From: Verrucomicrobiia bacterium
Lineage (GTDB): Bacteria > Verrucomicrobiota > Verrucomicrobiia > Limisphaerales > UBA11358
Reading direction: 5' to 3'
DNA: 60,237 nucleotides
Assembly: GCA_025451535.1 (NCBI GenBank)
Contig: JANWKE010000076.1
Span: 1 to 60,237, forward strand
In this document: positions 1 through 60,237 of the stretch, one piece after another
Layout: every line of letters starts with the position of its first letter
Position numbering within the stretch: position 1 is the stretch's first letter
Position numbers and translations under genes: made by a program
The notes under the pieces: generated by a model
Told to the model about the DNA's origin: nothing
Seen by the model: only the letters and a program-made list of their open reading frames with translations
The model's database searches: none

Positions 1-1837
1 GCAATTGTTCGCCGGCGCGACCGAACGCGGCGAAATAGACGCCGTGGATGCGGAACACCTTCCACGGCACGTTGCCAACGGTGAAATTCAAATTGTTCAA
101 TTCGCCCATCCGCAATTCCTTGGTGCACTGGGTGACGCGGCCGTAAATCTGGGGCAAAAAGGCCGCCAGCGTGTCCGCGTTGAGATCGGAAGGGATCTGG
201 CTGGCCACCGTCAAGCCGTCCGGCAGCGCCACGAGCGCGCCGGCGACACCCTTTAGCGCCATGGCGCGGGCCACGACTTCCTTGGGTGTGGTTTGGCGAC
301 TGCTGAAATCCGTCGCCGGCGTCACGGGAGCGGGTGCGCGTTTATATTCGGTGGTATCCAACTGTGGTGTGTCGTTCGTGTCGCCCCAGACATAGTAATT
401 GGAATTGGATTCCGAAAATTTGGTATCGGCCGATTTGGAGGCGAAATGGGTTTCATCCGGCAAGGGCGCCGGGCCGGGTGGTTCCTGCGTTTCAGAAGGG
501 GGCTGTGGCTGCGGAAAACCAAAAAACAAATTCGGGATCTCGGTCGGCAGCGGCGCCGAGTGGTGCGGCTGGGCCGTTTGGGCTGGCCCTGCCAGCCTGG
601 CCAGAAAGAGCGGGGCAATCACCTTTAACGGCAATTCCAACTCCAGACCATCGTGGATGGACACCCCGGCTGGCGCCGGTTTGAGCCACGTGCGCAAATT
701 CCGCCAGGCAAACGTTACGCGTCCGCGTTTGAGGGCGGGCTCGACCAGACTTACCGGCAGCGCTACCTGTGCATTGGCCAGGGTCAATGGCGTAATTTCC
801 CTCCGTAAAGCCTCGGGCCAGGTTTCCGAGAGCGCAACCAGTGGTGCCAGGATGGCGGCTGACTCCGGCGCGGACGGCGTCGGCCTCGGCGTGAGCGGTG
901 CCGGCCTTGGCGCGAGTGGTACCGGCCGCGGCGTGAGCGACTCCAACCGCGGCGTGAGTGACGCCGGCTTCGGCGCGAGCGGTGGGGTTGGGGCCGGCGG
1001 AAGGGGAATGCCCGGGATAATGGGCTGTGCGGGCACACTATTGCCGTTGCCATTGCCGTTTCGTGCCTGAGGTGGGGCTGCCGGCTCGGGTTTGATTGCA
1101 CGCGGGACAAACGCCGGGGGCGGCGGGGCGACCGGTGGCGGCGCTGTTTTGGCCGGTGTGCGGGGAGCCGATGTGTTCATGCGCAGTGGCGGCGCAGAAG
1201 ACGGCGGTGGTTTTACCGGAGTCTTGGAAATGGAAACTCCCTCTCCGCGTCCGCTGAAAGGTCCGGAGATTTCCGCCGGCACTTCAAAGTGTTTTTGCGA
1301 CGGGTTGCGGATCAGCGAATGGGAACTGAGCCGCGCCAGCACCTTGCTGAGCGGCAGCACGACGGGAAGAGAATCATATTCCTCGTCAATATTGAACAGG
1401 CTGGGCGCGGCATGGCGCAATTCGCCAAAGGTGATTTTGACAACACCCGAGGCCAGTTGTGGCATGATTTTTTCGATCGAAACCGAGATGCTGGCACGGC
1501 TCAAGTCAGCATCGGTCAACGTCAGCCGGGCGTGCAGTTGCGGCGGCAGGTTTTCCAGGATTGATTGCAGGGGTAATTCCAGGTCACTGCTGTTTGCGAC
1601 CGGCGCCGGTTCGGACTTTGCCGGATGCGCCACCGATTTTGATTGGGGCATGGCAAATTGTGAAAGGGGAACGGAGGGCGGTAGTGGTGCGGCCGACGTA
1701 ACCGGTCGCGGCGGTTGGGGGGTGTCCGCTCCAGTTTCGTTCTCGTCAAAACGTCGCAGCAGTTCTCGCAGCAACCCGGCAAATCTTGTTTTTACTCCAT
1801 TTGGCATCGCACACAACTTTTCCCGCAGACTATGCAT
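1..1837 (-). CDS. Roadblock/LC7 domain protein with long proline-rich region (C-terminus off the left edge)
   Basis: The minus frame is open from the stop at 2030-2032 to the window edge, giving about 612 residues from the ATG at 1837. The N-terminal half has two similar blocks (ELPLQSILENLPPQL.. and a later LELPLKVIAPLFLARL) separated by a Pro/Ala-rich stretch containing 7-residue repeats. The last 90 residues (VARAMALKGVAGALVALPDG onward, ending FGRAGEQL) have the roadblock/LC7 pattern, a fold used by MglB-type regulators of small Ras-like GTPases and by other dimeric scaffolds. It is divergent from the response regulator at 2100, with 262 bp between them. No signal peptide or membrane segment is visible, so it is probably cytosolic. 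The proline linker and role in the cluster are not described in any family I recognise. The plus-strand frames opposite it are low-complexity shadows. Confidence 0.8.
   Translation of the reverse strand, partial: MHSLREKLCAMPNGVKTRFAGLLRELLRRFDENETGADTPQPPRPVTSAAPLPPSVPLSQFAMPQSKSVAHPAKSEPAPVANSSDLELPLQSILENLPPQLHARLTLTDADLSRASISVSIEKIMPQLASGVVKITFGELRHAAPSLFNIDEEYDSLPVVLPLSKVLARLSSHSLIRNPSQKHFEVPAEISGPFSGRGEGVSISKTPVKPPPSSAPPLRMNTSAPRTPAKTAPPPVAPPPPAFVPRAIKPEPAAPPQARNGNGNGNSVPAQPIIPGIPLPPAPTPPLAPKPASLTPRLESLTPRPVPLAPRPAPLTPRPTPSAPESAAILAPLVALSETWPEALRREITPLTLANAQVALPVSLVEPALKRGRVTFAWRNLRTWLKPAPAGVSIHDGLELELPLKVIAPLFLARLAGPAQTAQPHHSAPLPTEIPNLFFGFPQPQPPSETQEPPGPAPLPDETHFASKSADTKFSESNSNYYVWGDTNDTPQLDTTEYKRAPAPVTPATDFSSRQTTPKEVVARAMALKGVAGALVALPDGLTVASQIPSDLNADTLAAFLPQIYGRVTQCTKELRMGELNNLNFTVGNVPWKVFRIHGVYFAAFGRAGEQL
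868..993. repeat. Six tandem copies of a 21-bp repeat inside the roadblock gene
   Basis: Six diverged 21-bp units, of the kind GCGTGAGCGGTGCCGGCCTTG, lie head to tail. On the minus strand they encode heptapeptides such as PASLTPR, LESLTPR, PVPLAPR and PAPLTPR. They make up the proline-rich linker of the roadblock protein. Copy number may vary between strains, and each unit preserves the frame. Confidence 0.8.
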
Positions 1838-2099
1838 CCGCAGGTTGTCCAATTCCCAGCAGGAAGCGCGCCACGGACGCGCCGGAAATATCCGTCGCCC
1901 TCCAAACCGTTGTCCAACCGCGAGCTGGCAAAAGGTTGTCTCAGCGTTGGACTGGCTGTCCACAAAGCGACGGTGAATTATTGCTCCGCCCGGCGGGATT
2001 CGGAACGACAACTGCTTCTCTCCGGTCGTTTACGGCTTGAACGCTTGCGGCTTGAAATCACGGGCCGACCGCATTAGCCGTTATGTGTTGTCGAGAGGA

Positions 2100-3170
2100 A
2101 TGGAATCACACCACAAAATCCTGATTTTGGACGATGAAGCCGCCTGGTTGGAGGTGAATCGTGAAATATTGACGCGGCTTCCCAGCAAACCCGAGATTCG
2201 CACAGTCAACACCGGGACACGCGCCGTCGCCCTGTTGGACGCCGAGCCGTTCCGCCTGCTGATTTGCGATTTGAAGATGCCGAAGATGGACGGTTTGCAG
2301 GTGCTTTCGATTGTCCGCCGCCGGTTCCCGGAATTGCGCACCGTGGTGTTGACGGCGTTGGAAGACGAGGAATTCCGCTCCCGGGCCTACGCGTTGGGCG
2401 TGGATTTGTTCTGGCTGAAGACCGATATTCAGCAAAACCCGCAAATGTTTCTGGACTGTGTTGAGTCATTGTTGGGCCGCGACCTGGAGACGGGTTTTCG
2501 CGGTATCCAGAGCAAAAGTCTCATGGACATCATCCAGATGGAATGCCTGTCCCGCAGTTCCACCGTGTTGCGCATCACCCGCGGTCCGCTCGTGGCCAAA
2601 CTGTGGATTCAGGAGGGAGAACTGATCGATGCCGAAGCCGAAGGCGCACGCGGTGAGGCGGCGTTCCGGAGAATTCTGGCCTGGAAGTCCGGCACGTTTG
2701 AAAGTCTGTCCGCCGAACCCAAGCACGAACGCACCATCTTCAAGTCGGTCAATGCCCTGCTGCTCGAATCCGCACAGAACATTGACGAAGCCGCCAACCC
2801 CACGGGACCCGATTCAGTCGAGGACGCCGATCATCGCAAAACCATCTGGAAACTTGCCCTGGTGGCACGGGAAGGCGCTGAATTTGTAGTTGTCACTTCC
2901 GCCGAGCGCCAGAACGAGGTGGATGCATGGGGAACGCAATCCGCGGGACAACTGGCCGCCTGGACACGGCGGGTTGCCGAGGTGGCCAAACGGCTGAGTG
3001 ACCGGCTCGAAGCCGGCCCGTTACTGTACCTCGTCGGCAATAGCGTGGAACGGCAAGTGCTTTTATTGCCCCGCGACGAAAAATCTTATCTGGTCGCCTG
3101 GCCGCCGGACGCGTCCGTCGACCAACTGTTTGAAAAAACCAAAAAACTTGTTGCCTCATGGGATTCCTGA
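2100..3170 (+). CDS. Response regulator: receiver + DUF4388 (PATAN-type) + C-terminal roadblock-like region
   Basis: The 356-residue protein starts with a receiver domain (KILILDDE, phospho-acceptor Asp57 in LLICDLKMPKMDG, conserved Lys in LFWLKT). A DUF4388-type domain follows at about 133-240 (GFRGIQSKSLMDIIQ..EGELIDAEAEG). The last 110 residues (FVVVTSAERQNEVDAWGTQS..) alternate strand and helix in a way that recalls roadblock proteins, which is my inference. There is no DNA-binding or GGDEF output, so signalling is probably by protein contact. The ATG at 2100 follows GAGAGGA very closely; in-frame starts upstream precede the receiver without adding a domain. The gene is divergent from the roadblock gene and overlaps the next gene by 13 bp. 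No histidine kinase is in the window. Confidence 0.85.
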   Translation: MESHHKILILDDEAAWLEVNREILTRLPSKPEIRTVNTGTRAVALLDAEPFRLLICDLKMPKMDGLQVLSIVRRRFPELRTVVLTALEDEEFRSRAYALGVDLFWLKTDIQQNPQMFLDCVESLLGRDLETGFRGIQSKSLMDIIQMECLSRSSTVLRITRGPLVAKLWIQEGELIDAEAEGARGEAAFRRILAWKSGTFESLSAEPKHERTIFKSVNALLLESAQNIDEAANPTGPDSVEDADHRKTIWKLALVAREGAEFVVVTSAERQNEVDAWGTQSAGQLAAWTRRVAEVAKRLSDRLEAGPLLYLVGNSVERQVLLLPRDEKSYLVAWPPDASVDQLFEKTKKLVASWDS

Positions 3171-3475
3171 CACGATTTTTTAAGGGTCATGCGGCGGTCC
3201 AGCAACTGCCGGCGGGCAGCCTGACCGTGAACCGCGACGGCCAGGTGGTCACGTCCACCATCGCCTCGGGTTACCCGCAGGGGCTGTTGCGCGACATCGT
3301 GCGCGACGTGCTGCTCCTGTTTCGCCAGGCGCGCGAGTCGCAAATGCCGCTGGCGGAATTCAGCATCCATTTCGCCAGCCTGCGCATTACCGCCCGTGAA
3401 ATGCGCGGCGGCGCCGTGATTTTCCTTTCACCGCAAACCGTGCCGACCACCCCCAGTCAACCCGACCGCTTATGA
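3158..3475 (+). CDS. Small protein, roadblock-like pattern, coupled to the response regulator
   Basis: The 105-residue protein starts inside the end of the response regulator gene and its own stop overlaps the next start (ATGA), so all three genes should be cotranscribed and translationally coupled. The sequence QLPAGSLTVNRDGQVVTSTI followed by two helices and ASLRITAREMRGGAVIFLSP resembles a minimal roadblock/LC7 fold, though I cannot confirm this without profile comparison. It has no signal peptide or membrane segment. Its gene order suggests that it is a partner of the response regulator. Its function is unknown. Confidence 0.75.
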   Translation: MGFLTRFFKGHAAVQQLPAGSLTVNRDGQVVTSTIASGYPQGLLRDIVRDVLLLFRQARESQMPLAEFSIHFASLRITAREMRGGAVIFLSPQTVPTTPSQPDRL

Positions 3476-3864
3476 CCACCAAAGAACTCACCCAGTTGGT
3501 CGCCCAGATCGAAACTCACATCGAATGCTGGAAACAGTTCAACCATTTCGTGAACGTCGCCCGCGCCAAAAAGTTCGGGCCGGCCGACGAAAATCATTTC
3601 CTCGAACTCAAAAGCGTCATCGTGCAGGAGTTGGAGATGATTTACGCCGCCCTCGAAATCACGTCGCCGGCCAAGGAGGAGATTCATGCCCTCATCGGCA
3701 ACGCGCCGTCGCTTCGTTACCTGAGCGAGATGAGCGAAGGTTCCCTGCGCGGCATCGAAAGCCAGTGGCACAAAATCTACATCGGCTGGCACTCCATCCT
3801 TGGCCAGCTCAAGGTCAAACAGCGCGTCGAGGACGCCAAATCGTTCTTCAGTTGGAAGAAATAA
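3472..3864 (+). CDS. Conserved-looking helical protein of the roadblock/response-regulator operon
   Basis: This 130-residue protein is predicted to be mostly alpha-helical (MTTKELTQLVAQIETHIECW..., ending in VEDAKSFFSWKK). The start codon overlaps the stop of the preceding gene by 4 bp (ATGA), a strong sign of coupling. I recognise no family. Its tight linkage to a response regulator and a possible roadblock protein suggests a soluble adaptor or target. The gene ends 58 bp before uppP, which may be cotranscribed. Confidence 0.75.
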   Translation: MTTKELTQLVAQIETHIECWKQFNHFVNVARAKKFGPADENHFLELKSVIVQELEMIYAALEITSPAKEEIHALIGNAPSLRYLSEMSEGSLRGIESQWHKIYIGWHSILGQLKVKQRVEDAKSFFSWKK

Positions 3865-3922
3865 ACCGCCGGCTTCATTTCTTCCTTGCCCGGCACGCGC
3901 GTTTCGTGTCTAACCACGCGTC

Positions 3923-4714
3923 ATGCCTGACTGGATAGCTGTTGTCATCCTGGGAATTATCGAGGGAATCACCGAATTCATCCCCGTTTCTTCCACCGGT
4001 CATTTGCTTATCGCCGAGCACTGGTTGCCGCGCCAGAGCGACCTTTTCAACGTGGTCATCCAATGCGGCGCGGTTATTGCCGTGCTGCCCTTGTTTCCGC
4101 AACGGCTTTACAAATTCGCCTTCGAGTGGCGCGACAAGGAAACTCAGAGCTACGCGCTGAAAATCTTCGCCGCCTTTTTCATTACCGGTGTGGGTGGACT
4201 GATCCTGGAAAAGGAAGGGTTCAAACTGCCGGAAAAACTCGCGCCCATCGCGTGGGCATGGCTGGTCGGTGGCATCGGTTTTGTGGCCATTGAATGGTGG
4301 TTGCGCGGGAAGAAACTGAGCGACGAGATCACCTGGTCCGTCGTCATCGCCGTCGGCGTCGGCCAGTTGATTGCGGCGGTGTTCCCCGGCACGTCCCGGT
4401 CCGGCTCAACCATCCTGCTGTGTCTCCTGTTGGGATTGAATCGCCCGGCGGCCACAGAGTTTTCCTTCCTGGTCGGCATTCCGACCATGCTCGCGGCGGG
4501 CGGTTCGGAGATTTTCAAGCAATTGCGCCATCCGGTCGCAGGCGCGCCGCCGGAACATTGGGGCATGGTGCTGCTGGGGTCGCTGGTGGCCGCCGCCGTC
4601 TCCTTCGTTGCGGTGGGATGGCTGCTGCGCTATATCCAGACGCATACCTTTACCGCGTTCGGTTGGTATCGCATCGCCCTGGCAATTGTGACGTTTGTCT
4701 TCTTTATGCGCTAA
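3923..4714 (+). CDS. uppP: Undecaprenyl-diphosphatase (BacA/UppP)
   Basis: This integral membrane enzyme removes a phosphate from undecaprenyl diphosphate, recycling the lipid carrier used for peptidoglycan and other surface polymers. The 263-residue length is normal for the family. Both signature regions are present: GIIEGITEFIPVSSTGHLLI near the N-terminus and FPGTSRSGSTI in the second half, with several hydrophobic segments. The ATG at 3923 directly precedes the first conserved block. A palindromic repeat lies just downstream. Confidence 0.96.
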   Translation: MPDWIAVVILGIIEGITEFIPVSSTGHLLIAEHWLPRQSDLFNVVIQCGAVIAVLPLFPQRLYKFAFEWRDKETQSYALKIFAAFFITGVGGLILEKEGFKLPEKLAPIAWAWLVGGIGFVAIEWWLRGKKLSDEITWSVVIAVGVGQLIAAVFPGTSRSGSTILLCLLLGLNRPAATEFSFLVGIPTMLAAGGSEIFKQLRHPVAGAPPEHWGMVLLGSLVAAAVSFVAVGWLLRYIQTHTFTAFGWYRIALAIVTFVFFMR

Positions 4715-4721
4715 AACATTT

Positions 4722-4801
4722 CGGAGGGGCGAGTTACACGAGCTCCCTTTTATACGAACCGAGTTCACGTCGAACAGGGACTCGTATAACTCGTCCCTCC
4801 G
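4722..4801. repeat. Palindromic repeat, intergenic copy of the family also found in prmC and hisC
   Basis: This 80-bp imperfect inverted repeat begins CGGAGGGGCGAGTTACACG and ends with GGGACTCG..AACTCG.CCCTCCG. It lies between uppP and the LysM gene, which converge here, so it could also act as a transcriptional hairpin. Two related copies, 70 and 66 bp, lie inside coding genes at 32906-32975 and 42155-42220. Confidence 0.85.
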
Positions 4802-4807
4802 GGGAAA

Positions 4808-5416
4808 TTATTGCGGCGGCGCGGGGATGAAAATCTTCTGCCCCACCTTCATGTTCTTCGCGTCCAGTCCCGGGTTCGCCTTCAGGATCTGGTCTGTTGT
4901 CACCTTGATGCCCTGCGCGCGGTACGCCTTGGCAATGGCCAGGACCGTGTCCCCACTTCGGACGGTGTAATCATAACCGTTCTGCGGACCGCTGGGGCCG
5001 GTGGTGGGGTGGCCTCTTGTCGGCGTTGGCGTTAGCGTTATGTCCGGTGAGATGTCCGGCGCTGATCGGTGGCCGGACGACGACGCGCCCAGCGATTTTT
5101 CGAGCCGTTCCAGCTCCTTCAAAACCCGGTCGTTATCCTCCTGCCGTTTCTTGTCAATTTCCTGCACCTGCTCGGCGAGTTTTTTCAAATCATCCGAATT
5201 CGCCGTATTGGCGGCGGGCTGGTTCAACTGGCCCTGCAGGTCGCTGATTTGCTTTTCCAGCGCCTCGATGCGTTTGCTCTGTTGCAACTGGGCGGCCTGC
5301 AGGTCCTGAATCTGGCCGCTGAGTTTGTCCATCTGCTGCTGGTTGGCGTCGTCCTGTGCCCATACCACTGCCAGGGAGAAGCTGAGAATCAAAAAGCCGG
5401 CTAGAAATCGTTTCAT
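4808..5416 (-). CDS. Secreted coiled-coil protein with C-terminal LysM domain
   Basis: The 202-residue product has a signal peptide (MKRFLAGFLILSFSLAVVWA). A coiled coil follows at about 25-110, rich in Gln, Leu and Lys (MDKLSGQIQDLQAAQL..), then a Ser/Thr/Pro linker. A LysM domain occupies about 150-198 (YDYTVRSGDTVLAIAKAYRAQ ... KVGQKIFIP). LysM modules bind peptidoglycan, so the protein probably sits in the periplasm with its coiled coil as an oligomerisation arm. The N-terminal half resembles the trimerising region of CpoB/YbgF, but TPRs are missing. It converges with uppP. Confidence 0.88.
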   Translation of the reverse strand: MKRFLAGFLILSFSLAVVWAQDDANQQQMDKLSGQIQDLQAAQLQQSKRIEALEKQISDLQGQLNQPAANTANSDDLKKLAEQVQEIDKKRQEDNDRVLKELERLEKSLGASSSGHRSAPDISPDITLTPTPTRGHPTTGPSGPQNGYDYTVRSGDTVLAIAKAYRAQGIKVTTDQILKANPGLDAKNMKVGQKIFIPAPPQ

Positions 5417-5513
5417 GCGCCGACAATAATCCGTTGCCCGCCCGCGTCAAGTGGAAGTGCAAAGTCGCACGAAGAACGTGGTAGAAATTAGCAGCCCATC
5501 CTGGTATTAGGCA

Positions 5514-6008
5514 TCATCGTTTCGCCTCCACCATCCAACTCTGCCATCCCTGCTTCGTTGTGGTAAAATTTTTTGCGAGGTTTGCAATTTGCTGGTCGCT
5601 CGGATAATCGGCCTGCGCCTGCTTCAGCAATGTTTCCGCCTCGGCTGGCCGCCCCAGCAACGTCAGTAAAAAAATCTGCTGAACAACCTGATTGGCATCA
5701 GAGGGATTCTGTTGATGCCTGGCTTGGTGCAATGAGAGCGCTTGCTCATAAGCCTCGCGTGCGCGGTCGGTCTGTCCGAGCCGCACTGATGCCATTCCAT
5801 AACCAACCCAAGCCTCTGCAAACTGCGGGTCAACACTGGTAGCCTGTTCGGCCAGCGTCTGAGCTTTGGCATAATCCTTCGTGTTCAATGCTGCGGCACT
5901 CTCACTGGCTAACTGCTGTGGATTCGGAGCAGCAACATCGTATGGAGCCTGTGCGCAGGATGTGAGAAGTGCGACTGCCAGGACTGGAAGAAGCGGTGTA
6001 ATCTTCAT
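5514..6008 (-). CDS. TPR lipoprotein
   Basis: Starting at the ATG at 6008 gives a 164-residue protein with a lipoprotein signal (MKITPLLPVLAVALLTSC, lipobox LTSC); an upstream ATG adds nine residues that would spoil the signal. The mature part holds at least two tetratricopeptide-like helical pairs (ALNTKDYAKAQTLAEQATSV, AWVGYGMASVRLGQTDRARE) and a third weaker one. It is probably anchored in the outer or inner membrane as a scaffold. The partner is unknown. It is transcribed in the same direction as the LysM gene about 100 bp downstream. Confidence 0.83.
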   Translation of the reverse strand: MKITPLLPVLAVALLTSCAQAPYDVAAPNPQQLASESAAALNTKDYAKAQTLAEQATSVDPQFAEAWVGYGMASVRLGQTDRAREAYEQALSLHQARHQQNPSDANQVVQQIFLLTLLGRPAEAETLLKQAQADYPSDQQIANLAKNFTTTKQGWQSWMVEAKR

Positions 6009-6099
6009 AATGCTCGAATGATGCCTAACAAACAATGGATGATCGGGTATGCAGCCTATCCTATCTCATAATTTTAACCTTATTTCCGGGAAAACAGGT

Positions 6100-6285
6100 T
6101 GTCCCGCGTTGTTTGCTCCGGAGGAGCAACGGAAATTAGCCAGCCACGAAGTGGCTGGAACACACGCCCAATAATTTCGCGTCCTGAAAGGACGTTGGGG
6201 ATATTGTCCTTCCGCCGTCCCTTCCGGGACGGATTATTTTTGGACAAACACCAGCCACTTCGTGGCTGGCTAATATCCGATGTCG
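6100..6285. repeat. Composite palindromic repeat (nested hairpins)
   Basis: The 326-bp gap between the TPR lipoprotein and the MFS gene holds no credible gene. It contains a 24-bp perfect inverted repeat (arms at 6135-6158 and 6251-6274, core CAGCCACGAAGTGGCTG). Each arm is itself a hairpin. Between the arms are two more short hairpins, GTCCTGAAAGGAC and GTCCCTTCCGGGAC. The architecture suggests a mobile or structured-RNA repeat unit. Confidence 0.75.
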
Positions 6286-6334
6286 CTTTGTGACAATTTC
6301 TTTCTCCAACTTCACCTTCTTCGCTCAAAAAACC

Positions 6335-7693
6335 TCACGCCAGCTTCCCGTACCGCCGGATTTCGGGCCAGATCAGCGCCACGGCCAGGACCACGAGGAT
6401 CGTCCCAAACCCACCCACGACGGTGGATAAGATTGCGCCGGTCGCAGTGGCCTGGACATAGGCCAAGCCAGCCGTGACCGGAACGTGATGCATGATTGGT
6501 CCGAACCATTGCGCAGTGATCCCGGATTCGAACTCACCCAGTTCGTTCGAGGTGCCGATGAATAGATTGTTGACGGCGGAGACGCGCCCGCGCTTGTCGT
6601 CCGGCGTGAGCATCTGCACCAGCGTGTGCCGCACTACCACGCTGATATTGTCCACCGCGCCGCAGACGAACATCATGAGAAACGAAAACCAGAACCATTT
6701 CGAAAACCCGAAGGCAATCGTGGCCAGCCCGAAGACCGTCACGGCCCACAACAACGCACGGCCGGCCTTTTGCAAGGGCGGCCGATGGTTCAGAATGAAC
6801 ACACAGAGGATGGAGCCCAAGGGCAGCGCTGCCGCCAGGAAACCGAGGCCAATCGGCCCGACCGACAAAATATCCTCGGCAAAGATGGGCAGCAACGCCG
6901 TCGCGCCGCCCAGAAACACTGCGAACATGTCGAGGGTGATGAGGCCAAAAATAATTTTGCTCGCATAGACGAACTTGAAGCCCGTCAGCAATTCATGGAT
7001 CGTCATGGGCTCCTTGTTTTGGACCACATGTTGCCGGCGAATCAGGCCCACCAGAACGCAAACGACCAGTGAGGCCAGCGTATTGATGACATAAACCGGT
7101 GCCGCGGCCGCCGGGTTGTCGAGGCGGTTGAAATAGTGAAAGCCCATCCAGGCGATGAGCCCGCCCGCTGCCGCCCGGCCGACGATGCAGGAGAGTTGAA
7201 AGGCGCCGGCGTTCCAGTTCGCCGCGCGCGGAAATTCCCGGCGGCTGACCAACGCCGGCAAAAAAGCGGCGCTGGCCGCCCGCATGAAGGTGTTGGCCGC
7301 ACTGCCGGCGAACAGACAAAAATAAATCCAGGAGACCGGCGCCTGGCGCCAGGAAACAAAGGCCATGCCGAGGCTTGAGGCCGCAATGGCCGCGGTGGTC
7401 AACACCACGATCCGTTTGCGGTTGTAGTTGTCCGCGGCGTGTCCCGCCGGCAGCGTGAACAAAAACATCGGGACCATTTGCACCAGCCCCACCAGGCCGA
7501 GCGCGAAGGCCGAACCAGTGCGCTTGTAAACCTCCCAGAGGACGGCGATGGTGAACATCTGCTGGCCGGTGACGCCCACGAGCCGGCTGATAAGATAAAA
7601 CGTGAAGTCCCGGTTCCGGAAAATGGCGTACGGACCGCCGCCGGAGCCGCCCGACGGCGAAACCAAATCATCTGGTGCTTCACTGTTGTTCAT
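6335..7693 (-). CDS. MFS transporter (EntS-like, MFS_3 type)
   Basis: The 452-residue membrane protein has about twelve hydrophobic segments after a short Gly/Ser-rich cytoplasmic N-terminus. The opening (YAIFRNRDFTFYLISRLVGV) and the loop AGHAADNYNRKRIVVL, a degenerate version of the MFS loop 2-3 motif, place it with EntS-type exporters. The substrate cannot be deduced. It is a monocistronic minus-strand gene, divergent from the small membrane protein at 7830. Confidence 0.88.
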   Translation of the reverse strand: MNNSEAPDDLVSPSGGSGGGPYAIFRNRDFTFYLISRLVGVTGQQMFTIAVLWEVYKRTGSAFALGLVGLVQMVPMFLFTLPAGHAADNYNRKRIVVLTTAAIAASSLGMAFVSWRQAPVSWIYFCLFAGSAANTFMRAASAAFLPALVSRREFPRAANWNAGAFQLSCIVGRAAAGGLIAWMGFHYFNRLDNPAAAAPVYVINTLASLVVCVLVGLIRRQHVVQNKEPMTIHELLTGFKFVYASKIIFGLITLDMFAVFLGGATALLPIFAEDILSVGPIGLGFLAAALPLGSILCVFILNHRPPLQKAGRALLWAVTVFGLATIAFGFSKWFWFSFLMMFVCGAVDNISVVVRHTLVQMLTPDDKRGRVSAVNNLFIGTSNELGEFESGITAQWFGPIMHHVPVTAGLAYVQATATGAILSTVVGGFGTILVVLAVALIWPEIRRYGKLA

Positions 7694-7829
7694 GAACGAG
7701 AAACCGCGCAGAACTTAATCGAAAATCGCCGCAGGTCGAGTTTTCACGTGCGCGAATTCGTCGCCGCCCCAAGCCGGGTCGGAATCGTCATCGCCACGGG
7801 CCTGGATTAAGATTAAGATTAAGATCAAG

Positions 7830-7997
7830 ATGAATGGGCCAAATGGGAAACCGCGCCGCTATACATGGCCCTGGTTTGTGCTGGCGGTCTTTTTGCTGGG
7901 GGTGGCGCTGGCGATTCTTTGGATGATTTTCGAGGTCCAAACCATCAGACAGGAGCGCAATCTGAATGCACCGTCGTCCACCAACTCGGCACCTTAG
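7830..7997 (+). CDS. Small single-pass membrane protein (55 aa)
   Basis: A 55-codon frame starts at the ATG at 7830 (MNGPNGKPRRYTWPWFVLAV..). It has a short basic N-terminus, one strong hydrophobic segment at about residues 14-36, and a polar C-terminal tail ending STNSAP. Positive-inside charge favours an inner-membrane protein with the tail outside. The upstream DNA carries tandem GATTAA units at 7806-7820. It fills the space between an MFS gene and the sulfatase-like gene. The function is unknown. Confidence 0.6.
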   Translation: MNGPNGKPRRYTWPWFVLAVFLLGVALAILWMIFEVQTIRQERNLNAPSSTNSAP

Positions 7998-8008
7998 CCA
8001 GGATTCAA

Positions 8009-8087
8009 TGTAGCGGCGGTCTGTGGCCGCCACGTATTTTCCAGGAAATTGAAAAAACGTCCGCAGCACTCCCGGTGTGCCGCTACA
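8009..8087. repeat. Inverted repeat between the small membrane protein and the sulfatase gene
   Basis: TGTAGCGGC at 8009-8017 is matched by GCCGCTACA at 8079-8087, with a further GC-rich hairpin (GGCGGTCTGTGGCCGCC) inside the left arm. The sequence GCCGCTACATCG recurs at 49143-49154 in another intergenic region, so this belongs to a dispersed repeat family. Confidence 0.6.
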
Positions 8088-8102
8088 TCGTTTTGCACGT
8101 GT

Positions 8103-9509
8103 TTACTTCTTCAGAAGCTTCTCAAACTTCGCAATCACATCCGGATTTTTGGCCGCGACGTTCCGGGTTTCGCCCGGATCGGTCTTCAAATTATACAGCT
8201 CCCATTTGGCACCGGCCTTCGCGCGCACGATTTTCCAGTCACCCATGCGGGCCGCCTGGGCGAGGTCGCGGCCCTGCAGCGTCCAGGAGAATAATCCGTG
8301 GCGGTTGGTCCGGGTATCACCCAGCAAGGTTGGCAGCACGGAAAGGCCGTCAATATTTTTGGGTGGTTCCCGGAGGGCAAGTTGCATGGCCGTCGGCAGA
8401 AAATCCCAGGCGGCCCAGGGAAAATCGCTGACTTGACCGGCGGGAATCCTGCCCGGCCAGGAAACAATCATTGGCACCCGCAGGCCGCCTTCGTAGAGCT
8501 CGCCGCGCTGGCCGCGAAACGGCCCGGCGCTCTGGAAGAATTTCGGGTCCACACCCCCGCCGGTTTGCGGCCCGGTATCGCTGGAAAAGAAGATCACGGT
8601 GTTGCTTTCAATCCCAAGACTTTTCAATTGACCGAGCAATTGGCCAATGTGGTCGTCAAGGCGGGCGATCATGGCGGCCCGGTTCTTTTCCGGTTGCGGC
8701 CACGGCTCATCCGAATAAGGCGCGTCGGTCGGTACGGGCAGGCTATCGCCGGTGCCCGGGCGCACAACGGTAAAATTCAACAGCAGGAAAAACGGGCGGT
8801 ACCGGTTGAATTGGTCGGGTTGGTTGACCCGGATGAAATTCCCGGCGGCTTTGGCGAATAAATCGGGGATGTATTGTCCCTTTTTCCCGTCGGTGTTGGC
8901 ATACAACGCTTCCCGCCCGTTGAAAGCGCCCGTCTGTTCCGTCGCGGGCTTAAGCAGGGTTTTGGGCATGTAACGCCAGACGTAATCGGAGTAATAATTC
9001 TCCGCGTCCGTCGGGTCAGTAAAACCATTGAATTCGTCAAAACCCTTTTTCCATGGCGCGCCGCTCGTGCCGTCACCACCCAACCGCCATTCGCCAATCA
9101 GAGCGGTGTGATAGCCGGATTGCTGCAACCCTTGCGCGACCGTGATGTCGTCCGTCGCCAACGGCACGTCCACGTCGGCGCGCTGCTGCAAATGGGTCGG
9201 GTCCCGGCCGAGCATGAGCGCGGCGTCCGCCGGCGAGCTCGCGGCGTCACCGGCGTAATAGGTGGTAAACCGGATGCCTCCGGCGGCCAGCCGATCAAGG
9301 TTGGGCGTCTGAAATTTCGTCTGGCCATAACAGCTCAGGTCGCCGTAACCCAGGCCGTCGCATTGGATGAAGATGATGCAGGGCCGGCGCGGCGCGGGCG
9401 GATGGGCAGCGGAAGCGGAGGTGGATTGCCCGTACGCCGTTGACAGAAAACCAACGGCCGCGGCGGCGAGCAAAAGACAGCAGAAACGATGGAAGAACAT
9501 TTGTTTCAT
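8103..9509 (-). CDS. Sulfatase-fold secreted protein with altered active-site residues
   Basis: The 468-residue product has a signal peptide (MKQMFFHRFCCLLLAAAAVG..) and an alkaline-phosphatase/sulfatase fold close to family I sulfatases (GLGYGDLSCYGQ, LYEGGLRVPMIVSWPGRIPAG). The usual DD metal pair is D51-G52. The CxPxR maturation motif reads SSPAD, so the formylglycine Cys and the Arg are both absent. The GKWHLG motif is GEWRLG, and the late DNG motif is DTG. It is therefore probably not an ordinary sulfatase and may be a pseudoenzyme or have another activity. ATG 9509 has a GAGG ribosome site. The AmpG-like transporter lies just upstream in the same direction. Confidence 0.88.
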   Translation of the reverse strand: MKQMFFHRFCCLLLAAAAVGFLSTAYGQSTSASAAHPPAPRRPCIIFIQCDGLGYGDLSCYGQTKFQTPNLDRLAAGGIRFTTYYAGDAASSPADAALMLGRDPTHLQQRADVDVPLATDDITVAQGLQQSGYHTALIGEWRLGGDGTSGAPWKKGFDEFNGFTDPTDAENYYSDYVWRYMPKTLLKPATEQTGAFNGREALYANTDGKKGQYIPDLFAKAAGNFIRVNQPDQFNRYRPFFLLLNFTVVRPGTGDSLPVPTDAPYSDEPWPQPEKNRAAMIARLDDHIGQLLGQLKSLGIESNTVIFFSSDTGPQTGGGVDPKFFQSAGPFRGQRGELYEGGLRVPMIVSWPGRIPAGQVSDFPWAAWDFLPTAMQLALREPPKNIDGLSVLPTLLGDTRTNRHGLFSWTLQGRDLAQAARMGDWKIVRAKAGAKWELYNLKTDPGETRNVAAKNPDVIAKFEKLLKK

Positions 9510-9581
9510 GACAAACCTCAATTCTGGAAAATTTGATGCGTTCGATGCAATTCTTTTTCTGCCTGGTTTGGTCATCTTCGG

Positions 9582-10874
9582 CTAAACGGACTTTCCGTCC
9601 CGTTTCCCAAATTCCGCATCGAGCGGGATGCGCGCCGCGACGATGAAACTGGGAATCGTGGCCAGAATCACCCAGATGAAAAAATGCGGATAGCCAAGCA
9701 GTTGTTGCAGCTGGCCGCTCCACATGCCCGGCAGCATCAGGCCTAACGCCATGAAGCCGGTGCATATGGCGTAATGGGCGGTGGCATGTTCGCCGCGTGC
9801 GATATAAATCATGTAAAGCAGAAGGGCTGTAAAACCGAACCCATAGCCGAACTGTTCCACCGCCACGCCGGCGCCAATCACGGACAAATTTCCAGGTTGC
9901 GCATACGCAAGCCAGATGAACACCGCGTCCGGAAGGTGAATGGCCAGTAACATCGGCCAAAGCCAGAATTTCAATCCGTGCCGCGCCACGATAGACCCAC
10001 CGAGCAACGCGCCGCACATGAACGCGATGGCCCCGGTTGTGCCGTAAACTCCGCTGATTTTCCCCAGGGATAACCCCAACCCGCCGTCGGCCGTCGGGGC
10101 GTGCAGGAAAAGCGGAACGATTTTCAACAATTGCGCTTCGCCAAATCGGTAAAGCAAAATGAAAACCAACGGCAGCACGATTTTCTGCTTCCGGAAAAAA
10201 GCCGCGAACGTTATCAGAAATTCATCGAAGAAATTTTCGGTTGCCGGGATTTCTTTGGGTTGATCCACTACCGGTCGCGGCAGGATGAAACGGTGATAGG
10301 CGCCGAGGCCGAAGAAAATCACCGCGCCGATGACGAAGACGGAAGACCACGCCAGCGCCGGATTGCCGGTTTGTTTCGCCAGTTTGCCCACGACAAAGAC
10401 CAGTCCGCCTTGTGCCGCGATTTTTCCTGCATTAAAAAAAATGCTCCGCCAGCCGATGAAAAACGACTGTTGGTGCTCGGAGGTCGCCAGGATATAGAAT
10501 CCGTCGGCTGCAATATCATGCGTGGCCGAACTGAAGGCCAGCAGTCCGAAGAAGACAATCGTCCACTGCACAAAATGCGGTGACGGAATCATCGCCGCCG
10601 TGCCGGCCAGCATCACGCCCAGAAACAATTGCGTGGCCCAAATCCATTGGCGGCGCGTTTTCAAAATGTCCACTGCGGGACTCCACAGCGGCTTGAGAAC
10701 CCAGGGCAGGTAGAGCACGCTCGTAACAAATGCCGTCGCCGCGTTCGAGACGCCGAGGTCGCTGTAAAGCAGGACCGAGACCGTTGCCACCAGCGCGTTC
10801 GGCATCCCTTCGGCAAAATACACCGTCGGAATCCAAAGCCACGGGCTGCGGGAAGTCGGTTTCGCGCCGGTCAT
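9582..10874 (-). CDS. AmpG-like MFS permease
   Basis: From ATG 10874 the product is 430 residues with about twelve membrane segments. The opening LWIPTVYFAEGMPNALVATV and the region SATHDIAADGFYI are typical of the AmpG/SLC33 branch of the MFS, which imports muropeptides or acyl-CoA-like molecules. Muropeptide uptake for cell-wall recycling is the likely role, but is not proven. A GTG at 10928 in frame would add 18 residues. The gene sits upstream of the sulfatase-like gene with 72 bp between them, so they may form an operon. It is divergent from the DUF554 gene. Confidence 0.85.
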   Translation of the reverse strand: MTGAKPTSRSPWLWIPTVYFAEGMPNALVATVSVLLYSDLGVSNAATAFVTSVLYLPWVLKPLWSPAVDILKTRRQWIWATQLFLGVMLAGTAAMIPSPHFVQWTIVFFGLLAFSSATHDIAADGFYILATSEHQQSFFIGWRSIFFNAGKIAAQGGLVFVVGKLAKQTGNPALAWSSVFVIGAVIFFGLGAYHRFILPRPVVDQPKEIPATENFFDEFLITFAAFFRKQKIVLPLVFILLYRFGEAQLLKIVPLFLHAPTADGGLGLSLGKISGVYGTTGAIAFMCGALLGGSIVARHGLKFWLWPMLLAIHLPDAVFIWLAYAQPGNLSVIGAGVAVEQFGYGFGFTALLLYMIYIARGEHATAHYAICTGFMALGLMLPGMWSGQLQQLLGYPHFFIWVILATIPSFIVAARIPLDAEFGKRDGKSV

Positions 10875-10929
10875 CGGCCTTTCAGTAACAGGCCGGAGCC
10901 ACGCAGGCAAAAATTTTCCGACTTGCACT

Positions 10930-11697
10930 TTGCGGGAACGATGGTTGAGTCAGGGCGTGACCGGCGCGTTTCTCAATGCCTTGGGCATTTTATTCGGCGG
11001 CCTGTTCGGGCTGGCGCTGCGCCGGCCGCTGTCTGTTCGCGCACAGCTTTTCTTCCGTTCCCTGCTGGGCCTGTTCACGGTTTTCTTCGGCCTGCGGCTC
11101 GTCTGGTTGAGCCTTAGCGGAACGTTTTTGTCCGGATTGAAACAGATTTTTGTCGCTCTACTGGCGATCATTGCGGGCAATTTGTTCGGCAAACTGCTCG
11201 GACTGCAAAATATTTCGAACCAGCTGGGCCGGTACGCGGGCAATATCATTGCTGCCGGATCTTCCGGCGCCCGGCGCAAAGCGGGTGACGGCTTCAGCGC
11301 ATGTGCCGTGCTTTTTTGCGTCGCACCGCTGGGTTTGGTCGGCGCGGTGGCCGACGGCCTGTCCAATTATTTTTATCTGCTGGCGATCAAGGCCGTTATG
11401 GACGGGTTGGCAACACTGGGTTCCGTGAAAACCCTGGGCTGGCCGGCGGCCCTGTCGGCTTTTCCCGTTTTCCTTTTTCTCGGTGTCATCACGCTGGCCT
11501 GCCGGGTCTATGCCGTGCCGTTCCTGGCATGGCACAGCACGGATGGAGCCGGCCTGGCCAATTCAATCAATATTGTTGCAGGGTTGGTGTCATGTGCCGT
11601 GGCCATGGTGATTTTTCAAGTTCGCAAGGTCGAGCTGGCGAATTATTTGCCAGGGCTGGTGGTCGCGCCGTTGTTGACGTGGTTGTTCGCTCACTGA
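10930..11697 (+). CDS. DUF554 family membrane protein
   Basis: A hydrophobic protein of up to 255 residues with the DUF554 pattern: GAFLNALGILFGGLFGLALR at the N-terminus, an internal Gly-rich region (SSGARRKAGDGFSACAVLFCVAPLGLVGAVADG), and about six membrane segments. The family's function is not established. No ATG is available; TTG at 10930 or 10945 and GTG at 10957 are all possible, and GTG 10957 best matches the family's usual beginning. The end overlaps the end of the convergent Hsp70 gene by 7 bp. Confidence 0.82.
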   Translation: MRERWLSQGVTGAFLNALGILFGGLFGLALRRPLSVRAQLFFRSLLGLFTVFFGLRLVWLSLSGTFLSGLKQIFVALLAIIAGNLFGKLLGLQNISNQLGRYAGNIIAAGSSGARRKAGDGFSACAVLFCVAPLGLVGAVADGLSNYFYLLAIKAVMDGLATLGSVKTLGWPAALSAFPVFLFLGVITLACRVYAVPFLAWHSTDGAGLANSINIVAGLVSCAVAMVIFQVRKVELANYLPGLVVAPLLTWLFAH

Positions 11698-13610
11698 ATC
11701 ACGCCGCGTTTGCGCAGCATCGCGTCCATCGCCTTGTCCATCAGCGAATCCGCCAGCGGCCTGGTGATTTCGTCGAGCGCGGCCATGGCCGCTTGTAACT
11801 GCCGCAAATCGCCCGGGCCGGTTTCCGGTTTTTCCGTTGCCAGGGCGGTTTCCACTTTGTGCGCAACGGCTTCAATCTGCGCGCGATCATCAACCGCAAT
11901 TTCACTGGTACCGTCCGCCAGCGCCTTGCGCGTGGCGGCCAGTGTTTCGGTTGCACGCAATTTCGCGTCAATCCAGTGGCGCGCAGCCAGGTCCTCGAAC
12001 GCGTGCGCGACGGATTCCTCAACCATCTGTTGCACCGCCGTGTCGTCGACATCCACGGCGGATTTCATTTCGACAACTTTTTCCCGGCCGGTTTTCACGT
12101 CACGCGCCAGCACGTGCAGGATGCCGTTGGCATCAATTTCAAACTGCACGCCCACGCGCGGCACCCCGCGCGGCGCCGGCTCAAACTCGATCGTGAATTG
12201 GCCGAGGCTCCAGTTGTCCTTCGCGCGCTCGCGCTCGCCTTGCAACACGTGGATGAGCATCGAACGCTGGTTGTCCACCGCGGTCGTGAACAGCTCGCCC
12301 GCTTTCACTGGAATGGTCGAATTGCGGGGGAGCAGGACATTCATCAGCCCGCCAAACGTCTCGAGCCCGAGCGACAACGGCGTCACATCGAGCAGCAAAA
12401 CGGCTTTGAAGCCACCCGACAAAATTTCCGCCTGGATCGCCGCGCCGAGCGCCACGGCCTCATCGGGATTCTGGGACGCGTTTAACTGTGGGCCGGCGGA
12501 TTTATGGTAATCACGGCCGAGGCGGATGCCGCCGCGCGTTTCCTCAAATTCCGCGCAACCGAACCATTCGCCCACATATTTGCGCACGAGCGGCATCCGG
12601 GTCTGGCCGCCGACGAGAATCACCTGGTCCAAATCCTTTGGCTCAACCCTGGCGTCGGCCAGCGCGCGGAGGCAATGCGGCCGTGTGCGGGCAATGAGGT
12701 TGTGCGCGAGGTGTTCCAATTCGGCGCGTGTCAGTGTGTAGCTGAAACTGAAATCCGGTGTGAGAAACGGCAGCGTAATTTCAGCTTCGGATTCTGCGGA
12801 TAATCTGATTTTTGCAGCTTCGACAACTTCGCGGATGCGTGACAGCAATTGGGGATTCCGGATTTCGGATTTCGGATTGGCCATCTGGATTTTTCCAACG
12901 AAAAAATCCACCAGCCGCCGGTCCAGGTCATCACCGCCGAGACGCGTGTTGCCGTTGGTGGCGAGCACCTGAAAAACGCCTTCATGCAATTCCAAAATCG
13001 AAAGGTCGAACGTGCCGCCGCCAAGGTCGTAAACGGCGATTTTCGATTTCTCCTTCAACTTGTCCAGGCCGTAGGCCAGCGCGGCGGCGGTCGGTTCATT
13101 GAGGATACGTTCGACCGTGAATCCGGCCAGCTCCCCGGCACGCTTGGTGGCATTGCGCTGCGCGTCATTGAAATACGCCGGCACCGTGATGACGGCGCGC
13201 GCGACCGGTTCGCCGAAATAATTTTCCGCGTCGCGCTTTAATTTCTTCAGAATCGCGGCGGAGATTTCCTCCGGCGAAATGTTTTTCCCGTAAAGCGGGA
13301 CGGCCACGGAGCCCGTGCCGGCGGTTTTGAGCGGATAGGTGATTTGCTTTTCTTCGTCGGAAATTTCCGCACCGCGGCGGCCGATGAAGCGTTTGACGGA
13401 ATAAACGGTTTCGGCCGGTTTGACGACGCGAACCCGATTCGCCTCATAACCGATGATCGGTTCCGCGTTCGCCGCCGGAAAATGGACGACGGACGGGGTC
13501 AGGCGGTGGCCCGCCGCGTCGGCAATGACCAGCGGGATGCCGGAATCCACCGTGGCGACGAGTGAATTTGTAGTGCCCAGATCTATGCCGACGATTTTGC
13601 TCACAGCCAA
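11691..13610 (-). CDS. hscA: Hsp70 family chaperone, HscA-like
   Basis: The 639-residue protein has the complete Hsp70 ATPase domain (GIDLGTTNSLVATV, AVITVPAYFNDAQRNATK, VYDLGGGTFDLS, GGQTRMPLV) and a substrate-binding domain. The C-terminal lid ends ITRPLADSLMDKAMDAMLRKRG, which resembles HscA rather than DnaK. HscA assists iron-sulfur cluster assembly, but no isc genes are in the window, so a general DnaK paralogue remains possible. The start is TTG 13610 or GTG 13604; no ATG fits. Residues 243-254 (ANPKSEIRNPQL) are encoded by repeat DNA inserted in frame into the ATPase domain. Confidence 0.88.
   Translation of the reverse strand: MAVSKIVGIDLGTTNSLVATVDSGIPLVIADAAGHRLTPSVVHFPAANAEPIIGYEANRVRVVKPAETVYSVKRFIGRRGAEISDEEKQITYPLKTAGTGSVAVPLYGKNISPEEISAAILKKLKRDAENYFGEPVARAVITVPAYFNDAQRNATKRAGELAGFTVERILNEPTAAALAYGLDKLKEKSKIAVYDLGGGTFDLSILELHEGVFQVLATNGNTRLGGDDLDRRLVDFFVGKIQMANPKSEIRNPQLLSRIREVVEAAKIRLSAESEAEITLPFLTPDFSFSYTLTRAELEHLAHNLIARTRPHCLRALADARVEPKDLDQVILVGGQTRMPLVRKYVGEWFGCAEFEETRGGIRLGRDYHKSAGPQLNASQNPDEAVALGAAIQAEILSGGFKAVLLLDVTPLSLGLETFGGLMNVLLPRNSTIPVKAGELFTTAVDNQRSMLIHVLQGERERAKDNWSLGQFTIEFEPAPRGVPRVGVQFEIDANGILHVLARDVKTGREKVVEMKSAVDVDDTAVQQMVEESVAHAFEDLAARHWIDAKLRATETLAATRKALADGTSEIAVDDRAQIEAVAHKVETALATEKPETGPGDLRQLQAAMAALDEITRPLADSLMDKAMDAMLRKRGVIQ
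12851..12882. repeat. In-frame repeat insertion inside the Hsp70 gene
   Basis: GGATTTC units (GGATTTCGGATTTCGGATT) sit inside the ATPase-domain coding region. They encode ANPKSEIRNP on the minus strand, directly after VDFFVGKIQ and before LLSRIREVVEAAK. The ordinary Hsp70 alignment has no such segment at this point. The codon pattern suggests short repeat DNA that happens to read through. Confidence 0.7.
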
Positions 13611-13679
13611 ATGCTGCCACGAAACCGCGGCAAAACAAAATTTTTGTGCATTTGCACCTCGTTGCGCTATTTTTATCGC

Positions 13680-14327
13680 ATGAATTGTATTGTCACCGCC
13701 GGTCCAACCTATGAACCGCTCGACGACGTTCGCCGGCTCACAAATTTTTCAACGGGCCGCCTCGGCACGGAGCTGGCCAATTTCCTGGTCGCGCGCGGCC
13801 ATAAGGTGATATTGCTTATCAGCGCCCAGGCCACCCATGGTGGCGAACGGCGGGCGCAGGGGGTCGAGGTGTTCACCACCAGCACTAATTTGCGCGAACA
13901 ACTGCAGGCATTGTCCACCAGGAAGACAAACGCGGTTTTTCACACGGCGGCGGTCAGCGATTTTCGTTTCGGCCGGATTCGGTTGCAGTCGCCACACGGC
14001 AAGTTGACGGAAATCAAATCAAAAAAGATTCCCACCGGCGAGGGCACCCTGGTGGTGGAACTTGTGCCAACACGGAAAATCATCACCGAACTGCGCGCCT
14101 GGTTTCCATCGGCGAAACTGGTGGGGTGGAAGTTTGAAGCGGAAGGCAAGCGCCCGGACGCGATTCGCGCGGCGGAACAACAACTCACCAAGTGTCTTAG
14201 CGACGCCTGTGTGGCCAACGGGCCGGCCTACGGAGAAGGTTTTGGTTTGATTACCAGGGGCAATCACGTGCATCTGGCGGATCCACCGAAACTGTTTGAT
14301 GCCCTGGAGAGATTGATGCAGGGGTGA
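13680..14327 (+). CDS. coaB: Phosphopantothenate-cysteine ligase (CoaB), stand-alone
   Basis: The 215-residue protein opens MNCIVTAGPTYEPLDDVRRL and contains NFSTGRLGTELANFL and FHTAAVSDFR, as in the CoaB half of bifunctional CoaBC. CoaB joins cysteine to 4'-phosphopantothenate in coenzyme A synthesis, in the cytosol. The CoaC decarboxylase domain is missing, so CoaC should be encoded elsewhere. The ATG at 13680 starts directly at the conserved N-terminus; an upstream in-frame ATG would add 23 unrelated residues. It is divergent from the Hsp70 gene. Confidence 0.9.
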   Translation: MNCIVTAGPTYEPLDDVRRLTNFSTGRLGTELANFLVARGHKVILLISAQATHGGERRAQGVEVFTTSTNLREQLQALSTRKTNAVFHTAAVSDFRFGRIRLQSPHGKLTEIKSKKIPTGEGTLVVELVPTRKIITELRAWFPSAKLVGWKFEAEGKRPDAIRAAEQQLTKCLSDACVANGPAYGEGFGLITRGNHVHLADPPKLFDALERLMQG

Positions 14328-14351
14328 GCGGCGGCGGTTGGAACAGTGGCG

Positions 14352-16070
14352 TTATACTTCAAAATCATTCAATTGCCGCAGACCCAGTTTCATCGGGAGC
14401 CAGCCGACCAGGAAGGACAGGAACAGGAAGGCGATAATGCCCTCGGCGGCCCAGATCGCCCGCCCGTGCCAGCCGGTGGCAGCGAATCCCAACAGCAATA
14501 CCGAGGCAAGGATATAGACGGAACTCATTACGAAGCAGAGCGTGCCGCCGAAGCCGCTGACGATTTTGTTTGGATTGGCCTCCTTCAAATTGGGATACAA
14601 CACCCCCAACCCAACCGCGAGGCCGTTGAGCGCAAAGGTCATGATCGTAATCACCGCGCCAAAAAAAGCCACCCGGTCCCAGCTCATTTTCAGCAGGTAG
14701 CACGAAAGCATGACCAGGCCGGAAGTCACGACGAACGACGTTACACCGGCCAGCCAGAATTTGGTTTTAACGACGCGCGCCAGCCCCATGGGCGCCAGGC
14801 CGACGATCCAAAGCCGGCGGCCTTCCAGGGAAAACTGTGGGAATACAAACCGCGTCGTCACGGAGGCGAGGTTTAACGCACAAACGCCGAGGTTCAGAAA
14901 GGCGATGAGGTTGATCCAGAATTCTCTGCTTAACTGGTGTGTAAAATTCCGCAAGTTGATGATATACACGCCCAACAGGCCGAACAGCATCACGGATTGC
15001 CCCCATTGTGTCGTGTCGCGCCAGAACATGCGGATGTCCTTGACGGCCAGCGCGCGCCCGTCACGGCTGAGCCAGAAGAGTTTCCCCAAAAGCTTTTCCA
15101 TCGGCTCGGCGGAATTTTGAGATTCACCCTGGGGGCGAAACCAGGTCCATTTGCCGACGCGGTGCACGCGACTTTGCACTGACGACGCCGTATCGTAAAA
15201 CAAACCGCCGAACCGCGTGAAGGCCAGGCCGCCGAAGAGCAACGTGTAACTCAACAGGACCAGCGCGAAGAACGCCGCGCCGCGCAGGATGCCTTCTGCC
15301 CATTGCAGCACGGCCGCCGACAGCCAGTAGCTGGGCAGGAACGGAAACATCGTGAAGCGCGTCTTGGCGAGCAACTGATCGAGCGCTTCAAGAGTGCGTT
15401 CGCTCAGCAGGGCATTGGTTGCCGGCTGGGCCTTCCACCAGAACGCGACCAACGCGAGTGAGATAATGGCCGCGCCTACGATCGCAATTTGAAAACTGCG
15501 GCGATCCAGAAACCGGCCCATTAAAATCGCCAGCCACGCCCCGGCCACACCCGGCAGCACGATAAACAATGCGATTAAGACCAGCGTCATCGCGTAAAAA
15601 TGCCACGCCGCACCGCGCACCAGGCCAAAGGCCACCAGCAGCGGCGCAATCAGGAATAAAAACGCCCACGACGCCAGCAATGTGGATTCTATGAATTTCC
15701 AGCGAAATACCGTCTGGGCCGGGACCGGAAGCGTGAGCAGGAACGCGGTTTCGCGGTTGCGGAACAGGTTGGTGTAGCTGATCACCAGGTTGCTCAGCAG
15801 CAATAAGCCGAAGAGAAAGGCAAACAGCGTGTACATCAGCCGCTCGGTCAGCACCGCGCCCAAACCCGGGAATCGCGCGACAAACCACAGTGCATGATAA
15901 AACAGCCAGAATGACAGGACGAGATAGCCAACGACAAAGAACACGATGACGCTCGTGAGCAACTGGGATTGTTTCCGCAATGACAACAGCCGCCGCCAGG
16001 TTTGAAGCGCGTTGACACGCAGTAACAGAAGCAACGGCGATATTCTGAGTTGAACAAAATCCGCGGGCAC
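14352..16070 (-). CDS. ABC-2-like exporter permease, large
   Basis: A protein of about 572 residues with many hydrophobic segments. The N-terminal part (LLLLLRVNALQTWRRLLSLRKQ) and the stretch LFRNRETAFLLTLPVPAQTVFRWKF match membrane subunits of ABC-2-type exporters of the YhaP/EcsB kind. The substrate is unknown, and the ATPase partner is not adjacent. No ATG precedes the conserved region within a reasonable distance; I favour GTG 16070 because the frame upstream runs into the divergent phosphoesterase gene. The frame could start as far up as 16256. Confidence 0.75.
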   Translation of the reverse strand: MPADFVQLRISPLLLLLRVNALQTWRRLLSLRKQSQLLTSVIVFFVVGYLVLSFWLFYHALWFVARFPGLGAVLTERLMYTLFAFLFGLLLLSNLVISYTNLFRNRETAFLLTLPVPAQTVFRWKFIESTLLASWAFLFLIAPLLVAFGLVRGAAWHFYAMTLVLIALFIVLPGVAGAWLAILMGRFLDRRSFQIAIVGAAIISLALVAFWWKAQPATNALLSERTLEALDQLLAKTRFTMFPFLPSYWLSAAVLQWAEGILRGAAFFALVLLSYTLLFGGLAFTRFGGLFYDTASSVQSRVHRVGKWTWFRPQGESQNSAEPMEKLLGKLFWLSRDGRALAVKDIRMFWRDTTQWGQSVMLFGLLGVYIINLRNFTHQLSREFWINLIAFLNLGVCALNLASVTTRFVFPQFSLEGRRLWIVGLAPMGLARVVKTKFWLAGVTSFVVTSGLVMLSCYLLKMSWDRVAFFGAVITIMTFALNGLAVGLGVLYPNLKEANPNKIVSGFGGTLCFVMSSVYILASVLLLGFAATGWHGRAIWAAEGIIAFLFLSFLVGWLPMKLGLRQLNDFEV

Positions 16071-16149
16071 GCCGTCCAAGGTAACGTGGAACGACGTCAG
16101 GCGCAATTCTTGCCGGGAGGTGATTTTGGTCGAGGCGTCAAAAGCAACG

Positions 16150-16938
16150 ATGAAATTGACCAGATTCAGCCGCCGCCATTTTCTCCTGACACTCGGCACC
16201 GCTTGTGCCGGTGCGCCGGTGGCTGCGGTGACGGATGCCCGATGGCTTGAACCCACGTGGTTGAACGTACGGCACTTGCGTATCGGCGATGGCCCGCCCG
16301 CCGTCCGCCTCGTTCATTTCACCGATTTGCATTACAAGGGTGACCGTGCCTATGCGGAATCAGTCATCAAGACCATCAACTCCTTCGCGCCGGACCTGGT
16401 GTGCTTCACGGGCGACATCATGGAGCAAACTCAATTCCTGCCGGAGGCGCTGGAAATTCTTTCCGGCATCAAGTCGCCCCTGTTTGGCGTGCCGGGAAAT
16501 CATGATTATTCGAGTGGCGCGTCGTTTGCGGTCATCGGTCAATGCTTTGCCGCCACCGGCGGCGCCTGGCTGCTCGATGAACAACAAGCCGTGGCCGGTG
16601 GAAAAATCAACCTCGTGGGTGTCACCTGCCGGTATCTCTACAACCTTCCATCTCCATTGAATCCCGACGCGAAAACCGTTTTGCTGATGCATTATCCGGC
16701 ATGGATAAAATGTCAGGGTGACCAGCGGTTTGATCTGGTGCTGGCCGGCCATTCCCATGGCGGTCAGGTGCGTATCCCGTTTTGTGGAGCGCTCGTGCTG
16801 CCGGAGGGCGTGGACGAGTATGATCTCGGTTTGTTTCAAACCCGGTCCGGCCCGCTTTATGTGAATCCGGGCATTGGCTGGTATTGCTATGACGTGCGAT
16901 TTAACTGCCGACCGGAAGTCACCGTGATCGAGGTTTGA
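16150..16938 (+). CDS. Tat-exported metallophosphoesterase
   Basis: The 262-residue protein starts at ATG 16150 with a twin-arginine signal (MKLTRFSRRHFLLTLGTACA), as expected for export through the TatAC system at 53219-54523. The calcineurin-like metal motifs are all present: HFTDLHYKGD, CFTGDI, GNHDYSSG and GHSHGGQVRIP. It resembles YkuE/YpbG-type phosphoesterases, which act on phospholipid-derived or other extracytoplasmic phosphate esters. The actual substrate is not visible. It is divergent from the ABC permease and lies 80 bp before recG. Confidence 0.9.
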   Translation: MKLTRFSRRHFLLTLGTACAGAPVAAVTDARWLEPTWLNVRHLRIGDGPPAVRLVHFTDLHYKGDRAYAESVIKTINSFAPDLVCFTGDIMEQTQFLPEALEILSGIKSPLFGVPGNHDYSSGASFAVIGQCFAATGGAWLLDEQQAVAGGKINLVGVTCRYLYNLPSPLNPDAKTVLLMHYPAWIKCQGDQRFDLVLAGHSHGGQVRIPFCGALVLPEGVDEYDLGLFQTRSGPLYVNPGIGWYCYDVRFNCRPEVTVIEV

Positions 16939-17018
16939 CTCCGGCCAGATGGGGCGCAGACAGCTTGTCTGTTCCTTTCCCGTTGAAGCCGCGGTGGACG
17001 GTTAGTATCGTGCGCTCA

Positions 17019-19034
17019 ATGTCGCCGCCACCGGAAATACCTCCGCTGAAAAGGCCGGTCACTTCGCTCTGGGGCGTCGGTGCCGAACGTGCGGCACAGC
17101 TCGTGCGGCTCGACATTCTCGCGGTCGAGGACTTGCTGCTGCATCGTCCGCGGCGTTATGAGGACCGCCGGCATTTCCGCGCCATTGCCGAATTGACCCG
17201 CGACGAGGCTGCCACGGCGCGGGGCAGGATTGTCGCCCAGGGACTCAAACGTTTTCGCGGCGGAACGAAGTCCGTTTTTGAATTTGTTCTCGACGACGGC
17301 ACGGCGCGCCTGCATTGCCGCTGGTGGAACCTGCCATTCCTGGAGAAGTATTTCGCGGTGGGCGACGAGGTTTTCGTCTTTGGCAAACTGGTCGAAACCA
17401 AACCGCGCACGCTGGATCATCCCGAAACCGAAGTCATCGAAGGCGGCGAGGAGGGTTTCATCCACATCAATCGCATTGCGCCAATTTATCCACTCACCGA
17501 AGGTCTGCCGCAGCGTTGGCTGCGCGGATTGATCTGGCGTACGCTGGGGAGATTTGAATCACAGATCGTTGAACCAAAACCCGCGCCGGACTTGAAAGAT
17601 TTCCCGGCGCGCGCCAACGCCGTCCGCATGATTCATTTCCCCGAAGAATTGATCGATGTGGAAATGGCGCGGCGGCGCCTGGCCCTGGATGAATTCATTG
17701 CCCTGCAATGCGAAATGCGGCTGCGCCGGACGAAATTCGAGGCCAACTCGCGCGCGTTGCCGTGCGGCGGCGACAATCATTTGATGAAGCCTGTTTTGGC
17801 GCAGCTTGGTTTCAAGCTCACCAACGCACAGACCAGCGTACTCCGTGAAATCCGGGCGGACCTGGGCGGTACGCACCCGATGCGACGGCTGCTCCAGGGT
17901 GATGTCGGGTCAGGCAAAACCGTAGTGGCCGCATGCACGGCGCTGATGACGTTGGAGAGCGGTTTTAACGTGGCACTCATGGCGCCGACGGAAATTCTGG
18001 CGGAACAGCATTTTCAGAACCTCGCGCGCGGGTTCGACCCGCTGGGACTCAGGGTTCAATTGCAGACCGGCAGCCGCAAAACGGTCGAGCATCGAGAGGC
18101 GGGAATCGAGAGCCAGTCGCGTCCCGCACCCTCGACTTTGTTCATCGGCACACATGCCCTGTTTGCCTCAGGTTTCGATCTGCCGCGACTTGGCCTGGTC
18201 GTCATTGACGAACAACACAAGTTTGGTGTGGCGCAGCGTGAGCAGCTCGTGCGGAAAGGGAATTATCCGCATTTGCTCGTGATGACGGCGACACCGATTC
18301 CCCGCACGCTGGGCCTGACGCTTTATGGCGACCTCGATGTTTCCGTGATTGACGAGATGCCGGCGGGGCGTGGCCACGTGAAAACGTTTGTGCGCAAAGC
18401 AGACAAGCTGCCGAAGGTCTGGGAATTCATCCGCAAAAAGATCGCCGCCGGCCGACAGGCTTATGTGGTTTATCCGCGCGTTGAGGAGCAGGACACGGCC
18501 AACGACATCAAAGCCGTGACCAGGGAATTTGCAAACGTGCAGCGCTCACTGGCGCCATTTCGCGCCGGTTTGTTGCACGGCCGGCTCAAGGGCCGGGAGA
18601 AGGAAGGCGTGATGACGGCGTTTCGCGCGAATCAAATCCAGGTACTGGTGGCAACGGCACTGATTGAAGTGGGCCTGGATCTGCCGAACGCGACGGTCAT
18701 GCTCATCGAGAACGCGGAGCGATTCGGGCTGGCGCAACTGCATCAATTACGCGGCCGTATCGGCCGCGGCGCGCATGAATCATTTTGCATTTTGATTTCC
18801 AGCGCAAGGACCGACGAGGCGCGCGAAAGACTCCGGGTGCTGGAAGAAACCACGGACGGGTTTTGCATCTCCGAAGCGGATTTGAAACTGCGCGGGCCGG
18901 GCGAGTTGCTGGGCCAACGGCAGAGCGGCCTGCCCCGGTTCCGATTTGGCAGCCTGACGGAAGATTTGGATTTAATCCGCCGGGCGCGGGAACTGGCAGC
19001 ACAATCCCCGCGCGGCGTTCCTGAAAAAATCTGA
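17019..19034 (+). CDS. recG: ATP-dependent DNA helicase RecG
   Basis: RecG drives branch migration and fork regression in DNA repair. The 671-residue protein has the N-terminal wedge/OB domain (GRIVAQGLKRFRGGTKSVFEF) followed by a superfamily 2 helicase core. Visible motifs are Walker A GDVGSGKTVVA, VIDEQHKFG (DExH position), MTATPIPRTL, and the C-terminal QLHQLRGRIGRG. ATG 17019 begins just before the conserved LKRPVTSLWGVG; a GTG at 17010 is also possible. Confidence 0.96.
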   Translation: MSPPPEIPPLKRPVTSLWGVGAERAAQLVRLDILAVEDLLLHRPRRYEDRRHFRAIAELTRDEAATARGRIVAQGLKRFRGGTKSVFEFVLDDGTARLHCRWWNLPFLEKYFAVGDEVFVFGKLVETKPRTLDHPETEVIEGGEEGFIHINRIAPIYPLTEGLPQRWLRGLIWRTLGRFESQIVEPKPAPDLKDFPARANAVRMIHFPEELIDVEMARRRLALDEFIALQCEMRLRRTKFEANSRALPCGGDNHLMKPVLAQLGFKLTNAQTSVLREIRADLGGTHPMRRLLQGDVGSGKTVVAACTALMTLESGFNVALMAPTEILAEQHFQNLARGFDPLGLRVQLQTGSRKTVEHREAGIESQSRPAPSTLFIGTHALFASGFDLPRLGLVVIDEQHKFGVAQREQLVRKGNYPHLLVMTATPIPRTLGLTLYGDLDVSVIDEMPAGRGHVKTFVRKADKLPKVWEFIRKKIAAGRQAYVVYPRVEEQDTANDIKAVTREFANVQRSLAPFRAGLLHGRLKGREKEGVMTAFRANQIQVLVATALIEVGLDLPNATVMLIENAERFGLAQLHQLRGRIGRGAHESFCILISSARTDEARERLRVLEETTDGFCISEADLKLRGPGELLGQRQSGLPRFRFGSLTEDLDLIRRARELAAQSPRGVPEKI

Positions 19035-19081
19035 AAATTGTGCTTGCGGCACGCAAGGATTTTCGGGTAGTTGAACCGCGT

Positions 19082-19225
19082 ATGAAAAAATTAGTTTATC
19101 TCGTTGCTGCGTTCGGTCTCCTTTACATCGGGCTGCTGGCGGGTTGCCAGAAGCCGGCGGACACGACGCCGGCGCCGGAAATGCCGTCCACCAACGCGCC
19201 ATCCACCAACGCGCCAGCGCAATAA
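19082..19225 (+). CDS. Short lipoprotein (47 aa)
   Basis: The short frame has a clear lipoprotein signal (MKKLVYLVAAFGLLYIGLLA, lipobox LLAGC). Only about 25 mature residues follow, and these are Pro/Thr/Ala-rich with the tandem peptide STNAPSTNAP. A tiny membrane-anchored protein of unknown role. It follows recG by 47 bp and could be cotranscribed. Confidence 0.65.
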   Translation: MKKLVYLVAAFGLLYIGLLAGCQKPADTTPAPEMPSTNAPSTNAPAQ

Positions 19226-19339
19226 TTGCGCTGTGCGGTTTGTCGCGCGTGGCGCGGCAAGGGGGGCTTGTTTCTCGGCGTCAATATAAAATCCGCGATT
19301 GACGCTGGGAAATTTTGCGGCTTGGATTAAATTGCCGCT

Positions 19340-19711
19340 ATGAAAGCTATTTTATTGATTCCAGTGATGGCCGGCCTCTTTCTGGCCGGCTGCGGCCAGA
19401 GTTCCAGTTCGACCAACCAGTCCGCAAAAACCAACGCGACGCCCAACTACGCCAACGGCAATCCCATCACGGCGGTGCCGGACTATATTGGCGCCGTCGG
19501 TCAGGCGCAGAAGTACTCGGTCAAACAGATAGATCTGGCGTATCTCCATGAGGCCATTCAGCAGTTCAACGTGGCGGAGGGGCGTTATCCCAGGAATCTC
19601 CAGGAACTGGTCCCCAATTACATCGGCAAAGTGCCCGATGCGCCGTACGGCTCAAAAATTGACTACGATCCCAACACCGGCACCGTGAAGGTGGTACTGC
19701 AATCGCAATAA
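19340..19711 (+). CDS. Lipoprotein with pseudopilin-like C-terminal region
   Basis: The 123-residue protein has a lipoprotein signal (MKAILLIPVMAGLFLAGC). After a polar linker, the segment LAYLHEAIQQFNVAEGRYPRNLQELVPNYIGKVPDAPYGSKIDYDP matches the globular end of GspG-type pseudopilins. Here it is attached to a lipid anchor instead of a type IV pilin helix. It is probably a periplasmic protein. Its substrate or partner is unknown. A rho-independent terminator follows at 19731. Confidence 0.8.
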   Translation: MKAILLIPVMAGLFLAGCGQSSSSTNQSAKTNATPNYANGNPITAVPDYIGAVGQAQKYSVKQIDLAYLHEAIQQFNVAEGRYPRNLQELVPNYIGKVPDAPYGSKIDYDPNTGTVKVVLQSQ

Positions 19712-19730
19712 ATCGCTGTTGCGCAAACTC

Positions 19731-19763
19731 AAAACCGGGCAATGCATTGGTTGTCCGGTTTTT
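19731..19763 (+). terminator. Rho-independent terminator after the pseudopilin-like lipoprotein
   Basis: AAAACCGG pairs with CCGGTTTT across an A/T-rich loop and is followed by a T-rich run. It lies 20 bp downstream of the lipoprotein stop. Confidence 0.75.
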
Positions 19764-19802
19764 GTGTTTTCAGTGCTACAGGCAGACGGTAAGGCTTGAC
19801 TC

Positions 19803-20139
19803 ATGACCGAACAGGTCATCACGCGCCGCTGCCGGCAATTTTTGGAGACTGGCTTGAAAACTTTTCATTTTGGAAGGCCCATGGACAGAGTTGCTGTTTT
19901 ACGGGAGGTTCCTGCCGACGTGGTATTGTGCGGAAACCTCGATCCAGCCGGCATCCTCTGCCAATTGTCTGCTGATGAAGTCAAAGCGTGTGCTACCGGC
20001 CTGCTTACGGTCACAGCTCGCCATGGAAATTTTGTCCTCTCTTCCGGATGCGATCTGCCACCCAACACCCCCGCTCGACAACCTGGAGGCGTTTTTTGCG
20101 GCGGCAAAATCCGTCGAACCTTTTCCGAAAGCTGCTTGA
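19803..20139 (+). pseudogene. UroD-family methyltransferase remnant, frameshifted
   Basis: Only the C-terminal part of a uroporphyrinogen-decarboxylase-family protein remains: DVVLCGNLDPAGIL, HGNFVLSSGCDLPPNTP in one frame, then PLDNLEAFFAAAKS in the +1 frame. The switch falls at a run of five Cs at 20068-20072, where four would keep the frame. UroD relatives of the MtaA/MtbA type move methyl groups from corrinoid proteins, and the next gene, convergent, encodes exactly such a corrinoid protein. At least two thirds of the expected domain is missing, so the loss is more than a sequencing slip. Confidence 0.75.
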
Positions 20140-20140
20140 T

Positions 20141-20773
20141 TCACGCCATCACTCGTTTGGCCAGACTGGCGGCAACCGCCGCACTCTCGCCGTAACCGTC
20201 GGCGCCGATCTCATCGGCGAATCGCTGCGTAATGGGTGCGCCGCCCACCAGCACCTTCACCTGGTCGCGAACGCCGGCCTGCTTGAGAGCTTCAACGGTA
20301 TCTTTCATGGCGACCATCGTGGTGGTTAGCAGTGCTGAAAGCGCGAGGATCTGCGGTTTTTTCTGTTTCACGGCGGCGACGAATTGTTCGGGTGTGACGT
20401 TTACTCCGATATCTGTGACTTCAAAGCCGCCGCCTTCGAGCATGGCCACCACGAGATTCTTGCCGATATCATGCAAATCGCCTTTGACGGTGCCTGCCAC
20501 GACGCGCCCTGTCGGTTGCGCTCCGCCTTTTACCAGCAACGGACGTAACAACTCCAGGGCGCCCTTCATGGCCCGGGCCGAAAGGAGCAATTCCGGCACG
20601 AAATATTCGCTGCATTCAAAACGTCGACCCGCTTCTGCCATCGCGGGCATCATGTAATCCTGGATTAGTTTCATCGGCTCGATCCCGTCCTTGATGGCTT
20701 GCTCGGTGACGGATTTGGCGGTTTTTACGTCACCCTGCAAAACCGCATCGTGAAGCAGCTTTAAATCTTGCAT
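20141..20773 (-). CDS. Corrinoid (B12-binding) methyltransferase protein
   Basis: The 210-residue protein has an N-terminal four-helix cap (DAVLQGDVKTAKSVTEQAI.., FECSEYFVPELLLSARAMK) and a C-terminal Rossmann-like B12 domain. The lower cobalt-ligand motif is D99-x-H101-x-x-G (KGDLHDIGKN), followed by GVNVTPEQFV and VGGAPITQRFADEIGADGY. Such MtaC/MtbC-type proteins carry a methyl group between a substrate-specific methyltransferase and a second acceptor. No intact methyltransferase is adjacent, only the UroD-type remnant. No B12 riboswitch was recognised upstream. Confidence 0.93.
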   Translation of the reverse strand: MQDLKLLHDAVLQGDVKTAKSVTEQAIKDGIEPMKLIQDYMMPAMAEAGRRFECSEYFVPELLLSARAMKGALELLRPLLVKGGAQPTGRVVAGTVKGDLHDIGKNLVVAMLEGGGFEVTDIGVNVTPEQFVAAVKQKKPQILALSALLTTTMVAMKDTVEALKQAGVRDQVKVLVGGAPITQRFADEIGADGYGESAAVAASLAKRVMA

Positions 20774-20872
20774 GTATTTTAATCAGTAAAGTTTACCTGC
20801 CGCCGGCATTATTGCCATTTTTTTCTCGTAAAACTTCCCATTCGCAGGCATGACTCTTGGCTCGTTCAAACG

Positions 20873-22414
20873 ATGCGTGAACAAATTGTCATCCTGGATT
20901 TCGGCTCGCAATACACCCAGGTCATCGCGCGCCGCGTTCGCGAAGGTAACGTGTATTCGCAAATTCTGTGCTACAACACACCGGCGCGTGAGCTCGCGAA
21001 ACTCAAGCCCCGCGGGCTGATTTTATCCGGCGGTCCCGCCAGCGTCTATGCGGCCGGCGCGCCGCTGCCGGACCGGAGGATTTTCGACCTGGGCGTTCCC
21101 ATCCTCGGCATTTGCTACGGCGTCCAGGCCTTTGCGCAATTCCTCGGCGGCCGAGTCGAGAAGGGCCGGAAACGCGAATACGGCAAAGGCACGCTCACGG
21201 TGAAAGACCCGGCGTGCGCCCTGTTCCAAAATTTGCCCGCGAAATTGCAGGTCTGGAACTCACACGGCGACAAGCTCACGAAATTACCGCGTCATTTCAA
21301 ACCGGTCGCCGTGACGGAAAATTCCGAATACGCGGCAATTGAAAATCGGGCGCGAAAATTTTTCGGCCTCCAATTTCATCCTGAAGTCGTCCACACACCG
21401 CGCGGCCGGGAAATCATCGCCAATTTTGTTCATCGGATTTGTGGCTGCGGCCGGCAATGGACGATGCGGAATTACATCGACCAGGCCGTCGAACAGATTC
21501 GCGCCCAGGTCGGCAAGGAACGGGTCATCCTGGGGCTCAGCGGGGGCGTGGACTCGAGTGTCGCCGCGGCGTTGCTGCACAAGGCCGTGGGCGAACAGCT
21601 TACCTGCATTTTCGTCAACAATGGCGTCCTGCGCGGGCGCGAAGCGGAAGTCGTGCGCGAGGTTTTCGGGCGGCATTTCAAACTCAAATTGCAGTATGAA
21701 AACACCTCGAAACTGTTTTTGCAGCGGCTCAAGGGTGTGACCGATCCGGAGCGCAAACGGAAAATCATCGGCCGGACGTTCATCGAGGTTTTCACTGCGG
21801 CAACGCGGCGTGCCGGGAAGGCGAAGTTTCTGGCGCAAGGCACGCTTTACCCCGACGTGATCGAGTCGGTGCCCATTGCCGGCAATCCGGCCGCGATGAT
21901 CAAGAGCCATCATAACGTCGGCGGCCTGCCCAGGAAAATGAAGTTTCAACTGGTCGAGCCGCTGAAGTGTTTGTTCAAGGATGAAGTCCGCCAGCTGGGA
22001 CTCGAACTGGGTTTGCCGCGGGAAATTGTCCTCCGCCAGCCGTTCCCCGGCCCCGGCCTGGCGGTCCGCATCCTTGGCGAAGTCACGCCGGAACGATTGA
22101 GAATTTTGCGCAACGCGGACACCATCGTCGTCAACGAGATGAAAAGCAGCGGCTGGTATTACAAAATCTGGCAAAGCTTCGCGGTGCTGCTGCCGGTGCG
22201 CAGCGTGGGCGTGATGGGCGATGAACGGACCTACGACTATACGATTGCGATTCGCGCCGTGGAATCCCAGGACGGCATGACGGCGGACTGGGTGAAACTG
22301 CCGTATGCCCTGCTCGAAAAACTCGCCAGCCGCATCATCAACGAGGTCAAAGGGGTCAACCGCTGCGTGTTCGACATCACCAGCAAGCCGCCGGGAACAA
22401 TTGAGTGGGAGTGA
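20873..22414 (+). CDS. guaA: GMP synthase (glutamine-hydrolysing)
   Basis: GuaA converts XMP to GMP using glutamine and ATP in purine synthesis. The 513-residue protein has the class I amidotransferase domain at 1-190 (GICYGVQ with nucleophile Cys, [11 protein letters not shown] with His and Glu). The ATP-pyrophosphatase domain carries the PP-loop LSGGVDSSV, and the C-terminal dimerisation domain ends KPPGTIEWE, the normal family ending. ATG 20873 starts at the conserved [12 protein letters not shown]. Confidence 0.97.
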
Positions 22415-22484
22415 ATTGGATTTTGTTGTTGGTTTAAAAAGGGCACAGGTCTAATCTGACTCCGTCGTCAAACCATTACCGATT

Positions 22485-22979
22485 ATGGACATCATTTTTG
22501 ATTGCCCCAATTGTCAGCAGGAACTGGTTGTGGACAGCGCCGGGGCGGGCACGGAAATCGACTGCCCGGCGTGCGGTGAGACCATCACGATTCCGCGACA
22601 ATCCACCAAGGCCGCGCCGGAAGTGGCTCCCCTGACCGGTCCGGTCAACCCCATCGCCGCGTCGGCCGCGGCCAAAGTTGAAAAGCATCTCAAGGTGCCG
22701 GTACGTGACAAACCGAGCGAACCGCTGATAAAACAAACAAATGCGCCGGCGGAAGTGGTGGCCAAGGGCACCAACAAAAAAATTCGACTCCACACCATTC
22801 GCCATGCCACGTGCTTTGAATCCGGCCATGACCGGTTTGATGACAAGGTGACGGAGTTTCTGAATGAGGTCGGCGAGGCCAATCTGATCGGCGTTCACAC
22901 CGTCAACTACACGTATGTAGACATCGCTTCGCAAAAGATGTTGTCGGATTTTGGCGTGTTGATTATTTACCGCGGATAA
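22485..22979 (+). CDS. Zinc-ribbon protein with conserved C-terminal domain
   Basis: The 164-residue protein opens with a zinc ribbon of two CxxC knuckles (FDCPNCQQELVVDS ... DCPACGETITIP). A variable Ala/Pro-rich linker follows. The C-terminal domain of about 65 residues (KKIRLHTIRHATCFESGHDRFDDKV ... NYTYVDIASQKMLSDFGVLIIYRG) looks like a small alpha/beta fold. I recognise no function. A zinc ribbon of similar layout occurs on the Ser/Thr kinase at 29200-30195, suggesting a lineage-specific module. The gene lies between guaA and the BamD-like gene. Confidence 0.8.
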   Translation: MDIIFDCPNCQQELVVDSAGAGTEIDCPACGETITIPRQSTKAAPEVAPLTGPVNPIAASAAAKVEKHLKVPVRDKPSEPLIKQTNAPAEVVAKGTNKKIRLHTIRHATCFESGHDRFDDKVTEFLNEVGEANLIGVHTVNYTYVDIASQKMLSDFGVLIIYRG

Positions 22980-23031
22980 CTCTGCCTGCACCTGCCTTGA
23001 CTTGCTGATTTTGGACGGATAGTGTCGCCTT

Positions 23032-24018
23032 ATGAATCGCCGGTTTATCCTGTTGTCGGTCGTGGTCGCGAGTGTGGCGTTATTTCCATTCCGTTCGCCG
23101 GCGCCGCTGATTTACACGCCGGGCGAAGGATGGTACTACGAACCGTTTGGCGGAGTCGCCGGCTGGCAGCGGACGCGCGCCAAGGACCAGCTGGATGTGG
23201 CGCAACATGCATTCGACACGCATGATTACGGTCTTGCCCTTCGGGCGGCACATCGCGTTGTCCGGGTGTGGCCGCTCTCGGATTACGCGCCGCACGCGCA
23301 ATACCTTGTCGGTCGTTGCCAGGAAGCGGCGGGCAAGGATGAAATGGCCTTCGATGCCTATCAGGTAATCGTCGATCAATATCCCAAGAGCGCGGAATAT
23401 GCGGATGTGCTTTGGCGTCAATACACCATTGCCAGGCGCTTTCTTCAGGGCGAATGGCCCAAACTCTGGGGCTACGTCCCTTATCCGCCATCGATGGATC
23501 AACCGGCGGGCATGTTCGGCAAGATCGTCCAGAGCGGCCCTTACAGCGATGTCGCTCCGCACGCCCAGTTGCGCATTGGCGCGGCGCGCGAAAAACAGAA
23601 GGATTATCCGGCGGCGGTGAAGGCCTACGAAACCGCTGCGGACCGTTATCAAAACCAGCCGGTGATTGTTGCCGACGCGTTGTATCGGGAAGGCATCGCA
23701 TACGCGAAAGAAGCGGCAACCGCCGAATATGATCAAAACACCGCCGCCCAGGCCATCGCGGCATTTACCGATTTCACTACGTTATACCCCGACGACCGGC
23801 GCGCGCCCCAGGCGCAACGGATCATCACCGCGCTGAAGTCCCAGCAGGTGCAGGGCAATTTTAAGATCGCGCAATTTTACGAAAACAGCAAGAAGTGGGA
23901 CGGCGCGGTGATCTATTACAATGCGGTGCTGCAACTGGACCCCAATTCACGCTATGCCGCCCTGGCCCGGCAGCGCATTGAGGTCCTCAAGCCGCGCCTG
24001 CAGGCGTCCACTGACTGA
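23032..24018 (+). CDS. BamD-like outer-membrane assembly TPR protein
   Basis: The 328-residue product has an N-terminal signal (MNRRFILLSVVVASVALFPF) and several TPR-like repeats (AFDTHDYGLALRAAHRVVRVWP, AAGKDEMAFDAYQVIVDQYPKS, FYENSKKWDGAVIYYNAVLQLDP). This is the layout of BamD/YfiO, which scaffolds beta-barrel assembly at the outer membrane. It lacks the lipobox Cys of classical BamD, so membrane anchoring would differ. The next gene, an LptE-like lipoprotein, starts 2 bp after its stop, supporting an envelope-assembly operon. Confidence 0.83.
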   Translation: MNRRFILLSVVVASVALFPFRSPAPLIYTPGEGWYYEPFGGVAGWQRTRAKDQLDVAQHAFDTHDYGLALRAAHRVVRVWPLSDYAPHAQYLVGRCQEAAGKDEMAFDAYQVIVDQYPKSAEYADVLWRQYTIARRFLQGEWPKLWGYVPYPPSMDQPAGMFGKIVQSGPYSDVAPHAQLRIGAAREKQKDYPAAVKAYETAADRYQNQPVIVADALYREGIAYAKEAATAEYDQNTAAQAIAAFTDFTTLYPDDRRAPQAQRIITALKSQQVQGNFKIAQFYENSKKWDGAVIYYNAVLQLDPNSRYAALARQRIEVLKPRLQASTD

Positions 24019-24019
24019 G

Positions 24020-24532
24020 ATGCGCCCCCTCCTGTTTCCCGCTGCCCTGGTTCTGGGCCTTTTGCTGGCCGGCTGTGCCGGTTATCATCTGGGCCCGGTC
24101 AATGGCGCGATGGCCGGCGAAAAATCCGTCGAAGTGCTGCCTTTCAACAACCAAACCCTGCAACCGCGTCTGGGTGACGCGCTGACCCAGGCGTTGCGTG
24201 AAGAATTGCAAACCGATGGCACTTATCATCTCGCCGCGCGGGAACCCGGCGATGTGGTCGTGACGGGTGTTATCACGCGCTATGACCGCGAAGGCTTGAG
24301 CTTTCTGAGTGCTGATGTGGCCACGCCGCAGGATTATCGGGTGGCTATTACCGCGCACGTCACAGCGCGCGAACGCGCTACCGGCAAGGTGCTGCTCAGC
24401 AAGGACGTACACGGCGACACGCTGGTTCATGTCGGTAGTGATTTGGCGGACGCGGAACGGCAGGCGCTTCCTTTGCTGACGCAGGATTTGGCACGGAATA
24501 TCACCGAGCTTTTGACCGAAGGCGCGTGGTAA
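24020..24532 (+). CDS. LptE-like LPS-assembly lipoprotein
   Basis: The 170-residue protein has a lipoprotein signal (MRPLLFPAALVLGLLLAGC) followed by the LptE pattern: GYHLGP, VEVLPFNNQTLQPRLGDALTQALREEL and VVVTGVITRYDREGL. LptE plugs the LptD barrel and helps deliver lipopolysaccharide to the outer leaflet. It starts 2 bp after the BamD-like stop and is probably cotranscribed. A mobile element was inserted 36 bp downstream. Confidence 0.82.
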   Translation: MRPLLFPAALVLGLLLAGCAGYHLGPVNGAMAGEKSVEVLPFNNQTLQPRLGDALTQALREELQTDGTYHLAAREPGDVVVTGVITRYDREGLSFLSADVATPQDYRVAITAHVTARERATGKVLLSKDVHGDTLVHVGSDLADAERQALPLLTQDLARNITELLTEGAW

Positions 24533-24567
24533 AAAAATTGTTGGTTTGGTTGAACCGGCAGTCTATT

Positions 24568-24575
24568 CTTTCGAC
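24568..24575. repeat. Target-site duplication, left copy (CTTTCGAC)
   Basis: CTTTCGAC directly precedes the left terminal inverted repeat of the IS1-type element and is repeated exactly at 28688-28695. An 8-bp duplication is within the normal range for IS1-family insertion. Confidence 0.93.
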
Positions 24576-24599
24576 GGTAATGCTCCGTTAGTTTGTTGC
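24576..24599 (+). repeat. Left terminal inverted repeat of the IS1-type element
   Basis: The 24-bp sequence starts GGTAATGCTCCG and ends GTTTGTTGC. It is the exact reverse complement of 28664-28687. Confidence 0.95.
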
Positions 24600-24659
24600 T
24601 AAAATTTGGAACCAAGGGTTGGGAATAATTTCCAATAACTAACAATTGCTATTTGTCAG

Positions 24660-24721
24660 TACAGGTGATTACATGTAATTTATTGAAAGTAACTGTTAGT
24701 AACTTTCTCTTGACAGAAAGT
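24660..24721 (+). promoter_or_regulatory. Possible control region for the left passenger genes
   Basis: About 290 bp between the left end and the first passenger gene hold no credible gene but carry structured sites. These are a 12-bp palindrome ATTACATGTAAT (24668-24679), a direct repeat AGTAACT, and an inverted repeat ACTTTCT-N6-AGAAAGT (24702-24721) that encloses a consensus -35 TTGACA at 24710-24715. A convincing -10 at normal spacing is not seen, so the promoter is tentative. Confidence 0.4.
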
Positions 24722-24862
24722 GTGGTTTATGATAGCGGCTTGTGCAGCGTTTTATGTTCTACCGGCTGGGAACATGAAGATAGGCAAATCTTCAATTTTT
24801 TTACTAGCCCTAAGTGTCTCTGTTTATTTGTGTTATCGTGGCGCCATGATTAAAAAATAGTC

Positions 24863-25216
24863 ATGGAAGATTCCAAAACAAAAATGGAACAGGGGTGTTT
24901 AATTACCGTGAATGACCAATTCCCAAGCGTATCGGCTCGCGAGCTATTTGTTAATAGTTCCGCCAATTTGTCTGAAACGATTGCCAAGGCAAAAGATGAG
25001 GCGAATCGCCTTTTGTCTATGGGAACATATGTACGCAGGGATACTGCGGCTGGCCATCCCAACAGTTCGCCGTCTTCGACCACCTCAGGCGCATTAACGG
25101 TTGCAAACACCCTAGTAGGAGAAATTTCCATTCCGGAATCCAAGGTGGATCGTTTTTTTGGGGAAAACCTGCGCGAGACATATTATTTCTTTAAGAATTT
25201 GTTCCGGAGAATGTAA
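24863..25216 (+). CDS. Passenger protein 1 of the IS1-type element, unknown
   Basis: This 117-residue soluble protein starts at ATG 24863. The N-terminal half is polar and partly helical (LSETIAKAKDEANRLLSMG). A Ser/Thr-rich linker follows, then a C-terminal region ending FFGENLRETYYFFKNLFRRM, which is amphipathic and basic and could contact a membrane. I recognise no family. It is the first gene inside the left end of the element and is followed by a strong hairpin at 25235, which may separate it from the two genes downstream. Confidence 0.6.
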   Translation: MEDSKTKMEQGCLITVNDQFPSVSARELFVNSSANLSETIAKAKDEANRLLSMGTYVRRDTAAGHPNSSPSSTTSGALTVANTLVGEISIPESKVDRFFGENLRETYYFFKNLFRRM

Positions 25217-25234
25217 GTAACTCTTGATTTTCGG

Positions 25235-25267
25235 CGAAAGGCACGTGTAATCTATACGTGCCTTTCG
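25235..25267 (+). terminator. Strong hairpin after passenger gene 1
   Basis: CGAAAGGCACGT and ACGTGCCTTTCG form a perfect 12-bp stem with a 9-nt loop. It lies 19 bp after the passenger 1 stop and 27 bp before the next start. No long T-run follows, so it may be a terminator, a processing site or an operator. Confidence 0.55.
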
Positions 25268-25293
25268 TTATGTCGTTTTGTGTAGGCACCTCA

Positions 25294-25464
25294 ATGACCA
25301 CAAAAGATAAAAATGACCTAATCAAACATTGCGGCAGGATTGGTATAAGTCTTGTTTTATTGTTGTTTGCATTTTTCATTATCATTGAAAGGAGCTCCGA
25401 TCAATCAGCCAATAAAATTGCCACTTTGATTATAGGCAGCGTTATCGGCTATTGGCTTCGTTGA
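25294..25464 (+). CDS. Small membrane protein (passenger 2)
   Basis: Starting at ATG 25294 gives 56 residues (MTTKDKNDLIKHCGRIGISL..) with two hydrophobic segments, LVLLLFAFFIII and IATLIIGSVIGYW, separated by a short polar turn. The upstream ATG at 25258 lies within the hairpin, so the later start is preferred. The stop is followed after one base by the start of the 179-residue gene, implying coupled translation. It may be a small effector or a membrane anchor for the next protein; this is inference only. Confidence 0.55.
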   Translation: MTTKDKNDLIKHCGRIGISLVLLLFAFFIIIERSSDQSANKIATLIIGSVIGYWLR

Positions 25465-25465
25465 A

Positions 25466-26005
25466 ATGAGTACACCGACTCCAGAAGAATTAGATTTGGA
25501 AAGAATCCGCCGAAAGCGGATTGAAACGTTAATCGGCGTTTGGGATATTTTGTTGCAAAACAAAAAATTTGATTCGTCCAGGTTAAGATTGTCTCCCCCA
25601 CTGGTTAATGAAGTTATAGAGCAATATCTTGCTGATTATTCAGTCCTGAAAGTGCGCTATAAAATACAAGGAACAAAAATTCAATTGCACAAAATAGCCG
25701 GTCTTTTAACAGCATCTATATTGCGATTTAGGCCGGTTATTCCATTAGTAAATGAGTATGAGTCAGATTATGAAATGTGTGCCAATGAAATTCTTGCCGT
25801 AATTCAAGGTGTTGCGATTTGCGGGGAATACACAGCCAAAGACGGACACCTCGCGTTGACCCAAGAGGCTTGGTTTAATGAATGGTTCAAAGATTTCATT
25901 TTTTTATTGCATCGCCGAAATTACACGGCGGAATCGGTAATTTTTGTTTATCAAACTCTTTGTTGCCTACGTTTCCCTGAAAATCTCACCAAAGGAGCAG
26001 ACTAA
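25466..26005 (+). CDS. Passenger protein 3 of the IS1-type element, unknown
   Basis: The 179-residue protein is soluble, rich in charged and hydrophobic helices, and starts MSTPTPEELDLERIRRKRIE. No catalytic motif or known domain is recognised. The start lies 1 bp after the stop of the small membrane protein, so the pair is probably translated together. Its stop is 20 bp from the end of the convergent transposase gene. Codon use is AT-rich, unlike the chromosome around it. Confidence 0.65.
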   Translation: MSTPTPEELDLERIRRKRIETLIGVWDILLQNKKFDSSRLRLSPPLVNEVIEQYLADYSVLKVRYKIQGTKIQLHKIAGLLTASILRFRPVIPLVNEYESDYEMCANEILAVIQGVAICGEYTAKDGHLALTQEAWFNEWFKDFIFLLHRRNYTAESVIFVYQTLCCLRFPENLTKGAD

Positions 26006-26025
26006 ATACTCGTTCACCGGCATCT

Positions 26026-27000
26026 CTAAAAAAGTTCTTCAATCGTCATCGGCTTGTCTGTCAGTCCCGCAACTTCTGCTGGTGTTTTTCCGTGCGCTCC
26101 GTGTTTCTTCACGAAGTTGAAGTACCACGCGAACAGGGCAATCGCATGTTTGTGATTATCCAGCTTCTTGCTGTAGCCGATGGTGAGCCGGTTGAATCGT
26201 TTGATGAACTGGCGAATGGTCAGATTCGTGCGCTCGCAATGGCTTGTCGTTGCCATGTCCATGTCGGGTCTGCCGATTCGGGACTTCTTGACGACGCTCT
26301 CAACCCGCGCTGGGGTGAATCTATCCAGCTTAAACATGGTTTTGGCTGCCGAGCGATTCAGGGCCACATAGCGTTTGATTTCAGTCGCGTAATCAATTGA
26401 ATCACCAAACACCATTCGAACCGAACCGTTATACTGGCTATAGCCGCGCCAGCCGTCTGTGCAAAGTTGGAATCGGTTTGGAATGCGGCCTTTCAGATCG
26501 CGCATAAATTCACGCGCCACTTCACTGTTGCGGCGATCTGTCCGCAAATTGATGATTAGCTTGCTATCCCGGTCAATGCTCAAAAACGTGTAGAATGCTC
26601 CGCGCTCCGGGTCATCCTTTGCCTTGTATTGATGACAGCCAACGTAACTAGCCAGTTCGTCCGTCTGGACGTGGCTACAATGGAGGTTGCGGATTTTCTC
26701 ATCCAAAACCTGCGCGGCCCTTTGTCCGGCAGTTTCCAAAATGTTTAGAATGGTTTCCTGATGCAATCCGGTGAAACGTTGAATGGCGCGGATGCCCATG
26801 CCCTCACAGAGCAGACCAACGGTCTGACATGCCTTGTCAAAATCCACGCGCAGACCGTCCAGTGGTTGTGATTCGCTGAAAGTTGTTCCACACCGCCCAC
26901 AGCGGTAGCGTTGGACAGTCCGATTTACGTTTCTGAATTTCCCAAATTTCTTGGCTTCACCGTTACAGCATTTGCAGTTCACTTGACCTTTCGCGGCCAA
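26026..27000 (-). CDS. IS1-family transposase, single frame
   Basis: The 324-residue protein joins the InsA- and InsB-like parts in one frame, with no programmed frameshift needed. An N-terminal zinc finger (CKCC ... QRYRCGRCGTTFSE) and a helix-turn-helix (GMGIRAIQRFTGLHQETIL) are followed by a DDE domain. Likely catalytic residues are D114 (QTDELASY), D182 (CTDGWRGYSQ) and E256 (HCERTNL). The C-terminal part SKKLDNHKHAIALFAWYFNF is typical of IS1 relatives. No disruption is visible. It sits near the centre of a 4.1-kb unit instead of filling it, which is unusual for IS1. Confidence 0.9.
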   Translation of the reverse strand: MAAKGQVNCKCCNGEAKKFGKFRNVNRTVQRYRCGRCGTTFSESQPLDGLRVDFDKACQTVGLLCEGMGIRAIQRFTGLHQETILNILETAGQRAAQVLDEKIRNLHCSHVQTDELASYVGCHQYKAKDDPERGAFYTFLSIDRDSKLIINLRTDRRNSEVAREFMRDLKGRIPNRFQLCTDGWRGYSQYNGSVRMVFGDSIDYATEIKRYVALNRSAAKTMFKLDRFTPARVESVVKKSRIGRPDMDMATTSHCERTNLTIRQFIKRFNRLTIGYSKKLDNHKHAIALFAWYFNFVKKHGAHGKTPAEVAGLTDKPMTIEELF

Positions 27001-27060
27001 GACTTAAATTGCTTTTGTATCTATCCGATACGCAACTTTAGGTCTCTGGCCTTTGGTTGC

Positions 27061-27090
27061 GCCCTGTCAGCGTTTGCGCGCTGGCAGGGC
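27061..27090. terminator. Hairpin between transposase and RHH gene
   Basis: GCCCTGTCAGCG and CGCTGGCAGGGC pair with one mismatch around TTTGCG. It sits in the divergent region just upstream of the transposase start and before the promoter at 27105. It could insulate the transposase from outside transcription. Confidence 0.45.
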
Positions 27091-27104
27091 ATTTGTTTAT
27101 CTAC

Positions 27105-27133
27105 TTGACTAAATGTTAACAGAAATGTATAGT
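27105..27133 (+). promoter_or_regulatory. Sigma-70 type promoter of the RHH gene
   Basis: TTGACT (27105-27110) and TATAGT (27128-27133) are separated by exactly 17 bp, a near-consensus housekeeping promoter. Transcription should begin near 27140. Confidence 0.75.
27114..27121. promoter_or_regulatory. Palindrome TGTTAACA, copy 1 (in promoter spacer)
   Basis: The perfect 8-bp palindrome TGTTAACA lies between the -35 and -10 hexamers. The same sequence recurs 34 bp downstream at 27148. The position suits repression by the adjacent ribbon-helix-helix protein. Confidence 0.55.
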
Positions 27134-27147
27134 GGTGTCAAACATTA

Positions 27148-27155
27148 TGTTAACA
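27148..27155. promoter_or_regulatory. Palindrome TGTTAACA, copy 2
   Basis: This is identical to 27114-27121 and lies about 8 bp beyond the expected transcription start. Two identical operators spaced 34 bp apart, about three DNA turns, suggest cooperative binding. Confidence 0.55.
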
Positions 27156-27161
27156 AAAAGT

Positions 27162-27338
27162 ATGAAAACGAAGATGGGGAGACCCAAACTACCAAAAGGC
27201 ACAGCAAAAGGGGTATTATTTGCTGTAAGGGTGGCTACGGTGGAAGCTGACAAAATTCATCGGGCAATAAAGAAATCCGGTCTTAAAAAGCCGGATTGGG
27301 CAAGAAATGCGCTTGTTAATGCTGCAAAGCTGAAATGA
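27162..27338 (+). CDS. Ribbon-helix-helix type regulator (passenger 4)
   Basis: A small basic protein of 58 residues from ATG 27162; an earlier ATG at 27147 overlaps the palindrome and would leave almost no leader. MGRPKLPKGTAKGVLFAVRV could form the DNA-contacting ribbon, followed by two helices (EADKIHRAIKKSG, KPDWARNALVNAAK). This is the RHH layout used by antitoxins and small repressors. A strong promoter with two TGTTAACA palindromes precedes it, which suggests autoregulation. No toxin of a known family is next to it on the same strand. Confidence 0.65.
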   Translation: MKTKMGRPKLPKGTAKGVLFAVRVATVEADKIHRAIKKSGLKKPDWARNALVNAAKLK

Positions 27339-27344
27339 GCCAGG

Positions 27345-27542
27345 TTACCTGCTGGATGTGTTTCGGCAAACCGCAGGGCGATTGTTGGCTATGTGTTCGG
27401 GGTGGCGTTCGCTCCGTTCGGCAGCACTGAAACCGGCCTCTTCCCATCTGGAACTTTTTTCTTTGGAAAGGTTAATCGCTCTCTCCACAACAATACTGGT
27501 GCTGTCCCGAATTATTTTTTCGGATGGTTCGTTCGATTTCAT
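27345..27542 (-). CDS. Small protein coupled to the ClpP-fold protease (passenger 6)
   Basis: A 65-residue frame begins with an ATG that overlaps the protease stop (ATGA), a hallmark of translational coupling. The sequence MKSNEPSEKIIRDSTSIVVE is hydrophilic, with an amphipathic helix (RAINLSKEKSSRW) and no membrane segment. I recognise no family. It could be a substrate or inhibitor of the protease, but its small size and lack of family support keep confidence modest. Confidence 0.4.
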   Translation of the reverse strand: MKSNEPSEKIIRDSTSIVVERAINLSKEKSSRWEEAGFSAAERSERHPEHIANNRPAVCRNTSSR

Positions 27543-28585
27543 GGTTTCACCTCAATCAACCTACCTATTACACTTAAACTGTCAAGGAATGGCAACATTT
27601 CTTCAAATATTGCTTCAATTTCTTTCGAAATTGGCTGTATTTTCAAGCCCAAACCGTATGTTTCACCTGAAATTGTGCTGGCCCTCGCTTCTTGTCTATC
27701 AACAACAAATCCGTGTGTTGGATATTTACCAACCAAATGCGACGCGATTTGTTTCGCGGTTTTGAATGAATATGCGACCTGCATTAAGCGGACAGCATAT
27801 TCTTCGGCAACTTTTAGTTCCCTTGATTTTCTTGTGTAGTCAACGGTGTCAATTTTTTCAAGCAACGGACGCACAAAATTTGTAGCGTAATCGAAAACCA
27901 ACGGCATCAAGGTATCAAGTTTTTTCCCTGTCCGCTCCGCCATTAAAATCATTAATTGGTCAATAGCAGTAAGCGAGAAATAATTCAACCGTTCCAATGA
28001 TTGCACAGCATCCAATGCGGAACTGAAATCTTCTCGTTCAGGGTCCAGCATTTGAACGTCAAGCGGTCCAAGTTCAGCGTCACGACCTAAAATCAGATTA
28101 GATGCACCGAGGGCCATTAGGGTTGCCGCACTTTTGGCATATTGAGGAACGAGCACGGTCAGTTTTGATGTTCTGCGCTGAAATAGTCGAGCAATGCGAT
28201 AAGCATAGTCCGCCTCACCACCAGATGATTCAATCAAAAGCGCGACTGGCTCGTCTCTCTTGATAACATTACGCTGTTGCTCAAAACCCTTATAAATGTG
28301 AACACAAATTGAATTACAGCAACTCCGGTCATCATTTTGAATCAGCAACCAGACCGGCATTTTGAGCACTTTTTCAAGACGTTGCACCAATTTAACGAAC
28401 TGGGGCGGAAGTGGTCGCGGTTGCCGTGGTTGAATCGAAGCGATATAAGTTTTAGCGGCGGGTTTTTTAGAACGGCGTGCGCGCTTTCCGTTTCCGTTTC
28501 CGGCTAATTTTGGATTCGGATTCGCTAAACGCTGATTCTGGATCGCTGTTGGCACTGAATTGGCGAAATGTTGCACCCCAACCAC
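27539..28585 (-). CDS. ClpP-fold serine protease of the SDH_sah type (passenger 5)
   Basis: The 348-residue protein has a basic, disordered N-terminal part of about 70 residues, followed by a ClpP/crotonase-fold protease resembling Pfam SDH_sah. Key features are ALLIESSGGEADYAYRIARLF (oxyanion region) and VPQYAKSAATLMALGASNLILG, where the Ser of AKSAAT is the likely nucleophile, then GPLDVQ. A helical C-terminal region follows. There is no signal peptide or membrane anchor, unlike SppA or NfeD. The start is GTG 28585. Such proteases are sometimes found in mobile or defence contexts; a role for this one is unproven. Confidence 0.8.
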   Translation of the reverse strand: MVGVQHFANSVPTAIQNQRLANPNPKLAGNGNGKRARRSKKPAAKTYIASIQPRQPRPLPPQFVKLVQRLEKVLKMPVWLLIQNDDRSCCNSICVHIYKGFEQQRNVIKRDEPVALLIESSGGEADYAYRIARLFQRRTSKLTVLVPQYAKSAATLMALGASNLILGRDAELGPLDVQMLDPEREDFSSALDAVQSLERLNYFSLTAIDQLMILMAERTGKKLDTLMPLVFDYATNFVRPLLEKIDTVDYTRKSRELKVAEEYAVRLMQVAYSFKTAKQIASHLVGKYPTHGFVVDRQEARASTISGETYGLGLKIQPISKEIEAIFEEMLPFLDSLSVIGRLIEVKP

Positions 28586-28663
28586 AAGACTGTCGAGTGA
28601 ATTTTTCGCTTGAAAAAGGGCACAATTTATCAGGAAATTTCATTATTCCCCCTTTTTGATTTG

Positions 28664-28687
28664 GCAACAAACTAACGGAGCATTACC
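28664..28687 (-). repeat. Right terminal inverted repeat of the IS1-type element
   Basis: The sequence begins GCAACAAAC and ends GGAGCATTACC. It is the exact reverse complement of 24576-24599 over all 24 bp. Confidence 0.95.
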
Positions 28688-28695
28688 CTTTCGAC
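28688..28695. repeat. Target-site duplication, right copy (CTTTCGAC)
   Basis: CTTTCGAC directly follows the right terminal repeat and is identical to 24568-24575. Removing the element and one copy would rejoin the lptE downstream region with the leader of the gene at 28737. Confidence 0.93.
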
Positions 28696-28736
28696 TGCTT
28701 CACCGCAGTAAACAAACCAATAAAACTTATAAACCT

Positions 28737-29150
28737 ATGAAAAATCATATCTCTGAAATCATGGTCTTAAGTCTGTTTACCACCGCGTTGTTGGCGATGC
28801 CGGTGTTTACTCATGCTCAAGACGCGAATAATAAAAACGCGCCCTCGTCGTCAGATCAAACCACGAATCCCAAGCCGGCAAAGCATGGGATTATTCCGTT
28901 TCATGGAAAGATTGACGCCGTGGACACAACCGCCATGACCTTAAAGGTTGGCGCGCGGACCTTCGAAATCACTGCCGACACGAAAGTTTTTAATAACGGC
29001 GAGCCGGCGACCTTGGCGGACGGCAAGGTGGGCGAACCGGTGCGCGGGACTTACCAAAAGACCGAAGCCGGCAAACTTGAGGCCGTTACGGTGCATTTCG
29101 GCGCCAAGACCGGGGAAAAACCGAAGCCGGCAAATTCAAACGAGAATTAA
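28737..29150 (+). CDS. Secreted beta-rich protein (DUF5666-like)
   Basis: The 137-residue protein has a signal peptide (MKNHISEIMVLSLFTTALLA..THA). A Pro/Asn/Lys-rich spacer is followed by one small beta domain (GKIDAVDTTAMTLKVGARTFEITADTKVFNNGEPATLADGKVGE PVRGTY) of the OB-like type often called DUF5666. It probably works in the periplasm or outside the cell; the ligand is unknown. The mobile element inserted about 40 bp upstream of the start, so its native promoter may be lost or replaced. A terminator follows at 29175. Confidence 0.8.
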   Translation: MKNHISEIMVLSLFTTALLAMPVFTHAQDANNKNAPSSSDQTTNPKPAKHGIIPFHGKIDAVDTTAMTLKVGARTFEITADTKVFNNGEPATLADGKVGEPVRGTYQKTEAGKLEAVTVHFGAKTGEKPKPANSNEN

Positions 29151-29174
29151 TCCTCCCGGCCCGATACACTGCAA

Positions 29175-29198
29175 GCGGGCGGCAACGCCCGCTTTTTT
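29175..29198 (+). terminator. Rho-independent terminator
   Basis: GCGGGCG-GCAA-CGCCCGC is followed by TTTTTT. It ends the transcript of the secreted protein gene and abuts the convergent kinase gene. Confidence 0.88.
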
Positions 29199-29199
29199 A

Positions 29200-30195
29200 T
29201 TATCGTTTCCACCAACTGGTCAGGCTCTTGGTTTTTTGCGGCACCCCTTGATATTGTTTCACCAGCAACTGACTGCGCGCCGCTTCGAGCGCCATGCGAA
29301 GTTCGTCGTAACTTAAAAAGCGGTTCGCGGGGTTTTTGGCCAACGCCCGTGTCAACGCATCGCTGGTGGGTTGCGTGATTTCGGGTACGACCAGATTGGG
29401 CGGCGTCAGCGGCGTTTGCACCTGGGCGACAATGACCTCCTCGGCCGTCGGCGCGTCAAACGGGACATGTCCGGTCAAAGCGTGATAGAGGGTCGCACCA
29501 AGGCTGTACATGTCGGACAGAAATGTTTCCGGCTCGCGTTTGATTTTTTCCGGCGCGACATAGTAGGGCGTGCCCCAGGTCACATCGTCTGATTCCTGTT
29601 CGGCGTCGGTTTTTTGCGCCAGGCCAAAGTCCACCAGTTTCGGCTCATGATCCGCGTTGAACAAAATGTTGCCCGGCTTGATGTCGCGGTGCAGCAAATC
29701 GTATTTGAGCGCCATGTCGAGCGCGGAGGAGATTTTGATGCCGATGTCCAGCACGTCGAGTTCGGGCAGGAGGCGCAACTTCTCAATGCGCGCGTCCAGG
29801 CTGCCGCGATCGGCCAGTTCCATCACCAGATAACGCTGACCTTCCGCCTCGTCGAATGTGTAGATATGAACAATGTTCGTATGATTGAGCCGGGCGCAAG
29901 CCCGGGCTTCCCGATAGAAACTTTCCTGCGCCCGCTCATCTTCGAGCAACTCCTTCTTCATCAACTTCACCGCCACCATGCGTTCCAGCGTCGTATCCCA
30001 GGCGCGATAAACGTTGCCCATCCCCCCCGAGCCGATGACCGCGCGCAATTCGAACTGTCGTAATTGCATCGGCATCATGATCGGATGCCCGCATTTGGTG
30101 CAGGGCACGGTGCCGAGCGGCGCCAAATCGCCGGGGATGAAGACCTTTGTCTCGCACCAGCTGCATGTGACCATGCGCAGGGGTTTCTCGCTCAT
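29200..30195 (-). CDS. Serine/threonine protein kinase with N-terminal zinc ribbon
   Basis: The 331-residue soluble protein begins with a zinc ribbon (CSWCETKV ... CTKCGHPIMMP, residues about 11-38). A complete Hanks-type kinase domain follows: glycine loop GSGGMGNVY, Lys in VAVKLM, catalytic loop HRDIKPGNILF, DFG (VDFGLAQ) and GTPYYVAPE in the activation segment. There is no membrane segment or external sensor domain, so the kinase is cytosolic, unlike PknB. The ribbon may sense or bind a partner. The gene stands alone on the minus strand. Confidence 0.93.
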   Translation of the reverse strand: MSEKPLRMVTCSWCETKVFIPGDLAPLGTVPCTKCGHPIMMPMQLRQFELRAVIGSGGMGNVYRAWDTTLERMVAVKLMKKELLEDERAQESFYREARACARLNHTNIVHIYTFDEAEGQRYLVMELADRGSLDARIEKLRLLPELDVLDIGIKISSALDMALKYDLLHRDIKPGNILFNADHEPKLVDFGLAQKTDAEQESDDVTWGTPYYVAPEKIKREPETFLSDMYSLGATLYHALTGHVPFDAPTAEEVIVAQVQTPLTPPNLVVPEITQPTSDALTRALAKNPANRFLSYDELRMALEAARSQLLVKQYQGVPQKTKSLTSWWKR

Positions 30196-30310
30196 GCCGG
30201 AGTCAATCTACCACCACCCTGCCCGCCGACAAGCCCGGAGAAGCGGGATTTGCGGCGCAACAATTTCTTTGACAAACACGCCAAAATAGTGTTTCTTTCC
30301 GCCGTTGAAA

Positions 30311-30418
30311 ATGAATAGCACGTTTGTTCAAACACTGAAACACGCGCCGGCCGATGGTCGCATGTCCATTTGGCAGCGTAATTGCTTTGGTTTTGGCATC
30401 GTGGGAAGAAAGAGATAG
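30311..30418 (+). CDS. Possible 35-residue basic leader peptide
   Basis: The 315-bp gap between the kinase and the 112-residue gene contains a short frame, MNSTFVQTLKHAPADGRMSI and 15 further residues ending VGRKR. It is followed 22 bp later by a perfect terminator at 30441 and then by the next gene. It could be a small protein or a leader linked to attenuation; coding evidence is weak. Confidence 0.25.
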   Translation: MNSTFVQTLKHAPADGRMSIWQRNCFGFGIVGRKR

Positions 30419-30440
30419 GCAAACACAACAGATTTTCGAA

Positions 30441-30475
30441 AAACCCGCGATTGCCAAGTCAATCGCGGGTTTTTT
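30441..30475 (+). terminator. Strong rho-independent terminator, possible attenuator
   Basis: AAACCCGCGATTG and CAATCGCGGGTTT form a perfect 13-bp stem followed by a T-run. It ends 35 bp before the GTG of the next gene, so it may control that gene instead of simply ending an upstream one. Confidence 0.85.
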
Positions 30476-30510
30476 GCTTGTTGAACCAAAACGATAACGA
30501 AAGGAAAAAC

Positions 30511-30849
30511 GTGAACAAAAACCAAACACGGTTGGCGACCAGGTTCGCCCCCGAAACACGGTTCGAACTGCGGCCGGGACCGCCGGTACCGTTTCGGGCT
30601 ACGCAGGAAAATGAGTTTGAACGGCTGAAAAAGCAGCTGCTGACGCTGCAACTGGCCGCACTGGCCAGGCCGGAGTTGAATACGCCACTGCGACGCGCGG
30701 CCAACGAAGCGGCGGCACTGGCATGGGTGACCTTTTACCCGTTACTGGTGTTCCCGGTGTTGTTCGAGGAGAAAGCTGCGACGGCAGTGCGTCAGACCGA
30801 ACGTCAGGCGCGCATTTATGAAAGCAGCCGCGAACTGCTCGGCGTATGA
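30511..30849 (+). CDS. Hypothetical protein, 112 aa
   Basis: GTG 30511 is preceded by AAAGGA at about 30499, a good ribosome site. The 112-residue protein starts MNKNQTRLATRFAPETRFEL and has an amphipathic middle (ENEFERLKKQLLTLQLAAL) and one hydrophobic segment (AALAWVTFYPLLVFPVLF) near residue 75. It may associate with the membrane. I recognise no family. A strong hairpin stands directly upstream. The downstream DNA to 31029 holds only repeats. Confidence 0.65.
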   Translation: MNKNQTRLATRFAPETRFELRPGPPVPFRATQENEFERLKKQLLTLQLAALARPELNTPLRRAANEAAALAWVTFYPLLVFPVLFEEKAATAVRQTERQARIYESSRELLGV

Positions 30850-30893
30850 ACTCATCGCACCGGCTTGAAGTGGGGCACGGGCGCACGGGCGGT

Positions 30894-30933
30894 CGTTGGC
30901 ACAGGCGAAATTTGTTCGACGCCTGCGCCAACG
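30894..30933. repeat. Intergenic inverted repeat
   Basis: CGTTGGCACAGGCG pairs with CGCCTGCGCCAACG around AAATTTGTTCGA. A similar short sequence, GCAGG..AAATTTGCTCGAC..CCTGC, occurs near 49110-49134, suggesting a dispersed family. Confidence 0.55.
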
Positions 30934-30972
30934 GCTGCTCGTTGCGCCCTTTTGCTTTGTGGGGAATCAAAA

Positions 30973-31030
30973 ATTGGTAGGGCCGCGCCGCTGCGCGGCT
31001 TCGGACGACCGGCAGGTCGTCCCTACCAAT
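30973..31030. repeat. Inverted repeat at the 3' end of murA
   Basis: ATTGGTAGGG at 30973-30982 is matched by CCCTACCAAT at 31021-31030. Two GC-rich hairpins lie inside. It touches the murA stop codon and may serve as its transcriptional end. Confidence 0.65.
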
Positions 31031-32292
31031 TACTTCTCTTCGACGCGCTGAATCCGTGCGCCAAGTTTGCGCAGCTTCGTGTCCATGCCTTCGTAGCCGC
31101 GATCCAGGTGGTAAATACGATTCACCTGCGTCGCGCCTTTCGCCGCCAGTCCCGCAACCACCAGGGCCGCCGACGCGCGCAAGTCACTCGCCATCACCGG
31201 CGCACCGCTCAAGGGCCGCCCGCCTTTCACGATGGCGCTCGGTCCTTCGATTTCAATGTCCGCGCCCAGCCGCGCCAGTTCGCTCACGTGCATGAAACGC
31301 GATTCAAAAATCCGTTCCGTGATGATGCTGATGCCCGGTGCCAGCGCCAACAACGACATCATCTGCGCCTGCACATCCGTGGGGAAACCCGGATACGGCA
31401 GTGTCGTCATGTCGGCTGCTTTTAGTTGGTTGCGCCGGCGCGCGCGCAAATTCTCGCCGCGCCGTTCCATCGCCACGCCCGCCTCGCTCAATTTGTCGGT
31501 CACAGCATGCAGATGATCTGCCCGCACGCCTTTCAGGATGACGTCGCCGTTCGTCGCGGCGGCGGCAATGGCAAAAGTTGCCGTTTCAATCCGGTCGGGA
31601 ATGACTTCATGCTCCGCGCCGTGCAGTTTCTTGACCCCGGTGATGGTGATGGTCGGGCTGCCCGCACCGGAAATTTTCGCGCCCATGGCGTTCAGGAAAC
31701 CCGCCAAATCTACGACTTCCGGCTCACACGCCGCACTCTCAATGACCGTCACGCCCGCGGCCAGCGTCGCCGCCATCATCACATTGGCCGTGCCGAGCAC
31801 CGTCGAGCCGGCGCGGCCCCCGAGAAACATGACGGTTCCGCCCAGCTGTTTCGCTGCCGCGTCAACATAACCGCCCTCGATTTTGATTTTGGCGCCCAAG
31901 GCCGTAAAACCTTTCAAGTGCAAATTAATGGGCCGCGCGCCGATGATGCAGCCGCCGGGCAGCGACACCCGCGCCTTCTTCAGGCGGCCGAGCAACGGAC
32001 CCATGATGCAAATTGAGCCGCGCATTTTACGGACGAGTTCATAATCCGCGTAGCCGTGTATTTTACGCGCATGAACCGTCAGCGTGCCGCGCTCAAACTT
32101 CATTTCCGCGCCGAGCGATTCGAGAATCCGCGCCATGAACCGCGTGTCGCTCAAATCGGGTACGCGCCGGATGACGCAGGGTTCATCGGTCAGCAATGCC
32201 GCTGCCATGATGGGCAGCGCGGCATTTTTGCTGCCGCTGATGGCAACCTCGCCCTGCAACGGCACACCGCCTTTGATCAAAAAGCTTTCCAT
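31030..32292 (-). CDS. murA: UDP-N-acetylglucosamine 1-carboxyvinyltransferase
   Basis: MurA transfers enolpyruvate from PEP to UDP-GlcNAc, the first committed step of peptidoglycan synthesis. The 420-residue length is standard. Catalytic Lys22 (SGSKNAAL) and Cys115 (LPGGCIIGARP) are both present at the family's numbering, with Cys predicting normal fosfomycin sensitivity. The end RGYEGMDTKLRKLGARI is typical. ATG 32292 starts at the conserved FLIKGG. It follows prmC in the same direction after about 110 bp. Confidence 0.97.
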   Translation of the reverse strand: MESFLIKGGVPLQGEVAISGSKNAALPIMAAALLTDEPCVIRRVPDLSDTRFMARILESLGAEMKFERGTLTVHARKIHGYADYELVRKMRGSICIMGPLLGRLKKARVSLPGGCIIGARPINLHLKGFTALGAKIKIEGGYVDAAAKQLGGTVMFLGGRAGSTVLGTANVMMAATLAAGVTVIESAACEPEVVDLAGFLNAMGAKISGAGSPTITITGVKKLHGAEHEVIPDRIETATFAIAAAATNGDVILKGVRADHLHAVTDKLSEAGVAMERRGENLRARRRNQLKAADMTTLPYPGFPTDVQAQMMSLLALAPGISIITERIFESRFMHVSELARLGADIEIEGPSAIVKGGRPLSGAPVMASDLRASAALVVAGLAAKGATQVNRIYHLDRGYEGMDTKLRKLGARIQRVEEK

Positions 32293-32299
32293 GTGAATT

Positions 32300-32403
32300 C
32301 ATTCAACCACGGATTGACACAGATGGGCACGGATAAAAAAATGGGTGACAGAAAGCCCGTGTAAAATCTGTGTTTATGCGTATTCATCTGCGGTAAATTA
32401 TTT
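32300..32403. repeat. Intergenic repeat between prmC and murA
   Basis: The 110-bp spacer holds imperfect repeats of the type CACGGATTGACACAGATGGG and its inverse (ACACAGATTTTAC; CAGATGAATACGCATAAAC on the other strand). No gene is visible. Similar low-copy repeat DNA is common between genes of this lineage. Confidence 0.45.
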
Positions 32404-33309
32404 TCAGCGTCGCACGATCAAAACTCTGGCGCGGTGAGAGTAGTCCTCCTTCACCGCCTCGACAATCCACTTTTCGGCTTCAAAAATTCTCTGGATGGCC
32501 CCCGCCTGGCCGTCACCGAATTCCAGCATGAGCCTGCCCTCCGGTTTCAAAAACGGTTTTGCTTGCACCGAGAACATCCGATAAAAATCCAGGCCATCGT
32601 CGCCGCCGTCCAGGGCCATGGGCGGATCGAAATCCCGTACCTCCGGCTGAAGCGTGGCGATTTCGGCAGATGGAATGTAGGGCGGATTGCTGATAATCAA
32701 ATCATAGCTCACCTCAACCGGAATTGCTGCCAACCCGTCACCCTGCAAAAATTCAATCCGGCCGGCCACATGGTTGCGCGCAGCATTTTCCCTGGCCAAC
32801 GCCAGCGCGTCCACTGAAACATCTGTGGCTGTGATTTTCGTCTCCGGGCATTTCACTGCCAGGGCGATGGCGATGCAACCGGTGCCGGTGCCGAAATCCA
32901 AAGCCCGGAGGGGCGAGCTCTGCGAGCCCCCATCGTCCCCGGGGGGTTCCGGGACTCGTGCAACTCGCCCCTCCGAAAGTTCATTAAGGAACTGCCAGCC
33001 CGCTTCGGCGAGCAATTCCGTTTCCGGCCGCGGAATGAGCGCTTGGCGGTTCACGGCAATGTCCGGTCCACAAAACGAGATGGAACCGGTGATGTGTTGA
33101 AGCGGTTCGCGTTGGCCACGGCGCTTGATGAATTCGCGCAGCGCGTCCGTTTCCGCCGTCGTGAGCGCGCGTTCGAAGTTCAGATACAATTTCATGCGCG
33201 GCATTTTCAGCAGATGCGCAAGCAGCAGCTCGGTTTGCAGGCGCGGCGAGTCAACGCCTTTTTTGCCCAGAAAATCCGCGCTTTTCTGAATCGCTTCGAG
33301 GACCGTCAC
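32404..33309 (-). CDS. prmC: Peptide chain release factor glutamine methyltransferase, with inserted peptide
   Basis: PrmC methylates the Gln of the GGQ motif in release factors. The 301-residue protein has the helical N-terminal domain, IPRPETELLAE, the SAM site ALDFGTGTGCIAIAL and the catalytic NPPY (ISNPPYIPSAE). Residues about 112-136 (SEGRVARVPEPPGDDGGSQS and following) between the N-terminal domain and the SAM site are encoded by a palindromic repeat and have no counterpart in the family. The active-site parts are intact, so the enzyme may tolerate the insertion. Confidence 0.93.
   Translation of the reverse strand: MTVLEAIQKSADFLGKKGVDSPRLQTELLLAHLLKMPRMKLYLNFERALTTAETDALREFIKRRGQREPLQHITGSISFCGPDIAVNRQALIPRPETELLAEAGWQFLNELSEGRVARVPEPPGDDGGSQSSPLRALDFGTGTGCIAIALAVKCPETKITATDVSVDALALARENAARNHVAGRIEFLQGDGLAAIPVEVSYDLIISNPPYIPSAEIATLQPEVRDFDPPMALDGGDDGLDFYRMFSVQAKPFLKPEGRLMLEFGDGQAGAIQRIFEAEKWIVEAVKEDYSHRARVLIVRR
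32906..32975. repeat. Palindromic repeat inserted in prmC
   Basis: This 70-bp imperfect palindrome has ends CGGAGGGGCGAG and CTCGCCCCTCCG. Read on the coding (minus) strand it gives EGRVARVP.., the same phase used by the copy in hisC. A third copy lies between genes at 4722-4801. Confidence 0.88.
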
Positions 33310-33372
33310 CCGCCCAGCTTAAACTGAAACGGCACACTTGAACAAGTGGCGCGCACGCGCCAGAATCCCGGC

Positions 33373-33930
33373 ATGAACGCGCGAATGAGTTTCTGGTTTG
33401 CCGCGGCATGGTTCAGCCTGGCCGCGGCCAGTTGCGCGGATGACACCAAAACCGCAAAGGAGCCAGCTATGAGCATCCAGATCGCCAGCACCGCGTTTGC
33501 CGCCGGCCAGCCGATTCCCGATAAATTTACCTGCACCGGGGCGAATATATCGCCACCCCTGCAATGGACCAATGTGCCCTCCGGTGTCAAAAGTTTTGCG
33601 CTCATTGCCGACGATCCCGATGCGCCCATGGGCACCTGGGTGCATTGGGTGCTTTACAATCTGCCGGCCACAGCGACCAAACTTGCCGAAAACACACCAC
33701 CCGCGCCGGAACTTCCCGACGGTTCGAAAGAAGGCATCAACGATTTCCGCCAGGTTGGTTACGGAGGGCCGTGTCCGCCGCCCGGCAAGCCGCATCGCTA
33801 CTATTTCAAACTTTACGCGCTCGACCGGGTGCTCGACCTCAAAACCGGCGCAACCAGGAAAGACGTTGAGACGGCCATGCACGGACACGTTCTGGCCGAG
33901 GGGCAATTGATGGGAACCTATCAGCGATAA
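33373..33930 (+). CDS. YbhB/YbcL-type (PEBP-like) lipoprotein
   Basis: ATG 33373 gives 185 residues with a lipoprotein-like signal (MNARMSFWFAAAWFSLAAAS before Cys). The mature part is a phosphatidylethanolamine-binding-protein fold of the bacterial YbhB type: DKFTCTGANISPPLQW, DDPDAPMGTWVHWVLYNLP, GGPCPPPGKPHRYYF and the ending HVLAEGQLMGTYQR. The ligand in bacteria is not established. It is divergent from prmC and lies just before fabD. Confidence 0.9.
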   Translation: MNARMSFWFAAAWFSLAAASCADDTKTAKEPAMSIQIASTAFAAGQPIPDKFTCTGANISPPLQWTNVPSGVKSFALIADDPDAPMGTWVHWVLYNLPATATKLAENTPPAPELPDGSKEGINDFRQVGYGGPCPPPGKPHRYYFKLYALDRVLDLKTGATRKDVETAMHGHVLAEGQLMGTYQR

Positions 33931-33985
33931 TCGCGAAATCTCTGCTTTCGTCAGGACACAAATTGATGTTTAGTTTGCGGACCCA

Positions 33986-34918
33986 ATGACCAAAACCGCA
34001 TTGTTATTTGCCGGGCAAGGCGCGCAGGCCGTCGGCATGGGCAAGGACCTTGCCGAAAAATTTCCTTCGGCCAGAGCCTGGTTCGACCGCGCCAATGCCG
34101 CGCTGGGTTACGATCTCGCTTCCATTTGCTTCCACGGCCCGGAACCGGAACTGACCAGGACCGAGAACGCGCAGCCGGGAATTTTTCTGGTGAGTTGGAT
34201 CGCGTTTCAGCTGCTCAAGGAACAATTGCCGCCGCTGGAATTTGGCGCCACAGCCGGTTTGTCGCTTGGCGAATTCACGGCGCTGGCGGCCGCGGGCGCG
34301 ATGAGTTTCGAGGATGGCCTGCGGGTGGTGCGCCAGCGCGGCCGGTTCATGCAGGAAGCCTGCGATGCCACGCGCGGTGGCATGGCGGCGGTCATCGGCC
34401 TGGATGAAGCGCCCACACGCGAAGTTTGCGCCGAAGCCGGCGTCGTTTTGGCAAATGTCAATTGTCCCGGCCAGCTCGTCATTTCCGGTGAAACCGACAA
34501 AATCGCCAAGGCGGTCGAGCTGGCCAAAGCCAAAGGAGCCAAGCGCACGATTCCCTTACCGGTTGCCGGGGCCTATCACTCGCCGCTCATGGCCGGTGCC
34601 CGGTCAAAGCTGCAGGCCGAACTGGAGAAAATCGACATTTTGTCACCGGCAGTGCCGGTGATTTCGAACGTGACCGCGTTGCCCCACGGACGGCCGAGCG
34701 GTATCCGGGAACGTCTGGTTGAGCAGGTCACATCGCCGGTGCTCTGGGAACAATCCCTGCGCACCTTGTTGGCCCAGGGCTTCACGCGCTTTATCGAACT
34801 CGGTCCGGGAACGGCGTTGAGTGGTTTTATGAAGCGGATTGATCCCGCAATGCGGGACGCCATGCTCAATGTGGCGGACGTGACGAGTCTGGAGACGACC
34901 GCGAGGGCGTTGAAATAA
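33986..34918 (+). CDS. fabD: Malonyl-CoA:ACP transacylase
   Basis: FabD loads malonate onto acyl carrier protein to feed fatty acid elongation. The 310-residue protein has the start LLFAGQGAQAVGMG and the nucleophile elbow GLSLGEFTAL with Ser93. The elbow is usually GHSxGE; here the first His is Leu. The catalytic His is in PVAGAYHSPLM, and VPVISNVTA is conserved. It heads the cluster fabD-fabG-acpP-fabF, a classic order. Confidence 0.95.
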   Translation: MTKTALLFAGQGAQAVGMGKDLAEKFPSARAWFDRANAALGYDLASICFHGPEPELTRTENAQPGIFLVSWIAFQLLKEQLPPLEFGATAGLSLGEFTALAAAGAMSFEDGLRVVRQRGRFMQEACDATRGGMAAVIGLDEAPTREVCAEAGVVLANVNCPGQLVISGETDKIAKAVELAKAKGAKRTIPLPVAGAYHSPLMAGARSKLQAELEKIDILSPAVPVISNVTALPHGRPSGIRERLVEQVTSPVLWEQSLRTLLAQGFTRFIELGPGTALSGFMKRIDPAMRDAMLNVADVTSLETTARALK

Positions 34919-34990
34919 TTTACGATCGATGATTTATCATTTATGATTGGCTGCGGCAAAAATCATCAATCGTAAATCGTAAATCATCAA
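34919..34990. repeat. AT-rich inverted repeat between fabD and fabG
   Basis: TTTACGATCGATGATTT and AAATCATCAATCGTAAA face each other around a short GC centre, with an extra copy of CGTAAATC. It lies inside the fab operon and may form an mRNA hairpin before fabG. Confidence 0.6.
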
Positions 34991-34997
34991 TTCCAAC

Positions 34998-35741
34998 ATG
35001 AGCCAGCTTGAGAACCAAATCGCCGTCGTCACCGGTGCGGGCCGGGGCATCGGCCGGGCCATTGCCTTGAAATTCGCCGCCGAAGGCGCGGACGTGGTTT
35101 GCGTTTCGCGCACGCAGGAAAATTCCGACAAAGTGGCCGTGGAAGTTCGTGGATTGGGCCGCAAAGCCTGGGCGCACGCCGTGGACGTGGCGGACGCGGC
35201 GGCCGTGAATGCCGCTGCCGAAAAAATCCTGGCCGATTGTGGCAAAGTGGACATTCTGGTCAACAACGCCGGCGTCACGCGTGATGACTTGCTCATGCGT
35301 ATGAGCGAGGCGGATTGGGATGCCGTTCTCAATACAAATTTGAAAGGCGCGTTTTTATTCACCAAGGCATTCAGTCGTGCCTTGATCCGGCAACGTTCCG
35401 GGCGAATCATCAACGTGGCCTCGGTTATCGGCCTGATTGGCAACGCGGGCCAGAGCAATTACGCGGCGAGCAAGGCGGGCTTGATCGGTTTTAGCAAGTC
35501 GGTGGCGCGCGAGCTGGCGTCCCGCGGCATCACCGTCAATGTGCTGGCGCCGGGATTCATCGAGACGGATATGACGGCGGGGTTGAAGGAGGAATTGCGC
35601 GCCGGCGTGCTCAAGCAAATTCCACTGGGCAGTTTCGGCCAGCCCGACGACATTGCGTGCGCCGCGGTATTCCTGGCCAGCCCGGCGGCACGTTACATCA
35701 CGGGCCAGGTTCTGGCGGTGGACGGCGGCATGGTGATGTGA
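34998..35741 (+). CDS. fabG: 3-oxoacyl-ACP reductase
   Basis: FabG reduces 3-oxoacyl-ACP with NADPH in each fatty acid elongation cycle. The 247-residue short-chain dehydrogenase has the cofactor motif TGAGRGIGRAIA, NNAGVTRDDLLMRM, catalytic Ser in NVASVIG, and Tyr/Lys in YAASKAG. The ending ITGQVLAVDGGMVM is the standard FabG end. Its place between fabD and acpP confirms the pathway. Confidence 0.96.
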   Translation: MSQLENQIAVVTGAGRGIGRAIALKFAAEGADVVCVSRTQENSDKVAVEVRGLGRKAWAHAVDVADAAAVNAAAEKILADCGKVDILVNNAGVTRDDLLMRMSEADWDAVLNTNLKGAFLFTKAFSRALIRQRSGRIINVASVIGLIGNAGQSNYAASKAGLIGFSKSVARELASRGITVNVLAPGFIETDMTAGLKEELRAGVLKQIPLGSFGQPDDIACAAVFLASPAARYITGQVLAVDGGMVM

Positions 35742-35801
35742 ATGCGCCTTAACCGCCCCGTTTCAACCTGTTTTGGCGAAGAAAAATTTTGTGATTGGAG
35801 C

Positions 35802-35830
35802 TTGACGATTTGGCCATTCATGGCATAGAG
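35802..35830 (+). promoter_or_regulatory. Possible promoter of acpP
   Basis: TTGACG (35802-35807) and ATAGAG (35825-35830) are 17 bp apart, 20 bp before the acpP start. The -35 is good and the -10 weak. An additional promoter would fit the high demand for acyl carrier protein. Confidence 0.4.
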
Positions 35831-35849
35831 ACAGGGCTAAATTTAATTT

Positions 35850-36095
35850 ATGGCTGACAAACCTATAGACCAACGCGTAAGGGACATCATTGTTGAACAA
35901 CTCGGCGTCAAGCCGGATCAGGTCACACCGGAGGCCAAGTTCATCGAAGACCTCGGCGCGGACTCGCTCGATACGGTCGAGTTGATCATGGCGCTGGAGG
36001 AGGAGTTCGGCATCGAAGTGCCGGATGAACAGGCGGAAAAGCTCCTGACGGTCGGCGACGTGGTCAAATATATCGAGGAACATCAGCAAAAATAG
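35850..36095 (+). CDS. acpP: Acyl carrier protein
   Basis: The 81-residue acidic protein carries the phosphopantetheine Ser in [25 protein letters not shown] and the usual four-helix layout. It shuttles acyl chains in fatty acid and lipid A synthesis. ATG 35850 begins [21 protein letters not shown] large hairpin separates it from fabF. Confidence 0.97.
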
Positions 36096-36114
36096 TTGCG
36101 ACTTTGAACGCTTC

Positions 36115-36150
36115 GGGGCAGTTTCGGCTGGTTCCAGCTTGAACTGCCCC
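36115..36150 (+). terminator. Hairpin between acpP and fabF
   Basis: GGGGCAGTT pairs with AACTGCCCC and encloses the inner stem GCTGG-TT-CCAGC. It is followed by ATTTAAATTTT. It may partly terminate transcription after acpP or stabilise its mRNA. Confidence 0.6.
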
Positions 36151-36161
36151 ATTTAAATTTT

Positions 36162-37421
36162 ATGGCAAGTAATGGCTCAGACCACCGTGTCGTCATCACC
36201 GGCCTTGGTGTGGTGACGCCGCTCGGAAATCAACCCGATGTCTTTTGGAAGAGTTTGATCGCCGGCCAGTGCGGCATTGACCGGATTCATTCCTTTGACC
36301 CGTCGCCGTTTGACACGCAAATTGCCGGCGAGGTGAAAGATTTTGACCCCACACCAGCGTTCCCGTCGCCCAAGGAAATCCGGCGCACGGACCGCTATTC
36401 GCAATTTGGCGTTTACGCGGGGCATCAGGCGCTGCTCGATTCCGGCCTCGACCTGGACCGGGAAAACCGCGACGAGATCGGTGTTATCATCGGCTCGGGC
36501 ATCGGCGGCTTGTCCACCACCACCGGGCAGCTCGAAATTTTGCGCGACCGGGGTCCGGGCCGGCTTTCGCCTTTCATGATTCCGATGCTCATCAGCAACA
36601 TGGCTTCGGGATTGTTTTCGATGTTCTATGGCTTGCGCGGCCCCAATTTCGCCACCTGCTCGGCTTGCGCCACCGCCAACCACGCCATTGGCGAAGCCTG
36701 GCGGGCCATCAAGATGGGCGACGCGCAGATCATGTTCGCGGGTGGCGCGGAGGCGGCCATCGTCCCTATCGGCATCGGTGGCTTTTGCGCGATGAAAGCG
36801 ATGAGCCGGCGCAATCAGGACCCCAAGCATGCCTCCCGCCCGTTCGACAAGGAACGGGACGGCTTCATCATGGGTGAGGGCGCGGGTGTCATTGTGCTCG
36901 AAGAACTGGAACACGCCAAAAAACGCGGTGCCAACATTTATTGCGAAGTGGTTGGCTACGGCAACACCGCCGACGCCTACCATTTGACCGCGCCGGCGCC
37001 CGACGGTGAAGGTGCCGTGCGTTGCATGAAGATGGCCCTGAACAACGGCCGGTTGAAAATCGAGGACGTTTCCTATATCAACGCGCACGGAACTTCCACC
37101 CCGCAGGGTGATACTTGTGAGACGCAGGCCATCAAGACCGTTTTCGGCGAACGTGCGAAAAAAGTCGCCGTCAGTTCCACCAAGGGTGCGACCGGCCACA
37201 TGCTCGGCGCGGCGGGCGCGGTGGAAATGAGTGTTTGCGCGCTGGCCATCAAGCATGGCATCGCCCCACCGACCATCAATTATCAGGTGCCCGACCCGGA
37301 ATGTGATCTGGATTACGTGCCCAACACCGCGCGCGAGCTGAAAATCAATGCCGTCATTAACAATTCCTTTGGTTTCGGCGGCCACAATGCCAGCATCGCG
37401 GCGCAGAAATTTGTTGGCTGA
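36162..37421 (+). CDS. fabF: 3-oxoacyl-ACP synthase II
   Basis: FabF condenses malonyl-ACP with the growing acyl chain. The 419-residue thiolase-fold protein has the likely nucleophile Cys169 (SACATANHAIGEA) and catalytic His residues in INAHGTSTPQGD and KGATGHMLGAAGA. The glycine-rich end NSFGFGGHNAS is typical. It is the last gene of the fab cluster. Confidence 0.96.
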   Translation: MASNGSDHRVVITGLGVVTPLGNQPDVFWKSLIAGQCGIDRIHSFDPSPFDTQIAGEVKDFDPTPAFPSPKEIRRTDRYSQFGVYAGHQALLDSGLDLDRENRDEIGVIIGSGIGGLSTTTGQLEILRDRGPGRLSPFMIPMLISNMASGLFSMFYGLRGPNFATCSACATANHAIGEAWRAIKMGDAQIMFAGGAEAAIVPIGIGGFCAMKAMSRRNQDPKHASRPFDKERDGFIMGEGAGVIVLEELEHAKKRGANIYCEVVGYGNTADAYHLTAPAPDGEGAVRCMKMALNNGRLKIEDVSYINAHGTSTPQGDTCETQAIKTVFGERAKKVAVSSTKGATGHMLGAAGAVEMSVCALAIKHGIAPPTINYQVPDPECDLDYVPNTARELKINAVINNSFGFGGHNASIAAQKFVG

Positions 37422-37559
37422 CGTGGTTCAAAGCCGGCAGGTTTCCAGCCTGTTTCCGGCCCTGAAATTCGAGTCCAGCGAACGCCCCGCTGATTGGGAG
37501 CGAAGGATTTTGCGTTGGCCGGCGTGTTTCTGTATAAAGAACGCAAACCGACCAATCCT

Positions 37560-38462
37560 ATGAACACCTCCATCCGTCTTGCCGCTTGCCTGCTTGCTTT
37601 AACGCTCATGCCGGTCTTCGGCCAGCCCGCGAACCAACCGCCGCCGTTGACCAGGTTCAACCTCAATTTTCCCGGTGGCACGCCGGCACAATTGGTCAAG
37701 GCCGTTCAAAAGGCGACGGGCAAGCCGTTGAATGTGATCATCCCGGATGAGGATGCGAACATCGGGCTGCCGCCACTCAAAATGGACAATGTTGATGTTG
37801 CCCAACTATTTCAAACTTTGGGGGCCGCCAGCAAAAAAATCGAAACACGAAACACCTCGGTTTTGTTAAATGGCCCGTACTATGGATCGCCAGGTTATAG
37901 CTATACAACTGTCACCACCGGTTATGGCTTCAAAACCGACGGCAGCCTTTCCGATAATTCAATCTGGTATTTTTATGTGGATAACCCGCCGCAAGCCCCA
38001 TTAATGCCCCCGCCTCCACCTCCAGTTAAAAGTTGCCGGTTCTATCAACTGGCTCCCTATCTGGATCGCGGTTTGACGGTGGATGACATCACGACCGCCA
38101 TCCAAACGGGCTGGAAAATGATGGGTGACATGGAGACGCCGGAGATCAGCTTTCATAAGGAGACCAAGCTGTTGATTGCCGTCGGCGAGCCGGACAAGCT
38201 CGAAGTCATCGACAATGTGCTCAAGGCACTGCAGCCGCCGCCGCCGAATCCGACCGCAGTTTTTCAGGAACGACTGCGCCAAATAATAAAAAACCCACAA
38301 CCATCCCCGGTCCCGGACGCGCGCGCCCCATTGAGTCCGGAGGAACAGATGAATTTGATGGAGCAAGCCAGAAAGAAGGGCGGGCAACTGCCAACGGCAG
38401 ACTTGCCTCCGCCTCCTTCGCAGCCTCAGAAATTGCCCGCAAATCCGGAAGCTGGACAATAA
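37560..38462 (+). CDS. Secreted protein with secretin-like N-terminal (STN-type) region
   Basis: ATG 37560 gives 300 residues with a signal peptide (MNTSIRLAACLLALTLMPVFG). Residues about 28-85 (FNLNFPGGTPAQLVKAVQKATGKPLNV..PLKMDNVDVAQLFQTLG) resemble the short N domains of secretins and TonB receptors. Later parts are Pro-rich, with a conserved-looking segment (YQLAPYLDRGLTVDDITTAIQTGWKMMG) that also recalls an N-domain. The membrane-spanning secretin domain is absent. It is followed by the ECF sigma gene and may be part of the same envelope-related unit. The function is unknown. Confidence 0.75.
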   Translation: MNTSIRLAACLLALTLMPVFGQPANQPPPLTRFNLNFPGGTPAQLVKAVQKATGKPLNVIIPDEDANIGLPPLKMDNVDVAQLFQTLGAASKKIETRNTSVLLNGPYYGSPGYSYTTVTTGYGFKTDGSLSDNSIWYFYVDNPPQAPLMPPPPPPVKSCRFYQLAPYLDRGLTVDDITTAIQTGWKMMGDMETPEISFHKETKLLIAVGEPDKLEVIDNVLKALQPPPPNPTAVFQERLRQIIKNPQPSPVPDARAPLSPEEQMNLMEQARKKGGQLPTADLPPPPSQPQKLPANPEAGQ

Positions 38463-38472
38463 TATCAGACCG

Positions 38473-39111
38473 TTGTGCAATGCGGTTTTGGGAATTCAAT
38501 TGCGCGATCCAAGTGACAGTTCCGCGCCGGCAGACGCCAGCGAGCGTGAGCCGCTGGCTGTGGCAGCGTTAACCCGCGCGATGGCGAGAGGAGACGAAAT
38601 GGCCTGGCGCACTTTTTACGATACTTACTTCGACCGCCTGTGGCGCTACCTGCTGGTCGTCGCCGCCGGCAACGAGGACACCGCGCGCGAGGCCTTGCAG
38701 GGCACGCTGGTCCGCGTGGCGCGACATATTAAAGTTTTCCATGACGAAACCGTGTTTTGGAGCTGGCTTGCGGTGCTGGCGCGCAGTGCATTCCGCGACG
38801 AAACGCGCAAGCGACGCCGTTATTTTTCCTTTCTCGACCGCTTCACGCGGCAGGCAAATGTCGAATTAAACGGTGCCAATGACCGACAAACGGATGAGTG
38901 TTTGGAACATTTGCTGAAACGCCACGTTGCGCTGCTGCCGCCGGACGAAAAGAAATTGGTTGAACAAAAGTATTTTGCGCGTCGGGCCGTCCGCGACATC
39001 GCGGATGGATTACAAACGACGGAAAAGGCCGTGGAATCGAAATTGTCCCGCATCCGCAAGAAATTGAAAGACGCTGTGTTGGCAGAATTGAATGATGAAT
39101 CAAAAAGTTGA
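38473..39111 (+). CDS. ECF-type RNA polymerase sigma factor
   Basis: A protein of up to 212 residues with region 2 (AWRTFYDTYFDRLWRYLLVV..NEDTAREALQGTLVRVARH) and region 4 (LLPPDEKKLVEQKYFARRAVRDIADGLQTTEKAVESKLSRIRKKLK) of sigma-70 factors. TTG 38473 is the earliest start; TTG 38500 is preceded by GGGA and is at least as likely. The next gene, a single-pass membrane protein, overlaps it by about 20 bp and is the likely anti-sigma partner. Confidence 0.85.
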   Translation: MCNAVLGIQLRDPSDSSAPADASEREPLAVAALTRAMARGDEMAWRTFYDTYFDRLWRYLLVVAAGNEDTAREALQGTLVRVARHIKVFHDETVFWSWLAVLARSAFRDETRKRRRYFSFLDRFTRQANVELNGANDRQTDECLEHLLKRHVALLPPDEKKLVEQKYFARRAVRDIADGLQTTEKAVESKLSRIRKKLKDAVLAELNDESKS

Positions 39112-39601
39112 CAACGAGCCATTGCTCGCCGCCGTCTTTGCCGAAGCGGAACCTGCGAATTTCCGCGACGCGCTGTTTGGTGAAACCTTGCGCCGGGTCC
39201 ATCGCCGTCGTCGCTGGCGGCAAACCCGGCGCCTGGCGGGAATCTTTGTCGTTCTGGGATTGCTCGGGATTTTCGTCTGGCAGAAGAATTTGCCCCAGCG
39301 GACTCCTGCACCGATGACCGCGGCCAAAACGGCCGGGAGGAGTTACACGCGGGTCCGGACACAACCGTTGCCCGCCCGCGAGACGATAACGACGCAACCG
39401 CTTGCCCCCGGACGATTTGTTGCGTCCATGGCTGCGGTTGATGTCGTTCAAACGGGCCGCGGCAATTACCGCCTCATCAATGACAACGAACTTCTGGCCT
39501 TGCTCACGTCACACCCGGCGGCGTTGGTTCGGACCGGGCCGCATTCCGAGCAGCTGATATTTGCAAACCCGGAGGACGAAAAAGGGTTTCCCCTGAACTG
39601 A
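39092..39601 (+). CDS. Probable anti-sigma factor, single-pass membrane protein
   Basis: The 169-residue protein has a cytoplasmic N-terminal part (MMNQKVDNEPLLAAVFAEAEP), a basic helix (RRVHRRRRWRQTRR), one membrane segment (LAGIFVVLGLLGIFVW) and a periplasmic tail. This topology, together with the overlap with the sigma gene, is typical of anti-sigma factors, although no zinc motif is seen. The start may be the second Met at 39095. Its family is not recognised by sequence. Confidence 0.7.
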   Translation: MMNQKVDNEPLLAAVFAEAEPANFRDALFGETLRRVHRRRRWRQTRRLAGIFVVLGLLGIFVWQKNLPQRTPAPMTAAKTAGRSYTRVRTQPLPARETITTQPLAPGRFVASMAAVDVVQTGRGNYRLINDNELLALLTSHPAALVRTGPHSEQLIFANPEDEKGFPLN

Positions 39602-39663
39602 ATTGTCCCCCCTCCAATTCGATTCCGCACCGGCTTCCGGCATTTTTTTCCCGACGGTCCGAG

Positions 39664-40389
39664 TCAGACCAAATGCCTGACTTGCGTGAGTGACTCCAAA
39701 ATTTTTTCCGCCGCGGCACGCGGATCGGGCGCGGCGCAAATCGGCCGGCCAATGACCAGCCAGTTGGCCCCGGCGGCAATGGCTTCCCGCGGACTAAGCG
39801 TGCGCTTTTGATCGTCGGCCGGATGCGTTTCCGGACGGATGCCGGGAGTCACGAGTTGGACACCGGCGGTCAATATTTGCCGGAGTTCGGCCACTTCCAG
39901 CGGCGAACAGACGAGGCCGCGCAGACCGCCCTGGGTGGCCATGTTGGCCAGACGGCGCACCTGCCGGCCGACATTCGGGTCGAAACCGATCTGGCTCAAC
40001 GCGTGGCTGTCGAGGCTCGTCAGCAGGGTCACGCCCAGCACGAGCGGCGGCGCATGGCCGAGCTCCCACGCGGTTTCCTGGGCCGACTGCTCAGCGGCCT
40101 TGAGCATGTCCGCTCCCCCGCTGGCGTGCACGGTGAGCATCTGCACGTCAAGCCGCACCGCGGAAGCCACGGCCCCGGCGACCGTGTTGGGAATATCGTG
40201 AAATTTCAAATCCAGAAACACCGCCGATCCCGTCGCGCGAATCCGGCGGACGATGTCGGGCCCGGCGGCGGTGAACAGTTCACTCCCGATTTTGAAGCCG
40301 CCGACCGCCGGGGCGATTTTTTTGGCCAGTTCCAAAGCGGCCTCGGCCGTCGGCACATCCAGTGCGGCAATGATGGGATTGCGTGCCAT
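39664..40389 (-). CDS. pyrF: Orotidine 5'-phosphate decarboxylase
   Basis: PyrF decarboxylates OMP to UMP, the last step of de novo pyrimidine synthesis. The 241-residue TIM-barrel protein has the catalytic signature FLDLKFHDIPNTV, the start NPIIAALDVPTAEAAL, and the phosphate-binding end TPGIRPE ... NWLVIGRPICAAPDP. It stands alone on the minus strand and is divergent from hisD. Confidence 0.96.
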   Translation of the reverse strand: MARNPIIAALDVPTAEAALELAKKIAPAVGGFKIGSELFTAAGPDIVRRIRATGSAVFLDLKFHDIPNTVAGAVASAVRLDVQMLTVHASGGADMLKAAEQSAQETAWELGHAPPLVLGVTLLTSLDSHALSQIGFDPNVGRQVRRLANMATQGGLRGLVCSPLEVAELRQILTAGVQLVTPGIRPETHPADDQKRTLSPREAIAAGANWLVIGRPICAAPDPRAAAEKILESLTQVRHLV

Positions 40390-40549
40390 GCAAGCTTCAG
40401 CTTACGACAAACCTGCCGCCGGAAAAAACAATTTCTTGCTCCAGCAACGAATATTTTTTTGGACAAAACCGCCGTGGGATTGGACGTTTTTGCCCCTTCT
40501 TTGTTCAATCTGCTTCCTTCTTCCTTCGTTTTATTCTAGCCTGCGTGAT

Positions 40550-41845
40550 ATGAAAGTGATTCGCCACACCGACGCGAATTTTGCCGGCCAACTCCGCGAA
40601 TTGACGGCCGCCTCCAGCCTGTTCGACCCCGGGATCGAACAGCGTACCCGCGCCATCCTGCACGACATTTTCGTGCGCGGCGACGACGCCTTGCTGGAAT
40701 TCACGGAAAAATATGACGGCGCGAAGCTGACCGCCGAACAACTTGCCGTGACGCAGGCCGAACTCATGACCGCGTCGCTCAAGGCTGATGAATCGCTGCG
40801 CCAGGCCGTGGCCGCAGCGGAGAAAAACATCGCTGTGTTTGCCAAAAAGTCGTTGCGCAAGAACTGGCAGACAAAGAATTCGCACGGGGCCAGTGTGGGT
40901 GAGAAATTCGATCCTTTCCAACAGGTGGGCATTTACATTCCCGGCGGTACCGCGCCGTTGGTTTCAACGGCCCTCATGACCATTACGCTGGCGAAGGTTG
41001 CGGGCTGCCCCGAAATCGCCGTCTGCACGCCGTGTGGCAAGGATGGCTCGATCAATCCCGCTTTGTTGTTCGCAGCGCGGGCGGCTGGCGCAACAGAAAT
41101 TTACCGCGCCGGCGGTGCCCAGGCGATCGCGGCGCTGGCTTATGGCACGAACACCATCCGCCGGGTCCAGAAGATTTTCGGCCCCGGCAACGCCTATGTC
41201 GTCGCCGCCAAGCGCCTGCTGGTCGGCCACGTGGCGATTGATTTGTTACCTGGCCCGAGCGAACTGCTGGTACTCGCGGATGACACGGCCAATCCGAAGT
41301 TCATCGCGGCCGACCTGCTGGCACAAGCCGAACACGGTTCTGGTCACGAACGCGTCTGGCTGGTCACAAACTCGGTGAAAATTTTGAAGACCGTCGAGAG
41401 TGAAATCGCCAAACAATCGCCCAGGCTCGCGCGGCGCGAATTCGTCCGGCGCGCCCTGCAGCACAACGGCTGGCTGGTGCAGGTGAAGTCACTCGACGAC
41501 GGTGTGGCGTTGGCCAACCGGCTCGCGCCGGAGCATTGCGAAGTGATGACGCGCAATCCACGCAAGGTTTCCAAGGGCATCCTGACGGCGGGGGCAATTT
41601 TCCTTGGTCCCTGGTCGCCGACGGTGCTCGGCGATTACGTGGCCGGGCCGAGCCACACGCTGCCGACCGGCGGCGCGGGGGCATCCTTTGCCGGCCTGAC
41701 CGTGGACCAGTTCCAGCGCCGGACCAGCGTGGTGGAGTACAATCGTGCCTCGCTCAAAAAAGCGCTGTCCGCGGTGAAAAAGTTCGCCGAACTGGAAGGT
41801 CTGGGCGCGCACGGACGCTCTGCTGAGATTCGTTCTGCAAAATGA
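40550..41845 (+). CDS. hisD: Histidinol dehydrogenase
   Basis: HisD performs the last two oxidations of histidine synthesis, from histidinol to histidine. The 431-residue protein keeps the zinc and catalytic residues: Gln and His in LLAQAEHGSGHERVWL, Glu-His in APEHCEVM, and His in GLGAHGRSAEIR. ATG 40550 begins MKVIRHTDANF; the frame is open further upstream without homology. It overlaps hisC by 4 bp. Confidence 0.96.
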   Translation: MKVIRHTDANFAGQLRELTAASSLFDPGIEQRTRAILHDIFVRGDDALLEFTEKYDGAKLTAEQLAVTQAELMTASLKADESLRQAVAAAEKNIAVFAKKSLRKNWQTKNSHGASVGEKFDPFQQVGIYIPGGTAPLVSTALMTITLAKVAGCPEIAVCTPCGKDGSINPALLFAARAAGATEIYRAGGAQAIAALAYGTNTIRRVQKIFGPGNAYVVAAKRLLVGHVAIDLLPGPSELLVLADDTANPKFIAADLLAQAEHGSGHERVWLVTNSVKILKTVESEIAKQSPRLARREFVRRALQHNGWLVQVKSLDDGVALANRLAPEHCEVMTRNPRKVSKGILTAGAIFLGPWSPTVLGDYVAGPSHTLPTGGAGASFAGLTVDQFQRRTSVVEYNRASLKKALSAVKKFAELEGLGAHGRSAEIRSAK

Positions 41846-42987
41846 CAAATCCGAAACGATTGATCCGCCCGCTGGTGCGCGAGTTGCACCCTTATGTTTA
41901 CGGCGAGCAGCCAAAAATCAAGGGGCTGATCAAACTGAACACCAATGAAAATCCGTATCCGCCATCACCAAAGGTGCTGGCGGCGGTCAAAGCGGCGGTG
42001 GACGGGCGGTTGCGGCTGTATCCGAACCCGACGGCGCAACCGCTTCGCGAAAAACTCGCGAAATGGCACGGCTGTCACGCGGACAATATCATCGTCGGCA
42101 ATGGGTCAGATGAATTATTGGCCCTGGCAACCCGAGCGTTTGTGGAGCCGGTTCCGGAGGGGCGAGTTATACGAGTCCCAAACCATAAGAAGTCAGGGAC
42201 TCGCGGAGCTCGCCCCTCCGAAACGGTTCAATATTTCACGCCGAGTTATTCATTATATCCGGTGCTGGCGGACATTCATGGCGCAGCAAAAAACCCCGTG
42301 CCGCTCAAGCCGGATTTCAGCCTGCCGGGCGTGGTCGAATTGAAACGTGACGAAATCTGGAAATTCGACGCGGCGCTGACTTATGTAACGACTCCAAATG
42401 CACCGAGCGGGCGCGGTTACCAGACGCCCGAGCTGGAGAAACTGTGTCGGGCCCAAAAGGGCGTGGTTATTCTTGACGAGGCTTACGTGGATTTTGCGGA
42501 AGAAAACGCGATGAAACTGGCGTTGAAATATCCGCACGTCATCGTGGCGCGGACGTTTTCCAAGGCCTACTCGCTCTGTTTCCAGCGCGTCGGTTATTTG
42601 GTCGGCCACTGCTGCCTGGTTGCCGCCCTGCATAAAATCCGCGACAGCTACAACGTGAACGGTCTGGGCCAGATTGGCGCCGTGGCGACGCTGGGCGATT
42701 TGAAATACTACCGAGCCAACTTCAAAAAAATCACCGCTACGCGCGAGTGGTTGAGCCGGGAGTTGACGAAGCTCGGCTTTCGGGTTTTCCCGAGCCAGGC
42801 AAATTTCATTCTCGTCCAGCCGTTGCGTTTCACCGCGCATGAATGGCAACACAAGTTGCGAGCGCAACAAGTCCTTGTCCGGTGGTTCAGCTTCCCGGAG
42901 GTAAAAGACTGTCTGCGTGTCACAATCGGGGCGCCGGCCGAGGCGGCAGCCCTGGTCGGCGCGGTGCGAAGAACCCTGCACGATTAG
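41842..42987 (+). CDS. hisC: Histidinol-phosphate aminotransferase, with inserted peptide
   Basis: HisC uses PLP to make histidinol phosphate. The 381-residue protein has NTNENPYPPSP, the aspartate region ILDEAYVDFAE and the PLP lysine in RTFSKAYSL. Residues about 105-127 (PEGRVIRVPNHKKSGTRGAR PSE) are encoded by a palindromic repeat and split the normal run from RAFVEP to TVQYFTPSYSLYP. Core residues are intact. It is translationally coupled to hisD by an ATGA overlap. Confidence 0.95.
   Translation: MTNPKRLIRPLVRELHPYVYGEQPKIKGLIKLNTNENPYPPSPKVLAAVKAAVDGRLRLYPNPTAQPLREKLAKWHGCHADNIIVGNGSDELLALATRAFVEPVPEGRVIRVPNHKKSGTRGARPSETVQYFTPSYSLYPVLADIHGAAKNPVPLKPDFSLPGVVELKRDEIWKFDAALTYVTTPNAPSGRGYQTPELEKLCRAQKGVVILDEAYVDFAEENAMKLALKYPHVIVARTFSKAYSLCFQRVGYLVGHCCLVAALHKIRDSYNVNGLGQIGAVATLGDLKYYRANFKKITATREWLSRELTKLGFRVFPSQANFILVQPLRFTAHEWQHKLRAQQVLVRWFSFPEVKDCLRVTIGAPAEAAALVGAVRRTLHD
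42155..42220. repeat. Palindromic repeat inserted in hisC
   Basis: This 66-bp palindrome has ends CGGAGGGGCGAG and CTCGCCCCTCCG. The reading phase (EGRVIRVP) is identical to that of the copy in prmC. No stop codon occurs in the phase used. Confidence 0.9.
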
Positions 42988-43047
42988 GCCTGTTTTTAAG
43001 GTTAAATTTCATGTCCGGGTGAGCACGGGATTTGCTGGTAACCGGGC

Positions 43048-43863
43048 ATGTACCTGGATTACTACGGGTTGACGCAGGCGCCGTTTGACATCACGCCGAA
43101 CCCGCGATTCCTGTTTCACAGCACGAAACATCGCGAAGCGATCAATCATTTGCTTTACGGCATCCGTGAACGCAAAGGTTTTGTCCAGCTTACGGGTGAG
43201 GTGGGCGCAGGCAAAACGACCCTGTGCCGCGCACTGCTGGAACAGCTGGATGGGCGTTTTTCCACCGCGCTGATTCTCAATCCCGTGATGAGCGCCGAAG
43301 AGCTGGTGCGGGCCATCGCGGCCGAATTCGGTCTGGACGTGACCAGCCGCGACCGGTTGGAAACCATCGCCACCATCAACGAACATCTGCTCACCCAGGT
43401 GCAAAACGGCCGGGATTGCGTGCTCATCATTGACGAGGCCCAGGATTTGACCGATGACCTGCTCGAACAGGTGCGGTTGCTTTCCAACATCGAACTGGAC
43501 GACCGCAAGTTGTTGCAGATTGTCCTGCTCGGCCAGCCGGAATTGCGCGATCGGCTGAACAACCCCCGCCTGCGCCAGTTGCGCCAGCGCATCACGGTGC
43601 GTTATCATCTCGCGCCGTTGACGCGCCTCGAGGTTGGCCAATACGTCCAGCATCGCCTGGAGCTGGCCGGCGCCGATGGCGCGCCGCAGTTCACCCACCC
43701 CGCCTTCTGGCGCATCTTCCATTACAGCGGCGGTATTCCGCGACTGATCAATGCCGTTTGCGACAAGGCTCTGCTGGCCGGCTTTGTTGAACAATCCGAA
43801 CGCATCAACTACCGGATGGTCAGCCGGGCCATCCGCGAACTCGAAGGAGACATCCACGTATGA
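43048..43863 (+). CDS. ExeA/GspA-type AAA ATPase
   Basis: The 271-residue protein starts MYLDYYGLTQAPFDITPNPRF, the conserved opening of ExeA/GspA proteins. It has Walker A GEVGAGKTTLC and Walker B CVLIIDEAQDL, and ends with a helical winged-helix-like region. ExeA with ExeB helps assemble the type II secretion secretin across the cell wall. The peptidoglycan-binding C-terminal half of ExeA is absent. The overlap (ATGA) with a GspB-like gene supports the pair. Confidence 0.9.
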   Translation: MYLDYYGLTQAPFDITPNPRFLFHSTKHREAINHLLYGIRERKGFVQLTGEVGAGKTTLCRALLEQLDGRFSTALILNPVMSAEELVRAIAAEFGLDVTSRDRLETIATINEHLLTQVQNGRDCVLIIDEAQDLTDDLLEQVRLLSNIELDDRKLLQIVLLGQPELRDRLNNPRLRQLRQRITVRYHLAPLTRLEVGQYVQHRLELAGADGAPQFTHPAFWRIFHYSGGIPRLINAVCDKALLAGFVEQSERINYRMVSRAIRELEGDIHV

Positions 43864-44351
43864 GCCTGATCAATGACGCCCTCAAGCAGACCAAGCAGTC
43901 GCGGCAACAAAGTCCGCCATCCAATCCGCCGCCGCTATCGCCGGTGGAATCTGCCGGTCAAAGCGGTGGAAGCTGGCTGGCCCCGGTGATCATCATCCTC
44001 CTGTTTGCGGCCGCCGGAATTTTCATCGGGCTGTCTGTATCCAAACACGCACCGTCCGTGGCCAGCACACCGTTGGTGGCTGCGACCATGAAAACCGCCA
44101 CTGTCGCCCCGTCGGTGGTCACTCTTCCCTCTCCGGATACCAATACGGTAACTGTGGCTCTGCGAAAGCCAACGGAGCTGAAATTGCAGGGCATTTTGTT
44201 TGCCGCCGCGCGACCTTGCGCAATCTTAAGCGGCAAAACGGTTTTTGTTGGTGATCAAATCAATGAATTCCGGGTGGCCGCGATTTCAATAAACTCCGTT
44301 ACCTTGCAAGGTAAAACGACAACGAACGTTCTGAGCTTGAGTCCGCGATAG
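43860..44351 (+). CDS. GspB-like single-pass membrane protein
   Basis: The 163-residue protein starts MSLINDALKQTKQSRQQ, a typical GspB/ExeB N-terminus. One membrane segment follows (WLAPVIIILLFAAAGIFIGL), then a variable linker and a small periplasmic domain (LKLQGILFAAARPCAILSGKTVFVGDQINEFRV..). It overlaps the ATPase gene by 4 bp and would be its inner-membrane partner in secretion or pilus assembly. No secretin or pilin genes are in the window. Confidence 0.83.
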   Translation: MSLINDALKQTKQSRQQSPPSNPPPLSPVESAGQSGGSWLAPVIIILLFAAAGIFIGLSVSKHAPSVASTPLVAATMKTATVAPSVVTLPSPDTNTVTVALRKPTELKLQGILFAAARPCAILSGKTVFVGDQINEFRVAAISINSVTLQGKTTTNVLSLSPR

Positions 44352-44371
44352 CGTTTGCGTCATTTTACCGC

Positions 44372-45040
44372 GTGCAATTCCTCAAAAGGTTTCTGGGAAC
44401 ATCGCCCTTGATGGCCCGCGTGGCGCCATTTATAATTTTCCTCCTCCTGACGTTTTGCCAGGGTCAATTCGGCGCGGCCTCGGCCTATTGGTTCTATTTT
44501 GCCAAGACTTTGGTCGCGGTCTGGCTGATTTGGGAAATGCGCCCGTTCGTTTCCGAAATGCGTTGGGCGATGAGTTGGGAGGCCGTGTTCATCGGCGTTG
44601 GCGTGTTCGTCCTGTGGGTCGGGCTCGATCCGGTTTATCCAAAATTCCTGAAAAGCGGCATGCTCTGGAATCCACGCGCGCAATTTGGTGAAAATTCAGC
44701 GCTGGCGTGGATTATGATTATCACGCGGATTCTCGGCTCAACCCTGGTCGTCCCGCCGTTGGAGGAGGTTTTTTACCGTTCCTTTCTGTATCGCTACATT
44801 GCAAAGCCGGATTTCCTGTCCCTGCCACTGAACCGGTTCTTTCCATTGCCATTTTTCATCACCGCCGCCGTGTTTGGCTTCTCCCATTTCCAATGGCTGG
44901 CGGGGATTTTGTGCGGCTTGGCCTATCAATGGCTGGTGTTGCGGAAGAACCGGCTGGGCGACGCGATGACGGCCCACGCCATCACGAATTTTCTGCTGGG
45001 CGTGTGGGTCGCATGGCAAGGCGCCTGGCAGTTCTGGTAA
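44372..45040 (+). CDS. CAAX-protease-like (CPBP) membrane protein, possibly exosortase-associated
   Basis: The 222-residue membrane protein has about seven hydrophobic segments. The CPBP (ABI) motifs are visible: EEVFYRSFLYRY and FGFSHFQW, then a late HAITN, which bind the metal in Rce1-like proteases. The form resembles the CAAX-protease-related family found with PEP-CTERM/exosortase systems, but no exosortase gene is in the window. The start is GTG 44372. It follows the GspB-like gene by 20 bp and may be cotranscribed. Confidence 0.83.
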   Translation: MQFLKRFLGTSPLMARVAPFIIFLLLTFCQGQFGAASAYWFYFAKTLVAVWLIWEMRPFVSEMRWAMSWEAVFIGVGVFVLWVGLDPVYPKFLKSGMLWNPRAQFGENSALAWIMIITRILGSTLVVPPLEEVFYRSFLYRYIAKPDFLSLPLNRFFPLPFFITAAVFGFSHFQWLAGILCGLAYQWLVLRKNRLGDAMTAHAITNFLLGVWVAWQGAWQFW

Positions 45041-45085
45041 AACCTGTTCAGTTTATCCCGGACATCAAGGTTGCGCGGATAACCT

Positions 45086-45229
45086 CCGCTCTCACCTTTT
45101 TCCTCTCCCCCAGGAGGGGAAATCGCTTTCGGCTGTTTCTTCTTTATGGATCACCCCTTGACCAAACCCGTCGCAGGTTTCAAAGAAGCGACAAACGTTT
45201 CTCTCTCTCCCGGGCCGGGGTGAGGGCGG
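45086..45229. repeat. Intergenic inverted repeat (CCGCTCTCACC type)
   Basis: CCGCTCTCACC at 45086 faces GGTGAGGGCGG at 45219, with CTCTCCCC and CTCCCGGG repeats between. The 259-bp gap holds no gene. This matches a type of repeat DNA common between genes of soil bacteria of this kind. Confidence 0.6.
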
Positions 45230-45299
45230 GGGCAGACACCCATTCAATTCAATACATCAGAGGAACCGGAAAGATCACGATCAGGATTAAGAGGGTGTG

Positions 45300-46799
45300 T
45301 TACTTCGCTTCGAGGTTGATGTTGTATCGTTCCAAAGTGGAACCTTCCTGCTGCGCGAGGGCGGCGAGCGCCTCGTTGTAATCGGCGAGCGCACGGATTT
45401 CCGCCGAACGGGCGGCGGTGAGGCTGTTTTGATAGGTCAGCACTTCGAAGGTGGTGGCCTTGCCGACGGCGTAGGTTTTTTGCTCGGCATCGAGCGCGGC
45501 CTCGGCATAAATACGCGCCTGCCGCGTGGCCTGCACGCTTTCGTGCTTGGATTGCGCCAGCTTCACGGCGTTGTCAATCTCCACCATGACGTTTTGTTCC
45601 AGCTGCTTGAGCTTCAGCAACAGTTGCTGCAACGTCACCTTGCTGGATTTGTAGGCATTACGCGGCCCCACATTGCTCAACGGCATCTTCAACTGCGCGC
45701 CATAATAGTAATTCGGGGCATTGCCCTCGCGGACCTGGTCGAAAGTGCCGTCGTATTCCCTGGATGCGCCCGAGAAACCATAAGAGCCGAGCAGATCGAG
45801 TTCGGGGAAGAGCTGGTTGCGGTCAAATTTCAATTGAATGCCTTGCCGCTCAACACTCAGCTGGGCCTGCAACAAATCAGGGCGCTCCGTCATGCCCTTG
45901 GCCCAACTGTCCTGTAAATTGAACGATTGCAGCGGGGCTTCCAGCGCGGCGGTGGGCTGGATATCCACATCGTGTGTTTTGGCATAGCTGTCGGTGAGCA
46001 GATTTTTCAGGGCATTCTGATCCGTATCGAGTGTGCTTTGGGCGGAGATCAGATTGGCCCTGGCCTGCGCCACCTGCGATTTGTCCTGTTGCACGCTCAA
46101 GATGGCGAGCGTGCCAATCTGCACACGCTGGTTGTCCTGGTCGAGCTGCGTTTGGGCCAGGTCCAATGCCTGTTGCTGCACCTGGACGTTTTGCTGCGCA
46201 AAGATGAGTTCGTAATAGGCGTTGATGACGGCCGTGACGGAGGTGATGAGTTGCTGGCGCACTCCCTGCTCGTCGTTTTTTAGCTGGTTTTTGGCCAGTC
46301 GAATGTTCAGGCGCGGCTGGTCAATCCAGAAGCCTTTCAATAGCGGCTGCGTCAGCGTTACGCCGATGCCACCGTCAGAGCTGTCAAACGGAAATACGCC
46401 TTGTTCCCCATATTGCTCCGCAATGTTGCCACTGAAAGTGTATTGCAGTCCCGACAACGGCAGCGTTCCGGTGAGGCCGGAATTGAATATATTCGCGTCA
46501 GATATCGTGGGCGGGGTTTGGTTGGTTGTAAACGAGCTGAAACGGCTCGGCGATACACTGTAATTGTGCTGGCCGGAAATGCTGAAGGCCGGGTCGTAGC
46601 CGTCGTAGGCCGCGCGCAAATTATAGAGCGAGATTTGCGGCTGGTAACGCTCGATTTGCACGTCGAAGTTATGCTGCAACGCCTGCTGGATGCAGTCCTG
46701 GAGCGACATCGCGCGCGTCGCAAGGGTGTTGGTGCCGGTTTGGGCGGCGGCCGTGAGGGCCGCAAAAAAAACGATTGAAAAAACTTGGAAACTTTTCAT
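45300..46799 (-). CDS. TolC-family outer-membrane efflux protein
   Basis: The 499-residue protein has a signal peptide (MKSFQVFSIVFFAALTAAAQ) and two repeats of coiled-coil plus beta strands (SLQDCIQQALQHNFDVQIE.., AKGMTERPDLLQAQLSVERQ), the TolC layout. It should form a trimeric channel through the outer membrane for a tripartite pump or type I secretion. No inner-membrane partner is adjacent. The ATG at 46799 lies 5 bp after a hairpin that may terminate tig transcription. Confidence 0.88.
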   Translation of the reverse strand: MKSFQVFSIVFFAALTAAAQTGTNTLATRAMSLQDCIQQALQHNFDVQIERYQPQISLYNLRAAYDGYDPAFSISGQHNYSVSPSRFSSFTTNQTPPTISDANIFNSGLTGTLPLSGLQYTFSGNIAEQYGEQGVFPFDSSDGGIGVTLTQPLLKGFWIDQPRLNIRLAKNQLKNDEQGVRQQLITSVTAVINAYYELIFAQQNVQVQQQALDLAQTQLDQDNQRVQIGTLAILSVQQDKSQVAQARANLISAQSTLDTDQNALKNLLTDSYAKTHDVDIQPTAALEAPLQSFNLQDSWAKGMTERPDLLQAQLSVERQGIQLKFDRNQLFPELDLLGSYGFSGASREYDGTFDQVREGNAPNYYYGAQLKMPLSNVGPRNAYKSSKVTLQQLLLKLKQLEQNVMVEIDNAVKLAQSKHESVQATRQARIYAEAALDAEQKTYAVGKATTFEVLTYQNSLTAARSAEIRALADYNEALAALAQQEGSTLERYNINLEAK

Positions 46800-46803
46800 T
46801 TTG

Positions 46804-46829
46804 CCAAAAAAAGCGCGGTGGTCCGCGCT
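46804..46829 (-). terminator. Rho-independent terminator between tig and the TolC-like gene
   Basis: On the minus strand AGCGCGG-ACCA-CCGCGCT is followed by a run of seven Ts. It ends 4 bp before the TolC-like ATG, so it either ends tig transcription or limits read-through into the efflux gene. Confidence 0.82.
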
Positions 46830-46923
46830 GATTCAATAAACTCCAGGTCGTGGCCAAAGTTGCGTTTGCGGCCGGACCTGTCGAACCAAAGACGCTCCGG
46901 CCTGCCCGAAGGTAACCATTCAG

Positions 46924-48264
46924 TTAATTCGGAGCTGCACCCGGCCCGGCCGGGGCCGGCGACACGTCTTCAATTCTGGCGTTTTGTTCAAGGAATGCCA
47001 GCACCTTTTCTTGCGCGACCTGGTCGTACAGTTCCATTACCCCGTTACGCTTCTGCAAGTCCTTGAGGAATTTGTCCGGCGGGATTTGATACATCGCCGC
47101 CAGCGTTTGCGCCCGGCGCAGGACTTCCTCCTGCAACACCTTGATGTTTTCCTGCTCGGCGATGCGCTGGATCAAAAACGACAGTTTTACCCGTTCCTTC
47201 GCGCTGCGCGTGGCGGCGGAGTAGATTTCGTCCTTCTGCTTTTCAATCACGTCCCGGGCCACGCCGCGCTGCGAATTTTCGCGGACGATGTCATAAACTA
47301 CGTTGCGGGTTTCGTGTGCCACCGCCGTCTCCGGCAGGTCAAAATTCACCCGGTCGAGCAGTCCGCGGACAATCTGGTTGCGAATCCCCTTGGTCTGCGA
47401 ATATTTCAATTCGTTTTCCAGATCGCGGCGCACACCTGCGCGGAGTTTTTCCAGGTTTTCCGCGCCGTATTTTTTGGCAAATCCATCGTCAATCGCCGGC
47501 AGGAGCTTCTCCTTTACCTCGACGACTTCCACGTCGAAACTGCCCTTTTTACCCGCGAGTTCCTTGGTGGCGAAATCGGCGGGAAAATCCGCGGTGACCG
47601 CACGTTTGTCGCCCGCCCGGGCGCCGAGGAGTTGGTCGGCAAAGCCGGGCAGAAACGTTTCGGCCCCGACTTCCACCCAGAAATTTTTCTGTTCGGCCAG
47701 ACCCTTGGCCGTCGGCGCGATTTCCGTAATCGGTTTGCCATCGCACGTGCCGGTGTAATTGACCACGGCAATGTCGCCCAGCCGCAGTTCACGCGCGACC
47801 GTTTCGAACTTCACGTGCTGGTGCGCCAGCAGTTTCACCGCGCGCTCCACATCTTCGTCCGTGACCGACTTCACCTCGCGTTTGGCGGGCAGGCCCTTGT
47901 AGTCCGGCAGTTGAAATTCCGGCGCGGTCTCGATGGTCGCGGCAAATTGCAGCGCCTGGCCCGGGCCGAACTGGATTTCCTCGATGTCCGGGTAGCCGAC
48001 CACGGCGATCTTCTTTTCGTCCACCGCCTTGCGGTAGGCATCGCCGATGAGCTTGCGTTTGACCTCGTCTTTGATGTCCGTTTGGTACTTCTTCAGTACC
48101 ATCGCCCGTGGGGCTTTGCCGGGGCGGAAACCGGGCAGCGACGCCTGTTTTTGAAATTCCTTCGTCGTGGAATCAAAAGCCTCGTCCACGGCCTTCACGT
48201 CCACTTCCACCCGGAGCAATTTTTTGCACGGAGCCAGATTTTCAACGGTGACGTTCACAATCAT
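46924..48264 (-). CDS. tig: Trigger factor
   Basis: Trigger factor is the ribosome-bound chaperone and prolyl isomerase. The 446-residue protein has the N-terminal ribosome-binding domain with GFRPGKAPRAMV, the FKBP domain (GDIAVVNYTGTCDGKPI .. PGFADQLLGARAGDKRAVT) and the long helical C-terminal domain. The start is ATG 48264. In many bacteria clpP and clpX follow tig, but here the TolC-like gene does. Confidence 0.96.
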   Translation of the reverse strand: MIVNVTVENLAPCKKLLRVEVDVKAVDEAFDSTTKEFQKQASLPGFRPGKAPRAMVLKKYQTDIKDEVKRKLIGDAYRKAVDEKKIAVVGYPDIEEIQFGPGQALQFAATIETAPEFQLPDYKGLPAKREVKSVTDEDVERAVKLLAHQHVKFETVARELRLGDIAVVNYTGTCDGKPITEIAPTAKGLAEQKNFWVEVGAETFLPGFADQLLGARAGDKRAVTADFPADFATKELAGKKGSFDVEVVEVKEKLLPAIDDGFAKKYGAENLEKLRAGVRRDLENELKYSQTKGIRNQIVRGLLDRVNFDLPETAVAHETRNVVYDIVRENSQRGVARDVIEKQKDEIYSAATRSAKERVKLSFLIQRIAEQENIKVLQEEVLRRAQTLAAMYQIPPDKFLKDLQKRNGVMELYDQVAQEKVLAFLEQNARIEDVSPAPAGPGAAPN

Positions 48265-48372
48265 TTTCGATTTTTAACTTCTCAGCGAGTCGTACAGCTT
48301 AGGTGAACCGGGCCGGGAACGTCAACGGTTTTAATGGCTTGCCGCCGGCATTTCCGCTTTGATGGTGCCGGA

Positions 48373-49053
48373 ATGAAACGAGTCACATGCTTCATCACCG
48401 GCACGGACACCAGTGTGGGCAAGACGGTGCTGACGGCGCTGCTCGCGCGGTGTTTGCACGAGCGCGGCCTTAAGGTGGCGGCGCTCAAACCGATTTGTTC
48501 CGGTGGCCGTGCGGACGCCCGCGTGCTGCATGCGGCGCTAAACGGCGCGCTGACGCTGGATGAAATCAATCCGTGGCATTTCCGGGTGTCGATGGCGCCG
48601 GTGCTGGCCGCACGACGGGAACACAAACGTGTCTTGCGCGCCGGCGTGGTGGCGCATGTCCGTGCGATTCAGGAACGTTTCGCCGTTGTGCTGGTCGAAG
48701 GCGCCGGTGGTTTGTTGAGTCCGCTCGGCGAAAATTTCAATTCGCGTGATTTCATTGTGTCATTGCGCGCCACGCCCATGATCGTCTGTCCGAACCGGCT
48801 GGGCGCAGTGAATCAAGCCTTGCTTGCCCTGGAAGCTCTGCCGCGTGATGCCAGGCGCAAAGCGCGCGTCGTGTTGGTGTCGACGCCAAAGCCCGACACT
48901 GCCGCAAAATCAAATCCGGGTTTGCTGGCGGAACATTTCGATGGGAAACGGATTTTCATCCTGCCGTGGCTCGGCGGGCGATTTAATCCGGCCCGCGGAT
49001 CGGGAAATTTACGGGTGCGCAGGACCCTTTGGGAACTGGTGTCGGGATTGTGA
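48373..49053 (+). CDS. bioD: Dethiobiotin synthetase
   Basis: BioD closes the ureido ring to form dethiobiotin using CO2 and ATP. The 226-residue protein has the P-loop GTDTSVGKTVLTALL, ALKPICSGG and VEGAGGLLSPL, all family hallmarks. ATG 48373 starts directly at the conserved CFITGTDTSVG. No other biotin genes are in the window. It is divergent from tig. Confidence 0.94.
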   Translation: MKRVTCFITGTDTSVGKTVLTALLARCLHERGLKVAALKPICSGGRADARVLHAALNGALTLDEINPWHFRVSMAPVLAARREHKRVLRAGVVAHVRAIQERFAVVLVEGAGGLLSPLGENFNSRDFIVSLRATPMIVCPNRLGAVNQALLALEALPRDARRKARVVLVSTPKPDTAAKSNPGLLAEHFDGKRIFILPWLGGRFNPARGSGNLRVRRTLWELVSGL

Positions 49054-49181
49054 AATTTTCTGTAAAAAGTCATTGCATTTTCCGGGAGGACGGGTAGTAA
49101 TTTGTGCGGGGCAGGAAATTTGCTCGACCGCCTGCCGCTTGGCCGCTACATCGGTTCCTCACGACCAGGTAAATTGTCGGC

Positions 49182-49913
49182 ATGATGAACGGAGTATTAT
49201 CGTTGGTTGTCGTGGGGACCGCTTCCAATCAAGCGGAACTCGTTTACATCTGGAAACAGGCGACGCCGGAAGGCAAGGCCGTCATCGCCTGTCTGGTGGT
49301 CTTTTCCGTGATTGCCTGGTCGGTGATGACCTCCAAGGCCCTGCAAATGCGCCGCGCCCGCCGCCTGAATTATTATTTTAACGAGGAGTTCCGTTCGCAA
49401 AAATCCGTGCTCGATCTGTTTGATCGCAAGCTGCAGGTCGAGGGCTGCCCATTGTACGAGGTTTACCGGGTCGGTTGCACGCAGTTGGACGCGCGGTTGC
49501 GCGGTCCCGGCGGTGAACGGCGCCGGCAGCGCGTTTCGCTTAAAAACATGGAGCACGTCAAACGCGCCGTCGAAAACGTCGTTGCGCAGGAATCGTTGAA
49601 ACTGGAATCGGGCCTGATTTTTCTGGCCATCGCCAGCGGCGGTGCGCCCTTCCTGGGATTGCTCGGCACGGTCTGGGGCGTGATGAGCACGTTTGCCGGC
49701 ATCGCGCAGCAAGGCTCGGCGACGATGGCGGCGATGGCCCCCGGTGTCTCAGCGGCGCTCATTACCACGGTGGCCGGCCTGCTCGTGGCCATTCCCTCGA
49801 TGTTTGGCTACAATTGGTTGGTACACAATTTGCGGGTGTTTACCGTCGGACTGGACAATTTTGCACAGGAACTCGTTTCCAAAATGGAATCGGAGTTCTT
49901 AGAAGAAGAATGA
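49182..49913 (+). CDS. tolQ: TolQ (MotA/TolQ/ExbB proton channel)
   Basis: The 243-residue protein has three membrane segments: GKAVIACLVVFSVIAWSVMT, FLAIASGGAPFLGLLGTVWG and SAALITTVAGLLVAIPSMFG. The large cytoplasmic loop between the first and second matches TolQ. With TolR it makes the proton-driven motor of the Tol-Pal system, which pulls the outer membrane in at division. The gene heads tolQ-tolR-tolA-tolB-pal. The start is the first of two adjacent ATGs. Confidence 0.93.
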   Translation: MMNGVLSLVVVGTASNQAELVYIWKQATPEGKAVIACLVVFSVIAWSVMTSKALQMRRARRLNYYFNEEFRSQKSVLDLFDRKLQVEGCPLYEVYRVGCTQLDARLRGPGGERRRQRVSLKNMEHVKRAVENVVAQESLKLESGLIFLAIASGGAPFLGLLGTVWGVMSTFAGIAQQGSATMAAMAPGVSAALITTVAGLLVAIPSMFGYNWLVHNLRVFTVGLDNFAQELVSKMESEFLEEE

Positions 49914-49920
49914 ACAAAGG

Positions 49921-49991
49921 GGTGACAAGTGACATGTGGCATGTGACACGGAACGGGAATTGTCCTGTCACCTGTCACTTGGCACATGTCA
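49921..49991. repeat. Repetitive inverted sequence between tolQ and tolR
   Basis: Multiple copies of TGACA/TGTCA words (GTGACAAGTGACATGTGGC ... CCTGTCACTTGGCACATGTC) form an imperfect hairpin. It splits an otherwise tightly coupled operon by 88 bp and is probably inserted repeat DNA. Confidence 0.65.
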
Positions 49992-50001
49992 CACAGAAAA
50001 C

Positions 50002-50418
50002 ATGAGACGATTTTCACAACGCAGTTATCTGGTGACGTTGAGTGAGATCAACATCACGCCGCTGCTCGACCTGGCGTTCGTGTTGCTCATCATTTTCGTT
50101 ATCACCACGCCGTTGCTGGAACAAAGCATCAATCTCAAGCTCCCCAAAGGCATGGGCCAGCCGGACAAACTTGTGAACAAACGCGACATCCGCACCGTCG
50201 AAGTCAGCGTGACGGGGGTTTATGCGCTCGACCGGCGGCGGATGCCGTTCGATCAAATGATTGCGAGCCTGGCGGCGGACGCTCGGGTCAATCCGGACCT
50301 CATTGTTTATATCCGGGCGGACCAGGACGATCCGTACAAATACATCGCCGCCGTGATTGACGGTTGTCAGCGCAACGGCATTACCCGTTATTCACTCCGA
50401 ACCGAACCGCCGAAATGA
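50002..50418 (+). CDS. tolR: TolR (ExbD/TolR)
   Basis: The 138-residue protein has one N-terminal membrane segment (NITPLLDLAFVLLIIFVITTP) with the channel-facing Asp in PLLDLAF, then a periplasmic domain (TVEVSVTGVYALDRRRM ... VYIRADQDDPYKYIAAVIDGC). It transmits proton energy with TolQ. ATG 50002 follows the repeat; an earlier in-frame start is within the repeat and is rejected. It overlaps the tolA-like gene by 4 bp. Confidence 0.93.
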   Translation: MRRFSQRSYLVTLSEINITPLLDLAFVLLIIFVITTPLLEQSINLKLPKGMGQPDKLVNKRDIRTVEVSVTGVYALDRRRMPFDQMIASLAADARVNPDLIVYIRADQDDPYKYIAAVIDGCQRNGITRYSLRTEPPK

Positions 50419-51215
50419 ACCGGCTGCAAAAAAAATGTATTTTGGCCACAGTAGGTATTCACCTGCTGTTGCTGGTGATTCTGCTGGTCGGTCCGGCATT
50501 CTTCCAGCCCCGGCACAAGGCTGACGATCTGCAGGTGCTCGACGTCATCCCGGCCAATTTGATTGACGCGCAATTCACCAGCGGCGTGCGCAATGCCCAG
50601 CCGCCGCCTCCGGTCGTACAACCCGCGCCCCAGCCGCCGGTGCCGCAGCCCGTCGTAACGCCGCCGCCCAAGCCATCGCCCGAACCGGTGGTAAAGCCCG
50701 AAGCCGTCAAGCCTGCGCCGGCGCCGGACAAGATTCAGCTGCATAAAATTGAACCCAACCTCAAACCGGTGGTCCACAACGCGCCCAGGAATGTTCCTAA
50801 AAATAATTCTTCACAGACGTCGCAGCAGACGCGGGCATTGCGCAAAGCCATTCAGAGCTTGAAAAATAATCTTTCATCCAGCACGACGGTGGACATGCCG
50901 GGCAACAGCAGCGTGGCCTATGCGAGTTATGCTTCTGCTGTCAAAAGTATTTACGACCAGGCGTGGGCCCAGGTGCCGCTGGACTCCGTTGCCAACGAGG
51001 ACGAGAACGTAAAAGCGAGAGTCACCATTGCCAGCGATGGCACGGTGGTTTCCGCGCGTATCATTGAGTCCTCCGGCGACCCCGCCCTCGACGTCTCGGT
51101 GCAAAAAACCCTTGAACGCGTCACCTTCATTGCCCCATTTCCAGAGGGAACCACGGACAAACAGCGGACCTACACCATCAACTTTAATCCCCAACTTAGA
51201 AAAATGCTCGAATGA
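50415..51215 (+). CDS. tolA: TolA/TonB-like energy-transducing protein
   Basis: The 266-residue protein has an inner-membrane anchor (ILATVGIHLLLLVILLVGPAFF), a Pro-rich periplasm-spanning arm (PPPPVVQPAPQPPVPQPVV..), a helical part and a C-terminal TonB-type domain (VKARVTIASDGTVVSARIIES). In E. coli TolA the arm is mostly helical; here it is TonB-like. The position between tolR and tolB supports the TolA assignment. The start overlaps the tolR stop (ATGA), and the end overlaps tolB. Confidence 0.9.
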   Translation: MNRLQKKCILATVGIHLLLLVILLVGPAFFQPRHKADDLQVLDVIPANLIDAQFTSGVRNAQPPPPVVQPAPQPPVPQPVVTPPPKPSPEPVVKPEAVKPAPAPDKIQLHKIEPNLKPVVHNAPRNVPKNNSSQTSQQTRALRKAIQSLKNNLSSSTTVDMPGNSSVAYASYASAVKSIYDQAWAQVPLDSVANEDENVKARVTIASDGTVVSARIIESSGDPALDVSVQKTLERVTFIAPFPEGTTDKQRTYTINFNPQLRKMLE

Positions 51216-52396
51216 AAAATTGCATTACCATTTGTCTGTCGCTTGTGTTTATTGTCCTGGCTGCGGCTTTGTGCCGCGGTCAGAGCGACCAGGGTGAAAT
51301 CCAAATTACCCGTCCTGTTTCCGAGCTCGGTAACACCAAACCGGTGCCCGTTTCCATCGAAGGTTTCGGGCCGGAAGTCACGGAAATTTTGAAATTTGAT
51401 CTCTACGTCCAGGGCTTCACGTTTGTGGCTCCCGATGCCGCGCAATACCAGATCAGTGGCAGCAGCGCCGGCGATGTGGTGGGCCGCGTCGTGGACCGTT
51501 TCGCCAAAACCACCATTCTGTCGCGCTCTTACAACGGCGCGTCGGTGCGGCGGCAGGCACATGCGTTTACCGACGATATGGTGCTGGCCATCACGGGCAA
51601 AAAGGGCATCGCCCAGACGAGGATTGCGTTCAAAGTCGAGGCGTCCAGCGGCAACGGCGAGATTTACGTTGCTGATTTTGACGGCCACAATGCGCAGGCC
51701 GTGACGCACGATGGCGTCATCGTTTCCGCGCCGTCATGGGTGCCGGGCCGGTCGGCCCTTTATTACAATTCCTATAAACTGGGCAACCCGGACATATTTT
51801 ATCATAATCTCAGCACCGGCGAACGGCACGTCATTGCGCATTACAGCGGTTCCAACATCAGCCCGGCGGCCTCGCCGGACGGCTCGCGGGTGGCGATGAT
51901 CATGAGCCGCAGCGGCAGCCCGAACGTCTGGGTCGCCAACGCCGACGGTGCCAATCCGCGCAAGCTGACCTCCACCAGCGAGGATTCGTCGCCCTGCTGG
52001 TCGCCCGACGGGGGATGGATTTGTTTCGCGACCAAGATGCGCGAGCGCCGCATGCTGGCCAAGGTTCCCGCGGGCGGTGGCGAGGTCCAGGCCCTCCACA
52101 CACCCGGCGCGCCGAACCCGACGGAGCCCGACTGGTCGCCGGACGGCAAGTGGATCGCCTTCACGTTGCAGGCGGGCGAGTTTGACATCTGCGTCATGCC
52201 GGCGGACGGCAGCGCGCCGCCCGTGATTCTGGTCCGGGGTGAGGATCCGTCGTGGTCGCCGAATTCGCGGACACTCATTTACGCGCGGCGCACCGGCGGC
52301 CGTTACATATTGTCTTTGCTTGACGTGTACACAAAACAAGTCAAGGATATTCGCCAGATTTCGGGCAGCGACTCCGAACCGGCCTGGGCGAAATAA
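51212..52396 (+). CDS. tolB: TolB beta-propeller protein
   Basis: The 394-residue periplasmic protein has a signal peptide (MKNCITICLSLVFIVLAAAL), the N-terminal TolB domain, and a six-bladed propeller with repeated WSPDG-type motifs (ISPAASPDGSRVAMI, PCWSPDGGWICFAT, PDWSPDGKWIAFT, PSWSPNSRTLIYA). TolB passes between Pal and TolA. It is coupled to tolA by a 4-bp overlap and followed by pal. Confidence 0.94.
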   Translation: MKNCITICLSLVFIVLAAALCRGQSDQGEIQITRPVSELGNTKPVPVSIEGFGPEVTEILKFDLYVQGFTFVAPDAAQYQISGSSAGDVVGRVVDRFAKTTILSRSYNGASVRRQAHAFTDDMVLAITGKKGIAQTRIAFKVEASSGNGEIYVADFDGHNAQAVTHDGVIVSAPSWVPGRSALYYNSYKLGNPDIFYHNLSTGERHVIAHYSGSNISPAASPDGSRVAMIMSRSGSPNVWVANADGANPRKLTSTSEDSSPCWSPDGGWICFATKMRERRMLAKVPAGGGEVQALHTPGAPNPTEPDWSPDGKWIAFTLQAGEFDICVMPADGSAPPVILVRGEDPSWSPNSRTLIYARRTGGRYILSLLDVYTKQVKDIRQISGSDSEPAWAK

Positions 52397-52437
52397 ATTT
52401 TAATTGTTTTAACCAACCTTTAACCGAAGGAAAAATT

Positions 52438-53013
52438 ATGAAAATGATGAAGCTGGTTTACCCCATGACACTTGCATTGGCGGTCACACTCGCCGCCACC
52501 GGTTGCCGAAACCATCGGCCCTACGGCGTCACGCCCATCCCGAACGGCCAGGGAGGACTGGTCAACAACCTGGGGCCGGGTGGCACCATGGGTGGGAACC
52601 AACCCGGCGGCGGTCAGCAGGCGGATATCAACAGCTTTGACAATATGGTTCCGGACCGCGCGGCGCTGGCGGCCTACACGATTCACTTTGCCTTTGACAG
52701 CTCGGTGATCCGACATAGCGAAGAGGCGAATCTTCAATCCGTCGCTTCGGCCTTGAAATCCGATCCCAGCACCAAGCTGACGATTGAGGGCAACTGCGAC
52801 GAGCGCGGCACCGAAGAATACAATCGTGCCCTCGGCGACCGCCGCGCCCTGGCCGCGCGCGAAGCCCTGGCCAAACTGGGCGTGGATCCGGCCCGCATCC
52901 GCACCATGAGCTACGGCAAAGACAAACCGGTGGATCCGGGCCACAACGAATCCGCCTGGTCCCAGAATCGCCGGGACGACTTTGTCCTGTTGCATCCCAA
53001 GACCGGCGCGTAA
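52438..53013 (+). CDS. pal: Peptidoglycan-associated lipoprotein (Pal)
   Basis: The 191-residue lipoprotein has a lipobox (LAATGC) and a C-terminal OmpA-like domain (YTIHFAFDSSVIRHSE ... KLTIEGNCDERGTEEYNRALGDRRA ... SYGKDKPVDPGHNESAWSQNRRDDF). It anchors the outer membrane to peptidoglycan and completes the Tol-Pal set. The start has a good GAAGGA site. The Gly-rich linker (GGTMGGNQPGGGQQ) is somewhat long. Confidence 0.96.
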   Translation: MKMMKLVYPMTLALAVTLAATGCRNHRPYGVTPIPNGQGGLVNNLGPGGTMGGNQPGGGQQADINSFDNMVPDRAALAAYTIHFAFDSSVIRHSEEANLQSVASALKSDPSTKLTIEGNCDERGTEEYNRALGDRRALAAREALAKLGVDPARIRTMSYGKDKPVDPGHNESAWSQNRRDDFVLLHPKTGA

Positions 53014-53025
53014 TTTTTTGGCTTT

Positions 53026-53054
53026 GGGAGGGACGCGGTGTCGGCGTCCTTCCC
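53026..53054. terminator. Hairpin downstream of pal
   Basis: GGGAGGGACGC and GCGTCCTTCCC pair with one mismatch. It lies 13 bp after pal and is probably its end or part of a repeat. The remaining 160 bp before tatA show a second GC-rich hairpin but no gene. Confidence 0.5.
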
Positions 53055-53218
53055 GGATCGATCGCAGCGTCCTGATTTGGTGGCGGCAGTGCGGTTGCGC
53101 CGTCGCACGCTGCCGTAGCGGTGAGACCACGTATTCTGAATTGGAACAAACCCGGGCTGATTTGCCTCTTTACTAACGGCGGAAGCGGGCTTAACCTGTC
53201 AAAAGCTCGACAAAACTT

Positions 53219-53491
53219 ATGAATGTCATGTTTGCAGCTATATTGGGTGGCTGGGAATGGGTCATCGTGATCCTGGCCGTCCTGCTGTTGTTCGGCGCCA
53301 AAAAGATTCCCGAACTGGCCCGCGGTTTGGGCACGGGCATCAAGGAATTCAAAAAGGCGACCCGCGAAGTGACGGATGAGATTCACAACGCGGCGGAGGA
53401 AAAGCCGGCCGCCCCCGGCAAGTCCGTCACCGACGGCCAATCGCAGTCCGGGCAAACCGTTTCGCAATCCAACAATCCGCCGAAGGCTTGA
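53219..53491 (+). CDS. tatA: Twin-arginine translocase subunit TatA
   Basis: The 90-residue protein has one N-terminal membrane helix ([22 protein letters not shown]), the FG-x-K-x-x-P-E turn and an amphipathic helix ([16 protein letters not shown]), as in TatA/TatE. TatA oligomers form the export pore for folded proteins. The polar tail is disordered. tatC starts 19 bp after the stop. Confidence 0.95.
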
Positions 53492-53509
53492 CTGCGGCGG
53501 TTTTTCGGC

Positions 53510-54523
53510 ATGGCGGGCGACACTGAACCGGAGCGTCCCAACGAGGCCGAAGGCGGCCCGGTAAAGACTTTTCTCGAACACCTCGAGGACTTCCGCTGGG
53601 TGCTCATCAAGAGTATTGTCGCGTTGTTCCTGGGGATGCTGGTCTGCCTCTTCGCAGCCAACCACGTCGTCGGCATCATCAAATGGCCGCTGGCCCATGC
53701 CTATAGCTATCACACCCTCACCAACCAGACCGTGGTCGTCAGCTTCGGCACGAATCACGTCGGCAATTTCCAGCTCACTCCGGAACAGGAAAAATCCCTG
53801 AACCTCGGCACGAACCGTTTTGTGGCCGTTACCGTGGAACCGCTCACGCTCGGAACCAATCGGGTCCTCGGCTGGCACGTCAGCAATGATCCCGCTGCCG
53901 CCGCCGCAGCGCACCGGATGAATATCGAGCTGGTCAACTTGAGCCCGGCGGGCGGATTTGTCGTGGCGTTCCAGGTCGGGCTCTACGGTGGTGCGCTGCT
54001 CGCGTCGCCGTTTATTTTTTACTTTGTGGCCGGGTTTGTCTTTCCGGCGCTGAAAATCCGGGAGCGCAAATACGTTTATCACGGACTGGTCATTGGGGTC
54101 GGCCTGTTCCTCACCGGCGTGGCGTTCTGTTATTTCATTTTGATGCCGGTCGCCCTGGCGGCGGCGCAGATGTACTCGCAGTGGCTCGGGTTTGGCGCCC
54201 TGCAATGGCGGGCGGAGGATTACATCAGTTTTGTCTGCAAATTCATGCTCGGCATGGGGTTGGGGTTCGAATTGCCGGTGGTGATTTTGACGCTCGTCAA
54301 AATCGGCGTGATTGACTACCAGACCCTGGCCAAGGCGCGGCGTTACATGATCGTCATCAACTTGATTCTGGGTGCGGTGCTCACCACACCCGAACCGATC
54401 ACGCAACTGGTCATGTTCATACCGTTGCAGGGACTTTACGAAATCACCGTCTGGATTGCCTGGTATTGGGACCGCCGGGAAAAGCAACGGGCGCGCAATG
54501 TCGAAGCGGGTGCCCGCCCCTGA
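53510..54523 (+). CDS. tatC: Twin-arginine translocase subunit TatC, with enlarged first periplasmic loop
   Basis: TatC recognises the RR signal, as on the phosphoesterase at 16150. The 337-residue protein is about 80 residues longer than usual. The signal-binding region FLEHLEDFRWVLIKS and six membrane segments are present. The extra length lies between the first segment and FVVAFQVGLYGGALLASPFIFY, and includes the tandem phrases SLNLGTNRF and LTLGTNRVLG. It probably faces the periplasm. Confidence 0.95.
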   Translation: MAGDTEPERPNEAEGGPVKTFLEHLEDFRWVLIKSIVALFLGMLVCLFAANHVVGIIKWPLAHAYSYHTLTNQTVVVSFGTNHVGNFQLTPEQEKSLNLGTNRFVAVTVEPLTLGTNRVLGWHVSNDPAAAAAAHRMNIELVNLSPAGGFVVAFQVGLYGGALLASPFIFYFVAGFVFPALKIRERKYVYHGLVIGVGLFLTGVAFCYFILMPVALAAAQMYSQWLGFGALQWRAEDYISFVCKFMLGMGLGFELPVVILTLVKIGVIDYQTLAKARRYMIVINLILGAVLTTPEPITQLVMFIPLQGLYEITVWIAWYWDRREKQRARNVEAGARP

Positions 54524-54607
54524 AATCAGCCCGTCCGAATTGTAAAATAAAACACGCTTTACATCCGGCGGATTTACCGTAAGCTGGTTTGGTCAATTCG
54601 AGAATTT

Positions 54608-55036
54608 ATGCGTAACGCACTTGCCTTTCTCAGCGTGATTGCCTTGGCTGCGTTGTTTACTTCCGGCTGCGCGGGGCCGGAGGCCAAACTGGGCCGGGGC
54701 ATGAGTAATGTTGCCGAAGCCGCCCGCGGTGGCGAATGGCGCCGGTCGGTGGAGCAAACGGCCGTGTTTGACTCGCCGGAAGCCGGATACACCGTCGGGT
54801 TCGTTCGCGGCTTCGACCGCTCGGTGGCGCGCACGGGGGTGGGACTCTTTGAAGTCATCACGTTTCCGTTCCCGCCCTATCATCCCATTTTGCCGGACCC
54901 GGTTTATCCCGACAATTACACCCCCAGTTTGTGGTCCGACTCGATGTTTGACACGGATACGTATGTTGGCATGAGCGGCGGTGACGTTGCTCCGTTCGTT
55001 CCCGGCAGCCGGTTCAAGGTGTTCGACAATAACTGA
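54608..55036 (+). CDS. Lipoprotein resembling exosortase-associated TIGR04073 family
   Basis: The 142-residue protein has a lipoprotein signal (MRNALAFLSVIALAALFTSGC). The mature part (KLGRGMSNVAEAARGGEWRRSVEQ .. GYTVGFVRGFDRSVARTGVGLFEVITFPFPPYHPI) fits the small family noted beside exosortase systems in Verrucomicrobia. The assignment is from pattern memory. It is probably an outer-membrane or periplasmic protein of unknown role. A terminator follows at 55061. Confidence 0.72.
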   Translation: MRNALAFLSVIALAALFTSGCAGPEAKLGRGMSNVAEAARGGEWRRSVEQTAVFDSPEAGYTVGFVRGFDRSVARTGVGLFEVITFPFPPYHPILPDPVYPDNYTPSLWSDSMFDTDTYVGMSGGDVAPFVPGSRFKVFDNN

Positions 55037-55060
55037 ACGTGGCTGAAATCGTTTTGACCG

Positions 55061-55094
55061 ACGCGCCAACTGTTTTTTCATTGGCGCGTTTTTA
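55061..55094 (+). terminator. Rho-independent terminator
   Basis: ACGCGCCAA and TTGGCGCGT form a perfect 9-bp stem followed by TTTTT. It ends the lipoprotein transcript. Confidence 0.85.
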
Positions 55095-55164
55095 ATTTTT
55101 CCGGCTGCAGATAAAAAATTCTTTTGGTGTCTTTTGCGTTTTTCGCGGTTAAAACAAAACCGGC

Positions 55165-56037
55165 ATGAGCTTCGAAACCAAATCACCCTGCAAGGTCAAC
55201 CTGCTGCTGAACATCCTGGGCCGGCGCGCCGATAACTTTCATGAAATTGAAACCGTCCTGCACCCGGTGAAGGTGTATGATGAATTGGCGTTTGTTCGCG
55301 GTGGCCACCGGGTTGAGCTTTCGTGTTCCGACGCGAATCTGCCGGCGGATGCGCAAAATCTGGTGCATCGGGCCGCAACCGCGTTTTTGGCGGCGGCTAA
55401 AATCAGCGAAGGCGTCAAAATTCATCTGGAGAAGAAAATTCCGCTGGCCGCCGGTCTCGGCGGCGGCAGCGGCAACGCCGCCGCCACCCTGTTCGCCCTG
55501 AACGAACTTTTCAATCGGCCGCTTACACCGGCAAAATTGAACGAACTCGCCGCGTCGCTTGGATCGGATGTGCCGTTCTTTCTGCAGAATAGACCGGCAT
55601 TGGCCACCGGCCGCGGTGAAAAAATCCAGTCGCTCGACTTTTTCCCTGCGCTCCACGACAAGGCATTTTTGCTGATCCATCCCGGCTTCGGCGTTTCCAC
55701 CGCATGGGCTTATCAGGCGCTGGCGCGATTTTCCGCCGCCTTGAACGGTCGGCCCGGGCGCGCCCGGGCGCTGATTTCAATTCTGCAAACCAACCCTTCG
55801 CCCGCCGCTGCTGACGGACTTTACAACTCGCTCGAGGCGCCTGTGCTTGAAAAATATCCGGTGCTCGCGCTGTTTCAGGAATTTCTCCGTGCCCACGGCG
55901 CCCTCGCCGCGCTCATGTCCGGCAGCGGCTCGACCACGTTCGCCCTCGCCGAAAATGTTTCCGCCGGCGAAACGCTTGCGGAAAAATTCAAGGCGAAATT
56001 CGGATCAACCTGCTGGACAGCGGTGGTAAAAATTTAA
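55165..56037 (+). CDS. ispE: 4-diphosphocytidyl-2-C-methyl-D-erythritol kinase
   Basis: IspE phosphorylates CDP-ME in the MEP route to isoprenoids, which also feeds the undecaprenyl carrier handled by UppP. The 290-residue GHMP kinase has KSPCKVNLLLNILGRRADNFHE, the ATP loop PLAAGLGGGSGNAAATL, GSDVPFFL and the ending MSGSGSTTFAL. ATG 55165 starts at the conserved N-terminus. Confidence 0.95.
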   Translation: MSFETKSPCKVNLLLNILGRRADNFHEIETVLHPVKVYDELAFVRGGHRVELSCSDANLPADAQNLVHRAATAFLAAAKISEGVKIHLEKKIPLAAGLGGGSGNAAATLFALNELFNRPLTPAKLNELAASLGSDVPFFLQNRPALATGRGEKIQSLDFFPALHDKAFLLIHPGFGVSTAWAYQALARFSAALNGRPGRARALISILQTNPSPAAADGLYNSLEAPVLEKYPVLALFQEFLRAHGALAALMSGSGSTTFALAENVSAGETLAEKFKAKFGSTCWTAVVKI

Positions 56038-56085
56038 TGGCAGGGCCGGCACGCTGCGCCGGCCGGACGCGGCCGCACGGCGTCC

Positions 56086-57651
56086 TTAGAGTTTGAACTT
56101 CACCAACGCGAACCCGACCATTTCCCTGGCCGCGGGAATTTTGAACGCGAGCGCCGTGATCCAGTAAACCAGGCCGGCGATTCCCGCCGGCACAAACACC
56201 TCGCCGATTTGCAGTGCCACCGTCTGGTGGCCGAGCGAGTTTTCCCAAAATTGCCAGCCGAACCACGCCACCAATCCGGCCAACGTGCCGGCAACTGCCA
56301 GCGGCAAAAACGTTGCGCGCAACGGCTCCATTTCCAGTCTGGTAAGTTTTCGGCGCAGCAGATAAAGCAGCAGGCTGACATTGCAGATGGAAGTTGCGGT
56401 ATTCGCGAGGCCGAGACCGCCCTGCCGCAGCGGCACGACCAACGCGACGGCCAGGACAAGATTGACCGCCAGGCACGCGATGCTGATTTTCATTGGCGTT
56501 TGCGTGTCGCCGAGCGCGTAAAAAGCGCGGGCCAGAATGTTGACGGCGGAAAACGCCACCAACCCCGGCGCGAGGCACATGAGTGCAAACGTGGCGCGGG
56601 TGGTGGAGGCGTCGGTGAATCTGCCGTGCTGGAAAATCAAACGCACAATGGGTTCAGCCAGCACGACCAGAAGAATGGCTGCAATCAGGTTCAAAAAGAA
56701 CAATGTACTCATGCCATGCCGCAACGTGGTGCGGAATTCGGTGTAGTTCTTTTCCGCCGCCAGCCCGGAAAGCGTCGGCAGCAGGTAGGTCGCCAGCGAA
56801 ATGCCGAACATGCCCTGGGGCAGTTCCATCAGGCGCACGGCGTAGTTGAAGGACGCGACAATTTGCGGGTCAACCCAGAACGCGATGGCCAGCACCACGG
56901 TTACGTTGATTTGAAACGCGGCCACGCCAATCGTGCCCGGAATCATCCGGTAGATCACCCGGCGCACCGTTTCATCGCGCCATGGTGAAACCCAGCGGTA
57001 ACGAAAGCCGTCCCGCCACAAGGTCGGCAGTTGAAATGCCGCCTGGGCGACGCCCGCCGCCAGCACGCCGATGGCCAGCGCGAAAATCTGGTGCGGCAGC
57101 CGTTCGCCTTTCGGGTATTGCAGTCCCAGCCGGGGCGCCAGCCAGAGCACGGACGCAATCATCACCACGTTCAGCATCGTCGCGCCCATCGCCGGAATAA
57201 AAAAATGGCCGCGCGCATTGAGCATGCCCATGAACGCCGCCGCGACGCAGACCAGCAACATGTACGGGAACATCACGCGCAACAGCCGCAACATCAGCCC
57301 GGTTTCAGCATTGAATTGATGCACCGCCAGCGCCACGGAAAGGCCGAGCAAAACCAGCGCCACGACCACGCTGGCGGCGATGACCAGGCCGGAAATCACT
57401 GCGTTGGCGGCGCGCCACATCTCGATTTCGCCGTGCGTTTTCTCCTTTTCCTTGAAGATGGGAATAAACGCCGCCGTCAGTGCGCCCTCGCCGAGCAGGC
57501 GGCGGAACAGGTTGGGAATCGTAAAGGCAAACTGGAACGCGCCAGCCACCCAGCCGTCGCCCATGAACCGCGCATAGACCATTTCGCGCACCATGCCGAG
57601 CAAACGGCTCAAGAGCGTGGCAGCGGCCATCGCGCCGGACGATTTCAGCAT
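56086..57651 (-). CDS. murJ: Lipid II flippase MurJ
   Basis: MurJ moves lipid II across the inner membrane for cell wall growth. The 521-residue protein (from ATG 57651) has about fourteen hydrophobic segments and the MviN pattern: TLLSRLLGMVREMVYARFMG, IPNLFRRLLGEGALTAAFIP and FYALGDTQTPMKI. TTG 57687 and GTG 57660 are possible earlier starts, but the TTG lies in a palindromic repeat, so I prefer the ATG. Confidence 0.93.
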   Translation of the reverse strand: MLKSSGAMAAATLLSRLLGMVREMVYARFMGDGWVAGAFQFAFTIPNLFRRLLGEGALTAAFIPIFKEKEKTHGEIEMWRAANAVISGLVIAASVVVALVLLGLSVALAVHQFNAETGLMLRLLRVMFPYMLLVCVAAAFMGMLNARGHFFIPAMGATMLNVVMIASVLWLAPRLGLQYPKGERLPHQIFALAIGVLAAGVAQAAFQLPTLWRDGFRYRWVSPWRDETVRRVIYRMIPGTIGVAAFQINVTVVLAIAFWVDPQIVASFNYAVRLMELPQGMFGISLATYLLPTLSGLAAEKNYTEFRTTLRHGMSTLFFLNLIAAILLVVLAEPIVRLIFQHGRFTDASTTRATFALMCLAPGLVAFSAVNILARAFYALGDTQTPMKISIACLAVNLVLAVALVVPLRQGGLGLANTATSICNVSLLLYLLRRKLTRLEMEPLRATFLPLAVAGTLAGLVAWFGWQFWENSLGHQTVALQIGEVFVPAGIAGLVYWITALAFKIPAAREMVGFALVKFKL

Positions 57652-57670
57652 TTGTGACACGCGCGGATTT

Positions 57671-57730
57671 TCACGCAAAGACGCCAAGGCGCAAAGTTAA
57701 ATTGCTTTGCGTTTTTGCGGCTTTGCGTGA
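57671..57730. repeat. Palindromic repeat between murJ and tyrS
   Basis: TCACGCAAAG faces CTTTGCGTGA with an inner pair GCAAAG/CTTTGC. It separates the divergent murJ and tyrS genes and overlaps one possible murJ start. Confidence 0.75.
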
Positions 57731-57787
57731 GGTGGTTTGGCTGAATTGGCCATTGGCAACTGGAAACCGGCAATTTAATCTCCCGGC

Positions 57788-59065
57788 GTGAGCATTCTGG
57801 AAGAATTGAAATGGCGGGGACTCCTGGCTGATTGCACTGACGCACCGGAACTCGCCAAAAAAGTTTCCACGCCCGTTACCCTTTACTGCGGGTTTGACCC
57901 GACGGCAGACAGCCTGCATGTCGGCAATCTTGTGCCGTTGCTCGCGCTGCGGCGCTTCCAATTGCTAGGCCATCATCCCATTGCCGTCGCCGGCGGCGCG
58001 ACCGGTTCCATTGGCGACCCCAGCGGCAAGACGCAGGAGCGGCAATTGCTCACGAAGGAGGTACTGGAGCGCAACATCGCCAGCGTGAAGGAACAGCTCA
58101 AGCGCCTGCTCGATTTTGAAACCAAAACCAATCCGGCGCGTCTGGTGGACAATGCTTCGTGGACGGTTAACGTTTCGTATCTCGATTTCCTGCGCGACAT
58201 TGGCAAACATTTTTCGGTCAATCAGATGGTGGCCAAGGAAAGCGTTCGCGCGCGGATGAAAGATCGCGAAGCGGGCATCAGCTACACCGAATTCAGCTAC
58301 ATGCTGCTGCAGGCATTCGATTTTCTGGTGCTTTACGAGAAACACGGATGCGAATTGCAAATTGGCGGCAGTGATCAATGGGGCAACATCACCGCCGGCA
58401 TTGACCTTATCCGGAAGAAGCTGGGCAAGGCGGCTTACGGTCTCACGCTGCCACTCATCACCAACGCTGACGGCACCAAATTCGGCAAGACCGAGGCCGG
58501 CGCCGTCTGGCTCGATCCGAAACGCACCAGTGTTTATAAATTCTATCAATTCTGGATCAACACGGACGACCGCGACGTCATCCATTACCTGAAGTACTTC
58601 ACGTTTTTGTCGAAGGACGAGATCGGAGCACTGGAAAAGCAGCACGCGGAAAATCCCGGCCAGCGTGCGGCGCACAAGGCGCTGGCGAAAGCGGCAACCG
58701 ATTTGATTCACGGCCCGGCTGCTACCACGGAAGCCATCCGCGCAAGCGAAATCCTTTTCGGCGGCGAGCTGAAAGGCGTTGCCGAGAGCACCTTCAACGA
58801 AATCGTTGGTGAAGTGCCGACAAAAGAAGTTGAAAAAACAAAGCTCGATGCCTCGGGTTTGCCATTGGTGGAGCTTTTGGTCCACTCCGGCTTGTCTTCC
58901 TCCAAGGGCCAGGCCCGGAAAGACATCGAAGGCGGCGGCGTGAACGTGAACAACCTTCGGGAAGCCAGCGCCACACGCAACGTCACTTCAAACGATTTGC
59001 TCTTTGGTAAACACCTCCTGCTGCGCAAAGGTAAAAAGAATTACGTCGTGGTGACGGCCAAGTGA
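57788..59065 (+). CDS. tyrS: Tyrosyl-tRNA synthetase
   Basis: The 425-residue class I synthetase has the HIGH motif as HVGN (SLHVGNLVPLL), GGSDQWGNITAG for tyrosine binding, the KMSKS motif as KFGKT, and a C-terminal S4 RNA-binding domain (LVELLVHSGLSSSKGQARKDI). This is the TyrZ-like branch with KFGKT. GTG 57788 starts at SILEELKWRGLL. Confidence 0.96.
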   Translation: MSILEELKWRGLLADCTDAPELAKKVSTPVTLYCGFDPTADSLHVGNLVPLLALRRFQLLGHHPIAVAGGATGSIGDPSGKTQERQLLTKEVLERNIASVKEQLKRLLDFETKTNPARLVDNASWTVNVSYLDFLRDIGKHFSVNQMVAKESVRARMKDREAGISYTEFSYMLLQAFDFLVLYEKHGCELQIGGSDQWGNITAGIDLIRKKLGKAAYGLTLPLITNADGTKFGKTEAGAVWLDPKRTSVYKFYQFWINTDDRDVIHYLKYFTFLSKDEIGALEKQHAENPGQRAAHKALAKAATDLIHGPAATTEAIRASEILFGGELKGVAESTFNEIVGEVPTKEVEKTKLDASGLPLVELLVHSGLSSSKGQARKDIEGGGVNVNNLREASATRNVTSNDLLFGKHLLLRKGKKNYVVVTAK

Positions 59066-59263
59066 TTGTAGCAGCTGAGGTTACGAGGCTCTGACCGGAA
59101 GCGGGGAATTTGAGCCTTCTCAGCGCGAGCAGGCGCAGCTGGTAGAGACAACCCAGGGTTATGGAAAACAAGGTGACGGTAATGACCCAGCAGGCCGGGC
59201 GCGGATCCCAAATCCATTGGCTACAATTCGCTTGTAGCACACCGGTTTCTCCTGGAAAAGTTT
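59066..59263. other. Intergenic repeat-like DNA, no gene seen
   Basis: The 198 bp between tyrS and the convergent nucleotidyltransferase contain GTAGCAGCTGAGGTTACGAGG and a GC-rich stretch typical of this genome's intergenic repeats. A minus-strand frame here (58983-59240) overlaps tyrS and lacks credible protein character. Confidence 0.5.
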
Positions 59264-60016
59264 TTAAGCGTTGAACTTCGCAAAGATCTGGTTGGCTTCG
59301 TCCAGCGTTTCTTTTGAGCCGATGTCAAACCAGAGTCCCGGCACGCGCCAGGTGTACACGGGTGTGCGCGGGTAAAGCCATTGCACCAGCCGGCCGGGTT
59401 GGTCGTGGTTGTTGTCTTCGGAGACGTACTGCTTGATGAGCGGGATGGTTGTCCGGGGATAATAATACAGCGCGATGCCGGCCATCGTGCTCGTCGGATG
59501 TTTGGGTTTTTCCTCAAAGGCAGTGATGCGGCCATCAGTTGCCACGGAAATGGAGCTGTATTTTTTGATCTCTTCGAGGTTGCCCACGTCGTAAAGCGCC
59601 AGCACGGGCGCGTTTTTCTCCCGGCAGAATTTCCCGAAATCACCGAGCTTCTCGCTGAACAAATTGTCGCCGGCAACCACAATCAAATCGTCATCCACCT
59701 TTTGGGTTTGGAGCACGTAATGGATGTCGCCGATGGCGCCCAGTTTATTGGCCTCACCGGTTGTGCCGTCGTTGATAACGGTGAATTTGGCGCTGGATTT
59801 GGCGGCGCCATGATGCTCCGACCATTGCTGGAAATGGCCGGCGAATTTGGCGTTGGTCACGATATAGATCCGGTCAATGCCGTTGATCGGCGCGAGGTTG
59901 TCGAGGACATGTTCAATCATCGGCTTGCCGGCAACGGACAGCAGCGGCTTCGGTTGGTTCAAGGTAAGCGGGTACAACCGCGTGGCGTAGCCGGCGGCCA
60001 AAATGATGACTTTCAT
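59264..60016 (-). CDS. Sugar-phosphate nucleotidyltransferase (RfbA-like)
   Basis: The 250-residue protein has the nucleotide-binding start MKVIILAAGYATRLYPLT, LNQPKPLLSVAGKPMIEHVL and the metal-binding VVAGDNLF. It joins an NTP to a sugar 1-phosphate, providing an activated sugar for polysaccharide or LPS; the exact sugar cannot be told. There is no left-handed beta-helix acyl- or acetyltransferase domain, so it is not GlmU. ATG 60016 is at the conserved start. Confidence 0.9.
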   Translation of the reverse strand: MKVIILAAGYATRLYPLTLNQPKPLLSVAGKPMIEHVLDNLAPINGIDRIYIVTNAKFAGHFQQWSEHHGAAKSSAKFTVINDGTTGEANKLGAIGDIHYVLQTQKVDDDLIVVAGDNLFSEKLGDFGKFCREKNAPVLALYDVGNLEEIKKYSSISVATDGRITAFEEKPKHPTSTMAGIALYYYPRTTIPLIKQYVSEDNNHDQPGRLVQWLYPRTPVYTWRVPGLWFDIGSKETLDEANQIFAKFNA

Positions 60017-60129
60017 GTGCTGGAATCAGTTCCCATGGCGCGGAACATTATTTGCCGCAGGTGCTGGAATCGTCAAACAGATATGTCGCTGCGGGAGGAA
60101 AAAGTAACGGCCCCCCCCTCCGACGAAAT

Positions 60130-60237
60130 TCAGCTCTTTGGGTGTTGCTTGAAATGGGCCAACGCTGTCTCGCGCAGTCGTTTGGCGGCCTGTTCGGGCG
60201 TGAGGTCGCGCTGCGGTTCGGCAAGCATTTCGTAACC
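60130..60237 (-). CDS. C-terminal end of a gene leaving the right edge
   Basis: The minus frame is open from the edge to a TGA at 60130-60132. It reads GYEMLAEPQRDLTPEQAAKR and ends ALAHFKQHPKS, a helical, charged tail. Only 35 residues are present, too few to name the protein. It is transcribed toward the nucleotidyltransferase. Confidence 0.45.
   Translation of the reverse strand, partial: GYEMLAEPQRDLTPEQAAKRLRETALAHFKQHPKS

Follow-up and report, generated by a model that had tools for sequence, protein, structure and literature searches.

In-frame REP-like doublets in prmC and other genes of a Limisphaerales-like bacterium, and a candidate partner RAYT

The palindrome within prmC

The window, meaning the whole stretch of 60,237 nucleotides that was analysed (contig JANWKE010000076.1 of a Verrucomicrobiia bacterium), contains three copies of a palindromic repeat, termed here family A, two of which lie inside protein genes.

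32404..33309, minus strand: prmC, encoding a release factor glutamine methyltransferase of 301 aa that includes the in-frame insert; TIGR03534 match of 256 bits (cut-off 199)
32906..32975, no strand assigned: family A element (putative REP doublet) of 70 bp in prmC, encoding PrmC residues 112-135 in an uninterrupted open reading frame
32906..32930, plus strand: arm 1 of this element, 25 nt, GCTCTGC subtype, 0 mismatches to the arm consensus
32951..32975, minus strand: arm 2, inverted, 25 nt, TTGCAC subtype, 0 mismatches to the arm consensus
41827..42984, plus strand: hisC open frame, 386 codons from stop to stop; TIGR01141 match of 292 bits (cut-off 277), with an Aminotran_1_2 match at 34-377 that spans the insert
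42155..42220, no strand assigned: family A doublet of 66 bp, the second in the window, lying in frame within hisC
4722..4801, no strand assigned: third family A doublet (80 bp), in the intergenic stretch that separates a LysM gene from a BacA-family gene

The arms of the prmC palindrome are 80% complementary and are separated by a 20-nt spacer, with an exact CGGAGGGGCGAG at either end. A first-pass annotation had placed at these positions a palindrome adding about 25 residues (112-136) between the N-terminal and SAM domains of PrmC. The coordinates and the frame, which has no stop on the minus strand within the palindrome, were borne out, the TIGR03534 match supports the identity of the gene, and the PrmC_N and methyltransferase domains were found by Pfam on either side of the insert. 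The encoded peptide, SEGRVARVPEPPGDDGGSQSSPLR, is however 24 residues long and corresponds to residues 112-135. In an AlphaFold model of PrmC with an overall pLDDT of 95.9, the insert is a coil between a helix (95-112) and a strand (135-139), with pLDDT falling from 90 in residues 111-120 to 76 in residues 121-130. It is thus predicted to be a lower-confidence coil within an otherwise confident structure. An Rfam scan of the window returned nothing at gathering scores. A sequence similar to another dispersed intergenic repeat, of type 'aatccgtgttcatccgtggttaa', is present near positions 32300-32400 of the window, and single arms adjoin the same type of sequence elsewhere in the genome (L079:2047-2071 and L079:6797-6821).

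Family A copies in the genome and their host genes

We searched the source genome (G000), a 4.4-Mb metagenome-assembled genome (MAG) of 188 contigs that is 97.89% complete with 4.76% contamination. Its Limisphaerales-like placement follows from named relatives, which are MAGs of Limisphaerales and of Verrucomicrobia subdivision 3. The 25-nt arm pattern, allowing at most 3 mismatches, matched 86 times, against 2 matches for the reversed control, which excludes a chance origin. From about 2 kb fetched on either side of the arm sites (less at contig ends), 54 family A elements were resolved, of which 41 are two-armed with at most 5 mismatches per arm. The placement of copies in hisC and between genes, and the expectation of further copies across the genome, proved right: 23 elements lie in frame within recognised genes, 20 are intergenic, 5 are at gene starts, 4 are ambiguous and 2 are at a RAYT gene. 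These placements rest on Pfam scans of 40 element-spanning open frames, mostly the longest, and on an NCBIfam scan of ten frames, nine of which span elements. The 20 intergenic calls were made from the positions of flanking frames, with a Pfam-matched neighbour in 11 and frames alone in 9. The 5 elements at gene starts may be untranslated, and the ambiguous ones comprise three in frames without a Pfam match (L052, L072, L092) and one in xseA at a contig edge (L051).

The 23 host genes encode PrmC, HisC, HpnH, KsgA, a DsbH-type protein, HemL, a polyketide synthase, LigA, ValS, an AMP ligase, a class III aminotransferase, a DpnI-like protein, an ABC-F protein, HrpB, GlnE, PurM, CstA, MetH, ArgS, GcpE, an HpnG-like phosphorylase, HypF and MutY. 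Matched domains span the element or flank it on both sides in 19 of them; HemL and GlnE have additional, unplaced matched stretches, and the domain match is upstream of the element only in the DsbH-type protein and CstA. Only one recognisable arm is present in HpnH, ABC-F and HrpB (3 of 23). Several inserts fall within a single Pfam domain, not between two. Comparison with solved relatives places inserts in variable stretches, such as the zinc-finger region of LigA, and the KsgA insert falls between two conserved blocks.

An insert of this kind could be absent from the protein if it were excised from the RNA or bypassed during translation. The prmC element folds as a strong RNA hairpin (-43.8 kcal/mol), with a modest gain over shuffled sequences (z -1.83), as such removal would have it. 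Against this, the frames are open through all 23 in-gene copies, which use all three phases (9, 9 and 5 of 23), and skipping would not require an open frame. Nor were frame-broken host genes found: eight same-strand pairs of frames around elements without a convincing spanning gene were scanned, one of them (L055) having a right frame without a Pfam match, and none of the 7 informative pairs represented halves of one gene. We regard removal or skipping as extremely improbable. Most likely, the inserted residues are translated and form exposed loops that the proteins tolerate rather than put to use.

Arm structure and a probable partner RAYT

Base pairing within the arms was examined in 95 arms. 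Positions 8 and 22 are occupied by A-T in 39, G-C in 22, G-T in 16 and C-G in 10, positions 13 and 17 by T-A in 55 and C-G in 35, and a tandem G.A mismatch is conserved. This pattern of compensatory changes argues that each arm is itself a hairpin. The stem is preceded by a CGGA head, which is none of the heads of the GTAG superfamily (GTAG, GYAG, GYRG, GTRG, GTMG, GTGG; PMC3733652), and the arm consensus does not end in a CGTC tag. The base adjoining the element is T in 83% and C in 17% of 82 ends. Exact flanking repeats of 2-8 nt, as would be left by target duplication, occur in 0 to 1 of the 41 dimers, about the level of shuffled sequences.

Reading the open frame between two widely spaced arms, rather than searching with PF01797, located a putative partner gene on contig C78 of the same genome (locus L054):

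L054:2028-2052, plus strand: family A arm
L054:2063-2554, minus strand: putative RAYT frame, 163 aa
L054:2615-2639, minus strand: family A arm

Measured between the outer ends of the two arms, the unit is 612 bp long. The encoded protein matches NF047646 (REP_Tyr_transpos) with an E-value of 6.7e-21 and 74.7 bits, below the cut-off of 80, and PF01797 with an E-value of 0.041 only. The unit is bracketed (about 1980-2027 and 2699-2750) by sequence that nearly duplicates, with some percent divergence, the 3' end of a hemN-like gene. On the same locus, an oxidase-like frame (L054:265-1683, minus strand) contains an odd VEGRVGSPLPGAGVHGVTRPAA stretch; it may be a decayed insert, since an amine oxidase of the related genome G006 (L372) harbors an in-frame family A element.

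Three strong PF01797 matches (L043, L044, L045) were considered as the partner and rejected, as none has a family A arm within 1.5 kb on either side. Each of these RAYTs lies between its own distinct palindromes, so several REP/RAYT systems coexist in the genome. An inverted pair in the window at 6127-6158 and 6251-6282, with arms like CCAGCCACTTCGTGGCTGGCTAATAT, resembles the palindromes beside the L045 RAYT (1287-1318 and 1975-2006), which suggests that the window also contains a second REP/RAYT family.

Six RAYT loci with 66-100% identity to the L054 protein were found in 5 of 49 genomes, one of them (G006:C83) with an internal stop. Family A-type arms adjoin all six, on both sides in five and on one side in G031, where the contig ends; the arms of G008 are a subtype with 4 mismatches. 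By contrast, none of the 24 less similar RAYTs inspected, from 32 such matches in total, had a family A arm within 300 bp. Genomes with a close RAYT contain 84, 74, 38, 8 and 2 arms against a median of 0 in the 44 others (Mann-Whitney p 0.001, genome relatedness ignored). The highest arm numbers are 84 in G000, 74 in G006, 55 in G003, 49 in G010 and 38 in G036, the remaining genomes having 0 to 16. No close RAYT was found in the copy-rich G003 (92% complete) and G010 (84% complete), where the best matches are 43% and 33% identical. The arms beside the gene suggest that the L054 RAYT moves family A.

These observations bear on the type of element. RAYT genes are described as always flanked by two inverted REPs, and REPINs as REP doublets that form hairpins and were studied in extragenic space (PMC2817692 and PMC3116915, respectively). 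Family A resembles such systems in its inverted hairpin REPs separated by a spacer, in the RAYT between inverted copies and in a copy number that varies among related genomes (PMC3116915, PMC2817692 and PMC3733652). It differs in its CGGA head, in place of GTAG or GTGG, in its Limisphaerales-like host, and in having 23 of 54 copies in genes instead of extragenic space. The label 'predominantly extragenic' does not fit a family with 20 of 54 elements intergenic, but that trait is descriptive rather than mechanistic.

Inverted ends separated by a spacer that varies in length would also fit a miniature inverted-repeat element (MITE) whose terminal inverted repeats are used by a DDE transposase to move it. 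Speaking against it, target-site duplication is absent and each arm is itself a covarying hairpin; moreover, the sole gene found between widely spaced arms encodes a putative tyrosine transposase, and absence of larger duplications is a property of the IS200/IS605 family (PMC2817692). A MITE is therefore hardly a credible alternative.

Rickettsia palindromic elements (RPEs) are in-frame palindromic insertions in protein genes. The parallel with Rickettsia drawn in the first-pass annotation stands in part, because family A is also palindromic and in frame in protein genes, but its structure and partner gene point to a REP doublet of a RAYT. A selfish palindrome of the RPE type with another mover would show the same visible behaviour, with tens of base pairs of palindrome in frame in many genes and a loop in one model, and would suit the copy-rich G003 and G010 without a close RAYT. 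It is at odds with the finding, in 5 genomes, of a RAYT next to family A-type arms. The intragenic repeats of R. conorii are identified in PMC3733652 as RPE-4 and RPE-6 within the CGTC repeats, apparently without a dedicated or known transposase, which sets them apart from family A with its RAYT. We consider an RPE-type origin very unlikely. The 70-bp palindrome is instead very probably a REP doublet (REPIN) copied by its cognate RAYT, with the in-gene copies translated and tolerated as loops.

Recurrent insertion sites in related genomes

PrmC was compared in 44 of the 49 genomes of the same family group, and clades with inserts were counted on a PrmC plus MurA tree. At site 1, before the methyltransferase domain, at least 17 residues are present in 15 of 44 genomes from 10 separate clades; at site 2, before the NPPY motif, at least 15 residues are present in 14 of 44 genomes from 12 clades. 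The suggestion that relatives would show a precise gap is only a partial picture: of 45 distinct sequences, 24 have a linker of 7-10 aa at site 1, but at least 17 residues are found there in 14 of the 43 other genomes. Family A occupies site 1 in G000 and G006, and site 2 in G010, G015 and G036, as well as in G011 by its peptide; site 2 is empty in G000. The other inserts include unrelated palindromes, most long inserts but not all being palindromic. G017 has related palindrome copies at both sites. In the sister genome G010, site 1 holds a different palindrome whose arm pattern has 86 matches in that genome against 0 for the control.

KsgA and HisC, compared in 30 genomes each, also have a site common to family A and unrelated palindromes, along with many non-palindromic linkers, and G000 and its sister genome G010 have a hisC insert of one family in the same place. 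Palindrome scores above the 99th percentile were obtained for 11 of 15 long linkers at PrmC site 1, 10 of 14 at site 2, 6 of 18 in KsgA, where most fall below, and 5 of 11 in HisC, relative to 170 coding stretches of 75 nt from prmC genes whose lengths are not exactly matched. The share of genes with a common site is a biased estimate, since PrmC, KsgA and HisC were chosen for the G000 element there. Non-palindromic HisC linkers (for example L338, L335 and L341) are often short tandem repeats of TCAAAAT or TCAACCC units, and such repeats appear to be a second source of HisC linker variation.

In G006 we sampled 19 sites, taken from the first 20 exact arm matches listed outside PrmC, plus the stretch beside the RAYT. 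This gave 21 elements. Scans of 15 spanning frames placed four of them across or between matched domains, in an aminotransferase, LpxB, HypF and MetH, and two more in GcpE and the amine oxidase, where additional matched stretches are unplaced. A DpnI-like gene, an Mfd-like helicase near its C-terminus and a LuxE-like gene near its start are possible further cases. The elements in HypF, MetH and GcpE are at about the same positions in G006 and G000, consistent with either common descent or repeated landing.

The recurrence could also mean that inserts are under selection because they are useful, whether by providing new flexible linkers or by forming mRNA hairpins at which translation slows between domains. 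Unrelated palindromes found repeatedly in the same linkers, and the hisC insert common to G000 and G010 in family and position, are in keeping with this. Loop tolerance alone accounts for the recurrence, however, and sequences vary between families and spacers, many relatives have no insert at all, and several inserts lie within Pfam domains. Selection for function is accordingly rated as distinctly unlikely.

Under the preferred reading, the palindrome would be a non-autonomous mobile element made of two inverted hairpin REP arms and a variable spacer. The RAYT would copy the doublet, probably via single-stranded DNA and without target duplication, and the new copy would land beside a pyrimidine. 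In-gene copies would persist in linkers or surface loops, provided that the net change preserves frame and fold, and translation would add a loop of roughly 20-25 residues, which in PrmC would join the N-terminal helical domain to the methyltransferase domain. The length of in-gene dimers modulo 3 is 0, 1 and 2 in 3, 9 and 8 of 20, which does not support a constant net insertion length; frame keeping must hence depend on spacers of variable length, on small changes in the flanks or on imprecise ends. By hand arithmetic, with the empty linker taken as 6 aa, the net insertion in KsgA of G000 and G036 is the element length plus 1 nt (although other KsgA linkers have 13 aa), and at PrmC site 2 it is the element length minus 1 or 7 nt.

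In-frame REPs within genes are already known, including in the verrucomicrobium Opitutus terrae. According to PMC3733652, REPs occur inside ORFs, over half as dimers or groups that encode 20-30 residues, and for GTAG repeats most of these cases are in O. terrae, where some genes have two insertions. The O. terrae repeats share with family A the phylum, REP dimers in ORFs, genes hit twice and a DNA ligase host, but belong to another genus and are another repeat. The same source reports a single pair of different REPs at about the same site, in recB of two Xanthomonas species; here, several families recur at shared linkers of the three genes tested. No paper on Limisphaerales repeats was found by title or abstract start in the open-access literature searched. 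Since REPs in ORFs are published, family A is a known sort of element, distinguished by its non-GTAG head, by the large share of copies in genes and by linkers that several families use repeatedly. What looks new, from the sequences compared, is the recurrence of unrelated palindromes at the same linkers in PrmC, KsgA and HisC of relatives, and a single PrmC insert is less striking than this sharing of linkers across related species.

A palindrome that invades genes and is tied to a likely transposase would open in-gene REP insertion to experiment, and the shared PrmC, KsgA and HisC linkers are a natural record of enzyme loops that tolerate roughly 20-25 extra residues. For annotation, the finding advises caution, as odd inserts of 20-30 residues in housekeeping enzymes can derive from transposons. 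A broader reading, which we think improbable but worth stating, is that, in this verrucomicrobial clade, a number of independent REP/RAYT systems have settled time and again in the same inter-domain or loop positions of essential enzymes, with some inserts kept through speciation and maybe useful. If this were true, genome parasites would be a main source of new in-frame protein linkers in the clade.
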